From: Norana najaformis
Taxonomy: Eukaryota > Annelida > Clitellata > Crassiclitellata > Hormogastridae
NCBI GenBank assembly: GCA_964023275.1
Contig: OZ029925.1
Location: 6,484,913 to 6,548,912 of the forward strand
Direction of reading: 5' to 3'
DNA: 64,000 bases
Made by a program: the position numbers and the translations under genes. This document shows positions 1 through 64,000 of this stretch, in pieces (the stretch's first letter is position 1; each line of letters begins with the position of its first letter). The notes beneath the pieces were generated by a model. That model saw only the letters and a program-made list of their open reading frames with translations, was not told the origin of the DNA and made no database searches.

Positions 1-301
1 GTTTTTAATCAGCCCTTCTGCATGCAGTCATAATAAAGCATTGTTTACTCGTAACAATAATCCCGGCATCCCTTCGACAGATTATATTCGAGCTTGTCAA
101 CGTTCGAAGCAATTGCTTTTCGATTATTAGGCCTTTGATTACAGCATCACTTCGCTGTTACAGGTTGGGCCGAATAAACAGATTCCATTGTAGAAAAATA
201 GCGCTCATGTATTTATGCCTGTTATGGAACGTTAACTCAGCGACACAGCAACAAACTTATGGCAGCATGCATACTTAGATACTAAGCATAAGCAAGCCTA
301 G

Positions 302-830
302 GTACATACACACATAGGCCTACATGCATGGACACATATATATGCACACACACATATATAAACATGAAAATGCATACTTACATAGGGCCTACATACATCT
401 TTATATGTACTTGTATATAAACATACATACTTTTAAGCATGCATGCATACATACATTTATGCCAGCACACATACATACAAACATACATACTTATAGGTAC
501 TTACATACATACCTACCTACCTACCTACCTACATACATACATACTAACATACATACATACATACACATACATACATGCACACATACATACATGTACATAC
601 ACACATACATGCATGCATACATATATATATACATACAAACATACATACTTATAGGTACTTACATACATACCTACCTACCTACATACATACATACTAACAT
701 ACATACATACATACACATACATACATGCACACATACATACATGTACATACACACATACATGCATGCATACATATATATATACGTACATACATACATACAT
801 ACATACATTCATACATACATACATAAAATG
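302..830. repeat. (CATA)n/(CCTA)n array with an internal duplication
   Basis: Almost unbroken tetranucleotide repeat (CATA, with CCTA, GCAT and TATA variants). A complex block beginning with ttataggtac at 491 recurs at 649, so about 158 bp is duplicated in tandem; the second copy has fewer CCTA units. The open frames here (Met-His-Tyr-Ile-Thr rich on one strand, Val-Cys-Met-Tyr rich on the other) are only translations of the repeat and I do not call a gene. Confidence 0.95.
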
Positions 831-1795
831 AGGTTGGAGGAGGAGCGCTAGGGTATGGTGCATCGAAGGAAGCCTGTACGCATGCGCAGTGCCCCATCGT
901 CACCCAGAGAACCGAGCAGAAGCCCAGAGCACAATAACATTTACGCCTGTATAGAATTACCCCGAATTAGGCGGGGCTGTTTGTGCGCCAAAGCAGGGCT
1001 ACCACCACACATGCCCTGCATCGCGTTTATAAGATGCGGAACACAGCTATTTTGGGGCTTATTTAATGACTTGAGCCCATAGCTACGGTAGCTCGTAAGT
1101 GCTACTATTCACGCCAGGCTGCTTCCCTATGATATTGATTTCTATTTCGTCTAGAACCGACATTCGTTCCTAGGACCCACTGCAGTCAAAGAGTGGGAAG
1201 GGGTTTGTCAGCCTCGGGCCTGAACCTCTCAGAATTATTATCTGTTATTCAGGTCATTTATTTCCACCATCGTTGTAAGCTGACGAGGGAATTCCAGTCT
1301 AGAATTGGTCAGTGTACCCTCAACCTCTGCAGAGGAATATCTAAGTAGATTATTTGTTCTGAATGAACTTTCACATCCTTAAGGGTAGCAAGCACAACAG
1401 AAGAATACTGGCATCTGAAAAGGCGTGTTAGAAACCGGATACAAACATCATGTGAGATGCTACAGATAGTTAGCCAATCATCACTTAATTGCTGAGGCAG
1501 AATGCCACCATAAATGGCTGGAGACGATATCACGATGCCCCTGGATAGGCTCAGACATCCCAATGTTAAGACTCTCAGGGTCACGACTCCACATTTTTCA
1601 GACTGTCGAAGCTGAAGGCTCATTAGCATTAGTATAGCATCACAGATCTGCGAGTTTACTACAGCTCGGGAATTCGTTAGGGGGGGGGGAGAGCATAATA
1701 GACGTACGCCTCATAAACTTGGCGCACTGACAAGCCAAATTTTGCTCAATTAAGTAAGTAAGTAATGCCGTTGTTAACACACTGCCATATGTTTT
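831..1795. other. Spacer, no gene recognised
   Basis: The part at 850-1080 has a higher GC content than its surroundings. A minus-strand open frame of 106 codons lies at 1309-1629; I recognise no family in it. It could be a decayed transposable element or chance. Nothing else is supported here. Confidence 0.4.
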
Positions 1796-1900
1796 TGAGA
1801 GGTACCTAAGAGGCGCTATATTAAGTGTCTAGATACTTACATACATGCCTACATGCATATGTATATACATGCATAACTAAATACATACATACATACATAC
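1796..1900 (+). repeat. Retroelement 3' end, GGTACYTAAAAGGYGCTATATTAAG type
   Basis: The sequence ggtacctaagaggcgctat continues into a TTAAGTGTCTAGATAC segment and then a (CATA)n tail. The same segment occurs on both strands near 7880, 19865, 23338, 54965, 56385, 58215, 60875 and 63205. At 23338 it directly follows a reverse-transcriptase C-terminal fragment, which suggests it is the 3' end of a LINE and of any SINEs mobilised by it. Confidence 0.7.
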
Positions 1901-1911
1901 ACGCTAGAGAA

Positions 1912-2045
1912 ACATGAAGACCTTAAATGGCGTGGCCCCCATGCAAACTGACAGCGGTGGTAAGGATCTCACCCGATGAATTAACTGAAAAATGAGAAGG
2001 GTAGAGGCCGTACGGTCGCTATAGAAAAACGTGTACAATTACATT
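1912..2045 (+). repeat. Dispersed repeat family R4, copy 1
   Basis: About 130 bp running from gaccttaaatggcgtg through a cagcggtggtaagg core to a 3' end tacggtcgctatagaaaa. Related copies are at 4435-4580 (minus), 24845-24975 (plus) and 48065-48200 (minus). The shared GGTCGCTATA 3' end suggests a SINE or LINE tail; I cannot name the family. Confidence 0.75.
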
Positions 2046-2345
2046 CATTGTATTCATTTTTGCAAACGCATTTTGGCACTTACAAGGCACCGTACTACAA
2101 CAACTCCTCTGTGACAGAAAACCCGGTTCGCAGACGACTTCAAGTGTTCAAGAAGAAACCAGACGTAGCTACGCACTACGTGGTTGGAGTAGTGTGTGCT
2201 TATATTGACTAGCAGAAAAAGCGCAGTTTTTTGCGCAACTGCCGCGTCTAAATATAGCCACCGACGCCGAGCCAGAGCGAACTAGACTCAGCATCCTTAA
2301 TAACTTATTATGTCGAGCTGTAGCTGGTTGGCAGTTATCAGTTGC

Positions 2346-2347
2346 TC

Positions 2348-2424
<77 letters not shown>

Positions 2425-2460
2425 CAGACAGACAGACAGACACAGACAGACAGACAGACG
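2346..2460. repeat. (CAGA)n microsatellite
   Basis: A near-perfect CAGA tetranucleotide run with a few CACAGA interruptions toward the end. The open frames through it on both strands are repeat translations and are not annotated. Confidence 0.98.
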
Positions 2461-3315
2461 AATAAGACACGCACAGACACAAATAAACCTACACAGACAA
2501 ACGTACACAGATACATACACATACGGACAAGCATACAGACACGCGGAACGCACCTGACAGTCATAAACTTGCAGAGAGCTAGGTACAAACAAAAGTAGAG
2601 GAACACGACGATACACATAGACAGTCAAACAGAGAGACGGACAGACACACAGACAGAGACAGCCTGCCAGTGTTGCCCTGATTTACTTCGTTTAACAACA
2701 ACTAGCAATTACTCGTAGCCAGCGCTACATGACTAACTAACAACAAGATGGAACAGAGGCGCCACTACTTTGAATGACCTCTCCCCACCCCGCACTGGTG
2801 TATACTCGGGAACACACTGCCTTCAGATTTCATGGCCAAGGCTATAACTGAAGGAAAGCGTACGTTGACCTACTTCCCGGCGTCCTAGAAATGATAAATG
2901 GGCGAGGTCATTTGAGATCACCCCATGGTTGATTGAGATCATGGAGGTTATAGAGTATGCATGATTGGTTGAAATCGTTCGCTGAAGTCATGCATCACGT
3001 CATTGACATCGAGTGACGTCAGTTTCAACCGTTTCAAAACTGTCACTAGCTGATGGCAACTTTTTTTGGATATACATTACTGGAAGAGCTATCTTCTGAT
3101 TTCGTTAGATTCTTTCGGAATGTGGCCCAGTTTCGAGTCGAAATCCAAAGGCATTCTGGGGCGATTATTGCAGGTACATACATATGGAAGCATATGTTCA
3201 AGTATATACATACGTGTGTACATAGGTTTAAAAACACAAGCCAGGGTGCAATTTGTAGCGGGAAGGGGACCTACCCACAACCGTTATTGTTTCCACCAAA
3301 TCTCTCAAGAGTACA
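2461..3315. other. Spacer, no gene recognised
   Basis: Decayed CAGA-like sequence continues to about 2665. The remainder has overlapping short open frames at 3046-3330 in several frames, none with recognisable similarity. Confidence 0.4.
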
Positions 3316-3820
3316 CTAATCTAATCTAAAAACTTCTATAGCGCCACTGTAATAATGCTCGAGGCATCAGTCGATGGTCTCTGCTAAACAAAATCACTGT
3401 CCAGGCCAAAGTCCGTGGTGAGTCCGGGTCGAAAAGCCAGAGAAGAGTCCAGAAGTCACAAAGACAGAGCCTACAGAGGAAATGAGTTCAGGAAAAGATA
3501 AGTTTTCAGTCGAGACCTGAAGGCAGAAACAGACTTTGCCGAGCGAACATTTGCCGGAAGAGAGTTCCAGAGTCTTGGGCCAGACACAGAGAAGGCACGC
3601 CTGCCAAAAGCTGTTCTCGTCCACTGAATAGTCAGATTTAAACAGCCAGAAGACCTGGTCGAGCGGAGGTAAGTCTTGGGAGTCAGTACAGAGTGAAGAT
3701 AGTGAGGTTGGTTGAAATGTAGAGTCTTGTATACAATTAGTCCAGTCTTGAACATTATGCACTTTTCTTTGGGCAACCAGTGCAACAATTTCTCGGATTG
3801 GTGATGTGATCATATTTCGG
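3316..3820 (-). mobile_element. 5'-truncated non-LTR retrotransposon, copy 1
   Basis: On the minus strand, an open stretch (3471-3788) begins LHWLPKEKCIMFK and carries [18 protein letters not shown] and [10 protein letters not shown]. These are the usual remnants of the C-terminal end of many CR1/L2-like LINE reverse-transcriptase proteins. The 3' end reads GGCGCTATAGAAGTTTTTAG and then (TTAGA)n, seen here on the plus strand as ctaatctaatctaa at 3316. Over about 330 bp it is nearly identical (by eye roughly nine in ten bases) to 15591-15945, so both are young. The RT core is absent, so this copy cannot be active. Confidence 0.85.
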
Positions 3821-4434
3821 GGTTTTAGCGATAGCTCTCGCCATGTAATTTATTGTGATTACTTTACAACTGTTCAGCAGTCGATATCATTACCTGTAAC
3901 ATCGTAAACAAACAGATTTATATGCACAGATATGAAGACAAAATGGCATAACTGAAATACTTGCACAAGAGTGGATATGCTGTTACACAAAGTTTTTGAT
4001 GACGCCTTTTGACAATCAGCAAAATGTCTACCATGTCCGATTTACCATCCCTTCCTCACCAGAGAAAACTTGCCAAAAGGGGGGAACTATACCACGTTAA
4101 CTACTCTGGTAGTTGTAAATGTAATCGCAAATTTATATAGCGTCACCCAGAGAAACTCCTCAAAGGTGCTCTGATATATTGGTGCGGCATTGTAAATCAT
4201 TTATTTATTACATGTATCTTTCAACATTAGTCCTCAGAAGTGTGAAACTGAAGGAAGTTTCAGCTGAGGCAAAACTTAGGCTCACTTTTGTAAAGTAGGA
4301 AAATTCTTGCCAATCAGGCAACCATCTTCTCATGCTTGTCTACCTTGTACTTGGCTTTCCTGAAGAGTTAAACCCAAAATACAACAAAAGTCATTAAGGC
4401 AAAATGAAATGCATAAAACAGATATTGTAAACAA
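3821..4434. other. Spacer downstream of MMADHC
   Basis: AT-rich sequence with no supported gene. The run catttatttatt near 4200 gives AATAAATAAATG on the minus strand and could serve as a distal polyadenylation signal for MMADHC, about 880 bp past its stop codon. Confidence 0.3.
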
Positions 4435-4580
4435 ACACATTTTTCTATAGCGACTGTATGGCCTCGACCTTGTTCATTTTTCAATGAATTAATCGTGGAG
4501 ATCCTTCACCACTGTCGCGCGTTAGAATGGGCACCATGCCACTTAAGGTTCCCATATTCGGACCTAATGGCAGCTGTACG
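4435..4580 (-). repeat. Dispersed repeat family R4, copy 2
   Basis: Reverse-orientation copy: ttttctatagcgactgtat at its left, then a ccttcaccactgtcgc core and cttaaggttcccat at its right. It matches the copies near 1912, 24845 and 48065. Confidence 0.75.
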
Positions 4581-5081
4581 TGAAGTCCATCTAGAAAATT
4601 AACTTTGATAAATGCTTCTATAGGTAACGCAGACAACGAAACGTGGAGCAAGGTTTTCTAAATCTCCTTTTACATGTATGGCAACGCCATTATTTTCAGT
4701 AGGTCTCACAACAGATGCCCTCAGTATCAACAGTAGCAAGTGAAATTCAAACTTTAAACTCCAAAACTTAACCAACCAGGTAGAACTTAGAGGTAGAACA
4801 ACACTGTCTGATTGCCTTATAATTTGCAGTTCCTGGAAGACAATAGACCGATATGACAATGAACGTATTTGCAGACAACTGCAGAAAACGCTAAACTAAA
4901 CGTGAAACAACAGAAACTGACTTTTTAACTCCCACTTTAAGTTCAAGCTTTAGCTCTAGACAAAAATCAAACTTCTAACAGCTAAACTTAGCGGCAATGT
5001 CTCTTTCTGCATTATTTCAGAAGTGAACAACCTGCTGTTTCAGAGTGAATAACCATGCCGGCGGTTACAAAGCTCATCGCA

Positions 5082-8000
5082 TTAAGGCTTCTGAGTGATT
5101 TGCTGAAGCATCGGTGTGTCCATTGGTGCGTTTGTGAAAAGACTGCCGACGTAGGTGTGTGTCCCCCAGAGGTGATGACTGATCACCTTACAGCACCCCA
5201 GGTCCTCGATTCCAAATCCCAACTTCCTGTAGCGATCGTCAGTTTCGAACAGCGTCGCACTTGTGTGCGACCCAAAGTACTAACCAAACGACAACAAATA
5301 TTCTATCAAATTCAGTATTTGCAATCTTTAGTAACGATAGTAAATAACTTGCAAAGTGCCATCAATGGGACAAAGTACGAGCCAAATGATAACAAAACTA
5401 TCAATTTCCAAATTAACAATGCTCAATGACGATAATGCCAATCACTAGCAGAATGCTATCAATGAAACAATTTCAATCAGTATTTCAATGTTTACGATTT
5501 AATAATAACACATGTACAAGCAGAGCGATCAGATAATTTTAATTTACAGCTACAATTTGGTTTGTCATCAATTAATACCATGCGCATTACAATAAAAAAT
5601 GCAACAGAAGTTATATAGTTAGCTGACAATGCAACGCTGTTATAATAGATTATGATTTTTGACTGTGATTTTGATTTGAAGCAACCATCGATTGATGTCT
5701 TGAGCATTATCGATAATGGCGCTATAGAAGTCATTAGATTAGATTAGATAAGAAGGCAATTCAAATGGAACAGAAAGATGGCATTGCAGGCTGATGCTCT
5801 TCAAGTTCTCTGACCCAAGGTAGGTTTCAACCTCCAATGGCGCCATTCCCGACATTGTTGGGACACCTCTTTCAGTTTAGGATAATGCTACTTTGCTACA
5901 GTACGACTCAAATGAATCTGAAAGATGGGGGTGCCGGATGATACAACTTTGTCATAATGCAATTATTGAAACGAATCCCAAAGATTATTTAGCACTGTTA
6001 AAGTAAGTTCCAGCATATGTAATCCTTTATCCTGGACTTACAACCACTCACCGGAAGGCCAGATGAAGGATCAACAAAGTCCGCCCAGTAGCCGGCTTGC
6101 CACAAAGACTGGCAGATATCCTCTGCGCCTTCAATGAACTGCAGAAATATGAAATACATCTATTCAGACCACCCCGACAACGATATAAGCAGATCAAATC
6201 GAAATCATACACTACAGACACAATGCACCCAGATTATTATTATTATGACTAACAATCATATACTTTTATCAAGTTAATTTTTAAATTCACCTCAAAAGTG
6301 TAGGTACCTGGATTAAGATACGCCTTCAATTGCTGGCAAAGCTAAATGGCAGTGAATTCCTCAGAAAAGGACCAGTGTGAGAGAAGCTGCGGAAACCACA
6401 CGCCTTCTTTTATGTAAGTATGCATGTAGCTAGATAGTTTCATATTTCCTCTGTCATCTAACTCACTCCTCTGAATGACTGCCCATGCCACTGATTCAAG
6501 TTTAACATTAGGAATGTTATTCTCATTATCATAATTCTTGTTTTATATTTATATATGATCATTTAATAAACTAAGAGCAATGAGGGATTGTGAAGGGGGA
6601 CAGGAAGGAGTGAGTCAGAGACATAGATATAAGAGATTGACCATTATACTTTACATGTAACAGTCACAGCGTTTCTGTAACTTAAACTGTATTAAGCATC
6701 TTTATACACATACACACACACATGCATGCCAGCATATGTAAATATATAAATACCAGATTGAACATAGAATCTGTATACTTTAATTATAACAGCACATTTG
6801 CATAGCATGTTTGGATAGCACAGTTTGGGATGCTAGCATTTGACTTTTGCCTTTGCTTATACAGTTCAAATCTTGGTGCACCATATGACAGTGGAAAGTT
6901 TTGTCATGCCATGTAAACCAACATGGAAAATTCCAGTTGTTGGATTGCAGTTGGTGCACTTGTGCTTCAGACAAAAATCCTTCAGAATGAATTCCAAAGT
7001 GTCCGTCCATTGGTCTGGAAAAACCCAAATTCTGACATACGTTTTTCAGAAGCATCTCCCGTTCCTCTTCCACGGACTCGTTCCAGGCAGTCATGTCGTT
7101 CTCCGTCCACTGGCTGAGTGTGATAATTGTGAAGTTGTCTTTGCTCAGGTTACGATCTGGGAACAGATCCTGAAAATCTACCATATAAACAAACAACTAA
7201 AGCACAAGGAAAAACTGTTAGCCGCATTTAATTATAATCGATACGTCTGTCAAAATCACGGGCAAGCCTCAAAGCAAAAGGCAATTTCTGTTCATTCACG
7301 AACTGACACGATTCCAGTCAAACCACCAACAATAACAAGGCAATAAGAAAAATTATTAATAATGAGTACAAAAATTGACCCATGGGTTGAGGGTAAAGGA
7401 AACTCACCCTTACGCATGACACTTGGGCATTCCTGAGCAACGCATTCAAGAAGATCAACCGAAGTTGGCTTCAGATGAACTGCCTTCAAGCAAACAAAGA
7501 AATATATCCTTACCATGTAACTTAATGAAATATTCTCACAGCAGTGCTATAAAAGTCTCTCAGAGCTTTAAATAAAATAAAGACACAAACTCTTCGCAAT
7601 CTAAATGCCCAGTCAAAATGTCCAGTCGATTCTTAACCTTATCTGATCTAATAAATTCCACAGTACCATTTTAAAACTGCAGGAAGACTTCAACGAAAAA
7701 TGTGCTGTGCCTCAGCTTATCAATTTCAGTCCACTGCACCTTCTACTATGTTGAAACTTCCATTTAGAACATACTCCCATTATGTGCGTGTGCATGTGTT
7801 TTGTTCATCTGTCTCTAAACTACCATAAACTGCGCTTGTTTGATGAAAGAGCTAGTCATGAGTGTATTCTTTCGAAAGGTACTTAAAAGGTGCTACATAA
7901 AGTGTCTACATACATGCATACATTATGATACACTCAGTTCTTAAAGTTGACCCGTCAGTTCAACAAATATCCTCACTTCCAAACTGTCTGTAAACTGCTG

Positions 8001-9537
8001 CAGAACCGAAAGGTCACACTTTGAATCCGCAGCCTGGGTCAGGGTCATGCCAATGCCAGGCGAAAAAGGAAGACGATGACTCACTGATTCAGCATTGCTC
8101 GTAAGTTCGATGACAGATTCAGCTGGGAAGAAAACAAAAGGGTCAATAAACTCTCACTGCTCCATTTCATGCAGCTCATGAAATATTTTCCAAAAAGCTG
8201 GCAAGTTTGGATATTGCTAGTGGTCTGATTTTTCCTTATGTGTCATTGTTTTAAGGTGCCATTTACTCGAGTTTTGACTTTACGATTGTATAGCAATAAT
8301 AACAAAAATATACGAATAATGCTAATGCACTCATTTGGGTCTCCTGTCTGAAGATCGAATCCCAATGACTTCTGTGAAACTGACAATAAATGGAGCCATG
8401 GATGGAAGGTTCTTTTGGTTGCTGGATTTTAATAATAATAATACTAATAACACAATTTATATAGCACTGTAACAAAACCGAGGTCGAAGAAAGGGCGCTG
8501 TAGTAGAGTGGTGACTGAAGCAATTACTTATGACAGCCATTTATCATAATTCGTTTAGTCAATTTAACAATTATCCATTTTTGCACAAGCCTACCTGTTC
8601 TAGAGGCTGCTGGTGATGGATTCTGTGACGCAAAGACTGTGTCAACTGGAGAGAAAGCAGCAAAATGCCTCACTGCTGCGGCAAGGTTTGGCATGTATGC
8701 AACAATTCGACATCTAGCAGTGAGCAACTAGAGGAAAAGAAGAATAACGTCTTCGATTTATCACAACTTTATCTCATTTTTATCATCCTCATTCCATCAA
8801 TCCTCATCTCATCAATCCGCATTTTTATCATACTCATCCCATCAATCCTCAATATCATACTCACTCCACCAATCCTCATTTTTATCAGACTCATCAATCA
8901 CAATCACCTTTGTCCTGAGGAAAAGAACAAAACAGGGGTTTACTCTGAACTGGCAATATAAAAATTCCTGATTGCAGTACATTACAATTATCCAACATCA
9001 ATCATCAATATCAATCAAACATCCATACCCATCACCTGATTCATATTTCAATTCCCAACTCTATGTAAGTAGGTAATGCATTTGTTAACACATCATATGT
9101 CCATCGGCTGAGCGAGGAATCGTAGGTGGACTCCAACCCAGGAACTGCATATAAACTCATTTAAGTCTTCAGATTGCAGAAGAGATGTGTAGTGTCAACT
9201 CTGGATTGGACTCCACTGATTGGGTTCTACATGATTATGAGAGCCCTCCACAGCAGCCTTTTCCAGTTATTTGAGCATTAATTAATTTCTTACAGGTGAA
9301 CTAGCGGAGCTTTAGCACCACCTGCTAGCAAGTACAGCAATTCACAGTAAGGTAATACACAATAAAAATGGTGCTTCTCCTGCACGTCTACTCAGAAGCA
9401 CTTCCACCTCAGACCAAAGCCAAGCAAAACAGTTGTCAATTTTAGGCAGAAGGTGCTAGTCAGAGGCAGGAGAAGTTTCATAAGACAAGTCTTAGACTTC
9501 AGAAACTTGAAAAGAAGGCAATTACCCGTGCAGCCAT
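5082..9537 (-). CDS. MMADHC: MMADHC (cblD) cobalamin trafficking protein, 7 coding exons, 262 aa
   Basis: MMADHC works with MMACHC to direct vitamin B12 to cytosolic methionine synthase and mitochondrial methylmalonyl-CoA mutase. Exons (minus strand): 9537-9526, 8727-8595, 8122-7977, 7483-7408, 7177-7041, 6138-6052, 5279-5082; 789 nt including TAA, with phase matching at every junction. Residues 1-45 are Arg/Ala-rich without acidic residues until late, as in a mitochondrial leader ([19 protein letters not shown]). The body has [63 protein letters not shown] and [16 protein letters not shown], all diagnostic. The Cys pair at 226-227 matches human Cys261-Cys262, of which Cys261 is known to take part in the complex with MMACHC-bound cobalamin. 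The family GPYTNN motif reads GSHTSA here. It is slightly shorter than the human protein (296 aa), mostly in the variable N-terminal third. The last exon is small and easily missed because a longer open frame overlaps it on the other strand. Confidence 0.95.
5640..5742 (+). mobile_element. LINE 3' end with (TTAGA)n tail
   Basis: A plus-strand 3' end, ggcgctatagaagtc, is followed by attagattagattagat. It matches the tail of the LINE copies at 3316 and 15591, including the upstream ccatcgattgatg and gagcattat segments. The insertion lies in the last intron of MMADHC. Confidence 0.75.
7855..7925 (+). repeat. Retroelement 3' end in MMADHC intron 3
   Basis: The stretch ggtacttaaaaggtgctac leads into AAAGTGTCTACATACATG, the same 3' end as at 1796 and 63205. 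Confidence 0.65.
8765..8915. repeat. Minisatellite in MMADHC intron 1
   Basis: Degenerate tandem repeat of roughly 30 bp built on TCATCAATCCTCATTTTTATCATACTCATCCCA-like segments, here about four units. It lies immediately upstream (in the transcript sense) of exon 2. A short open frame across it is repeat translation. Confidence 0.8.
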
Positions 9538-10584
9538 CTTGATGTTGATTCCAACTCACAAGAAAAAGCTGGAAAAATAAAACCATACACAACAACAGCT
9601 GATTTCATATGTTTATCTGCTAAATATTTTAAATATTTATCAGATATCTGTTAGTTAGAAAGCACTAAAATCTAAGGAAGAGAATGAATTATATATCAAA
9701 TTAAATTTATCAGGTAACCAACTTGTTTGCTCACGTTAAGTACATGCATAAAGCCTGCAACAGTTCCAAGTATGTCTCAGCTTCAGTCCGTACACAACTG
9801 CTCAACCCAAAACATGACAAATATGCCAAAATTCACACGTTTCAACAAAATCTTTGCATAAGACACTTTACTGGAATTTGTAAACAAAATTAATACTCCA
9901 GTGATTGGAATACGTCGTGGAGTATAGAATTTCAGCCGAGTCAGCTAGGTGCCGAAATCCATTGAGACTTTGGGATGCATATTAACAGCCGTATAAAGGC
10001 AGAAGTATTCCAATAACTGTCTTGAACTGCACCGATTCGGATTCGTAAACACAGTGGGTTCAGCGACGTATTTAGCTGACCCTCACATTCGTTAACGACC
10101 TTGACAATGTTAAGAACGGACAGCGCTCAGCCACGATTAATAAAATTCCCGCAAAGATTTGGACACAATAAATGTACCTTAGTACTCGTAGAAATAATTT
10201 CCACTATCTACAAAATACTTACTATCAACACAATCACTTTAATTTGACTGAAAACATAAATTTGACAACACTAACCTCTCTAACTGGGACCAGATTGTAC
10301 ATAACCTAGTTCGCTGCTGATCGAGTCCGCTTTAAATTTTAATTCTAATTTTGTAGCGCTAACTTACCTCGCTTAATCAATATTCACAACACTTCGCCGT
10401 GTTTCTAAACATCGCAACGGGATTTAAATAACCCTTGCGTAAGAAACTCTAAATGATTAAGAAAAAACGCCAGTGAATTATAACTTAATTTAACTTATTT
10501 AATATTGTGGTTACTGTTATTTCTAGCCGATCGCACAATTTCTTACCATCATCACAGCCAGTAACGTCTGAAGGTCCAAGACAC
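9538..10584. other. MMADHC upstream region
   Basis: No coding sequence is recognised. The start of MMADHC transcription must lie in this stretch, but no convincing TATA box or CpG cluster is obvious. Confidence 0.35.
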
Positions 10585-10775
10585 AGATTATCTATTGACA
10601 AGCCTGACATGTATAGGTCTGCCTGCCTGACTCTTGAATCTAGACCTGGAACCGAACCCTTCTTTCCTGCCAACTTTGTTTTAACTAAGCGCCTGTGAAT
10701 AAGTTGGTTTTTGCGACTTAGTTCTCACAGGGCGCTGTAGAAATCTCGAGCTTAGGATTACGATTAATAAGTGGA
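10585..10775 (+). repeat. Dispersed repeat family R2, copy 1
   Basis: Contains gcctgcctgactcttg, acctggaaccgaaccc and agcgcctgtgaataagttgg, and ends ggcgctgtagaaatctcgag followed by cttaggattacgatt. About 150 bp recurs at 38336-38490. Shorter related pieces flank 24285-24665. The 3' end resembles that of a LINE-mobilised SINE. Confidence 0.75.
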
Positions 10776-12789
10776 TTGATTTGTTCCAAGCACAACTGAA
10801 AGGATCGATCGCAATGTAGGGCGTACTGTAATGTAAAAACTTCGAAATTTCTCAGAGCCACAGAAAAGCTGCATCAGAAAGATTTGTTTATTCATCGCTG
10901 CTTCAACTACTGAAAGCGCCGCAAGTTCCTGAGGAGATTTACGACTGTTATTGAAAATGTTATTTATAAAATATAGCCAAATTTAAGCCACACCCTTGTC
11001 ATATACCTTTTGAAAGGGGGTGCTGTTCATTTGAGACCACGCGTAGGCCTATTATGCTGCCAAAATGGGCGGAGTTAGTGTTTAGCCTCTTAGCGCGTTT
11101 GATTAACAGCGTGAGAATGTGTAGCCTACAATGCTGTGTATAACTAACTGCTGCCTATAGTTTCTGTGCAGGCAGAGGGGCTGAGCCTAGTGGTAGGCTG
11201 CGCTTCCTGATTGGTTGGAGCTTGAAGACTTCTTGAGCCTGGGAGGCTTTGTCTTGAGGTTTGTTCAGATTCGCGTTGCATATATAAATGAGCAAATGTC
11301 TAATTAGTACGCATTATAGAGTTTAATGTATATACAGTTGTACAGTTGTATGAGAGACGTGTACATCAAGATTTGAAATTTGAAAATGCTGACACTGCAG
11401 AGAGAGATTGAGTTGTGACTTTTGTATAGTTGAGAAGTTTGCAGTGGTTTCTGTTTTCGAGGACCGGTTGTCATATCGAGATTAAACACTTTATACAACT
11501 AAAGAAGTTGAAGTTGCAAGTTATTGGAGGCGACTTTTGATTAGATTTTTTAGTACAAGTCACAGTATAGGAAAACGGTGCCCAGACCAGGACTGGCGCC
11601 GTAGAGTGATCTCTGACATATCTACAAACTAAGGTAGAATAAGGCCTTTGGTGGAAGAAGAAAACAAGAACAAAGATGCGAGACAAGCAGATGAGCCAGA
11701 ACCCCTCTTACTTGTAAGAACATTGTTCTTGGATTTCCCTTTTGTTCTGACACTCTGGAGCATTATTACAATAAAGGGATATAGGGGAGGTGCTTATATC
11801 TTATTTTTAGGCACTTGAGCAGACATCAAAGGAATTGCAAGATCCTACATAAGGCCCAGTGCATCACAGGACTCGTCAGTTACTTCCTAGCTCATGCTGG
11901 TCCTAAATTCTACAGCTTGGTAAAGAGGCAAGTGTGGAGGAACAACTAGCACTACCACTCAACAGGCCCAAACCCACTGGTTTATGGAACAAGTGCGCTA
12001 CCAAACAGAACACCGTGTGGCATTATTATTCTAGATTTTGCCGTAAAGGCTACGTAGTTCTCACATTATTATGGCAAAATCAGAAACCAGTATTCAACAG
12101 AAAAACACTGATCACACCAACTGTCATAACCACTCTGGTTTAATTAAATTCTAAACATAAGTTCGCCCCTCGAAACATTTAATTCAGTTTAAGTAACCTC
12201 TACACATGTATATAAATCACATGTATGTATGATTTGTATTTACATGTATACAGATACAAATGCACATGGGTTTCTAAATTAATATCTATGCAAATAGACT
12301 GTGTGCATAACACAGATATGCATACATATGTATTTGCAGAGCCTTCATTATAGAATTTGTATACATACACACAACAGAATACGTAGATAATGTAATGTAA
12401 GAAATAATTACAATTACGACAATTGTAATCAGATATCCTTAAAGCGGAGAAAAAGAAGGAACAAGTCATGAGTTAAACTCTCTCTGAATATCTACTCTGC
12501 GAAAGGAAAGAATTCGAACCTACCACACGCAAAATCTGATATTGCCTTCTCATGGGTTAAAAATCTGACGAACCAGATACTATTTGCGGCTATTTTAATA
12601 TTGTGGTTTCCTGTCACTACACAACCACATCTAATTGGTGACCCAGCAAAATCTAAAAACTGCCGTAATTATTGTCCTTATCAGATTCAGCTTTGCAGAT
12701 TGGGCAACTGATCCAGCACTCAACCCGATGGCCTAAATTATTTTAAAAATACCAAGACAACCACCAATGGCACACATACCACTGCTCTT
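10776..12789. other. Spacer between MMADHC and DNAJC7
   Basis: AT-rich, with only scattered short frames. The part at 11180-11300 has a GC-richer segment and a tatataaatgag motif, but no gene can be tied to it. Confidence 0.35.
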
Positions 12790-13350
12790 GAGCAGCCTTG
12801 TTTAATTCAGATTATTATGGCCAGATAACTATCGTACACGCACTAAAATATTTATCAGTCTTTCTTACTCAGTAACATCTTTGGCCCAGCACCAACAAAA
12901 CACCAAAAGCTTTCAAACAGCCTTATCTCATCCCAGATGATGTCACCAGGTAAGTATCGTGCAGATACTTTACGCCTACGATTCCTTGCTCAGCCAATGG
13001 ACCCCCATGGCATGTTAAATGTCTTATTTACTTACTTACTTATCGTACACATGAAAGTTTTTTATCAGCCTTTTCTTAATCAACGATCACATGGCCTACC
13101 AATAAAACACACCAGCACATTTTAACAGCCTTATCCAGGATGATATGGCCAAGGAACAATAGTATATGCCATGCCTTTTTGTTGGCCTGTATTAATCAGT
13201 GATTTTATTAGCCAGGTACCACTGATTAACCGCTTATTTAAACCAGACTTATGCTTCCATTTAATATTTATTCAGGAGCACCTCTTCCCACTGACACAAA
13301 CACTTGTGACAACAGTCAGTGTAATGTATGGCCAAATACCTTCATCGTAC
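12790..13350. repeat. Degenerate tandem array downstream of DNAJC7
   Basis: Loose recurrence of two linked motifs: a (t)atcagcctttcttaatcag-type segment and a gatgatatggccaggtaa-type segment, near 12810, 12915, 13060, 13125, 13190 and 13320, often followed by tatcgtacac. The period is irregular (roughly 60-140 bp). It is not a simple repeat and codes for nothing I recognise. Confidence 0.55.
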
Positions 13351-13699
13351 ACATCAATGATAAAATAAATCGATAAATGATAAAGTGGTGTTATATAAAT
13401 TAGACATTTATATACTGTCAAGACATTTATATATTGCCATTTCATGTAAACCTCAGAAGCCCATCCAATTCAACATCACCAATTCACTATTGATCCTGGA
13501 ATTCTGCCACTAAAAGAAATGCAACTTGTTTTGGGTTAATTACGAAAGTGAATAACTGTTATTAAGTGCAATTCTGTAAAACACACAGAAATTTACAATG
13601 CTTCAAAGTCTTTAGGCTAGAAAAATGCAGTACTGTTTCAAGTAATGTGTCGGTAATCTAGATACCAAGAAATAAGGATGTTTTGCATGGCTTTTAAAA

Positions 13700-13705
13700 T
13701 TTATT
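13700..13705 (-). promoter_or_regulatory. Candidate DNAJC7 polyadenylation signal
   Basis: AATAAA on the minus strand, about 220 bp beyond the DNAJC7 stop codon. Confidence 0.55.
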
Positions 13706-13926
13706 CTACATTGCTGTCATGCTTCAACCAAGTACCACTTAAACCACGCACCACTTTTGGTGCACTACTAGTCCTGACCAACTAACCACATGGGTAGGGA
13801 ACATTGCATAACATTTCTGGGAAACTGCACATCTGTAATTTTCTAAAGGCCGCACGCTGCACATGTAACCAGTGACAACGGCTGGTTACCCAGATTGTAC
13901 AACTTCGCATAACCAGTTCCCGATGG

Positions 13927-16900
13927 TTAACCAAACTGGAAAGTAAATCCTCCTCCTGGAAAACCTTGCTGAGAAAATCCACCAAAGTGCGGACCTCCAC
14001 CACCGAAAAATGTCTGGAAGATCATGTTTGGATCTGAAATGAAAGCAATACCTCAGTGTCAGCCAGCTAAATGTATGTGCAAATGTAATCTCTTCCCATT
14101 TTCCTACTAACTACAGTACACGCTTCCTGTTCTCCCTAAAAATGAACCTCTAATTTTCCTACCAGCTGCTTTCCTATTATCCTACAAAGTGCACTCTTCC
14201 CCTTTTACTTATTAAATAACTTTCCCATTTACCTTTTAGTTCCTTTCCCTTCCTATATCCTTGCAAAGTGGATTATTTTTCAGTTTTTCCTACCAAGTGC
14301 ACTCCTATTCTTCAGAATCCACAGCAATTGCACGGTGGAATGGCAACCTAATTTCATTTTCAAAACTTCACTGACAAGAGATTTCTTTGCACTGAAAACT
14401 AGTTCATCCACTATAAAAGCTTGCACAAATTGCATACATAGTTTTCAAGACTTTTCAAGTCAACCACTACACTGATTTGCATAAATAGTTATGAAGACTT
14501 CTAACAGTGTCATTCTTCTGCTAGTACAGGAAACAGATACATAAATAAAATTTCAGTAAATCTACACGTGGATATGCATACATAGCTACAAAGATGTGTT
14601 GCTCCAACCTGAACAGTCATTCTACTACTAAGTGCAAAATCTTCGGCTAGCACTAGAAAACAATTTCTAAAAAACTCAAATGAACCTGAAGCATTTCTGT
14701 AAATGCAGATGACCTGAGTAATTTACCTGTGAAGCCACCCATTCCTTCGTTTTCTTCAAGGTCTTGTCCACTGTCATACCTCGCCTTTTTCTTTGGGTCA
14801 GACAGAACTGCATATGCTTCACCGATCTCCTTGAACTTCTTCTCTTCCGCTTTCTTCACCTCTTCGGTAGCGTCAGCATGCCGATCTAATATGTAAAACA
14901 CAGGTAAGCACCCTAAAATGACTGCAGATTATCCTGCTTAATTCTATTACTTATTCATTGGGACTCACACATTTTAGTCTGGTAACAATGCTGTCACTAA
15001 ATGACAGTAGGCTGATGATAAACTAGACAAAGACATTCTTTGATTCAGCAGAAATCTTTAGGCTGAAGTTTCGTTTGAGTGATCTGATTCGATTTTAATT
15101 CTGACAGATTTCATTTAACCTGAACTCTCTGTCTCTGTCTCTCTGTCTGTCTCTGCCTTTATCTGCTCTCATTTTCTTTCTCTATCATTTTTTGTCTGTC
15201 CCTCTCTGTCTTGCCTCTTTCTCACTCTGTCTGTCTGTCTGTCTCTCTCTCAGGCAAACCACTCGTATGTGGCAAGTATAGCCATGCCTGCAAAGTGACA
15301 ACATCCAATGACTCATAATATAACAAGCCTCACCATTTTAGGTGAAGTTCACAGCAAAAAAGCATATAACATAGACTTAAAGAAATTTCCAGAGGCAAAC
15401 GCTCACCTGGATGGTGAAGCAAGGCATGCTTTCGGTAGGCTTTTTTCACGGCATCCTCGTTGGCATCTTTGCCGAGGCCAAGAATCTTGTAGTAGTCCTT
15501 CCTTTTGCTCTTCTTCAGTTCCAGCTTAGCCTCCTGAAGCAATTGCCTATTTTCTGCAAACATCAAAAACTGACCACATAATACACTTTTAATCTAATCT
15601 AATCTAAAATCTAATCTAATCTAAAAACTTCTATAGCGCCACTGTAATAATGCTCGAGGCATCAGTCGATGGTCGCTGCTAAACAAAATCACTGTCCAAG
15701 CCAAAGTTCGTGTTGAGTACGGGTCGAAAAGCCAGAGAAGAGTCCAGAAGTCACAGAGACAACCTATGGAGGAAATGAGTTCAGGAAAAGATAAGTTTTC
15801 AGTCGAGATCTGAAGGCAGAAACAGACTTTGCCGAGTGAACATTTGCTGGAAGAGAGTTCCAGAGTCTAGGGCCAGAAACACAGAAGGCACGCCTGCCAA
15901 GAGCTGTTCTCGTCCATGGAATAGTCAGATTTAGACAGCTGGTAATCACGGTAGACATAAGTGGTAGGGAAGAAACATAATACTGTATCGTAGCTGGCAC
16001 ATCCAATAAAAGGTAGTCTGGCCATGCGCTTTCACCTCGGATAGCCTTGGACTTGAACCTCCATTTGGCCTCCTCTGTGCACTCTTCGATATGCCACTGT
16101 GTGCTGTTAACAGCCTGCTTCCTGCTCTGAGATCTCTAGGTTTGGACTAGACTTCTAGCAGATTTTAAATGTGGATCTTATGAACTGTTTATGTCGCTGC
16201 TATACATAATTTCCAAACATCAGTTGCTGGTACTACGCACTTAACCATGATGGTTCTGCCCAATGTCCTAATACTGTGGGCACTCAGCAGAGGCACATGC
16301 TCACTCTCCAAATTACTAGGTGAGTGAGCAACAAACTAAGCACTGTCTGATACAGATTGTGGTTCATTTCGAATCACACAATGATCTAAAATAAAACCAT
16401 GCACTAGTCGTTTATTTAAGCACTTGTTACTATGACAACCTCCCTTCTTCAGTTTTCCCCTGGAGATTAAATAATTCACTGTGTGGCTAAAATCAGACAA
16501 TTTTTTGTGGTCTGCCTTTCTTTAACCAACTTTAACACCTACCAAAACTATCGTAACTGTTCATACCTCGGGTCTTGTCCAACTTGCAGACTTTCTCATA
16601 GTCTCTTACAGCTTCCTCATACTGTTCTAGTTCCATGTAGCTGGAAAAAGGAACAGCAAGTTAGAAAGCTCAAGAAAAAAATACCTACAAATATTTACAA
16701 TGCAGCCAGAAATCATCAAGATCAAACCAAAGTCACTTTCACGAATAACATGATATCTTGCAATAAACCGGAAATGGAACTCCAATAAAAAAGCAGCCAT
16801 TGCTACCCATACTGAATACAATGTTTTAAGAAGGTTGAGTAGCAATGAGGTCAGCAAATTCTAAAGCTGAATTAAATATGCAATCTACACTCCGTCGAGA

Positions 16901-19900
16901 TCTGTGTTAAAATGCTGTGCAGGAATAAATAAGGATGTTTTAGGTGTACACATGAAATGTGACACAGAATTTATAAATTTTTGTAAGCCGAGGTCCAACG
17001 CCAAGGCAGCTCTTGTGAATTTACAGCACAGTTCAAAAGATTGTCTAAACTTGTAAAGACTGTATATTAGGAATTTAAAAATAAGGCTAGACACAAACGT
17101 ATGACAGAAGTACCGCTGGGCACAAATAACAAAGAAATTAATCACCATTTTGCCCTCCGTAGATATGCCTTGATGTAGTTTTCATCAAGCGATATTGCCT
17201 TGGTACAGTCCTCTACAGCATTTTCTTTTTGACCCATCTGTAGCACAGAAGAAAACAAGCTGTGACCGGATACAAAACTACATATCCTTCACAAGTCAAC
17301 AGCAAATCTTAATTACGGAATGGCTTTTTTAAACCAAAATCCGCACAGAAGAGTTCCTTCTTAGTGCCGTAACTATGCACTTTCAAAACCCAACACAGGT
17401 CAGGATCTACAACAGAATGGAGCCACAGTAGTTCCACAGTCTAACGATATCTTATGGCATCAAAGGAGGTTGACGATGCACTACTCCTCTACCAGGCTTG
17501 GGACTGGCACTATCCAACTAAAGGCAGTGGTGGAGTTGGAGCCACAGACAGCCCCCGATAACCGATTTAAGAAATCCTGTCAAGAGGCCTACGAGTCAAG
17601 TTATGCTACTACTCCCTACATCAACTTAAAAAGAGAGGCAGTAAAAGGTTCCCTATAAATTATTATCATAACACATTATATATAAATAAAATATATAAAC
17701 TAATTATAACAAAACAATATATATTTTTATTATTTAAATATAGTTTCTGTACATTATTTGTCACAATACTGTCGCGAGCTAGTCGCAAAGTCAGAGTTCA
17801 GAAATAAGTCAATACAACAACTTTTCATGCGTTTCTTCTGCTCGTTGTGCAATCTCAAACCGCCATAACTGGAGTCTCCCTCTAGACTGTCAATCTGCCC
17901 CGTATATGAAATTTAGTAAGTAAGTGGGACCTGCCCACCCCTTGGTCCTGACAATACATTAAACCAGTCTGAGTTCTTTTAAATGCTTCCGATGGTCTGT
18001 ACACACGTTCTCCATCTCCACTGGCGAACAAAACAAACCTGCAATCTGCGTTTGATGCTTACAGTTTCACACAGCTGATGAATTTGTAGCAGCACATACC
18101 TTGTTGCAGACTGTTGCCCTGTTGAAGTAGAGCTTGGAGTTGGTAAAGACGTTGTTTGGATCGATCTGCAGGGCCTCAGTGTAGAGGTTGTAGGCCTGCT
18201 GTGCACTGCCCGCTTTGAAAGCCGCATTGCCTTCCTCTTTCTTCTGCATCAGTTGTTTGGCTCTCTGGTGTGGAAATCAAATCCAGCAGCTCATAATGTA
18301 AGGTAACGTAATTGCTCCTTTATCCTAAACTTGATAAACGTGCATTCCAAAACGTGTTTTGGGATATCGAGAATCCTTTGGCTAACAGAGAAATCCATCA
18401 CCCTGTCCCTAAGGATCTGGATTTATTTATCAGGTCATTAGATTTTTTATTTGTTGCATTCTATTAATTTGTAATAATTTATAGCATCCAATAATTTATT
18501 TATAATACATTAGGGGTATATAGCTCCAATATCTAATGACAAAGTTTGTTTTGTTTCATGAAAGAAGTCGCCACTTCTGAGAGGTGTCTTGATATGTACA
18601 TACATTAATACATTCATATACACAAACATATGCACAAACATGATAGCCATCTAGGGTACCTTCAAACACACACATTCCATGTTACGAGTGCTCAACCAAG
18701 TGGTCACCATACGTAAGCTTAAACAAAAGTCAATTAACCCACTCGATAGATATCTCGGGCTTTTACGTGATCAGGAGCGAGACGGAGAACTTGCTGGAAA
18801 TGCTGGAAGGCCTTCTCGATGCTGTCCTGGTAGTAGAGACAGAGGCCGCGGACATAGATGGCGTCAGCGCAGAGGCCATCTTGTCGAAGGACATCACTAA
18901 CATAAGAAGCATTCAGAAAACTTAAAGAGCAATCGAAACCAAAAGAAATGAAACAGAAGGCCAACATTCATAAAGTGAATCCAACCCTTTCGGCTAGACA
19001 CAGATGCTGCTATTGTTCAAACACACAATAGTCATATCTAGAAAAAACTGCACAAGCTCACACTGCAGAGATCTACAACGTAATGTAATCCAACTTCGTG
19101 CAGCATCTTTATGCCTACAATTCCTCGCACAAACTACACATCAATTTGTAAACAGTTTCCTCCACCTGGCGATGTTCTGTGCTTCATCGTAGCGTTTCAG
19201 AAGCGCTAGACTTTCAGCCTTTAGAATTCGAAACTTTAAACATTCGGGCGACAGCTCTGTGCTCTTGTCCATGCAGAATACAACCTGAAAACCAACAAGC
19301 ATTCAGTCATCATTCAATAAATAAATATCTGCTGTACATTCAATAATCATTCAATAAATTAATATTTACTGCAATGTATGCACGAAACAAGACATGCTTT
19401 ATATCAAGACACAGCACTCTAGGGAGGTACTTAAAAGTACCTCCCTGAAGTGCTATGCACATGGCTATCTAAAGGATCTAAACAAGCGCACATTAAGCAG
19501 TTTGAAAATGTATGCTGAAGTAGTTTTGGAAATGAATGCTGAACAAAGTCAAATGCAACAGCATGAACATACTTATTATTATTAATTAGTTACTCCTGTC
19601 GCTCCGGTGTCTAATGCACAAGACATCAACCGATGGCACTGCAACGCCAGGCTACATTCAGGTCAATATCCCGAAGGTCAGTCCACTAAGACAGTGGAGG
19701 ACTGTTCCAAAAGGATGGTCTAATGTAGGAAAAAGCACAAAGTCCCTTAAAAATTAAAAGAATGAAATCTGAGAATTCCACTGCCCAACAGTTCAGCTTA
19801 AGATCAGTGACAGAGAAGTGGATTAAACAATGCACGTTGCATTACAATTAAGTGAGAAATATTTTATGGAAAAGGTGCTGTATAAATGCCCAGATACATA

Positions 19901-22900
19901 AATACTAAAGAGCTTCATGCTGTGGATGACACTGGTAAGCACAACGAAGTTAAGCAACATAGCTGAACATGTTTATTACTCTGATGGGTGACTGTCCAAG
20001 GAATGCCAGGCCATCTTGACCAACTCAACCTCCCATCCCTTTGAGCATAGCAAACAAGAACCAACACAAGAAGAAAGGTTAAAATGTGTCCTATTGTTTG
20101 CACTTCATCTCCGAGATCCTTCAACTGCAGGACCACGCTACAAAGGAGTCTCTACAGACATATGTAAACAAGTACATTACGTTAACCTTTTCTGGCCTCG
20201 ACCACTCTATGGTGCTATATAAATCGTCTTATTGTTATTAATCGTTACATACCGTTCTGTAGTCTGACTTATTGAAGCAAGACTCGGCCTTGAGAACATA
20301 TTGTTGTACTGCCCTTGCTTGCTGGCTCTGAAATTCAATTACAAAAACAATCACTGTAGATAAAGAAAAGAACAAAACAAAGATGGAAGAAAATTTTCCA
20401 AGATTCTGAACACAACTAACACAAGTCCTTAATATGAGTCAAGTCACACAATAAGAGTAAACAAGTAAAACAGAAAACTCACCTGCCTGTCCCCATAGGC
20501 TGTTTAATATTTTGGATGGGTGTTAAATCAACCCCCCCATAGCAAAGGGCGGCTAACCTGACCTTTAAGATTTTGACTGGACTTCTCCAAAGCATTATCT
20601 TTAGATAGGCGAGTCTAGTGAATATTAAGGTTACATTCTCTTCAACACGACAATCAAGCACAATCAAGCCTAGCGCAATGCTACCAAGGTCTTCAGATTA
20701 GGCAAAGACGATTAGATTTATCAAAAATTTCTGCATTCTTCACACAGCATCACAGCTTCACTTACGTCAACAGTTACAGGATAGCATTACAACTTCTACA
20801 AGGGAAGAGCAATCCATAGCAGCATCATTACCACAAGCACAGCCAGTGCTAAATCCACATAATGAAGACAAAGAAGAGCTGTCTCACTCACTGACCCCAT
20901 GGGTGGAAAGCAGCAGCGACCTCATTTTCTTAGCCTTGGCACCCAATTGCAAATGGCCAGTCATCTCCCTCAATGCCTGATCTTCCCATCAGCAGTGTAT
21001 AGCTAATATCCTCGTTTCATAGCCGTTTGCTGGTAGGCACTTGTGGAACAGGAATGTTCAAACACCTGTCTATCCTGGCATGGATTCAAACCCTCAACCT
21101 CTGGATTAACAGACCAACATGCTAAATACTAGACTTGCTCATGACAAAACCTGAACCAAATTCCTAGCTGCACCATATTTCTCACCTGACTAAAGTATTT
21201 TACAAACCTCCGTTTTAGCTACGCTGTTTCCCGGTTCTAGCCCGAGGACTTTATCGTACAGTAAAATAGCTGTTGCAACTTCACCCAAAGCGAGCTGGCA
21301 TTTGGCCTCTCTTTGATATCCCTATAAAGAAAGTGAAACATATTTACTGACAAAAAGTACAACTCACAAACAAACATTTCACAATTACTATCATTTGTTG
21401 CTAAATGTGACTTTTTCAGCCATATTCCATACCCTAGCTTACTTATCACAATGCTCTGATGAATGAAGAATCAGAATAAGCACAGGAAAGTAAGACAAAA
21501 AATATTTACAAACCAGATAATTTTGTTTTCAGTTAGCATAGCAGTTTGCGATAGTACAGTCACCTCATATCATAATAAGCAAAAGGCTTGAATAATTAAA
21601 TTTGTTTCAATTACTGGGCAAATTGTTTACACACATTGTGCCTCTGTCACCAAGCAGTCTAATTTGGTACCAGCATAAGCTGGGAAGTAAACGGCAAGTC
21701 CTGTGATTCACTGGCCCCGTGTCTAGGACCTTGGGATTCGTCCACTGCCAGCTCAAGGGTCAAGAAAAAGAGATGAGCACCTCCTGCCTCACTTGTGGGA
21801 TATGGGAAACTTTACTTTACTTACTAGTTACACCTAAAATTACGTTATTAGTTCCTATGTGTCCCAAACACATTGTAATGTCATATATGACTCATTTGCA
21901 ACAAAGCAGAGTTGACCAAACTTGAAAATTAAAATGAATAATGTTAATCAAAACAAGAACACAAATCCCAAAGTTACAGAAATATTCATATTGCACCACT
22001 CCTATGAACATCGAACATATGAAAAGTTACCTTAACGAACGTTGGATCAATCTGAGTAGATTTTCTCGCATCATCCAGCGCCTTGTCATACCGTGACAGC
22101 ATCATGTAAGTGGCAGCTCGATTGCCATAATAAGCAGGACACGTGGGACACAGCTCTACAAGCAGCCACACATCCCATTCCGTGAACGTCTAACAGACTA
22201 TAAGCACGACACACTGCGCTGTATCAAGGATGTTTTATCCAACTTAAATCTGCACAACCACTTAATACTCTTCTTGTTGTTAGGGAGTCCAGCATACATG
22301 GCAGAAAGCATTTCAATGTGAAGGTATACATGTATTATGTATTGAGTCATTAATATTGAGCCAAATAAAGTTCATCAGGTACTACCTAGGATATTTGGAG
22401 CTCCTTCCTCTTAGCCTTAGGATGCAAGAGCAATTTCTTATTTGCTTTTTTATGATCTCTAAAAATGACCTTTAAAATTCCTGCACTAGAATTGTGAAGG
22501 GCTCTCAGAAGCCTTCCGTAGTAACTCCAGTTACAATATATTCAATATACTACACGATTTTCCACATGATGTACAAGACAGAGACAGGGTCACAGACAGA
22601 CAGACAAAGACAGAAAGAAAGAAACAAGATGGCAACAAGAAGCCATTCAATTTAAATTAAATTTTAACATTTTTATGTAAGATAACTCAAAAGAGTTGCA
22701 TACTTACCAATGGCTTCTGAATACAGCCTCAGGGCACCATCATAATCTTTTTTCTTGTAAAGTTCATTGCCTTCAGTCTTCTTTTCTTCTGCTAATCTGA
22801 AACATAAAATAATTGCTTAAAAAATTATGAGAACTACCTTGAAATTATGACAACAAATGCCAGGAAATTAAAAAAGCAACTGCTCATTAATCACGTGAAA

Positions 22901-24112
22901 AAAGTTCATTCAAATCACTCGTAAATAATCAAAAAAGCACACGTTGACCTCAGTATCATACAACTCAGTAAAGAATTTTTAGCCAAAGCAGATGACAAGG
23001 AGGAAATTCAAACACTGGAAAGAATTAAGTTCAAGATTCTCCTCATGGGACGAGCCTCAGTGGTTGGCTCTGCCCCGGAAAACATCAGAGCTGTGTTCCG
23101 GCATTGAGTCAACTTGGATGGCAACTGTTGTGGTCTGCTGCCCGTAGAGACACGAGGATGCCGTGCTTCCACACATCAACTCGAGCCCATCACGCCTTCT
23201 CATGTGTTGGCCCTTCCTCTTGGACCAGTCTTCCACAACATATACGTACTGTGTTGCATCTGACTCTATTCAGCAAACATTTTCATACTGTCTTAAACTG
23301 TCTTAGGTCTGTGAGATAGACATGTTTGCAGCGCTTTTGTAAGGTACCTAAAAAGGCACCATATTAAGTAAAATGATAAACATATAATTCCACATGCATA
23401 CATGTCTTCAAATTTGGGGTCCTCTTAGCCATGTAGGCCTACTGAGCTAAGGGTTTTCACAGAAATCAGTCTGAGCTCCACAACTGTTGGCCCATAATTG
23501 TTATGCTACTGCCTTTAATTCTTTCTTACACCTGAGACAGCAAGGGACGAATTCTTTAGTTCCAGTATCCATGATGCAAGGCAAACTTAGTAACATATCA
23601 GGTCAAGTCAGGTCTGTCCCTCAGACAGCATCATACGGGTTATGAAAACTTGGAACGGCAAGTCTCGGAACATATCATAACCACATCAAGAACTTTCTTT
23701 CGCTCTTTCATTGCTTTCGATTTAAATACTTCATGACGCAAACAATGGAAAATCTACAACACCCTGCAAAACACGTGTTTAGAACCCAAGTGAAAAAACA
23801 AGTTCCCTTTGTGATACTTAAAAACATACTAGAGAACAAAGAAAAGACCAAATTAAAGGCGCCAGTATTTAATGAAACATGTATGAAACGTTTTGGTATC
23901 AACGTAATATTCCGCATCATGGAGTATTGACAATAAGCAACATACACCCGTCATTTCACTCTTCTAACTTACTGCTCTGGCGGCAGAGCTTCCGTGTCCA
24001 TTTTATCAGCTTGGGCATCTTCTGGATTTTTTAAAGTGGGACTGTCAGCCGGCGTTTTGTCTCTATCTTCTTCAACGTCCATCTTATCAATTTTCTCCTC
24101 AACTCCAGCCAT
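13927..24112 (-). CDS. DNAJC7: DNAJC7 (TPR2) co-chaperone, 13 coding exons, 519 aa
   Basis: TPR/J-domain co-chaperone that binds HSP70 and HSP90 and moves clients between them in the cytosol. Exons (minus): 24112-23973, 22796-22708, 22155-22031, 21321-21208, 20327-20253, 19284-19166, 18896-18743, 18264-18100, 17237-17146, 16640-16567, 15553-15407, 14885-14727, 14033-13927; 1560 nt, all phases agree. Residues 1-45 are an acidic Pro/Asp-rich leader ([19 protein letters not shown]). Residues about 48-385 hold the TPR repeats ([97 protein letters not shown]). The J-domain starts at [11 protein letters not shown] (about 399). Its HPD triad (430-432), which stimulates HSP70 ATPase, is formed across the exon 11/12 junction. 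The C-terminus is Gly/Phe-rich ([12 protein letters not shown]...FQFG). Human DNAJC7 has 494 aa; the extra length is mainly N-terminal. Confidence 0.96.
15120..15255. repeat. TCTG/TC pyrimidine tract
   Basis: Low-complexity (TCTG)n and (TC)n tract inside DNAJC7 intron 11. Confidence 0.85.
15591..15945 (-). mobile_element. 5'-truncated non-LTR retrotransposon, copy 2, in DNAJC7 intron 10-11 region
   Basis: Starts on the plus strand with (aatct)n, the reverse complement of a (TTAGA)n tail, then mirrors copy 1 at 3316 with few differences. The minus frame (15764-16006) retains [18 protein letters not shown] and [15 protein letters not shown]. It inserted just upstream (transcript sense) of the J-domain exon 15553-15407, on the same strand as the gene. 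Confidence 0.85.
17485..17600 (+). repeat. Dispersed repeat, GGCTTGGGACTGGCAC family, copy 1
   Basis: Contains ccaggcttgggactggcac followed by a ggcagtggtggagttgg segment. A second copy with the same order of motifs is at 25175-25240. Class unknown. It sits in DNAJC7 intron 8. Confidence 0.6.
19925..20245 (+). mobile_element. 5S rRNA-derived SINE in DNAJC7 intron 5
   Basis: The head carries gaagttaagcaacatagc, then gttattactctgatgggtgac-like sequence and aaggaatgccagg. These follow in order the GAAGTTAAGCAACG, TTAGTACTTGGATGGGTGAC and GGGAATACCGGG blocks of 5S rRNA, including the internal control region used by TFIIIA and Pol III. The 5' third of 5S is too diverged to place exactly. A non-5S body of about 200 bp follows and ends in tatggtgctatataaatcg and (ATT)n, a 3' end shared with other retroelement ends in the window. 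This matches the SINE3 type of organisation. It is not a functional 5S gene. Confidence 0.8.
21600..21840 (+). mobile_element. tRNA-derived SINE-A, 5'-truncated copy
   Basis: Carries gtgcctctgtcaccaagcag, aatttggtaccagcataag, ggcaagtcctgtgattcac, gaccttgggattcgtcc and ctcacttgtgggatatggg. All are shared in order with the longer copy at 27352-27640, but the tRNA head is missing. It lies in DNAJC7 intron 3. Confidence 0.85.
23090..23400 (+). mobile_element. Non-LTR retrotransposon 3' fragment in DNAJC7 intron 1
   Basis: A plus frame at 23104-23316 reads [19 protein letters not shown] and ends in [10 protein letters not shown]. This is the PxxWNSLP and F+...L tail typical of LINE reverse-transcriptase C-termini. 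It is followed by ggtacctaaaaaggcaccat and a TTAAG segment, linking that dispersed 3' end to a coding LINE. Opposite strand to DNAJC7. Confidence 0.7.
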
Positions 24113-24280
24113 GTTGGTCTCAAACGAAGAATATATTTCAAGGCTGTAAGCTTACGATACAACGAATCAATCGCTAGACGGCAAAAAAAAGCTCTTTACA
24201 AACGGAAGTAGTGACGGGACTATTCCACTACTGCTCCGAGCAATCTGGGGGTATACTTGGAGCATATTCCTTCTAGACGA
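24113..24280. promoter_or_regulatory. DNAJC7 upstream region
   Basis: The DNAJC7 start codon is at 24112, so its promoter should lie here. No TATA box is obvious. The stretch tacaaacggaagtagtgacg at 24197-24216 holds an ACGGAAGT ETS-like site, which is common in housekeeping promoters. Inference only. Confidence 0.3.
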
Positions 24281-24670
24281 TTTCGTTGGGCGCTGTAGAA
24301 ATCTCGAGATTACGAATGTCGCAGGTCGCGTGGCACACTGTTCCAAAGTGAAGGGCTAACTACGGGGAAGTTACAATTGGCCAGAGCTATCTCTAAAACT
24401 CCCAAATAAGAACATATATCACAAATCCTAAATTCTTGCACCGACTGCAAATAAAAGCAAAAATTTCTCAAGACTGGGCTAATAGTATACAATACAATGG
24501 CCTGGTTAGCTACATGCGTGCGTCAAGGCCCTCTGCGCGTTTGGATGCCGCTTTTCGTTCGGGCGGTAGTTTATTTCAAAGATTTGAATCTCGTAATCGC
24601 AAACTCCAAATTTCTACAGCGCTGCTTAAAAGCTAAGCGCAGGGCACCAGCTTATTCACGAGCGCTACGT
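24281..24670. mobile_element. Inverted pair of family R2 ends around a LINE fragment
   Basis: ggcgctgtagaaatctcgag on the plus strand at about 24287 faces its reverse counterpart (aaatttctacagcgctgc, with agcttattcacgagcgct) at 24607-24660. Between them a minus frame ends SPSLWNSVPRDLRHS, a LINE reverse-transcriptase tail motif. This looks like two or more retroelement fragments nested together in the DNAJC7-CCDC9 spacer. Confidence 0.6.
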
Positions 24671-24839
24671 CAAGTAAGTCAGTGGGGTTGTCCAAAGATG
24701 CCATGTGAAGAACCAAGTCCGTTTGCCAGAACACCAGAGAGGGAAACGGGAAAAGAGCTGTTAGGATGGATTGTGATTAAGCTGAGAGAAATGGAAAGGC
24801 AGCGGATTTGATGGGTCAGTGCGGGATTTCAGAATCTCA

Positions 24840-24985
24840 GACTAACACGGTTCTTACACAAGGACCTTAAATGGCATGTCGACCATTCAAAAGGGCAGCG
24901 GTGGTGAAGGGACTCAACTGATTAGTTCATTAAACAATAAGCAGAGTTTAGGTCATACGGTCGCTATATAAAGTGTACATTTTTA
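24840..24985 (+). repeat. Dispersed repeat family R4, copy 3
   Basis: aaggaccttaaatggcatg, a gcagcggtggtgaaggg core and a tacggtcgctatataaagt end, matching the copies near 1912, 4435 and 48065. Confidence 0.75.
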
Positions 24986-25164
24986 TTTACATTTAATGCA
25001 ACTAAAAGTTAATTACTTAATTAATTGATTACCGATTATCATTTTGTCAACTACACACCGTCTGTAACGGTATGTTGCGCCCACTGAACTTCGGGTTACA
25101 CACAGTGTGTAGTTGCTGTTTAATTACACTGCGTCATAACGAAGATCATTAGCGTCGCCCTCCT

Positions 25165-25250
25165 CCTTCTTCCCGGCTTGGGACTGGCACCGCTCGAGTA
25201 CGGCAGTGGCGAAGTTGGTTAAATACGGGCTGGAGACGAGCCCTAAATAG
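25165..25250 (+). repeat. Dispersed repeat, GGCTTGGGACTGGCAC family, copy 2
   Basis: cccggcttgggactggcacc and ggcagtggcgaagttgg in the same order as at 17485. Confidence 0.6.
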
Positions 25251-25934
25251 AGACGGCTGATTGCTCGTTGTGGCAACGGCAACGCTCCAGAGACGAGCAA
25301 GCTACGGATGATGCTGGGTCTCTTACTGGCAGCGCACTACCTGGACTAATTTTGGGCTATTTTTATCCTAGGATTTTGTGCATGAGAAAAATCGCCGATG
25401 TCGCAATAGTTAATCTTCAGTATTTGGTGTATTCAGTGTGTTGTGAGTTCGAAACCTGTTCGTTGGAATTCTTTGTCGCTGCGTTGTGAACCTGTATAAA
25501 GCGAAACAAAGGATTAGTGCTTGGTACAACTAAAATAATTGTACGTATTATTTCTATGTCAAACACTTGCACAATATTTCTTAGCACTGGTAGAAGTGTT
25601 TATATTAAAGTAACATTAAATTTATATTTAGCCTTGTTTTGCACTTCAAATAAACAAATTTTGAGCACTTATTCAGGTGCGATTCACTTTTATTCAATCT
25701 TTGTAACGACTACAGTTGTTTTTGGTAATACTTTGCACACTTGGTGCATATAATATCTAATCAGCACTAGCTCAAAATTAGTGGATTAGACTTCGTAATA
25801 GTAGGCAGGATACGATTTGTGGGGATGTGGAAATCTTGTCAGTACTGCCCTAGACTATTGTCTATTGAAGATAATTTTCCCTAAACAATTCGCTCATTCC
25901 TGTGGATTTCTCTGTGCGATAAACACGCAGAAAC

Positions 25935-26045
25935 GGGTGTTTGCGTTCGCCCTACTTAAAAACAATATGGCCGCCGCAGACTTCGAGAGAAATAAGAGCG
26001 CTGCCACCTACCGGAATCACATCCTGTTAATAAGTAAGTAAGTTA
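25935..26045 (+). repeat. Dispersed repeat, ACAATATGGCCGCC family, copy 1
   Basis: gccctacttaaaaacaatat followed by ggccgccgcagacttcgag and a gagagaaataagagcgctgc segment. A related copy is at 49080-49150 (gccctacttataaacaatat, ggccaccagagactgagag, aaattagaatgctgc). A Tyr/Asn-rich coding reading of it is not convincing. Confidence 0.6.
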
Positions 26046-26594
26046 TCTGTAAGTAACAAAGAGTTTGTGAAATACTTTTATTGGTGTCAATAAATGAAGA
26101 AATCAATGAGTAACACAAAGATATCACACAGCATTGAATTCCTAATAAGTTTTCTCTGCGCCAACCACAGCTGCAAACAACTTTCTGTGTCCGCTAATTG
26201 CGGAGACAGTTTTTTAAGTGTCCACTCCTCATACAGAAGGGTGGTGCGCAGTATATTTCCAAAATCTATAGTGACCGTTCGTGGAATGGCACAAACATAA
26301 CGTTAATATTATAAGTAAATCTTCAAAAACACAAAAAGAGGTGATACAGGCATGCTGTTGCAGTAATTCCTTGCAAAAGTAAATCAATACAAGTAAAACG
26401 TTTAACTTTCGCAGTTTCATTAGCGGTAAGTTTCATTAGCGGTATTTTGCGCAAGCCAGACAGAGTATGCAACCAAAAACACGAAACAGAAATATTACAG
26501 TAAAATAGCAAGAGAAGCATAGAAGAAATTCACTTGCTATAGAACATAATTTGTGTGTTTGTAGAGTCATTTGGGGAAAATTAAATTTGCAATC

Positions 26595-29500
26595 ATGACA
26601 TCGTTGTTGACGAAAGAGGAGCAAGAGGAAATGCTCAACCAAAAGATGGAAATGATGAAAAAGAAAAATGCAGAACTCATAAGAAGACACCAGGTAAGAT
26701 TTGGGCTCTCAGTTTATTATATGCTTTAAATCATATGCTTTAAATATGATAGCAGAATTGCATGCATTCTCTCTGTACTTGGAGTTTGAACTCAAAAGTA
26801 TCAGGTGAATGCGCAGTTTTATTGTAATGGAAAAGGTCCTCCTTTTATTGGATTGCTGTTCTAATATTTGTCCCTTCAAGCAGAATATATTGAATAGATT
26901 GACATTGACATATGATGTATATAATTTGTATTTTTTGATAAATGTTATAGTTAGTTGAAGAAGACAAACGCCTTGCCGAGCAGCAGGGCAGATCTGTCAC
27001 AATCAGGAATCATCCAGCTTCTTATTCACCAATGAAAGGAGAAATTGTAAGTTACAGGGAACTTAAGTTTTATTGTCAGGAATAATGAATTTATTTGCAA
27101 CTGGAATTTCTGGTTTCAAATATCTTGTTTTGATGATTTTTTCCATATCTCATTCCTCTGTGGTGTAATGCTCTTGTCAATACTTTCTTGCAGGTGATCA
27201 ACGTTGAAGTCCTGAAGGGGAAATTGGACAAAAAATTCTTAAAATAAACTGAACTTGAAAGTAAAATTTGTTTTCCAGCATTAATTGTTGATGGATGTGT
27301 TCAACAATAGCACAGAACTGATAGTAAATATTTAAGCTTGGTCTATTTATTGATGCGGTGCGATGGTCTATCAGTAACGCATTTGGAAAATGATCATGCA
27401 GTTGTGGGTTCAACTCCATGTAACAACACTGAACAGGTTGTTTGTACATACCGTGCCTCTGTCACCAAGCAGTATAATTTGGTACCAGCATAAGGCAGGA
27501 AATAAATGGCAAATCCTGTGATGCATTGGCTCCATGTCCATGACCTTGGGATTCATGCATTGCCAGTTCAAGGGCCTAAAGAAAGGGAAATGAGCGCCTC
27601 GCCTACGTCTCACTTGTGGAATATGGGATACTTTTACATATTTATTGACGATCTTTACAGTTTATTTTGTGACTCGGGTTAAGACTCTACTTTAGATATA
27701 CTTGGGTGTTACGAATTTTTATAAATCCAGAGTTTGTTGAAGAAATAACTGTGTTGTGTTGTAGTTGAGAGCAGATGAAGAGGACGATAAAAGAAAGACT
27801 TTGCGAAACAGCAAAAACCGATCAGCTAAGGTACAGTATTTCCTTTTGTTTGTCTGAATTTGCAACAAAAACTGAAATTTCAGCAAAATTAAAGCTAAAT
27901 AAGAACTCATGTAATTGCCGACTCTTTTGTATTTTTCATCAACAGTTGTCATTAGCAGCATGGCTGAAGTTTCTACAGTAATTTGTCAGAAATGAAACTT
28001 AAAAATAACAGTGGTGAAAGACTGTTGTTTTATTACTGAATATTTCAAGGCAAGTGTATGAAATATATATTTATTTAATATTATTTACGCTTGTTGGGTC
28101 TACCTCTGCTTTCTGTAATTCTGCTGTAAGTGTTTGCATTTTAATTTCTTTCTAGAAATACAATGGTCCAAACGTGAAATTACCCACAGAGAAAACAGAA
28201 AACAAGGACAATGTACGTATGCAATAATTCCAATAATTAAATGTTTCATATAAAAATAAAGATTTGAGAAAAGTATTGAATAGCTAGTTGATTTTAAAAT
28301 AGAAATAATACTTTGCTCCACTGTTGACTATATATCTAATTGAAAATTTTGTTACTTAGGGACCTCCGCCAGATCCGGCGTGTAAATTTTTGGCTGACAG
28401 ACGTCGGGAAGGTCCACTTCCTGACCATGGAAAAAGAGAATACTCAAGAAGGCATCCGAGAAATTTTGGAGGCGTCGACTTCAACGACGTCCCAAAGAAA
28501 ATTCACGATGAAAAAGAAAGACAGGTTCCTGTTGATCGCTTTCTTTCTTGTTTTGGTGCTCATTTACCAACCCCATACAGATGTGACTGAAAACATTAGG
28601 TCTGATAATATAGGACTTGATTATGCTAGATTAATGGGAATTGTGGTTTAATTATGTGTACACTGAGCAGTATTGTGGCTGCAAAGGTTTAACTTATCAT
28701 TAGGTATTTCTAATTAATTTGTGGATCTTTTGTTAATTGTTTATTTTTGTGACTTTGATCTAGACATATCAGCCGCAAATTAGGACAAAAGCAGATGAAA
28801 CGCTCTACACTACTGGAAAGGAAAGACGAGAACTGGAGGAGTGGCGAAGGGAAAGGGAGAAGATCGATCGTGAACGACTGGAACGACAGAAAAACAAAGA
28901 AGGGAACTGGAGAAGGGAATGGGATCGAGACAAAGATGAACTAAGGTAATGAGATAGATGCGCTGTCAACTAATTTTTTGGAATCAGGATAACAGTAGCT
29001 TATTTTGAGTAAGAGCACACTGAAACCTCGTTTTGGCGCAGCAATATTTTCTAGATATGAAATTTCAGCAGTTGATAATCTCTGTAAATGAAATATTTAT
29101 TGGTTGCATCTGTTAAAATGAAATACTTGTATCTGCTTTCAAAATAAAGTTTCCTGTTTGGAAAATGTGTGTTGCACCTTTTTTGAAAAGCACTGTGCTG
29201 CTATTTTTATAGGCTCTTAAAGAATGCAGTTTTAAACTGCTGAAATTCATTACGTTTACGCAGTAGTGATTACTGTATATTTTGATTACCAAACATCTGT
29301 CAATGTATTCAGTTACACTGACGAACCGATTGAACAGATCCGACCTTTGAACTCCAGACCAAATCAGCTGGTTCCTCGACCCGGTCAGTCTTAAAACTTG
29401 TTTTTCCAAATAAAATTATTTAATCGTAAGAGATTTTATAATCAGCGGTTCTTATATCATTTCTTTTAATTTAGATGAATTATCTGTTTAGAAAACTGTC

Positions 29501-32194
29501 AACTCTTGAATCTCTGATTTGTGAAATTTTCTGTTTTATGAAGATCTTTTCTTATTGTTGTCTATTCTTGTGTTTACACTTGAATTCATTTTCATGTTCT
29601 TGGTTTAAAAATTGGACAATCTGTTGTGGTGTTGTATGAAGGCTGCGCAAGCAGGCCTGCATCTTGTAGAACTTGTCATCTTTTGGACGTTGTCATTTTT
29701 TTAGACGTTCCTATGGGTTTGAGTGTTCCCCAAATTTTTTTAAGCTCTAAAATATTTATGCAGGACCGTGACTATGCTCAAGGTGAATTTTTCTCAGTGC
29801 CTTTGAGAGGGTCTTGAAAGGCGCTATATAAATGCTCATATACATACATTTGTTAAGTTGATTAGTTTGGTTTTTGTCAAGTCGGTCGCATTGGTAGCGG
29901 TCGTTTTGCACTGGGACTTCATAAACTGTCTTCCCTTCACAAGGCATTCAGCAGAAAAGGTACCACTGGTATTTATCCCACTCAAGACCTGCATGCTAGT
30001 GGTAGCTGGTGACTGCTAACTAAATATACCAACTTGGTATTTATCCCTCTGAAGAGCTGAACGTTAGCAGCAGCTGGTAAACTTACTGGCAATGCTTGAT
30101 TGTTGATTGTTTGGATGATTCATTTTTTGGATCTGTTTTCCATGATTTGTTGCAAATTACTGCATTTGTTTGGTTTTGTAGATATTTTTTGTGTTTGAAA
30201 GTGATGTAGTGGAGATTTTCATGCATGTTACACAATTTGTGCATGTGTTTTTTTAAAGGAAATTTTTAGTCTGCTTTTGGTGTATGTATAAACTTTTTTA
30301 GTGCATGTAACAACTGTTTCTGAGTTTCAAGCCTGTTTGATTTTATTTGTTTTGCAAATTCTTCGATGCTGCTTTTATTCGTAGGTTTCCTGTGAAGTTA
30401 AGTGCATTAATTGCACAGTTAGTGCTTGTCCTTTTTATGAGTGTGGGGATGGAGTGGAGAAAATAGCACATTGTCAGTATTCGTATCACAACATATGAAG
30501 ATACTCAGAGTTCATATACTCAAGATGCTCATGTCACAAGATACTCAAGATATTCATATCACCTGATACTCAAGATATTCTTATCACAAGATACTCAAGA
30601 CTTTCAGAGTTCATATCACAAGATACAAACTCTTGGCTTGCGTTGTTATCATTGAGCCAATAAATGAAATCAACAGCTCATCAACATTTTGGAGTGTTCC
30701 TAGTTTTCTAAGACCACAAAAAGACGCTGCCATATAGAGACGCTTGAGCTTTTTGTGGATTTGAATAGACGTCTAATTCTCTGTGTTTCTCTTTATTAAG
30801 ATGACAGATTTAAAGCAAATGGCAGAGGAAGATATCATCAGAGGAAGAAAGATGGTCACAAAGATTCAAACACTGCAATAGCGTGCCAAGAAAATGACGA
30901 AACACCTCGTCAGTTAAACAGCGATGCATCTCAGCATTTTAACAATGAAATTGTACGTCATTCTAGGGAGAAGAAACCAGAAAGATTATCGCTGACGGAA
31001 AAATCCTCACCACGAGCAACAGACCTCAAGCAGGGAGACGAGGAAAAGCGTTTCAGGGTGGTGCAAGAGCAGAACGATTCGCTGTTCATAAAAGTTAAAG
31101 CACAGCCTTCAGACTCTTCCAGAGTGCCTTCAAACAAAGCTGTGAATTTTGTGGAGCTCGGCTCCTTAGACAGCATGCCACAAAATCATCCAAAGAATGC
31201 TCATAGGAATTTTCGAGATGGATGTTCCATTAACAAGCTCAGCAATTTCAGTGATAGTTTGCAAGGTTCAGAAAGGAAAGATGTTCCAGATGTAAGAAGA
31301 GGAGAAAGACGGCCAGCAGTATCGGTTCGTACCAGGATTTTTTCCAAGAGTGATGCAAATGTAGAGAAACCGAGTGTCTCTAGAAAAGCCAACAAAGAAT
31401 GGAAAGGAGAGAAGCCGGTTGTTGAACCACAGCAGCATTCTCCAGACGAGAGTTCACAGGGCTCTCCAAAAAAAATGCAGTCTGATTCAAAACCAGAGAG
31501 ACTTGTTGGATCAGGGAGAATTTCTGTTTATGGTAAGAAAAGAAAGAATAAGAATCGAAAGAAGAGAGGCAACGCAGATAACCAAGAACTGCCAAACCAG
31601 ACGACTGATACTGCTTCTGGTTCAGCAATCGTCATGACTCAAAACAGCAGGGCGAAAATGCCTAGAAATGAACAATGTGAGGCAGAAACTCAAAAATCTC
31701 ATGCACAATGCAAAGATGTATCAAATCAGGATGTAACGAAGCCTCCAGTTTCTCGTGATAATGCGCACGCATCTGGTAGCAGTAACAATAACCCTGACGC
31801 CAAAGAAACAGAGGGAAAGAAGAAAAGTTGTGAGCTGGTGATTGAAAAGTGCCTTGATAAAGACTTAGCAAAATCAGATCTGTTGGACACATCCTTTGAT
31901 CTTGATCAAGATCCTCCAGAAGGAGATCAGTTTGATGATGAAGAATGGGAAGACATTGATGAAGAAGTCTGCATTGACTTGATTGCTGGAGGAGAGGACT
32001 CCTATGAAGATAATCCACTCGACATCAGCGATGATACGCTTGACCAGCTCATCAGTGTGCGTATGATACCATCACGAGGTCACAAGGTCGTGGACTGGGC
32101 GGCAGAGATGGAGTCAGTTGAACACAATTCTGTTTCAGAGAAACAGGAAGCTACCAGTCTTACGTCAAATTTACCCGAGAAACAAAGTCCATAA
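26595..32194 (+). CDS. CCDC9: CCDC9 family coiled-coil protein, 8 coding exons, 709 aa
   Basis: Exons: 26595-26693, 26951-27046, 27765-27830, 28156-28212, 28360-28524, 28764-28945, 29313-29383, 30801-32194; 2130 nt, phases agree. Identification rests on family blocks in order: an N-terminal charged coiled coil (MEMMKKKNAELIRRHQLVEE), RRHPRNFGGVDF (human RRHGRNWGGPDF), TGKERRELEEWRREREKIDR, NWRREWDRDKDE, the acidic block DDEEWEDIDEEV near residue 625 and GHKVVDWAAEME near 671. The 465-residue last exon is otherwise low-complexity, rich in Ser, Lys, Gln and Asn. The molecular role is poorly known; the human protein is usually described as RNA-associated, which I treat as background only. The donor at 28525 (CAG/GTTCCT) is weak but the only phase-correct choice I saw. 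A possible 3'-UTR intron runs from 32220 (ctg/gtgaga) to 32456. Confidence 0.88.
27194..27246 (+). other. Candidate alternative terminal exon of CCDC9
   Basis: After a good acceptor (tactttcttgcag) comes gtgatcaacgttgaagtcct, which continues the reading frame from exon 2 (phase 0) for 17 codons and stops at TAA. The stop overlaps an AATAAA hexamer. If used, it would give an 82-residue protein made of little more than the coiled coil. No donor follows, so it is not a cassette exon. Confidence 0.35.
27352..27640 (+). mobile_element. tRNA-derived SINE-A, near full-length, in CCDC9 intron 2
   Basis: The head has a box A-like tggtctatcagtaacg and a box B gggttcaactcc (27405-27417), spaced as in tRNA genes. 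A body of about 220 bp follows (cgtgcctctgtcaccaagcag, tggtaccagcataagg, gaccttgggattcatgc, ctcacttgtggaatatggg). Other copies are at 21600 (no head), 38825 (head only) and 43940 (partial). Confidence 0.85.
29800..29860 (+). repeat. Retroelement 3' end in CCDC9 intron 7
   Basis: gtcttgaaaggcgctatata followed by AATGCTCATATACATAC, of the widespread GCGCTATATAAATG type. Confidence 0.6.
29955..30095. repeat. Diverged two-copy tandem repeat
   Basis: A unit with gtaccactggtatttatccc, an acctgcatgctagtgg-like middle and agctggtgac is repeated with changes (ccaacttggtatttatccct, gaacgttagcagcagctgg), about 60 bp apart, in CCDC9 intron 7. Confidence 0.5.
30490..30630. repeat. Minisatellite in CCDC9 intron 7
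   Basis: About five units of a 29-30 bp motif around atactcaagatattcatatc and acaag, ending 170 bp before the last exon. Confidence 0.85.
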
Positions 32195-33368
32195 CAGTTC
32201 GTTGTCATGAGACATCTGGTGAGAATTCTTTAATTTTCTAAGAAAACCATACCAACTGTTTTGAATATATTGACAGTCACTATTAACATAAGAAGCTGCC
32301 ATCTACTGATTAATTCATATTCGTGTGTGGTATTTGAATTGACCAGTACTAACTTTCACTTAAAATATGGAGTAGAAGACCTTCTCTGACTTTTCACATG
32401 GTTTATCGTAAGTGAAACTTTGCTTCTGTGTTTATATTTTTTTAGCAGGGAACTTTTCAAAATGAAGATGTCAGATATGACAGACTGCACTGAGGATGAC
32501 GCTGAAGAAACAAGACATTAATAGACATTTGAAATGCTTTATTGAATCTATAACTTTTGCTTGATTTTCAAGGCTTGGTTATGATATCTGATGAGGCATT
32601 TTTGGGGTTTTCACGGAATTCAAGACCCATTCATATCATTTGTCCGTGTGAGTTTTTCTGTTAGAACTAATGACACTTTGTGTCAGTTTGCTACGATTAA
32701 TAACAGTTATATAACGAGAAAAAGATTTAGCAAAGTATTCGAGATTTTTTGTCTCATTTTTTGTTGCCCTTAATTTATAAGATCATAGCATTACAAAATA
32801 AATATATAGGTGCAAGATCGAGAGTTTTTTTGAAGGAGAATGCAATGAGCTGAATTCCTGTTATTTAACAATGACAAATTTAGGACGTTTCTGAGTTCTC
32901 GAATAGGATGGAATTGTGTGAGGCTGTTTGGTTGCAGTGTCTTCTACATTCGTCCTTTTTCTTCCGGTTATGTATCTGAACATTTTTGTAGTGCCATAGC
33001 AGGTACCCAGATTTCAAATGCTGTAGAAGATTTGTACCCAAGTTATTAATGTTGTATTTTTAAAACTAAAGTTTTGTAAGACTAAAGTTTTAATCTGGTG
33101 TGGCTACGGATTAGGTAGTTAAACAGTTTTTGCTGCAGTTTTTATGAAAGTGGTGCATTTTAGGATGATGTGTTTTGTCTGACGTGATATGTGGTAATTG
33201 AAAAATTCTGTTTGATAGGTGTTGAGAAAGTGACAGTCAAATCCCAGAGCTATGATACTTTTGAAAGCCTCGTCAGTGGCCATGTTTCACTTTGGCTGTT
33301 ACAAATAATGGCTCAGTGGTTTACTTTCGTTGAACTAATACAAGAAATGAAGTAGGATTAAATATGAG
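32195..33368 (+). other. CCDC9 3' UTR and downstream sequence
   Basis: Probable 3' UTR. A possible UTR exon starts at 32457 after a tttttttag acceptor. AATAAA at 32797-32802 is the nearest polyadenylation signal and another is at 34961. No other gene is seen. Confidence 0.4.
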
Positions 33369-33455
33369 TTCCGTGTCCCATATAGTATCCGTGTCCTATA
33401 TGGGTCTGTGTCCCACATGGAATCCGTGTCCCATATGGTTCCATGTCCCATACAC
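33369..33455. repeat. Short minisatellite tccgtgtcccatatgg
   Basis: Five units of 17-19 bp (variants tccgtgtcccatatagta, tccgtgtcctatatggg, tctgtgtcccacatgga, tccgtgtcccatatggt, tccatgtcccatacac), about 1.2 kb downstream of the CCDC9 stop. Confidence 0.9.
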
Positions 33456-36400
33456 TGCTATATCAGGTCTGTGTTATTGTTCAAGTTATAATGACATCTT
33501 GGTGTAGTAGGGTGAATTGGTTTGCAGATTTAGCGTTCAGATTATTCTGTGCTGTTTGTCATCTTGGAGTGGTGTGATCTTTTTTGGCTTTGCGTCTGGG
33601 ATTCAAACCCTGGTGTTTCATTTGAAATTGAGTAATTGTTGAGGTGTGTAACCTCTAAGGAAGTGTTGTTTGATTACTGTTGTAATTGTAATAATGCATT
33701 TATGTAGTGCCTTTTTAAGACCGCTCCTTCTGACGTGACAACACAAAATAACCAAGAAATCCATTATTTCTCACATGTATAATAATTTCGTAACAGCTTG
33801 TAATAAGGTCGTAAGGGTGTCGTTTGTTCGTGCTATAGTAATCATATATGTTACAATCTAGAGATAAAAATCGAGAAAGGCCGTGAGCTTAAATCTGTTT
33901 CACTTTAATCATAGTCATTGCAGTTTTTTATAGTAAAATGTGTGCTGCTGTAGTAAACGTTTTCCTATAAACAGAAAATGCATGATATGTTTTAACGTCT
34001 AATTTTGTCCTGTGCAAACTGATATCTACTGACCGCAAACACAAACTAGGTTTCCTGAAAATACTGACTGCAGACAAACTAAGTGGTAAAAGTGTAGTAA
34101 CTGTGGCCTACAACCAGACAGTGTGGAGTGTGGCATTTCATATCAAGACATTTGTGTCTGGCTATGGGCATGTATATGCATTATTACTGTATCCAGTGGT
34201 TAGTGTCTGAACTCGTGGCCATGCTACACTCTTTAAAATAATTTCTGGAAACAGCAGTCTGTAATGTGGCCAGAAAAGTGATAGGCATAATTGTCTGGTA
34301 ATGAAGCAAAGTAACTATCTCCTGTTGCTGTAAAATGATGTGACCTGTTATAGTAAATAGACAAAATTGTTTTGGTAGTTGGTTTGACACCAGACAACTT
34401 GTTTATGATCATCCAGCAGCACCTGTGTCTGCATTTTGCAGACATTATTTTTTTTAAAAGTTTTAGTATTGTAAGTTCTCACAGTGTTATTACTATAAGT
34501 GTAAATGGCACATTAGAAATTTGATGTTTTATCTCGCATCTCTGGTGTACGTAAAATCAGCTTTTCACCGTAAAATTACTATTTATTTAAGTTGCAGCAA
34601 TTTCTTTGTTGATATTTATTATTTGTCACTGTATCCGGAAGCACTTGATGTTTGGAGACTATTTTAAATTATTTTAACTGTTTTAATTTTCTTAATTATA
34701 AATATTTATCTGTCGATTTCCATATAGTAATCATTTTCTGATTACCAAAATTGACAGACCAGGCAATTAAGTATTTATTTGCCTGCTATGGATTTATGCA
34801 TGTTGTAAATTTTTACCTTACGTATTATCATGACGGCGCTAAAGAAGTCTCCAGACGAGGATTTAACGTTTAGCTTGTGACCGGCCATGTGCTGTTTTAC
34901 TCAGTCTAGTTTTGGTGCAGAGCATTGTGTTTAGTAATGGAAATGAGGTTTTGTTCTCAAAATAAATAATTTACGCTACGACTTTGTTCATTTGTTATGT
35001 AGTCTTTGGGTATCAAATTTTCAGATTATACATCCAAATAATTACATTGAATTTATGTCCCTAAACAAAACTATGTTAACTTATCATACACTCATAACAT
35101 TTGAAATTCTAGAGTGTATTTTGCGTGAGATTCTTTTGTAACTTACTCTAATAATGTTTAATTCGGATTAAGTTCACTGATTCAAACCCTAACTACATGA
35201 ACTTCTGCTATTTGTATGCGAAACTTGTCTAATTTTTGCAGCGTGATGTGGATGTGCTTATGCAGTAGTATGTGTTTTTGTAGACAAGAACATCTTTTTC
35301 ATGGCAACTCAGAAATTTTGTATTGGCCTACTGTAAAACTTTATCAGCATTCTTGACGATGATTCTCAGTTTGTTCTAGTCCAATTTTGTAACTTCTGTC
35401 AATACTATGATTTACAAAATATGTTGGCCCCAGTGTACTGTTGATTTTTTAGGAGTGGAGAGGAAAGAATTTTAGCACAGAGTGACCGGTTTTCTTTGAA
35501 CCAACCAACCGACTCGTGTTGAGGAGAATTTGAGAATCTACATAGTAAATGTTTTGCTCTTTATGCAGTTATCAGTTGGATTGAAAGAAACGCGTCAGAG
35601 GAGTTGTACAGTAGTTACTGTAATGTAACAACTCGCTTTGTGCCTTTTAAAAATCTCCCTGAGGCGCTCAGTGCATGATTGTCAGTCAACGGAAAAGTCG
35701 TCATTGGAGTTTGTGTGTCAGTATGCAGCGGAGTACGACAGCTTAGCAAAGGCTACCTGGATTTTAAGAGTTTATTAACCATGGGTGGCCCCCGAGTCTC
35801 CATGCATTCGTTTACCATTTAATTTAAAAGATGTTTATTATTTTATTTAATGAATTAGACAGACAGCAGTGTTATACAATGCCAAAAGTATCAAATGCTG
35901 GTGTAAGTCCCTAAGCAGGACTGGCAGAGGAGTGTCTGACTTGCACATTTCTTTTTAAAAGGCAAACAGATTCGATATGTCGAGCACTACATCACTTATA
36001 ATGGCTTTCTGGATTTTAGATAACGGATCTCAGCTGGTAAACATGGTTCTTTCGTTGTTGTCAAGTACCATGTGCTGAATGTATGTTTCTTGGGTTTGTC
36101 AGTAATGGTGCAGTGCCCCTCACTGGTGTGAACAGTGATGTGCAAAACAATGACACCATAACTGACTTGCTGGTTTTTGTCCTATGGTTTTTACAACTGA
36201 TTTTTTTTGTGTTATCTCTTGTTATTCAAGACTGTGTTTCTTATTTAATGTGAGACTTGGCTGTGTTACTCATGACTTACATATTTATACATCTACAATA
36301 TGAGTTTATCTGTTATACGCTTCCCTCTTGTACTTCAGAATCTGCTCTGTTTTCTTGGGAGCTTACATCTCTTTTTTAGAATTTTTCTCCTGTGTTGACT

Positions 36401-36484
36401 GACTGTTTCAGGTCTTGGAATTGTGCACACACATTTATTTCTTGCCTCATATCTGTCAGTATCCATGGCAGGCTGCATGTCTGT
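33456..36484. other. Gene-free spacer
   Basis: T-rich, AT-rich sequence with stop codons in all frames. It may hold a long CCDC9 3' UTR up to the AATAAA at 34961. I see no further gene. Confidence 0.35.
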
Positions 36485-36700
36485 GAGTGGAGAGCAGTAG
36501 CCAAATGGTTAGGGCACTCGGAGAGTACAGGTTCGAGCCTATCCGAGGCAGTTACTGTGTATGACCTTGGGCAAGTCCTTCAAGCTCAATTGCTCAGTGA
36601 CACTGTTGTTTCACTGTATGGTCTTGTGTGCACTTCTGAACTTTGGAATGAGGGCAGTGTCAAATACAGTTGTGTTTGCATCTGTATTTAAGTATCTGGA
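36485..36700 (+). mobile_element. tRNA-derived SINE-B
   Basis: Box A tagccaaatgg (36498-36508) and box B ggttcgagcct (36530-36540) fit Pol III tRNA-type promoter consensus. The body has gttactgtgtatgaccttgg and gcaagtccttcaagctcaat. Related copies are at 50395, 59815 and, reversed, at 63850-64000. A short open frame over it is not a gene. Confidence 0.85.
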
Positions 36701-37779
36701 ACACAATTTTATATAGTGCCTTATTCAACCTCTCGTAGGTTTTGCTCGGAATACAGGTCTGTGGGTCCTGATATCAAAGTTTCCATTCTTTCGTATTCTG
36801 ATGCATGATTTCTGCCAGGCTGTCTGGGATTTTGTTCAGATTTGTATATTTTTTAATGACGTACTTTTAGTAAGCGAAAAGATACAGATAAGATACCATT
36901 TCATAAATGGTATCAGTGCTACTGATACTGATGTACCACACTATCTGAGCTGATTTTAAGGGAAAAATACGTTGAAGTTAATGATGGCTTAGTTTGGGCC
37001 TTAACTTTAAACCGCAGTTTACTGAATTTGTTATACAGTATTTGGCAAATTTATTTTTCAGACATATTTTATGTTCTTGAAGATCAGTGTCAGTACTGTT
37101 GACACCATCTAGAAAGTACTGTGTATTTCCTTCTGGAATCCTTTAGTCTGTATAACTACTGTTGATATATCGCAAATAAATGTGAGGTATTGCATTTTTT
37201 GTTCTAGATTGGTTTAAGGTTGGAATCAGTGCTGTTGATGCGGTTGCAAATATCCAGATTTGGTTCTGAATTGGTTTAAAGCTAGGATCAGTACTGTTGG
37301 TATAGTGCAACAAAGTACTTCAAAGTACTGCTTACTTTCCTCTGTAAATTTAGTATTTGTGATTCCCTGAGCTTGCTTGTTATCCACCAGATAGGTCTGT
37401 GTGTATTTAATTTTAATTACTTTCCTGTAGGCATTTGTTGTTGACTCGGACTTGTTGACTCTTGGCCACGTTTGATGGGCAGCAGATAGAACCCAAGTGC
37501 CTTTGAATCCATACAACATAATTTGATGCAGTATCAATTCATCTTGTCTCAATTTATTTCACCCTTTCTTGTTTATGAACTTGTGAGCTTTATAAATGTT
37601 CATTTACAATTATGGCAGACAGGTTTTTAAGTTTTTTGTTTCTGCAGACTTTTATTCGAATATCCTTTGAAGCATGTACTGCACCCTTAAATGCATCGTG
37701 AATTGGCAGGTTAATGATGACGACTACAGTAATGGTAATAATAATAGTAATAATAATGTTTTTGATCTTTTCTATGTAA

Positions 37780-37990
37780 AATTTTGAAAGTTGAACAAAA
37801 TGTTCTGGGGAAAACTGTAGTAACAGCAGCTACTTTTCAAAACTCCCTTGCACAGCTGAGGGCATTTGCTGTTATTGGCCCATCTCTATGGAGTGGACTT
37901 CCACCTTCAATTCGTGCAGGGGTCTCTGCTGGAGCCAGCTTAGTCACACTGAATCAGTTTAGAGACGTTCTTATTTTCCCAGGGTCCTGA
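37780..37990 (+). mobile_element. LINE reverse-transcriptase tail fragment
   Basis: A plus frame reads LAQLRAFAVIGPSLWSGLPP and later LNQFRDVLIF, the C-terminal signature of LINE polymerase proteins, with no upstream catalytic region. Confidence 0.65.
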
Positions 37991-38159
37991 TTTTGTTACC
38001 AGAGTGGAATGCATGTCTTGACTTAAATTGATGTGTCTGTTAAAGAGATAACATTATCTTACTGGAAATCTGGATAACAGTACTGATGCAAACTGTCTTA
38101 AGTGGCAGTGCTCTTTGTTTTGACTGAGCAATTGATTACGGTAGTTATGTGTTTGTTGT

Positions 38160-38225
38160 CTGGACATGTGTATGTATATATATATATATATATGTATGTA
38201 TATATACATAGATATATATATATTC
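38160..38225. repeat. (TA)n/(TATG)n low-complexity tract
   Basis: tatgtatatatatatatata and similar sequence. Open frames on both strands reflect the repeat. Confidence 0.9.
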
Positions 38226-38335
38226 ATGAACCTCTCAAAGGCACGGGGATGTCTTACTGCTCCAAAATTCTTATTCTGATTCTTCGTCTTCTTGTAATCT
38301 CTTCCTGCTCCAATTTCAAACACCATCCACTTTAG

Positions 38336-38490
38336 CCGTCCAACTGTCTGCCTGCCAGACTCCTGGATCTTGACCTGGAACCGAACCCTTTCTGCCTATC
38401 GATTTTGTTCTGTCTGAGCGCCTGTAAATAAGCTGGTTCCTGTGATTTTTGCTTTCGTTGGGCACTGTATCTCGAGCTTACGATTACGAT
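38336..38490 (+). repeat. Dispersed repeat family R2, copy 2
   Basis: Shares with 10585-10775 the blocks ctgcctgccagactcctgg, gacctggaaccgaaccc, agcgcctgtaaataagctgg and the end tctcgagcttacgattacga. Confidence 0.8.
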
Positions 38491-38824
38491 TCTTTGAAAC
38501 TGTGTAATTTCTGCTGTTTTGATTGGAACTATCAAGTGACAAAGCTATTGTATCGATTGGAAATGCATGTTGCTGTGACTACCTGATGTCATTTTATGAT
38601 CCAATGTTCGAAGTGAATTTTGGTTCCGTGTACAATTTTTAGACAGATAATCTCTGAGTTTGCATAATTGCAGTTCAGCAAAGGACGAAATGCTTGTTAC
38701 AGCCTTTGAACTGCGTTGTTATTTGCTAAGTGTGCATTTATCGATGTTGTACTCACCTTTGTTGAATAAACGTTTAAGTTGATGTTCGTTTAGTGAGGTT
38801 TTCAACATTAATGTCAGAGTACAG

Positions 38825-38940
38825 CTGTGCGGCACGGTGGTCTATCGGTAACATGTTTGGTCAGTGATCATGCGGTTGCAGGTTCGACTCCATGTAGTGA
38901 CCCTGGACAAGTTGTTTTCGCACACTGTGCCTCCAGGGGC
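38825..38940 (+). mobile_element. tRNA-derived SINE-A, head portion
   Basis: Best preserved head of the family: gcacggtggtctatcggtaa with box B ggttcgactcc (perfect match to the GGTTCGANNCC consensus). The body breaks off after cactgtgcctcc. Confidence 0.85.
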
Positions 38941-39107
38941 CCGGGAGCCATGGCGCCAAAGGCACCAATGCTCACACAACTTTTTTGGGCAACCTATGCC
39001 ACTAAACAAACATTAATACTATAAAAATAATAAAGTCATATACACTGTGACATATATATTGCAGGTTGACTATGAAAGAACTAAACACCGGCAGTGGTTT
39101 AAAATGG

Positions 39108-39222
39108 CATAAATTTACAAGCAAAAATGCGACTCACGTGTACACAAAGATGGTCCTTTTTGTGTACACGTGAGTCGCATTTTTGCTTGTAAATTTATGA
39201 CCAGCTTGTAAATTTATGACCA
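39108..39222. repeat. Perfect 41-bp inverted repeat (hairpin) plus 19-bp direct repeat
   Basis: Bases 39108-39148 are the exact reverse complement of 39159-39199, around a 10-base spacer (gatggtcctt). Each arm contains actcacgtgtac, with a CACGTG core. The end of the right arm with its flank (gcttgtaaatttatgacca, 39185-39203) is repeated directly at 39204-39222. No mismatch separates the arms, so the structure is very recent, under selection, or an assembly or library fold-back artefact. I see no target-site duplication I can be sure of. Confidence 0.95.
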
Positions 39223-39554
39223 GCGGTCCAGCGAACATCAGAATCTCCACTAACAAAGCGTCAACTTCACAAGAAAAGGTCATCATCCACGGCGGGATAC
39301 AGAATCAACATCAAAACTATCAACTTCAAAACGACTTCTTCAAAACGCTCAACTTCAAAATAACCACATGTTGTGAGTCCGGAACACCATAGCACAGCAA
39401 AACGACCAACAGGGTCAAACCAAAAGCCGAACTGAATTTAACCCACACTCGCGCCTATTGAAACGCAGGTGTTCCCGCCCGAAAAGGGACACCCCTATTC
39501 TATAACATCTGTTCCTGGTAGCATTCTAGCCTCCCCGCCCACACGTGCCACCCC
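39223..39554. other. GC-richer spacer
   Basis: Includes repeated caacttcaaaac-type phrases (39310-39360) and a GC-rich stretch at 39440-39545. No gene is supported. Confidence 0.4.
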
Positions 39555-39635
39555 GCAACAATATATATATGTAAGGCTATATATATAACGTTATATATAT
39601 ATATAACGTTATATATATATATAACGTCAATATAA
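39555..39635. repeat. AT palindrome array
   Basis: Successive palindromic units of tatatatataacgttatata type, two to three times, likely unstable or cruciform-forming. Confidence 0.9.
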
Positions 39636-41144
39636 ATAAGTAAGCTAATGCACTTTTAAATTGGCATTTACACCAACGCTGTGTGGCAACAACATAGTTA
39701 CCAAGAACGATCAGTACTACAGCAGCAGCAACAAAGTGCTGATTAAGTCTTGCTTATACAACTGCAACAATTACTACCATCTTCAGACGATAATTCTACA
39801 CCGAATTTAATTGAATAACACTTTACTGATTCCAAAAGAACAAATACATTGACCATTGTATAGATTGTTGGGATACAAATGGTAGACCCAAAAGGGACAT
39901 AGGCCCTACGGCCCGCTAAATTAGGGCTGCCTATTACAAAACGTGCATGTGGCGACAAAAATGTATAACAAATATTAGGTACAAAAATTAATATTTAACA
40001 AATATTAGCGGTGTCCACGGAACACAATGACAAGAATAAACATCCGAATTTCAGTGAAAAATGTTGATAAAAGTAAGATATCGCCTGTCGCATCAGACTG
40101 ACCATTTGGAAATTAAGAAGCATTCTGATTCGCCACCGGTTGTTCGTTAAACATCGGTGTTCTAGAAGTTACTATTTATTATAAGCTTCGACGGTGTTTG
40201 CCTTTACACAAGCTTACTTATTTCAAGATCACTTTATGATCTTCAGCTTAGCTGCCACGAGGAATGTTACTGATAAGTTGAAGTTTTCTCCGATTTTAGT
40301 GTAATTTAATCAACCGCTGTTGTTAGCAAAGAAACTGAATTGACTTCAAGTAGAATATTTATTTTTGATTAATTGTAAGTATGCTTAAATCTAGTTTGCG
40401 TTAAAAATATATGGTCTAAGGGTGGATATTTTGAGAGCGATAATTGGATAACCGCAGTGCACACGAGAAAATGGTTCTTTTAAAAATTTTACCGCTTTAC
40501 AATTTGTGTCATCTGAACTGGCAAGAGTGCGTAACTTATTGCACTTTGGTTGCAAACATTATAAAGGCAGAGCACGATACTTCTAGTCGGAGTACTTTGG
40601 AATTTTAATAGACATGACGATTTTCACGTTTCATCAATTCCTCAGTTACATTTCATCGAGTTATGTTTTAAAAGTGCCATAAATGCAATTGAACTTAATA
40701 TATTGCAATTAGCATCTTTTGCCGTTATCGTTCATGTATCAGAGACAGTTTGTTGTGTGCAAAGAACCTCAGCCTCTGAATATTGCTTGAGCCAAGTCAA
40801 GAAGAAATGGAAAAGAAACAATAAGGCAGGAGAAAAAAGACACCTACACATTTTGACTGAGGTCAACGGGTGCATTTTAGCACCACCAAGAGGTTCTTGA
40901 AGGGGCTGTACATAAATGCTTTATTTTCCATGATTTGCTCTTTAGGCATTATAAGCATGGCAGGTTGGTTATGGTGCTTCATGAAGGATAAAAGTAAGGA
41001 ATAAAAATTCAGCTGTAAAAATCTTAAGTCTTTGCTAATTGTAAACTGATTGTTTTTGAATTGTTAACTGATAATTTTACTGCAACATCTGCATATTTTC
41101 AGTTTAAATTATTTTATTTGTAGTTATTGTTATTACTGACAACT
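39636..41144. other. REXO4 upstream region
   Basis: No gene recognised. The sequence attttatttgtag just before 41124 looks like a splice acceptor, so REXO4 may have a non-coding first exon further upstream, for instance around 40700-40900 where purine-rich open sequence ends in aagaggttcttgaaggggct (the start of a retroelement-type end). Unproven. Confidence 0.35.
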
Positions 41145-44100
41145 ATGGGACAGAAAAGGAAGGCAACGAACGATGAGGAAGTTCAGCCGTCAAAGAAAGC
41201 AAAAACAGACGATAAAATAGATCAAACATCAAAGCCTCAGAAATCAGAAGTGTTTAAGAAAAAAGTAAGCTCTAATCACAAGACTTTGCCTGCATCGAAA
41301 GTAAAGCCGAATAAGAACAGAAATTCTTCAGGCAAAGCTGCTTTTCGAAAAAGTAATAAAATTGGCCAAACTAAAGATGGACTAAGTTCAAAAGTGACTG
41401 ACAAAGAAACAGTTAATGAAGAAGTAAAGTCATCTTCAGGGAATAAATCGTCAATCCATCTACCTAGAAAACCAGAAGAAGTTTCTTGCAACTGGAAACA
41501 GCTTCTTAAGGTACTGTGTTGCAGCGATGATCTTTGAAAAATCTATTGACTCTAAATTAAAGTATGCATCCAGTTTTCAATCCAGTTAATAATCATCCCA
41601 TCAAGCAGTGTTTAATTGTAGTTTTGGTGTTGTTGATATATACCAGGATCACCAGTTAGCAAAGCATGCACAGCAGAAAGGCAGTACTAATAAGGCTTAT
41701 AAAAGTAGGTCTTGGGCAGCTAATTCATGTAATAGACTAACATAAATTACGGTAACACGACTGTACTCATGTATCATAAACTCTGTGCTTGTTGTACCTT
41801 TGATGTAAGCCATGGTTTCTTTTACAGACCTACTAGTATATGGTACATCACAGATTATTAAAAAAGGACACAAGTCTGTAAATTCCAAAAGAATAGGTTT
41901 GAATCTCAATGTGTTTCATTAAATTTCTTGATTTTCCTGAGGTGATATTGTTGCTGAAAACGTTTAATATACCAAGGTGCATTCCAAGTAAAAGGCATAT
42001 GTTTTAAGTTTAAATCAGTGAGACATTCAGCCATTCAGTTTATACATGTACAATGCTTGCTGCACACATTGACTCATTATGTTATTGGATAGTGTTTTTA
42101 TTTGAAATAATAAATTGTTGAATGTAATGTTGTATTTATGTGGTGACAGTCAGGTAAAGTAGTACATAACAACAAAAAGACGTCACAGAAAAAAGAACAA
42201 TCAGAGAAATCTAATGACTCTAAAAAGTAAGCAGTCCAGTTTTCAATCCAATTAGTAATTGTTCCATCAAGTAGTGTTTAACTGTAGCTTTGGTGTTGTT
42301 GATATGTACTTGAATTGCGTGGCAGAATAAAGGCTTACAGGCACGAAAGGGGTATGAAAGGTTTAAAGATTGGCTTCTGGCAGGAGACTGGTTCAAGGAG
42401 GGCTTTTCTATACTTATTAGTTCACATTTGGGTCAGACAGTGTCTGCCGCATGTAATAAATACTCTGTTACAGTACCTAATAATTGTATGTCTTTTGGAA
42501 TGTACTGGAAACGATGATTTATTTAGTGCCCCTTTTGTACATCTATTCTTAAGTTCATATGTACTGATATGTAATGTCTAACTTATGATTCCCTTGAAGG
42601 TGTCTATTCAGAAGCGCTTTTGGCAGATAAATTAATTATTTTTTTGAAGTGCATACCAGTGGTCTGTGATGTCACATCAAATGGTAGCTTTGCTTTCAAA
42701 AATGGCTTTCTTCTAAGTGTTTATCAATATTTTCTGCTTTCAGATCTAATGAGATCTGGTTTGATGGCGTAGATGAGATACTGCTTGAGACTGGTAGAAT
42801 GCAGGAACCAGCATCGAGCAAAAAACCTGAAGCCAATAACTTGGTAAAACAAAATGCCTTTGAAGGGTATGTGTCTCTTTTGTATCCAGATGCTTAATAT
42901 AGCAACTTTTAAGTACCTCACAGAGTCACTGCCTACACCAGTCTAAGTGATATTAAAGTTCATTAAGAACAGAAAATTTATCTTTAAGCAAATTATACTC
43001 AGATAACTGGAAATCACCACTGACGGGCTCACACACACACGTCGAGCTCAGCCAAAGGTCAACTTGTCCATAGTTGAAAGTTGACAAATGTTCAGAAATG
43101 TAGCCTGCATCTTCTGTTCAGAATCATGTTATGCAGTGCCTCCTAAGGAGACACTCCTCAGACCTGACGTCGCAGAACCACGATCGCACATAATGGTTTA
43201 CAACTGTTTACGAATAGAGGCAAAGAAAGGTAAAGAAGATTGGTGCAGGTTGTTTGGCAACTCATCACAGAATTTTGAGCCAACTGTGGCAGAACTTCTG
43301 TTACCTTGGTTTTATTATGTCAAAGTTAGTAATAACTGACTGACTAACTTACTGCGATCTTTTACTGTTTGTTAATTTTATGCTTAATTATTATTTCTGT
43401 TGACTATGATGATTTTGACCAAGATGACGTGTCGTTGAGGTATTGAATAAGACAGTGATGGTGAATAGTCATAAATTTGTTTTGTGAGATTATTTGCTAC
43501 AAAACATTTATTAGGAAATATATTTTGTTGTCAAATAGTTATGAATTATTAAGGATATAAAGAACTCTTTTCATTAGTGGGTAGTTAATATTTTAATTTT
43601 TTAAAAGCTTCATAATGTATTCTTTTGTTGTTTAAGCAGTGATAATTACTGGTTCTGTGCAGTTTGACCAAAGTGATAGCCATGGACTGTGAGATGGTTG
43701 GTGTTGGTCTTGAAGGCAAGGAAAACGTGCTGGCTAGAGTTTCCATAGTCAACCATTTTGGCCAGTGCCTCTATGATAAGTACGTAAAGCCAATGGAGAA
43801 GGTCACTGACTACCGCACGTTTGTCAGTGGGATTCGACCATCAGATTTAAAAAATGGTAAGACTTTTCAAAATTTCATCATTACTTCAAATAGTTCAAGA
43901 AGTAATAGAAAATATCTGGCTATTGATGGGGACATTTGACCAGAGGGCTAAATGGATGCTGTATATCACCTTGGTTAAGGTAACTCTGTTGCTGCTTAGC
44001 ACAATTCAGGACCAGCGTGAGCTGGGAAGTAAATGGAAAGTCCTGTGATGCTCAGCTCTGCTGTCAAGGATAGAATTTGCTCTTTGCTGATTTGAGGTTT

Positions 44101-46007
44101 CTGCAAGGGATATGTCTTGTCTACACATCTTATAAGATCATGACTTTTAAGCAGTTTTTCAAGTGCCATTTATGGACTTAAAAAAATTGCAACCCAATTT
44201 TGTCCTAAAAATTTTATGACACGCCAACAGCAATTATTTGAAATGTGTAAATTTGTTGAATAGCGGAGGATTTCAAAACAGTTCAGAAGGAAGTGAGTGA
44301 CATATTAAATGGCAGAATCCTTGTCGGACATGCCGTACATAATGATCTAAAGGTATGTCATTATTTTGTTTAATTAGTAATGAATTTTATTTATATTCAC
44401 ACATTTTCTATCATTAAATGGCCACATACAGCCCATTGAAAAGTGCTATGTAAATGTTCAGTTACATAACGTCATTCGTTCATTTTTTTCAGTCGTTTTA
44501 GGTCAGGACTGACTGACTTTGCAATCTGAAAGAATTTCAATGCTTTCAATATTTGCTTGGCAAAAATACTTAACCATTTTAACATTTTGTAAATTCATTG
44601 TAACAGTTCTCTGTAATAATGGCCATCTGTGTGACATTCCTGTTCTGCAAGGCATGTGGTATGGATTGTGTGACTGACCGACTAGAGTGTGATTTTTTCC
44701 TAACATGTCGTTTTTTGTAAGGAACCCACTTTTCGAGTATTCTCATTACAGGGCCTAATTCCTGAATAATAGTAACGTTGTTTTTATAAAAATTTTTGTC
44801 ATTTCTTGATGATGAATTGTTGTTAAGGTTTTGTTTCTGGATCACCCGCGAAAGAAGATACGTGATACATCTCGTTATAAGCCTTTCCGAGCTCTGTTTA
44901 GTGGAGGCATTCCTTCTTTGAAGAAGCTGTCTGACAAAGTTTTAGGAGTTAAAATACAGGATGGGGAGCATAGTTCAGTAAGTGTATTGTACAAAAAACA
45001 TTGTTATTTTGTGAGGAGTTCATTACTTTTACGGTTTAGTGAAAGTGGCAAGGTGGCTCGTCTTGTGCCATTTTGAGGCTGTTGCTTTTCTCAAACATTA
45101 ACTGTGTGAATGATGCTTTCTGAAACGTTTCTTTAAAATTTCCTGTGTACAACACCTTCTTTTGGCATTTGCTGCAGTCTTTATTATACGCATTGATCTA
45201 GACACTTGATGCAGTACTTTTTAAGTACTTTAAAAAAGCAAGCACTGCTTACACTAGCCTAAATAATGCCATGCCAGCCATGTTCTGTACAGGTTTAGAA
45301 AGCTAGAACAGGAGTGTCGTCCATACAGGACATCAACAAAAGATTACTTATTTTGGACTCATCCCTTACCCGTCTACATTTGGTATAGTCCTGCCCCATA
45401 CCCTTTTGCAGGTGTCCACACTCCAGCAGAGGACTAAGGCCTAGAATAGGCAACCCTGTTGATCTTGCAGTGCTAAGTGTGCTCAGGATGGGGTACCTTG
45501 ATATCGCCACATCGAGCAAAGGGACTCTAATTAGATCCAATGCAGTACAGATTGACTGCTGTCTGAATTTGGTGTTTAAGGCACAGAAATAACTGTACTG
45601 AAATAACTATGTACCAGATGTAGATGCAGACTTCCGCATTGGGCATAACCCCTCCACTTGTCCACATTTGGGTCATCTCTCCCTGTCCCTTTGCAGATGC
45701 ACTTTATGAATGACCCAGAGCAAGTGGACAAGGACGGATGTAGAGGCCACTCCAACCATCCTCTGAACTCAAACAGGGAGGCCACAGTAGGCATGGCCCC
45801 TGGATCTGCCAGTCTCTGTACCATGGATGATGTAAAGAACTATAGGTCATGATAGGCAGGTCACAAGAATTTTAATGTATTTCCAAGTTAGGCTATTCTG
45901 TTTATCTAAAGGTGTTGATCTTGTAGGTTCAGGATGCTCAAGCAGCTATGAGGTTATACACGATGCATCGGAAGAAATGGGAGAGCTCGATTAAGAAGAA
46001 AAACTAA
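41145..46007 (+). CDS. REXO4: REXO4 (XPMC2-like) DEDDh 3'-5' exonuclease, 7 coding exons, 359 aa
   Basis: Member of the RNase T/REX4 exonuclease family, nucleolar and linked to rRNA processing in yeast (Rex4). Exons: 41145-41510, 42150-42226, 42744-42866, 43663-43856, 44264-44352, 44828-44977, 45927-46007; 1080 nt with matching phases. Residues 1-150 are Lys/Ser-rich and basic ([17 protein letters not shown]), consistent with nuclear or nucleolar targeting. The exonuclease domain starts at about 189: [10 protein letters not shown] supplies Asp197 and Glu199, GHAVHNDLK supplies Asp281, and [15 protein letters not shown] supplies His331 and Asp336 in the H-x4-D spacing. All five DEDDh residues are intact. 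Other family blocks are [20 protein letters not shown] and [19 protein letters not shown]. The human protein is longer (422 aa), mainly N-terminally. Confidence 0.96.
41541..41650 (+). repeat. Intragenic duplication in REXO4, copy 1
   Basis: gaaaaatctattgactctaa, gcatccagttttcaatccag, catcaagcagtgtttaa and tttggtgttgttgatatata recur at 42200-42310 with about 80-85% identity by eye. Copy 2 begins inside coding exon 2 (EKSNDSKK) and crosses its donor. In copy 1 the matching codons are broken, so it looks like a dead exon end. Confidence 0.8.
42200..42310 (+). repeat. Intragenic duplication in REXO4, copy 2 (spans the exon 2 donor)
   Basis: Partner of 41541-41650. It includes the last 26 nt of exon 2, the GTAAGC donor and about 80 bp of intron. 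Confidence 0.8.
42895..43080 (-). mobile_element. Retroelement fragment in REXO4 intron 3
   Basis: Reverse-oriented: atagcaacttttaagtacct leads into cagagtcactgcctacacca, gcaaattatactcagataac and gggctcacacac. The same order is seen at 56384-56540 in SIN3 (cagcaccttttaattacct-type start, ctgcctactctgtctagtg, gcaaacagggcacagataac). Confidence 0.65.
43940..44060 (+). mobile_element. tRNA-derived SINE-A, diverged partial copy
   Basis: gaccagcgtgagctgggaag and taaatggaaagtcctgtgat match the middle of SINE-A. REXO4 intron 4. Confidence 0.6.
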
Positions 46008-46177
46008 AACTGTTGTGGGACATGAAAACCAGTTTGTTGTCTTTTGTCTGTTGCATTTTCCAACCCCGATGTCATGTGAATTACATGTGTATTTCATGTG
46101 AGAATTATGTTTTTTTGTTGTTAAATACTTGAGAAGCCAACAAGCAGAGAACTGGATTTGAATTACTAAATATCTTT

Positions 46178-46183
46178 AATAAA
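46178..46183 (+). promoter_or_regulatory. Candidate REXO4 polyadenylation signal
   Basis: AATAAA about 170 bp after the REXO4 stop codon, followed by GT-rich sequence. Confidence 0.65.
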
Positions 46184-47089
46184 CTGGATAAGTTGTAATG
46201 TTGACATGTTTAGGAAAAATGGCAAATAATAATCATAATGTTCAAGTTGTTGTTGATTTTTTATAATATGTAGTCGTATTATGAACTGCGCAATTACCAG
46301 TCCAAAACTGCTTTACAAGGGCTCAGACCAGATTACCCAAGTTGTAATGTAGTTGTATGCACATATAAACACAAACATTTCTGTAGTACTTCAAAGCACC
46401 TTTCATTAAGGACAAGTTATCTGTAAGCAGATGATGTTTGGCTATCTAGAATAGCCTTGGTAGCGACCTAGTCCTAGAAAAGAAAAATTAGCATTGTGTT
46501 CACAGGTAGATCTCAGGAATGGGATCTAGAAGCACACCTGACCAATTAACCCTCAGTTACTCCCTACGGCCCCACACCCATGACTGTACTGTTCCTCCCG
46601 CTGATAATTTAACACATTAATGTTTTATATTAGGATGATGTATGCCTGTTAAGTTTTTCTTGTGTTCTCAAGTACTTGTAAACCGATGTGCAATTAGGTT
46701 AATAAAGAATATACTTACTAACTTAATTCAAAGCAATACATGTATGTTTGAATGCACTTTAGAAGCCATTATGAGCAAGTGATTTTGAAACATTTCAAAG
46801 GCAGACATCTGCAGCTTAGAATAAGGGGTTTCAGAATGACCCTGTTTTGAGCTAAGGATAGGCGTTCATGTTAAAAGCAAATTCTCAGCTAAGGACTTTA
46901 CAATTGTTTTTGAAGTTCTTGGCCTTTCTTTACATTTTTTGTAAGCACTTGAAAACTATTTTATGTAATCGTGTTGTCAGGTTGGCAGTGCTTCTGACGA
47001 GTTTCTCTTGAAGTGGTGCTATATAAATTCACAATTATAATTACAACTCTTGGTGCATGTTCAGTAGTTTAATGCCAAAAGGCAGTGAA
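46184..47089. other. Spacer, no gene recognised
   Basis: AT-rich, includes a ggtgctatataaattc element at about 47012-47030 of the dispersed retroelement-end type. Confidence 0.4.
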
Positions 47090-47179
47090 CACATTCTTGT
47101 AAGTGCAAAGTACATTAAAAGGATAACATTTATGCACATTCTTGTAAGCGCAAAGTACATTAAAAGGATAACATTTATG
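47090..47179. repeat. 45-bp tandem duplication, 44/45 identical
   Basis: Unit 47090-47134 (starts cacattcttgtaagtgcaaa) is repeated directly at 47135-47179 with one change (aagtgc to aagcgc). A recent duplication. Confidence 0.97.
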
Positions 47180-47461
47180 ATGCTTTGTACAGACAAACAG
47201 GAGTTGGAACTAACTCCAAATGGTGAAATGAGATGGCAAAACCAAGTGCTAAGCAAATGCATAATTCAACAACTAAGCACACCAGCAATAGTTACATCTG
47301 CTTGAATATATGCAAAAAAATCCATTTTACTGCATAAAGGCTTTGGGGTTAACCAACCCTATGCCACAAAGCTTGAATTGGTATTTTCCCCTACTATTTT
47401 TCTCATTACTCCCCATAACCCATAATTTCTGTCTCCTAATTTCAACGGATCCAACCTCTGG

Positions 47462-47464
<3 letters not shown>

Positions 47465-47498
<34 letters not shown>
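47465..47498. repeat. (TC)17 microsatellite
   Basis: Uninterrupted TC dinucleotide run. The Leu-Ser open frame across it is not a gene. Confidence 0.98.
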
Positions 47499-47500
<2 letters not shown>

Positions 47501-49075
47501 GGCTGGAATTAATCCCTCCGAGGGGAGGGGTCAGCCACACCCCGGCTTTAACACAAGACTCAAAAACTAACGTGCAAAGAACTTCACCATGCCATTATCG
47601 AATATTTATTTCTGTAAGACTAATTCGACAGCATTCAGTTCTATACTGCCGAAAACTCGTTTAAAGCACGACAGCTCTGGCTCATTCTCGCGCCCTAGAT
47701 GTTCGTTTGAGGCCAGACTTCTGCCAACGGCGTTGGTCAAACACCAAAAGCAAAGACCTTCGAGACAAGCGTGACAACTATTTTGTCATTACCTTCAACT
47801 ATTTAAAATCACTTCACAATATTCCTAAAATCTTTTGTTTCTTAGCACGCTCGCTATTATTTTATTTCAAGCACACGCCACTAAATTGAATGCATACAAC
47901 TATCAACAAAACCACGAAATGAAAAACCGTACTTAAATATTCCTAATGAGACTCAATGAAATTAATCATGAATATGCATATAGCGCCTCTGGTAACTGAT
48001 TGAAAGGTACATAATTTTACTGACGCTATTGTTCCAATCAGAGCCGGCAAGTTTGTAGAAGCAAATACACATTTTTCTATAGCGACCGTATGCCTTCGGC
48101 ATGATAATTTTTCAATGACTTTTTCGGGCGAGATTCTTCACCACCGCTGCCCGTTTGAATGGGCGCTACGCCAATTAAGGTCCCATGTACGGACAGTGAG
48201 TGGTAGATTGATAGTGTAACGCTTCTTTAACAGCATTTCTTTCGCTGTCACACTACTAGCTAACTTTGATTTACAATGTTGACCTGCTATCTTGATTGAA
48301 ATACTATGAACATTCTGTATAATATATATGTATGAAAAAGTAAAAGTACTAAATACTTCGCTGTTTTAACATCCTGGACGCATACTGAATATCCGATGGA
48401 GCATTAGCTAATTTCCTCCATCGATTTTGTCTTGATTTTATGATTGCAGTTAAAAGATTGATATATAGATTGATTTATAGGCCTATAAATATTTACATTC
48501 TTTTCCCTTACCAACAAGCTTAGAGATTTCCTGTCATATCCACCAAGCAATGTTATATTAATACTTCGTATTTTATTGTCATAAAAAAATTATTTTTTTA
48601 ATTGATGAGGGCATTTTCAGGGTAATACGAAAAAGTATTTTAAAATTACTTTGATATATAAATTATCGTGTAAAACATTACGCTATAATAAAGTTACGTC
48701 ATTGCTAAAGCGTACAATCGTTGTCATTTATATAGTCTGTGTCCCGCAATAATTATAATGTATACGAGTAAGAGAGATTTTGAAATAATTTTGAATACTT
48801 CATAAAGTAATATTATTAAACAAGTTTACGCGCGTTTCTGGATTTGTTTCTTTGCACTGATTTTTACTAGTATTCGGGACAGAGTTTCGAAGACAGAGGT
48901 ATATATTGTTTCAATGCATTATATGAGATTGCTGTATTCTCTTTCAAACTATGAGCGTCGATGCTTTAGACAGACCTAAGTGAGATTTTCGAGTTTATTT
49001 TAATTGGTGGGTGAGATCGGCGATCTGTATGTAAATACGTCAAAATCTGAGTAATCCTCAACAAATAGGCCGCTT
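47499..49075. other. Spacer with R4 repeat, no gene recognised
   Basis: Apart from the R4 copy at 48065-48200 the stretch is AT-rich with no supported coding sequence. Confidence 0.4.
48065..48200 (-). repeat. Dispersed repeat family R4, copy 4
   Basis: ttttctatagcgaccgtatg, attcttcaccaccgctgcc and aattaaggtcccatgtacgg, the reverse orientation of the copy at 1912. Confidence 0.8.
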
Positions 49076-49079
49076 GAGA

Positions 49080-49150
49080 TTGCCCTACTTATAAACAATA
49101 TGGCCACCAGAGACTGAGAGAAATTAGAATGCTGCAAGCGATCGGAAGAG
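49080..49150 (+). repeat. Dispersed repeat, ACAATATGGCCGCC family, copy 2
   Basis: Partner of 25935-26045; see that entry for the shared blocks. Confidence 0.55.
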
Positions 49151-49315
49151 AACTTGAGCAGTTGTGCTGTCTATGCTAGCTTAAACGTTGATATATGTCT
49201 TGAAGAACAAACAGTTTATCAGTTTGCAAACAGTGCTTACATAACTAGAAGTCACGAGTGGTGGGCCCGCAGACGGTTTTCCGATTCCCACTCTAGTACG
49301 AGGATGTCCAGTATA

Positions 49316-49459
49316 AGGATGTTAGTGGTTAGGGTTAGTGTTAGGGTTAAGGTTAGGGTTGGTGTTAGGGTTAGTCTTAGGGTTAGGATAGATACAGTAG
49401 GAATGGGAAATACGCCGCTAAACCCTATTCCTAACTCTCATGTTTGCCACTAACATCCT
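49316..49459. repeat. Interstitial telomere-like TTAGGG block within an inverted repeat
   Basis: Bases 49328-49388 are degenerate TTAGGG repeats (about ten units: ttagggttagtgttagggtt and variants). The flank aggatgttagtgg at 49316-49328 is the exact reverse complement of ccactaacatcct at 49447-49459. The interior also holds CCCTA-type sequence (ctaaaccctattcctaac) that could pair with the TTAGGG arm, so the whole block may fold back. Confidence 0.85.
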
Positions 49460-50394
49460 CCTACAAGCATGGGAAAAAGAAGGACGCAGCCCGCAGAGTC
49501 CAATCAAAGGATTCCCATTCGAAGTTGATAGTTGACACCTTGTTCAGAGTTCCTCAACGGCATTGCATTGAGGATAAAGAGCGACAGGCAATGCAGCCTG
49601 CTGCCTGTGGCACTTGTTTCCCTCAGTATCCAGCGTCCCTCACAACTGGCAGAGGTTGCAGCGTCTGGACATCTCTTGAGCCTGCATGTCATCACAGGAC
49701 CTCTTTGTGATTGACAGTCGACGCCACCCCAAAGATGCTTTTCACCCTCCTTCACAGAACCCAAGATGTTCCCAGGTGATGATGCCATACCGGTCTGTAG
49801 ATTCAACTGTCCGTCTTGGAACCTGTCACCCATTAATGGTAGAAAGATCCAATTGGCGGCAAGATATTGATACCGTGGGATGATTACACCATCCAGAGCA
49901 GATAAAAACCATGATAGAATCGAGAAAAAATATGTTAACGCAGACTTAGTCATAGTAGAAGTTCGATCAAACAAGAACTGTTGTGCAAATTTTGTGCAAG
50001 ATGAAGAAACTGCCAAGCGAAAGTTTGGCTAACTCTATCAATATGCTGTGCATACGAAGCCTTGACGAGATTAGAATTCTTGTTTTTCTAGGTGAAAACT
50101 TCATTGTACTGTAAATAGTGTGAAGACTGGATTTTAGTGTTTGATGAATTTTCAAAGTCTTCAGTATGCACTGCCAGCTTTTGATTTATCTATACTTTCA
50201 GATTTTGTTTTTTGAATGCATGCATGAATGTCTCTGTGTTTCAGTAGAAACATTAACCGTTTTAAAACATTGATATAACTTCATATTTCTGGACCCCAGC
50301 AGAATGACTTCAGTGTGCCTTGTGGGCCTTACCCCATACTGAATCAAGCTCTGAGCAGGCCCCAGTTATAGTGGTGTTGGTCTCAGTCTTAGGT
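49460..50394. other. Spacer with an unidentified open frame
   Basis: A minus-strand frame of 170 codons (50016-49504) stays open in a GC-richer stretch. It contains SALDGVIIPRYQYLAANWIF and GSVKEGEKHLWGG. I recognise no family; a decayed transposable-element gene is possible. No promoter or splice structure supports a host gene. Confidence 0.3.
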
Positions 50395-50545
50395 GGGACA
50401 CGGTAGCTGATTAGATAGAGTGCTCGGCGAGAGTACGGAATCAAGCCTCCCCATAGATGGTTACTGTGTAGGGACCTTGAGCAAGTCCTTCACACACAAT
50501 TGCTTCGTGCCTCAGTTTCAGATTTACTGACCTTGCACATGTAAT
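50395..50545 (+). mobile_element. tRNA-derived SINE-B copy
   Basis: acacggtagctgattagata, gtgctcggcgagagtacgg, a degraded box B (aatcaagcctcc), gttactgtgtagggaccttg and gcaagtccttcacacacaat match the copy at 36485. A microsatellite-like (AATA)n tail follows. Confidence 0.8.
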
Positions 50546-51958
50546 AAATATAAATAATAATAATAATCATAATCTTAATAATGATAATAAATCCATACTA
50601 ATAATACGCCCCACAATTGGGAAGCAATATGGTCATCTATGTATGCAGCTGTTTAGATGCATGCATATGTTTCATTTATTTTAGTGATTAGTTTCAGGTT
50701 GTGTGCATGTTTCTTTCCATGTGTATTTTAATTTCAGTGTGTAAGATTTTAAGATTTGCAGGTTTTGTTTCCTATGTTGTCGTTGAACTTCAGTCTGTCT
50801 GTTTCAGTGTTACTTGCTTCCTTTGTCCCACTTGAAACGACCATCAACATGAATGAGGTGGTAGGATTTTTATTTATTTATAATTATTATTAATATTAGT
50901 AATTTATTATTTATTTCTTAAGTTCTTTTGCACTTCATTGAATAGGTGTATCCTAAATTTTTGGTTTTTCTTTTTGCTTTTTTGTCGAACCAACAGTTAA
51001 TGTTGTCTTCATATAGTGCAGTTTTGACATTTAGTTGTACTGATATATGCAGTCTGGAACATCGTACTTGACTGTGTGAGGTCTGACAGGCCTTCAGGGG
51101 TTTGCAGCTTGCCTAAAATGGCTACATGAAAATGCAGTGTTCCAAATATTTACGTTTGATGGGGTTGAGGTGTTGTTATTTGTGCTAAGGTATCATGATT
51201 AAAATACTATGTATGTGTTGTGAATCTAAAATCCTTTTTGTGTACTGCCATTATTTGAGAATTGTTCTGTGTTTTGTTGGTTTTTGTGTTGTGAAATCAG
51301 ACTTGGTCTAGAAAACGCACCATATAAATGTAATGTCATGTAATTGTAATTGTAATCATGACAGTTGATACAGCATCGTCAGCAGGAAGCTACTTCAAGG
51401 GTGCTTTACAACGTCAAATGTCAGCGTGCACAAGAGTTCAACAATAAATGATAAATGGATGATGTATAAAATCAAAATCAGATGCTATTATTAGGGTTAG
51501 ACAGTAAACAGAAAATTTTAACTGTTAGTAGATAACAAATGTAGCTTGTTTGGGTCTGATGCTAGTACCTGAGATCCCTGCTTGACCTTAGTGTCCGGTT
51601 GATTCATGGGTGGTCAGCTGGGCATGACCACTGCTTTCATGGAAGAGCTGCCTGTAACTAGATATTTATATAGCTCCATTTAGAATCTTCTCAAAGGCAC
51701 TAAAAGTTGCTAGTTGTATATATCCTCAGTCATGTTGCATACATAATTTTTACATTACATGTTGTTTGTAAAACTTCAGTTCCATCACAGTAATTTACGT
51801 AGCATTACATGCTGTAAAGCACCCAATACCATGTGTAATTTTGCATTATGATATCTTATAAGTGGACCTGGAGAATTAAGCTGGCTACAGGGGCTCAGTT
51901 AGATTCTGATTGACTGTAATCTGACTGTGAAATGACAATAGCAAATTCTTCCGTCTAG
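50546..51958. other. SIN3 upstream region or first intron
   Basis: A candidate initiator exon is ATG AAT GAG at 50849-50857, in phase 0 with the exon at 51959 via GAG/GTGGTA or GTG/GTAGGA. The donor is weak, so the true SIN3 start remains open. The rest is AT-rich and carries retroelement ends near 51290-51350 and 51665. Confidence 0.3.
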
Positions 51959-54900
51959 GAGCTGCCTGGGACTTCGGGAAGTTCAAGCAACTACAGCGAG
52001 CCCTTCCAGAGAATGTTCACGCCGATGGCCGGGTCAGCTGGACATGGAGAGGGACATCACATCATTCCTCCCTACAGAATGGCTCCTTTCCCGTAAGTAA
52101 TAGGCTTCTGTCTTCTGAAATGTAGCACCAGGACCTAAGGCTTCATCAGTCTGGTGCAGCTTGTAACCCTAGTTCTGATTATACCCACTGAAATTCATTT
52201 TGCTGATGCATTTTGGTTGTCAGGTACTTTGTTGATCACCAAGAAATTTAACATACATTATACAAAAGTTACGTTGATATTTGTTAAGGGTAACCCACAT
52301 GGAACAATAGTGTTTTGCTAGCATGGGTGTCCGAATTTTATAACAAATTATGGCCAGCAATTTTGCTCTTGCCCTTACAATACATGATGAAATCTAATCT
52401 GTTAGTAAACTAAGAACTTCTATAGCACCATTATCATAATGCACAAGGTATCAATGGTTGCTTCATGTCAAACTGTAGTTCTAAGTCATAATGCCTTGGA
52501 GAAGTACAGTCAAGATCCATTGTCAGGCAAACCAGAAGCTATGCTATGATGGGTAGGCAAGCTGTAACAGCTGAGTAACACAATGCCATTGTAGCCAGTT
52601 TTCTGTGCTTTTCCGTAGACTCACCTCTTCTGGGTTTCCTGTGAGCGCTCCTGTCTTACCACCATCAAGCACTGCGAGGCATCTTCTCCCGCCTTCGATA
52701 CCACAGCAACAGCAGCAGCAACAGCAGTCAGCTCACTGGGTCCTTGGCCCCAACAGTGATGTAAGTTGAGAATATCAGTGTTAATGTTTTTTTGTGTTGT
52801 TTACCTGTAAGTTTTGAGGAAAATGGCAAGTGCCTGGAGGCAGTTTTTCATTGGTTGTCTGGAATTGTCATTTGGTAACTTAGTTGGTGTTTGTTTTAAA
52901 GTTTCAACTTCTGTTATCTAATAAACCAAGTGCAAAGGGTGATAAGAGAACAGCAATTAAACTAAAACTGCTGAGGTCGTAGTATTTTGTCGTTGCTTAA
53001 TATGTTACATATATTTGATAACTTTTCTGTTTTGTTTCAAAGTATTAGCTATTTGTTGTTGACCAGGAGTAAATCTTTTATCCATTTTTAGCCTATTTAT
53101 TGGACTTGTAAGTAATATTTTTAATATTTTGCAACTTCTGTGTTCAACTGTTAACTTATTTATAATTTATATTTCAAAATAATTCCAGGCCAAGGCACTA
53201 AACAGCCAATGTTGCACTGATGTGCTGTAAAACCCAATCAGTGTCTGAGAATTTATATAGCACCTTTGAGGGATCTTCTAAGCTGATCTTTTATACATGT
53301 AAAATAATTGCAGTGTATTAGTAAACTCCGTATTGCCAGTGTTGTTAGTTCCATATAATCTTTGGTCCGATTCTGATGAGAATTCAGCAGATTTACAAAT
53401 CTTTTTTAATGTTTAGAACTGAAGTATGGATGTAACATAATATAATGTATTGAAGAATTTATGTAGAGGCTGAAAGCATAAATATAATGCATAGAGTTTA
53501 GATTAAATTTAATGCAGAGTGTTTAGATGATGATTTTTGGTTGTACAGGCCCCAATGCAACAGCTGCAGCAGCAACAGCAAAACAATGCACAGTTCCAGC
53601 GCCTGAAGGTTGAAGATGCTCTCAGCTACCTGGACAAGGTGAAGGCCCAGTTCGGTGGGCAGCCCCAGGTGTACAACGACTTCCTTGACATCATGAAGGA
53701 ATTCAAGTCTCAGGCGTAAGTTGTCAATGTCCCGTTATTTTTGCTGTCTGTAACTCTGTAACAAACTGCAGTTAATTAAATTTAACTTAATGTAATTAAA
53801 TTTAACTTAATACTATACTGTAACTTATGCATCAAATGGCTATGATGAATAAGCAAAAGGATTAGAGGTACCTCATGAGTTTTTGCACTTTCAGGACATG
53901 CTGTTAGATACACCAGTGACCCCTCCCCTTGAAGTTAAGAAATGACGAAGAGAGTTTTGTCTTCTGTTACAGCATTGACACACCTGTTGTGATCAGTCGT
54001 GTGTCGAACCTGTTTGCTGGACAGAAAGAGCTGATTGTTGGCTTTAACACGTTTCTGCCTCCTGGTTTCAAGATCATCGAGGAGGGCAGTGGCCAGACGC
54101 TGGGCTTGTGCCAACCAGGGCAACAGGTGGTGCCCATTGCCAGTCTCGGATCACATCCAAACAATCCACCATTTCGGAGCAGCGTGAGTTGACCTGTTCA
54201 CAGTCTTATTTACAAGATTAGTCACGTTTTAGTCGTCTGTTGGGACTAGTGAAGAAGACCTGTGGCTTGGAGCAAAAGGTTTGGAGAAAATATATTTCAA
54301 AGGGAGAACCAGTGGGTAGAAGTTTCTTCAAATAACTAAGGTCTGAAAACCATATCTTTGTAATTGTTACCTTAATGAACTATTCTATCACATTATGCTA
54401 CTTGTATCTAGGAGCAACCTCCGGTTCGACCGATTCCACCTGTCGTTGCACCGGTCTCTCAGCATCAGAGTCATCTCAATTCACAATTGCAGCCTCCTCC
54501 TGGTCAACCAGTCGAGTTCAACCACGCCATCAATTATGTGAACAAGATTAAAGTAAGTTCCTGAAAGCTCCTGAAAGTTCTTGGAAGCTCCTGAGGTTCT
54601 GGGAAGCTCCTGAAGTTCTGGGACGCTCCTAAGGTTATGGGAAGCTCCTGAAGTTCTGGGAGGCTCCTGAGGTTATGGGAAGCGCCTCGAAGTTCTTGGA
54701 AGTTCCTGTAGATTCTTGGAAGCTCCTGAAGGTTGTGGGAACTTCCTGAGTTAATCTAGTCAAAACAACTGTTGTGTGGAAATGTTGATTGATGTTTTAG
54801 ATGCAAAAACAACTTAAGTCCAGCCCTTCGTGTGCAGGTATTAAAATGAGTCATTGCCAATTAATTTTGGTGATTACTTGTGTACCGGTATATAGTATCT

Positions 54901-56949
54901 TGTGTACCACTATATATGTAGGGATGTATGCATGATTATGTATTTATGTATGTATAAAGACACTTAATATAGCACCTTTTAAATACCTATCCAAAGCAAT
55001 GCTGTGCAAAGTTTGCAGATTATTTTGAATTTGTAAACAATCTGTTAAGTAGCTGTGAAGACCAAAAATTACTGTGTATGAGTCAGTTTGGGAGAGAAAA
55101 AAGTGATGATGAGAAAAAAGTTAATTCAGTTATTTAGAGGGGTCAGAAAAATAGGAGGAAACAGAGAACAACTAAAAAATTTAAATTGATCCACATGAAT
55201 GTCCCACTAAATTGCATTCCTTATTCATTTATTAATTAATAGTAATTGTTAATTATAGTAGTAGTAATTATTTAATTGTAAATAAATAGGATTTCACTTA
55301 ATGTAATTATTTAAAGGTCTTGTAAATAATAGTTTTGATGCGCTTAGCTTGACGATTCGACTTTCTGATTTGTTAGATGTATTACAATGGCCGACCTGAA
55401 GTGTACAAAGCATTTCTCGACATCCTACATAACTACCAAAGAGAACAGAAAAACATAAAAGATGTAATATGTAATTTTATGTGTAACATATTTCTAACAT
55501 ATATTATATCTAAATAAATTCATTATTGCAAAAATATACAAATAGATTTTACATGGTGACAAGATATGTGATGACCTATATCACATTTTCAACATTTATG
55601 CTTGTATATGTACATGTGTGTGTGTATATATATATGTATATATGTACATGTGTGTGTATATATATATGTGTATATGTACATGTGTGTATATATATATGTA
55701 TATATGTACATGTGTGTGTGTATATATATATGTATATATATGTACATGTGTGTATATATATGTATATATGTACATGTGTGTGTATATATATGTATATATG
55801 TACATGTGTGTGTGCATATATATATGTATATGTGACTGAAAAAATTTATTTATAATAAATCTGTTTAAATATTTTTGCAACAATGAATGTTCGAATCTGC
55901 AGCAGTCTGATGAATTAATTAATTATTAATTAATTATAATTAATGAAATTTCGAACAAAGATTCAGTTGACGTCTGATCCGAACAGCATTTAACCAGATT
56001 TCTGTCATTTTTGTTTATGATAAAAATGCTTTCCTCTAACAAGTTTTCTATTATGTGATTGTGATAGCAGTGCAGCAAAGTTCAGAGTTCAAAGTCGACT
56101 GTGACGGAGGCTGATGTGTATGCTCAGGTGGCCAGTTTGTTTCAAGATAATCCCGAGCTGTTATCGGAATTTCGGCAGTTCCTGCCAGATGCCAATGGCA
56201 ATGCGGGGTTGATAAATGGAGTGAGTACATCCTTAGTGACATGTCTTTGTTGTATGGGGATTTTAGTAAGTTAATACTGCATACGCTAAATAAATAATAA
56301 GTAAGTTAATAATTGACGCAAGATAGTGTAACTTAAGCTTAACTTAGTTTAAATTAAGCTAACTGGTTAGTTAGTTATCTAGACACTTAGTATAGCACCT
56401 TTTAATTACCTCACAATAGCGCTGCCTACTCTGTCTAGTGTTTGTAGATGTTTTTGAACAAAGAGTTAATCAGTAAGCAAACAGGGCACAGATAACGAGA
56501 AGAGTCACCACCAGCAGGCTCTTGCATGCACATACAGCCCAGCTTAGATTACCATCCAGAATTCACAGATGATGCAGAAGATACAAAGCTTAATTTGTTA
56601 CTGAATGCAGTTGTACCATGAAATCTGTTCTGCTTTAGCTTGGAGCAGCAGAGTCAGCTTTTGGAGGAGGGTTTGGACAGGCTGCAACTGGAGTCGGAAT
56701 GGAAGCAGTTGGGAGGCCAGCAGACCATTCGGTCACCAAGAGTTTTAATCCAATCCATCGAAGCCAGTCAACTGGGTCGAGTCATGCCATGGCACCAGCA
56801 AAGGTCAGTTGCTTGCATCAGGAACATGAGACATTTGTAATCTGGCGGTAAAGTGATATGTAGCGCTTCTGAAATGGTCAGCTTCAAGAACGTGATGCAT
56901 GTGGAATCTGTCCATAATATATATATACACACATGTATATACATGTGTG

Positions 56950-56992
<43 letters not shown>

Positions 56993-59900
56993 AAGAGATC
57001 GGCTGTGTGCCTTGAGAACACGAGTTGTGGTTGGTCTTTATGCAAAATATTTGTAGCATTGTTGAAAAGGTCAGATGTATGCTCTGAAAACATGAGATGC
57101 ATAATCTGTCTGCAAAACTGTCCTGGTTGTGCTTGTGAAATTATTAAGTCCACAGTGCATCATTTTTTAGATGTTGGATGGGGGCGTCAACCTGCAAATG
57201 CATCAGTCTGCACAAACCACGGTGAACTTCTTGTCCTGTTCTTACCCTCATAAGCAGTGCTTTCCATCATGCCTTCTCAGTGGTTGTACCGTCTGCCTAG
57301 AATGGCCTTCCTCTAGATCTATGTCTGCTTGTGGATGGGGTGCTTTGTGAACCGTTTTTCGGTGGTTTAGAACCAGGGCACGGGCTATGAATAGATATTT
57401 TTAAGAGCTGCTAAACTTTGATGAATGAATGAATGAAGGAGTGGGTGGGTGAGTAAGTGAATGATTGAATAAATTTTTACTTAATGTTGTTTTATTAAAG
57501 ATGGTGAATTATTTTTGCAGAAAAGGAGGCTGTCCAAGGAGCCAGTTTTGACACCAGTTAAAGCTGAAGTACCCTTATCTAACAAGGAATACTTTGACCA
57601 GGTAGGTTGGCTGGTTTTTAGCTAAAATTGCAAGGAAACCGTTGATTTGCAGAATCTAGATTAATTTCTTCTTAGAATGAATCCAGCAAGGACTCCATTA
57701 ATGCGAAAGTAAAGCAAAGCTGAACCTATATGGCTGACTTTTATGTCATTCATATCTTGACTCTGTTCTGGAGTGACATCATAGACTATTTTCGAGTGAG
57801 TGGGTGAGGGTTCTCAAAACCTAATCTAAAGTAGAGACTTCTAGCGCTACGTATTGTGACAGACGAAGTATCAGTCATGGGTTGTGCGAAGTGTTGCCGT
57901 TCACAAGAGGCTTTGCCATTAATGTTTCGGCCAGTGAAAACATTAGTGTGATATGTAATGACGTTGTAGTTGAAGAGGTCCATGTCTCGCGATGATCTGT
58001 ACAAGGAAATGTTCGACTGTATCAGTCTTTACAACAGAGGAAGCATCTCTGCTGAAGACCTTCTGGTTATGGCCGGCCCTCTGATAAGGTGAGAATGATG
58101 GGGTTTTATAAGTCAATTCTAAAATGCAAACATAAACATGGCCTGGGTAGAGAATCTTACTCACTTACCAACCTTCCTTTCTTCCTTCATTCCTTCCTTC
58201 CCATTTATCTACATAAGAGTACTAAATGGTGCTATATTAAGTGTTATGATACATGCATTAATGCATACATAAGGCCCATTCAATCAACACTATGCCATAT
58301 TTACTGTAATGAAGCAGAGTGGTTGGATTACAGTGTTATATATGTATTGTAATTTGAAATTGTAATTTAAAATTTATAAAGCGCCTCTTAGAGGATAAAC
58401 TCAACAGGAGCGCTCCCAAACCCAAACAAGTTAAACAGTACAGTCTTCAGGTGCTTGTGGAACCCTAAGAGGGGGAGGGAGAGGAGCTCAAGTCACATTT
58501 CAAGATTGAGATTATTGTTGATGATTCAATAAACAATAACCGTAAAATTTTTAAAAACTGATATTGTGAAAAGCAGAATAGATCTGAAAGTAAAACAGTG
58601 CTTTATTGATAAAAACACCCTTTTACCCTTTGCAATTTTTTATGATTTATGAGTAATCTATCTGGTCTTGTTTACAGTAAAGCTCCAGAGTTGAAGTCTC
58701 GGCTGAGCAGCTTAGTTGAATCAGACCGAAGAGCAGCCTGTGAGAAGAAAGACAAGGACTTGCAGTGGCATCTTGGTAAGCTATTATTCAAGAACTCTGC
58801 TACCTCGTCAGTGCTTCCTTTATATAACAGGGGTTGGGCTGGAAGCACCTCTGGGTATAAAACTTGTAGGGGATAAAAACAGACACATTGCTTACTTACT
58901 TATATACATGCTCTAAATGAATGAGTGATGGTTGCTTCATGTGAAAGCCATAGTAGAACTTCACGATCCATTGGAGAAGGCTCATAGGCTATCATACGTG
59001 GTCAGCCAGCTATGACGGATATATCTGTCAAGAGCTGGCTGACCACAAATGATACCCTATTTGAACAGAGTATCTTATTTGTATTGGATTTGACTGGGCT
59101 TCTTCAATGGATTTTGAAGTTTGACTGTGGTTTTCACTTTTCTAACCTGTCCAGAGGTGGTTACTGCATAGGGACCTAGCTGATGCTTGTCATTAGGTAT
59201 TGGTACTGTACGAATGCCAGAAATAAACGAATAAGTACAATGTTTGTTTGTGAGTCTTACACTTTAACTCCTTCAAAAACCAAAAGGTCAATTCTTGAGG
59301 AGCTATGGGGGAAATGTGTTCGGGCGGAGGTGGCTTTTACATCTTGGTCTAATCGCTGAAACTGACTTTGCAGACTGATACCATTTTATAGCACTTTATA
59401 AAGAGGAAAATGTTGAAAGCTTTGTGCTTCTGTGTTGTGTTGAAAGACCTATCGAGCTGCAAGCGCTACGACGACCAGCCAAGTTATCGCGTTCTGCCAA
59501 AGAAGAAGAGCCTGTCAAAGTCTGATCACAGAACAGCGATTGGCACAAAGGTGAGGTTGTTGCATTTCTTCGCAAAATAATAAAATGTGAATTGCTGCTG
59601 AAGGGAAGATAAGATATGAACTGAACCAATTGGTCCTTCTTGGTAATTTCCAACATCTGTTAACTCTGGACTTACCACTGAAAGGCCAACATTTGACCTC
59701 AAAACCTGTGGCCAGTCACTGCTGTAAATGCAGTTTCTTCCACTTTCTACACTTCCAGGAAAATTTTACCTACACTGGATCTTCCTTATCATGCAGTTCT
59801 TATGGGATAATACTAAGTTTGAATGCAGTAGCTGATTATAACTTGGAGAGTGCAGGTTTGAGTCTCCACTGTGACAGGTACTGTTTAAGGGACTTTAAGA

Positions 59901-62900
59901 AAATCCTTCAGACAAAATTGCACAGTGCCACCGATTGATGCTGTATGATTAAATGGTGGCGCTCTGTAAATAGAGAAATAATAATAAGTTTTGTGAGCAA
60001 CATAAGTAATGCATTTTAACAAAATTGCATTATAATGGGGTTCATATTCCCGACCTCAGTATGTCAGAATTCTTGTTAAAATGATCTGTGTGTTGGGAAG
60101 GGTCCTCTGTATTTGATTTTCTTGATATCAGTTCAGACGGTTTTCACAGCTGATTTGAAATTAATTGTTGTGTTAGGACGGTGGAGATGTACCCGATGTA
60201 CTGAATGAGGAGTATGCTGTGTTTGCTGATCCCGACGCTAAAAGAGAGTCGATAATTTGGCACTGTGGCAAGCTGTCTGCCTACGACGAAACTATTCTTC
60301 AGATTGAAGAAGAACGCTATGAGGTAAAGAGCTATCAGTCCAAATGTCTCGCAGGTAACCAGTCTAAGCAAACTGTTCAGTCTTAATCGAGTGATGATTG
60401 ATTGATAATAATAATAGAAATAATAATAATTACAATTGTTAGGGTGCACTTAAAGGCATTCCTTCATTGACTGATTGATTGATGATTGATTTATGGACAG
60501 ATGGATTGATGGACTGATTGATTGATGGACTGATTGTTTGATTGATTTCAGCTTGATATGGTCATGCAGCCACACTTGGATTTGATGAATGGCCTGACTG
60601 AAGTGTATCAGGCAATGCAGAAGACGGCCCCCGAAGAACAGGTCAAGTTTGTCATCAACGACCTCTCGGCTTACTGCAACATGTCAGAAGTTCACATTCA
60701 AAGAGTCCTGAAAAAGTACGTCGTGCGCCGATTCATCTACCATTTAAAAAGTTACTCAATCTCATTGTTCATTTATTCATAGCTCAGTTTCTAGGTGATT
60801 GGTATACTGTGGAAGCCATTCAAGAAATGCCATATGTGTGCATGTATGTATGCAAGCATGGCATTTATGTAGCACCTTTTGCAAAGCTCACTGAGGCACT
60901 GCATATGTGGCTATCATCCTGATCCGAACTGGTACGACATAAGCTAAACAGAGAATGTATTTTGAGCTGAGTCACACAAAACAGCACATATATTTAGTAG
61001 AAGATTGTTCTAAGAGGAACGTCCAATGCTTGAGAACCCCAAAACCTGTTGCAATTTCCCGCTTGCGCTTTGCGATAATGGCACAGTAGTAGTTTCCAGA
61101 TTAGAATTCAGTTTGAAAGAAGTTTTCAGTGTCTTGTAAATTGTCTCTTTGTGGTTCAGATTGTATAATAACCGATGGGATACTCTATACGAAGGGCTGA
61201 AAAAGATCCCGTCTGTTGCTATCCCGGTTGCACTGAACAGACTGCAAGAAAAGTGCGCGGAGTGGGACGAGAGCAAGAAGAAGTTCAACCAGTCTTGGCA
61301 GGAATCGCTTTTGAAGCAGCGCATTCGCTCTTTCGAGCAGCAGGGGTCCAAGTTTAAGAACACGGACAGCAAGCAGCTGAAACCGAAAACCCTTGTCAAG
61401 GAAATTGAAGACCTTGCCAAAGCGGTGAGAAGCGCACGGAGGGTGCTATTGCCTTCTCTTTCTTTGTGTCTGTCTGTGTGTCTATCTGTCCGTCCATCTG
61501 TCTGTTTTCCTGCCTGTCAGTCTGTTGGTAGCCAGGTGTCTTATTTAAACATGGTTAAACTTTAAGCCATTGTCTCATTTGGAAATTTTTTAAATAGTAA
61601 TTATTCAGATTCATGGTTTTTGACAGACGATTGCTGGTAAGTGAAGACGAAGGAGGTAGCAATGAGGAACAAAAACAGTTGATTGACATGGTGGCCTATT
61701 GATTAAGTTGCCTTACAGCTGATCTAGTGGTTATGGTTTAAATTCCCCACTGCCACCAATTTGTTTTGAACTGATAAGATTCATGTCTTATGAATTGGTA
61801 GGACTTTCTATTCATGTCTTCTTGGTCGGTTGAAAGTACTTAATGTGTCTTTTCCTGCCGTGTTCTCTTTGTCTTATTTTGTTCTTCTGTGTCGTGCCCT
61901 ATATACTTCTATGTTATCCTGTCCTCTTCTCTTCTGAGTTCTGTGCTCTCCTATCTTGTCATAATACACCAGAAACTTGTTATGACACTGTCTTTGGAAA
62001 TCATTTCAAAGAGCACCTTATGTATTAGGAGGAGGTCCTTCTCTAAAGCTGAACTGTATTTGTCATCCATCTCCTTGATCGCGTTCTTTCGGAAGTCCTC
62101 TTTTAAGAAAGCACGTTATAAAACGGATCCAGTGTATCAGTGACAAGATTTACGTAGATAAGATTTGAATATCGGTTTAAGTTGAAATGCTTCTGGAATT
62201 GTTTCAGAGGGAGTCACTTGCGAATGAGCCTCACATGACGCTTCCGTTCCAGGACCCAACAGTCTTCTACGATGCCGTTAAACTGGTCAATCTCGTCTCC
62301 AAGCGCCAAACAGGGGTCACCGAAGAAGAGTTATGGCGATTCAAGTGGACCTTGCAATCCATCTTGGAAAACATATTCCACATTCCTTACATCAAGCAAG
62401 AATTGGATTCGGACGAAGGTGGTACAGCTGAAGTTGGTCATATTTGGACAGTTAGCCTTTGGTGCATACCCTTTTAGTGGCTTTGTCATAAAGCAGTGGC
62501 TGTTCTAAAGTGGCTAATGTTGTTAAGAAGCAGTAGGTGATGTTTTCAAGATGCAGTGGCTAATGTTGCAAAATCACGGGCAGATATTGTTGAAAAACGT
62601 GTCTGATGTGAATAGCAGTAGCTGATATTCTAAAAAGCTGTGACTTAGTGGCTAATACTGTTGAAAGGCAGTGGCTATAGCAAAAGCACTGGGGTTCTGT
62701 TGTGTGAAACATTAAGAAAACATAATAAACAAAATTTTAAAGTTAAAACTTTGGTGCCTAAGTTGATCAAAATGGTTTTTAGAGTCCGTTGACAACCATA
62801 TTTGAAAATGCATTTCGTTTCAGGATCTGGTTCTGAAGTACATGATGAACCTGTTAGCAAAAGCAAACACACTTCAAAGTCAACGCGACAGACATCTGCT

Positions 62901-63618
62901 GGCCATGAATCGGCCTTGAGTCAGCAACAGAATTCATCACTCTCACAGGTAGGGCTTGCTTCTGCATGCGGATGGCACTGTTTCTATGAATAATTCTGTA
63001 GTCATTGCCGGATTTTTACAGTTTTGGTGTCAGTGGCATCTCTTGCAGCCTGAATGCGACAAGGCTTAGGGACTTTGAAGATGGAGTCAGCTGTCAATGC
63101 TGGATGGGAATCCGTTGGTTGGCCTCAGCATGTCTGCCAGCGGTAACTTTTCTAGTTATCTGAGCACTGTGTGCGTACTGATGAACCGTTCTTAGGCAGC
63201 AAGGTACTTAAAAGGTGCTATATGAAGTGCCTAGATAACTTAGTATCTTGAAATTTGTTAATTTGTTGTTTAATCAACAGAAAAAGATTTTTTGGATTGC
63301 TTTTGTCATGTTTTTGCTTCAACGAAAGATCCATTAATACATGGATAACGCCTCCTAGCTGTTTTTGAATATATTGGTGAATAATAAATGACATTACTTA
63401 TGTTAGTTTACTGATGTATGTCTTTTTGTAGGATGACACGGTGACTGTGTTTTACTGCAGCGATAGCTGGTATGCGCTGCTTCGCGTTTTCATGGTCCTC
63501 TGTGACCGACTGGCTTTCTTTGTTAAGCACACGGAAGATCTGGTGGATGACGAAAGGAGAGAGTTCAGTCAGGTCTGGCCAGCATCCATTTCCACGGCTC
63601 TTGAGCAGCACATGCAAG
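51959..63618 (+). CDS. SIN3: SIN3 corepressor scaffold, partial: 18 exons, 900 aa, open at both ends
   Basis: SIN3 bridges sequence-specific repressors to HDAC1/2 in the nucleus. Exons: 51959-52092, 52619-52760, 53549-53715, 53973-54183, 54412-54552, 55377-55463, 56068-56220, 56639-56803, 57521-57601, 57970-58088, 58678-58775, 59447-59550, 60177-60323, 60552-60715, 61160-61424, 62208-62418, 62824-62948, 63432-63618; phases agree throughout. Counting from 51959: Gln-rich leader; PAH1 (107-180: [39 protein letters not shown]) and PAH2 (251-340: [27 protein letters not shown]) are near-canonical. PAH3 (about 420-490) and the HDAC-interaction region (from about 500: [31 protein letters not shown]) are strongly diverged. 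SIN3A C-terminal equivalents follow ([29 protein letters not shown]). About 300 or more C-terminal residues lie beyond the window. It could be a lineage-specific paralogue. Confidence 0.93.
52395..52475 (-). mobile_element. LINE 3' end fragment in SIN3 intron 1
   Basis: aacttctatagcaccattat and cataatgcacaaggtatcaa match the minus-strand tail of the LINE copies at 3316 and 15591, including upstream (aatct). Confidence 0.65.
54553..54760. repeat. Minisatellite starting at the PAH2 exon donor
   Basis: About ten units of 19-22 bp around ggaagctcctgaagttctg, beginning within the donor context itself (gtaagttcctgaaagctcct). It fills the first 200 bp of the intron. Confidence 0.92.
54955..55015 (-). 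repeat. Retroelement 3' end in SIN3 intron 5
   Basis: gacacttaatatagcacctt followed by TTAAATACC, the reverse of the AAGGTGCTATATTAAGTGTC end seen at 1796, 23338 and 63205. Confidence 0.65.
55600..55840. repeat. TA/TG/TACATG minisatellite
   Basis: Eight or so units of about 28 bp, built on tatatgtatatatgtacatg and tgtgtg. Open in several frames on both strands purely as repeat. SIN3 intron 6. Confidence 0.95.
56384..56540 (-). mobile_element. Retroelement fragment in SIN3 intron 7
   Basis: Reverse-oriented copy of the family also present at 42895-43080, with the same 3' end (tatagcaccttttaattacc). Confidence 0.65.
56915..56992. repeat. (TA)n tract
   Basis: atatatatacacacatgtat and then an uninterrupted (AT)n run. 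SIN3 intron 8. Confidence 0.95.
57815..57885 (-). mobile_element. LINE 3' end fragment in SIN3 intron 9
   Basis: aacctaatctaaagtagaga and cttctagcgctacgtattgt resemble the minus-strand LINE tail at 3316 and 15591. Confidence 0.5.
58920..59145. repeat. Inverted pair of a dispersed repeat
   Basis: tggtcagccagct (about 58999) faces agctggctgacca (about 59033) across a 20-base spacer. The outer parts also pair loosely for about 100 bp (left: tgaaagccatagtagaactt and gatccattggagaag; right, reversed: tgaaaaccacagtcaaactt and aatccattgaagaag). Two copies inserted head to head, or a foldback element. SIN3 intron 11. Confidence 0.8.
59815..59985 (+). mobile_element. tRNA-derived SINE-B copy
   Basis: gcagtagctgattataactt, box B-like ggtttgagtctcc, gtactgtttaagggacttta and an end ggcgctctgtaaatagag with (AAT)n. 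SIN3 intron 12. Confidence 0.75.
60455..60551. repeat. (TGAT)n tract abutting a SIN3 splice acceptor
   Basis: Imperfect gattgatggactgattgatt repeats run directly into the ttgattgatttcag acceptor of the exon at 60552, so the repeat supplies the branch-point and pyrimidine region. Confidence 0.85.
61455..61530. repeat. TCTG-rich tract just after a SIN3 exon
   Basis: (TCTG)n-like pyrimidine sequence about 30 bp downstream of the donor at 61425. The open frame runs through it only by chance. Confidence 0.8.
62465..62690. repeat. Degenerate minisatellite in SIN3 intron 16
   Basis: Seven or so diverged units of 25-32 bp around agcagtggctaatgttgtt and aaaa, starting soon after the exon ending at 62418. 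Confidence 0.8.
63195..63245 (+). repeat. Retroelement 3' end in SIN3 intron 17
   Basis: aaggtacttaaaaggtgcta then TATGAAGTGCCTAGATAAC, same family as 1796. Confidence 0.65.
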
Positions 63619-63844
63619 GTGAGCACATCCACTGACCTTCTAAGGAAACTCACATAATGATATTTATTTCTATTATTTTATTTCTTTAGATATTTGTATT
63701 TAGATATTTATTATTTATTTGCTTAAAGCGCTTACTGTGTGCACAGTCAGTAAATCGAAATCTCAGTTGAGGATATATGTTCACTAATGGCCAAGGCAGA
63801 GTCATGTCAAGAGTAAAGTAAATGCCAGAGTAAAGTATTTTTAT

Positions 63845-64000
63845 ATATTTCTGCATTCATTAAGCGCCGCTATCTAATGACTAAGCATCAGTTGGTGGTG
63901 CTGAGCAGTTGTGAGTGAAAGACTTGCTCAAGTTCCCTACGCAGTGGCCATCTTGAACCCATACTCTTCACATTGCAAATCGAGTGCTCTATCCAGTTGG
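63845..64000 (-). mobile_element. tRNA-derived SINE-B, reverse orientation, cut by the window edge
   Basis: Reading the minus strand: gattcaagatggccactgc-like head region, then tagggaacttgagcaagtct and cagtgctgagc-like body. The plus strand shows gacttgctcaagttccctac and gagtgctctatccagttgg, the complement of box A. Downstream of the last visible SIN3 exon. Confidence 0.75.

What the first reader, a model, noticed from the sequence alone, without database searches (positions are those of the whole stretch)
57521..63618. SIN3 with conserved PAH1/PAH2 but a radically diverged PAH3 and HDAC-interaction region
Seen: PAH1 and PAH2 are almost residue-for-residue SIN3A-like. From the exon at 57521 on, only scattered anchors remain. 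In the HDAC-interaction region SYRVLP and the downstream ERYELD anchor align with the canonical SYRALP and ERFELD, but the canonical LCKEVLNDTWVSFPSWSED block becomes [18 protein letters not shown], and the CED before ER becomes IEE. Most invertebrates are thought to carry one SIN3, so either this lineage's SIN3 has shifted how it holds HDAC and its partners, or this is an extra, neofunctionalised copy that keeps repressor docking but has altered enzyme recruitment.
Basis: partly seen in the sequence, partly recalled or inferred. Interest (0 to 1): 0.75.

Follow-up and report, generated by a model that had tools for sequence, protein, structure and literature searches.

The report
Second, diverged SIN3 co-repressor gene copy
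An invertebrate genome holds two SIN3 gene-silencing scaffold genes, and the one here has kept the part that docks onto repressors while the part that holds and gates the histone deacetylase has changed a lot; a real but modest variation on a well-known protein.

Summary
A 16-exon model (53549-63618, introns GT-AG, frame open) encodes a SIN3 protein that continues past the window. PAH1/PAH2 are conserved; PAH3 and the HDAC-interaction domain (HID) are diverged. The window's own assembly (608 Mb, 17 contigs) has a second SIN3 gene on contig C4 with matching intron phases. Pfam PAH scores are close (127.2 here, 123.5 in C4), but the HID model scores 47.9 here and 106.1 in C4. So this is the more diverged of two paralogues, though C4 is not pristine either. 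'Radically' is too strong: the HID is collinear, no alternative canonical exon was found, and human SIN3B's HDAC contacts Y401, L424, N425 and an all-acidic triad are kept. 'IEE for CED' is conservative; yeast Sin3 has it. Among the named contacts, the gate loop that enters the HDAC tunnel is what changed. PAH3 and the first HID helical block also drifted. Best reading: a working second SIN3 scaffold with altered gating and partner choice. Expression, HDAC binding and phylum-wide distribution could not be tested; a genome-wide HID search for a third copy did not complete.

The parts
53549..54183 (+). PAH1, two exons (53549-53715, 53973-54183), phase-2 intron
   Evidence: 47/72 identical to human SIN3B; 41/43 human-yeast-pombe invariants kept
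54412..56220 (+). PAH2, three exons (54412-54552, 55377-55463, 56071-56220)
   Evidence: 111 bits and 54/86 identical to human SIN3A PAH2 (2l9s); 24/27 invariants kept
56639..56803 (+). low-complexity linker exon between PAH2 and PAH3
   Evidence: GT-AG, phase 0, open frame
57521..58775 (+). PAH3, three exons (57521-57601, 57970-58088, 58678-58775), diverged but collinear
   Evidence: 15/54 identical to human SIN3B over the compared stretch; 4/8 invariants kept
59447..59550 (+). HID exon with SCKR and SYRVLP (middle domain beta strands; Tyr401 equivalent kept; three of four CSGR residues changed)
60177..60323 (+). HID exon with the rewritten gate loop (VLNEEY...[11 protein letters not shown]...YDE) and acidic stalk (EEER); its start gives 7 residues (DGGDVPD) before VLN that the C4 exon lacks
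   Evidence: 28 residues from VLN to the Y448 equivalent against 25 in human; triad E,E,E
60552..61424 (+). HID helical part, two exons (60552-60715, 61160-61424)
   Evidence: 15/51 and 33/87 identical to human SIN3B; 2/11 and 21/30 invariants kept
62208..62948 (+). start of C-terminal region, two exons (62208-62418, 62824-62948)
   Evidence: 13/53 identical to human SIN3B in the first block
63432..63618 (+). first exon of the Sin3a_C domain; the gene continues beyond the window (three more exons at C13 offsets 64242-66271 modelled in frame; a probable last exon near 67369-67608 read but not joined)
   Evidence: Sin3a_C 123.2 bits over profile positions 1-200 of 281, cut-off 26.8

Best explanation
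The window carries a second SIN3 gene, undamaged in the 19 exons modelled and probably working. It arose by DNA-level duplication of an intron-bearing SIN3 gene. Its PAH1 and PAH2 stay under strong constraint, so it most likely still docks onto the usual repressors. Its PAH3, gate loop and HID helices have drifted fast. It most likely still holds a class I HDAC through the conserved middle-domain anchors and acidic stalk, but with a rewritten gate loop at the mouth of the catalytic tunnel and an altered PAH3, so that substrate choice and accessory subunits differ from those of the C4 copy. Shown: gene anatomy, second copy, unequal domain divergence, retained contact residues. Inferred: expression, HDAC binding, altered gating and partners.
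For: Sixteen exons, introns GT-AG, open frame; three further exons in frame, Sin3a_C 123.2 bits. Second gene on C4 with the same phase at the 12 junctions joined there. Pfam PAH 127.2 vs 123.5 bits, HID 47.9 vs 106.1, window vs C4. Invariants kept in PAH3/HID/first C-terminal block: 48/90 here, 63/90 in C4 (nominal Fisher p=0.03); PAH1/2 65/70 in both. Unlinked branch lengths for PAH1/2 and PAH3/HID fit better than proportional ones (2dlnL=29.5, 6 df, p=5e-5); window branch 0.23 in PAH1/2, 1.12 in PAH3/HID. Human SIN3B contacts: Y401, L424, N425 kept; triad E456/D457/E461 = E/E/E; loop 3 residues longer; at most one of E436/D437 remains acidic (contacts from PMC10156912, sections 8-11 read). 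Third-position GC is 0.58 in the PAH3/HID exons and 0.56 in PAH1/2 exons, while overall GC of the introns between the PAH3/HID exons is 0.38, which fits continuing coding use.
Against: No transcript, protein or population data. The C4 copy is also accelerated in PAH3/HID (63/90 vs 65/70 invariants, p=3e-4), so part of the divergence belongs to the lineage. The rate test shows that relative branch lengths differ between domains, not that the window branch alone does so. With two copies 37% identical dN/dS was not attempted. C. elegans SIN-3 has an HID only 38-41% identical to its homologues (PMC9217932, passages read), so 35-38% identity alone does not imply a new function. The gate-loop alignment is ambiguous: positions 436/437/440 read R,E,W (phmmer), E,S,W (no gap from Y448) or R,E,I (MAFFT). 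The C4 gene's sites were picked with homology in view, so its phases are not a blind test.
Confidence: 0.6

Rival explanations
1. Relaxed, nearly redundant paralogue: after duplication the window copy lost constraint on its HDAC half without gaining a new role; it keeps docking and weak HDAC recruitment and backs up the C4 copy.
For: Divergence is spread over PAH3, HID and C-terminal block, not confined to one surface: invariants kept 4/8, 16/32, 2/11, 21/30, 5/9. Three of four residues of the CSGR motif are changed, and W428 is Y, as it is in C4.
Against: No stop, frameshift or broken splice site in 19 modelled exons. PAH1/2 as well kept as in C4 (65/70 each). Named HDAC-docking contacts kept.
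Confidence: 0.2
2. HDAC-poor decoy: it binds repressors through PAH1/2 but recruits little HDAC, acting like the short mouse SIN3B isoform that lacks the HID.
For: Weak HID score (47.9 bits); precedent of an HID-less isoform reported not to bind HDACs (PMC4914931, passages read).
Against: HID is still above Pfam's cut-off of 25 and collinear; Y401, L424, N425 and an acidic triad are kept; Sin3a_C matched over 200 of 281 profile positions.
Confidence: 0.12
3. Lineage-wide drift: SIN3 evolves fast in this whole animal group, and both copies only reflect that; the duplication is incidental.
For: C4 copy also long-branched in PAH3/HID (0.68 vs human 0.24); the branch joining both copies to the rest is 0.31 in PAH3/HID and 0.03 in PAH1/2. 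C4 has Q at E461 and keeps only 4/11 invariants in the first HID helical block.
Against: Window copy is further out than C4 in the same genome (1.12 vs 0.68; 48 vs 63 of 90 invariants).
Confidence: 0.08

Closest known systems
Human SIN3B / SIN3A (SIN3-HDAC scaffold; PDB 8bpa, 2rmr, 2l9s)
   Same: PAH1, PAH2, PAH3, HID and Sin3a_C in the same order; one collinear alignment of 328 bits with SIN3B
   Different: Gate loop longer and without SWSED; PAH3 15/54 identical; CSGR and CKE around the kept RTAI replaced
The C4 SIN3 copy of the same genome
   Same: Same phases at the 12 joined junctions; PAH1/2 equally conserved
   Different: C4 keeps [14 protein letters not shown]...PSWSEDS and RCEDDRF, HID 106.1 bits, but has Q at E461
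Schizosaccharomyces pombe Pst1/Pst2/Pst3
   Same: Precedent for SIN3 paralogues working in different HDAC complexes (PMC10115800, abstract and section 10 read; PMC5902990, passages read)
   Different: Fungal; Pst1, the one aligned here, keeps the ASEDSGF gate
Caenorhabditis elegans SIN-3
   Same: A SIN3 with an HID only 38-41% identical to its homologues (PMC9217932, passages read)
   Different: Single gene with one PAH domain (PMC5902990, passages read), not a paralogue beside a more canonical copy

Membership tests
SIN3 co-repressor family | Paired amphipathic helix repeats (PF02671) | tested here: met
   127.2 bits, cut-off 21.3
SIN3 co-repressor family | HDAC-interaction / Sin3_corepress domain (PF08295) | tested here: met
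   47.9 bits, cut-off 25; C4 copy 106.1
SIN3 co-repressor family | Sin3a_C domain (PF16879) | tested here: met
   123.2 bits, cut-off 26.8, profile positions 1-200 of 281, using three exons beyond the window; 19.5 bits, under the cut-off, with window exons alone
SIN3 co-repressor family | HDAC-contact residues of middle domain and stalk (SIN3B Y401, L424, N425, E456, D457, E461) | tested here: met
   five identical, D457 to E; contacts from PMC10156912
SIN3 co-repressor family | Gate loop E436/D437 and F440 | tested here: inconclusive
   three registers give R,E,W or E,S,W or R,E,I; one acid at most
SIN3 co-repressor family | Binds class I HDAC and represses transcription | not testable with these tools
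   needs protein biochemistry
Orthologue of vertebrate SIN3B (as opposed to a separate duplication) | Groups with human SIN3B against the other copy | tested here: inconclusive
   window+human AU p=0.013 on all columns, but 0.056 on PAH3/HID and 0.205 on PAH1/2; window+C4 vs C4+human not resolved; only one human paralogue in the tree

The most novel reading that the evidence does not exclude
A SIN3 paralogue that keeps repressor docking and HDAC anchoring but has swapped the gate loop that presents acetyl-lysine to the HDAC tunnel, so one genome encodes two SIN3 complexes aimed by the same repressors at different acetylated substrates; its sister copy has the reciprocal defect (gate E436/D437 kept, triad E461 lost).
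Probability: 0.2. Interest if true: 0.65.

Novelty: new variant of a known kind. Interest (0 to 1): 0.42.

Why it matters
A review whose passages were read (PMC5902990) describes single SIN3 genes in Drosophila and C. elegans and places the SIN3A/SIN3B duplication in the vertebrate lineage. An invertebrate with two SIN3 genes, undamaged in the parts modelled, that differ in the HDAC gate region would be a natural experiment on how the scaffold chooses deacetylation targets; the one structural study read here tested the gate with a point-mutated human SIN3B. The titles and abstract openings listed by five searches showed no paper on such an invertebrate paralogue: 20 of 101 listed; 15 of 16; 15 of 178; 1 of 1; 12 of 257. 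A sixth was loose: 15 of 16,651 listed, none of them holding the SIN3 phrase. Only open-licence papers were searched, so this is weak evidence of absence.

Tried and rejected
Alternative canonical HID exons: tblastn of the C4 and human proteins over 83 kb of C13 (E up to 5) found none; the same kind of search did find the canonical block in C4 (E=2e-10), so one should have shown. Pseudogene: rejected for the modelled part, since frame and splice sites are intact in 19 exons. A further exon (66674 onward) was drafted with a non-GT right end and dropped; the probable last exon was read but not joined; N-terminal exons were not placed. In the C4 model one donor is GC, the first PAH3 exon was not found, and its C-terminal exons were read but not joined. 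Relatives elsewhere: genome contigs and viral-contig scans gave 99 and 91 pattern matches, none confirmed; these hold prokaryotes and viruses, so this says nothing about other animals. dN/dS was not attempted because the two copies are only 37% identical. A genome-wide HID search (PF08295) for a third SIN3 was asked 30 times and never answered, so 'two copies' rests on the PAH search alone (five matches, two in each SIN3 gene and one in an intronless PAH-only frame). Species is unknown; a mollusc was guessed from recall and is not used as evidence.
Full report
What is there. The gene lies on the + strand, after a REXO4-like gene (name from recall). Sixteen exons from 53549 to 63618 join with GT-AG introns into an open frame of 807 residues (that call ended the last exon one base early, mended). 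Using DNA beyond the window, three further GT-AG exons extend the frame to C13 offset 66271, and a probable last exon resembling the SIN3 C-terminus (by recall) was read near 67369-67608 but not joined. Pfam finds PAH (127.2 bits), Sin3_corepress/HID (47.9, cut-off 25) and, with the outer exons, Sin3a_C (123.2 bits, profile 1-200 of 281). The best PDB match is human SIN3B, 328 bits, one stretch. N-terminal exons upstream of 53549 were not placed.

Is the divergence real? Of residues identical in human SIN3B, budding yeast Sin3 and fission yeast Pst1, the window protein keeps 65 of 70 in PAH1/2 but 48 of 90 in PAH3, HID and the first C-terminal block (Fisher p=2e-8). By block: PAH1 41/43, PAH2 24/27, PAH3 4/8, middle domain-gate-stalk 16/32, HID helices 2/11 and 21/30, C-terminal block 5/9. 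Plain identity to human SIN3B is not higher than that of yeast Sin3 in six of seven blocks (PAH1 65 vs 67%, PAH2 51 vs 59, PAH3 28 vs 31, middle domain-gate-stalk 38 vs 47, helices 29 vs 33 and 38 vs 50; the C-terminal block is 25 vs 24). In PAH1/2 part of this is human SIN3B's own long branch (0.43), so the invariant counts are the better measure there.

A second copy. The PAH search of the window's own assembly (608 Mb, 17 contigs; 21 of 21 first-look candidates scored) gave five matches over the cut-off: two in this gene, two on contig C4 minus strand, one on C1. The C4 stretch holds a SIN3 gene whose 12 joined junctions have the same phases as here. Its splice sites were chosen with homology in view, one donor is GC, and its first PAH3 exon was not found, so this is not a blind test. 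The C4 copy keeps the canonical block [26 protein letters not shown] and RCEDDRF. Its PAH score is 123.5 bits and its HID score 106.1. It keeps 65/70 and 63/90 invariants (window vs C4 in the latter, nominal p=0.03). It is not pristine: its own contrast between PAH1/2 and the rest is significant (p=3e-4), it keeps 4/11 invariants in the first HID helical block, and it has Q at the E461 position.

Rates. On a fixed tree with window and C4 as sisters, PAH1/2 branches are 0.23 (window), 0.30 (C4), 0.43 (human); PAH3/HID branches are 1.12, 0.68, 0.24 (142 and 264 gap-free columns). Unlinked branch lengths beat proportional ones (2dlnL=29.5, 6 df, p=5e-5); this test is for the tree as a whole, not the window branch alone. 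The topology is not resolved: on all columns window+C4 is best (AU 0.86), C4+human is not excluded (0.16) and window+human is (0.013). PAH1/2 alone prefer C4+human weakly and exclude nothing.

What changed structurally. Human SIN3B contacts HDAC2 through Y401, L424 and N425 in the middle domain, a gate loop (E436, D437, F440) that enters the catalytic tunnel, and an acidic triad (E456, D457, E461) on the HDAC basic patch; E436A/D437A loses nucleosome H3K27 deacetylation but keeps activity on a small substrate (PMC10156912, sections 8-11 read). Numbering was checked on the copied sequence. In the window protein Y401, L424 and N425 are identical and the triad reads E/E/E. The gate region is three residues longer; positions 436/437/440 read R,E,W by phmmer, E,S,W counted back from Y448 without a gap, and R,E,I by MAFFT. 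So docking residues are kept and the gate is rewritten, with one acid at most. In C4 the gate ED is kept by alignment, F440 is replaced in the alignments seen, and E461 is Q. Reciprocal loss is suggestive but rests on few residues. The gate is not the only change: PAH3 and the first helical block keep 4/8 and 2/11 invariants.

Mechanism. Most likely: repressors bind PAH1/2 as usual; HDAC is held by the kept anchors; the altered gate and PAH3 change substrate presentation and accessory partners (PAH3 binds PHF12 SID2 in SIN3B; PMC10156912, section 13 read). Binding and activity are inferred, not shown.

Known context. Review passages give one SIN3 gene in Drosophila and in C. elegans, three in fission yeast and a vertebrate-lineage duplication (PMC5902990). 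C. elegans SIN-3 shows that an HID at 38-41% identity can belong to a SIN3 (PMC9217932, passages). An HID-less mouse SIN3B isoform is a precedent for a decoy (PMC4914931, passages). The window gene meets each sequence feature tested for SIN3 membership except an intact gate loop, which is inconclusive.

Limits. Species unknown; no animal relatives could be searched (searches covered prokaryote and viral collections); a genome-wide HID search did not complete, so a third SIN3 without detectable PAH exons is not excluded.

Noticed in passing
L005 (C1:38256600-38259728), match 1501-1629: Intronless open frame of 397 residues with one PAH match over the Pfam cut-off (36.5 bits for the 362 residues from its Met) and, by eye, a second PAH-like stretch; no HID found by Pfam. 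A PAH-only protein, possibly a decoy.
   Followed up: partly
C4 SIN3 gene, C4:21896626-21896796 and about 260-430 bases further along the gene: The charged linker exon before PAH3 seems to be followed by a diverged second copy (NLSKNRTPNQTKQNFKK / NLSETKAPNQMKQKFKK), a possible tandem exon duplication.
   Followed up: no
window 41124-43939, + strand: REXO4-like gene just upstream ([12 protein letters not shown]..., [27 protein letters not shown]); name from recall.
   Followed up: no
window 14653-15593, - strand: DnaJ-type frames ([33 protein letters not shown]), probably DNAJC7-like; name from recall.
   Followed up: no
window 30800-32194, + strand: Single 464-residue open frame, rich in charged residues, not identified.
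   Followed up: no
window 3471-3809 and 15764-16135, - strand; C13 offset 70632-71669, + strand: Retroelement-like remains ([10 protein letters not shown]...[10 protein letters not shown] fragments) and a reverse-transcriptase-like frame downstream of the SIN3 gene; names from recall.
   Followed up: no
window 54565-54749: Intron of the SIN3 gene holds a tandem repeat of 19 bases, about 9.5 copies (AAGCTCCTGAAGTTCTGGG).
   Followed up: no
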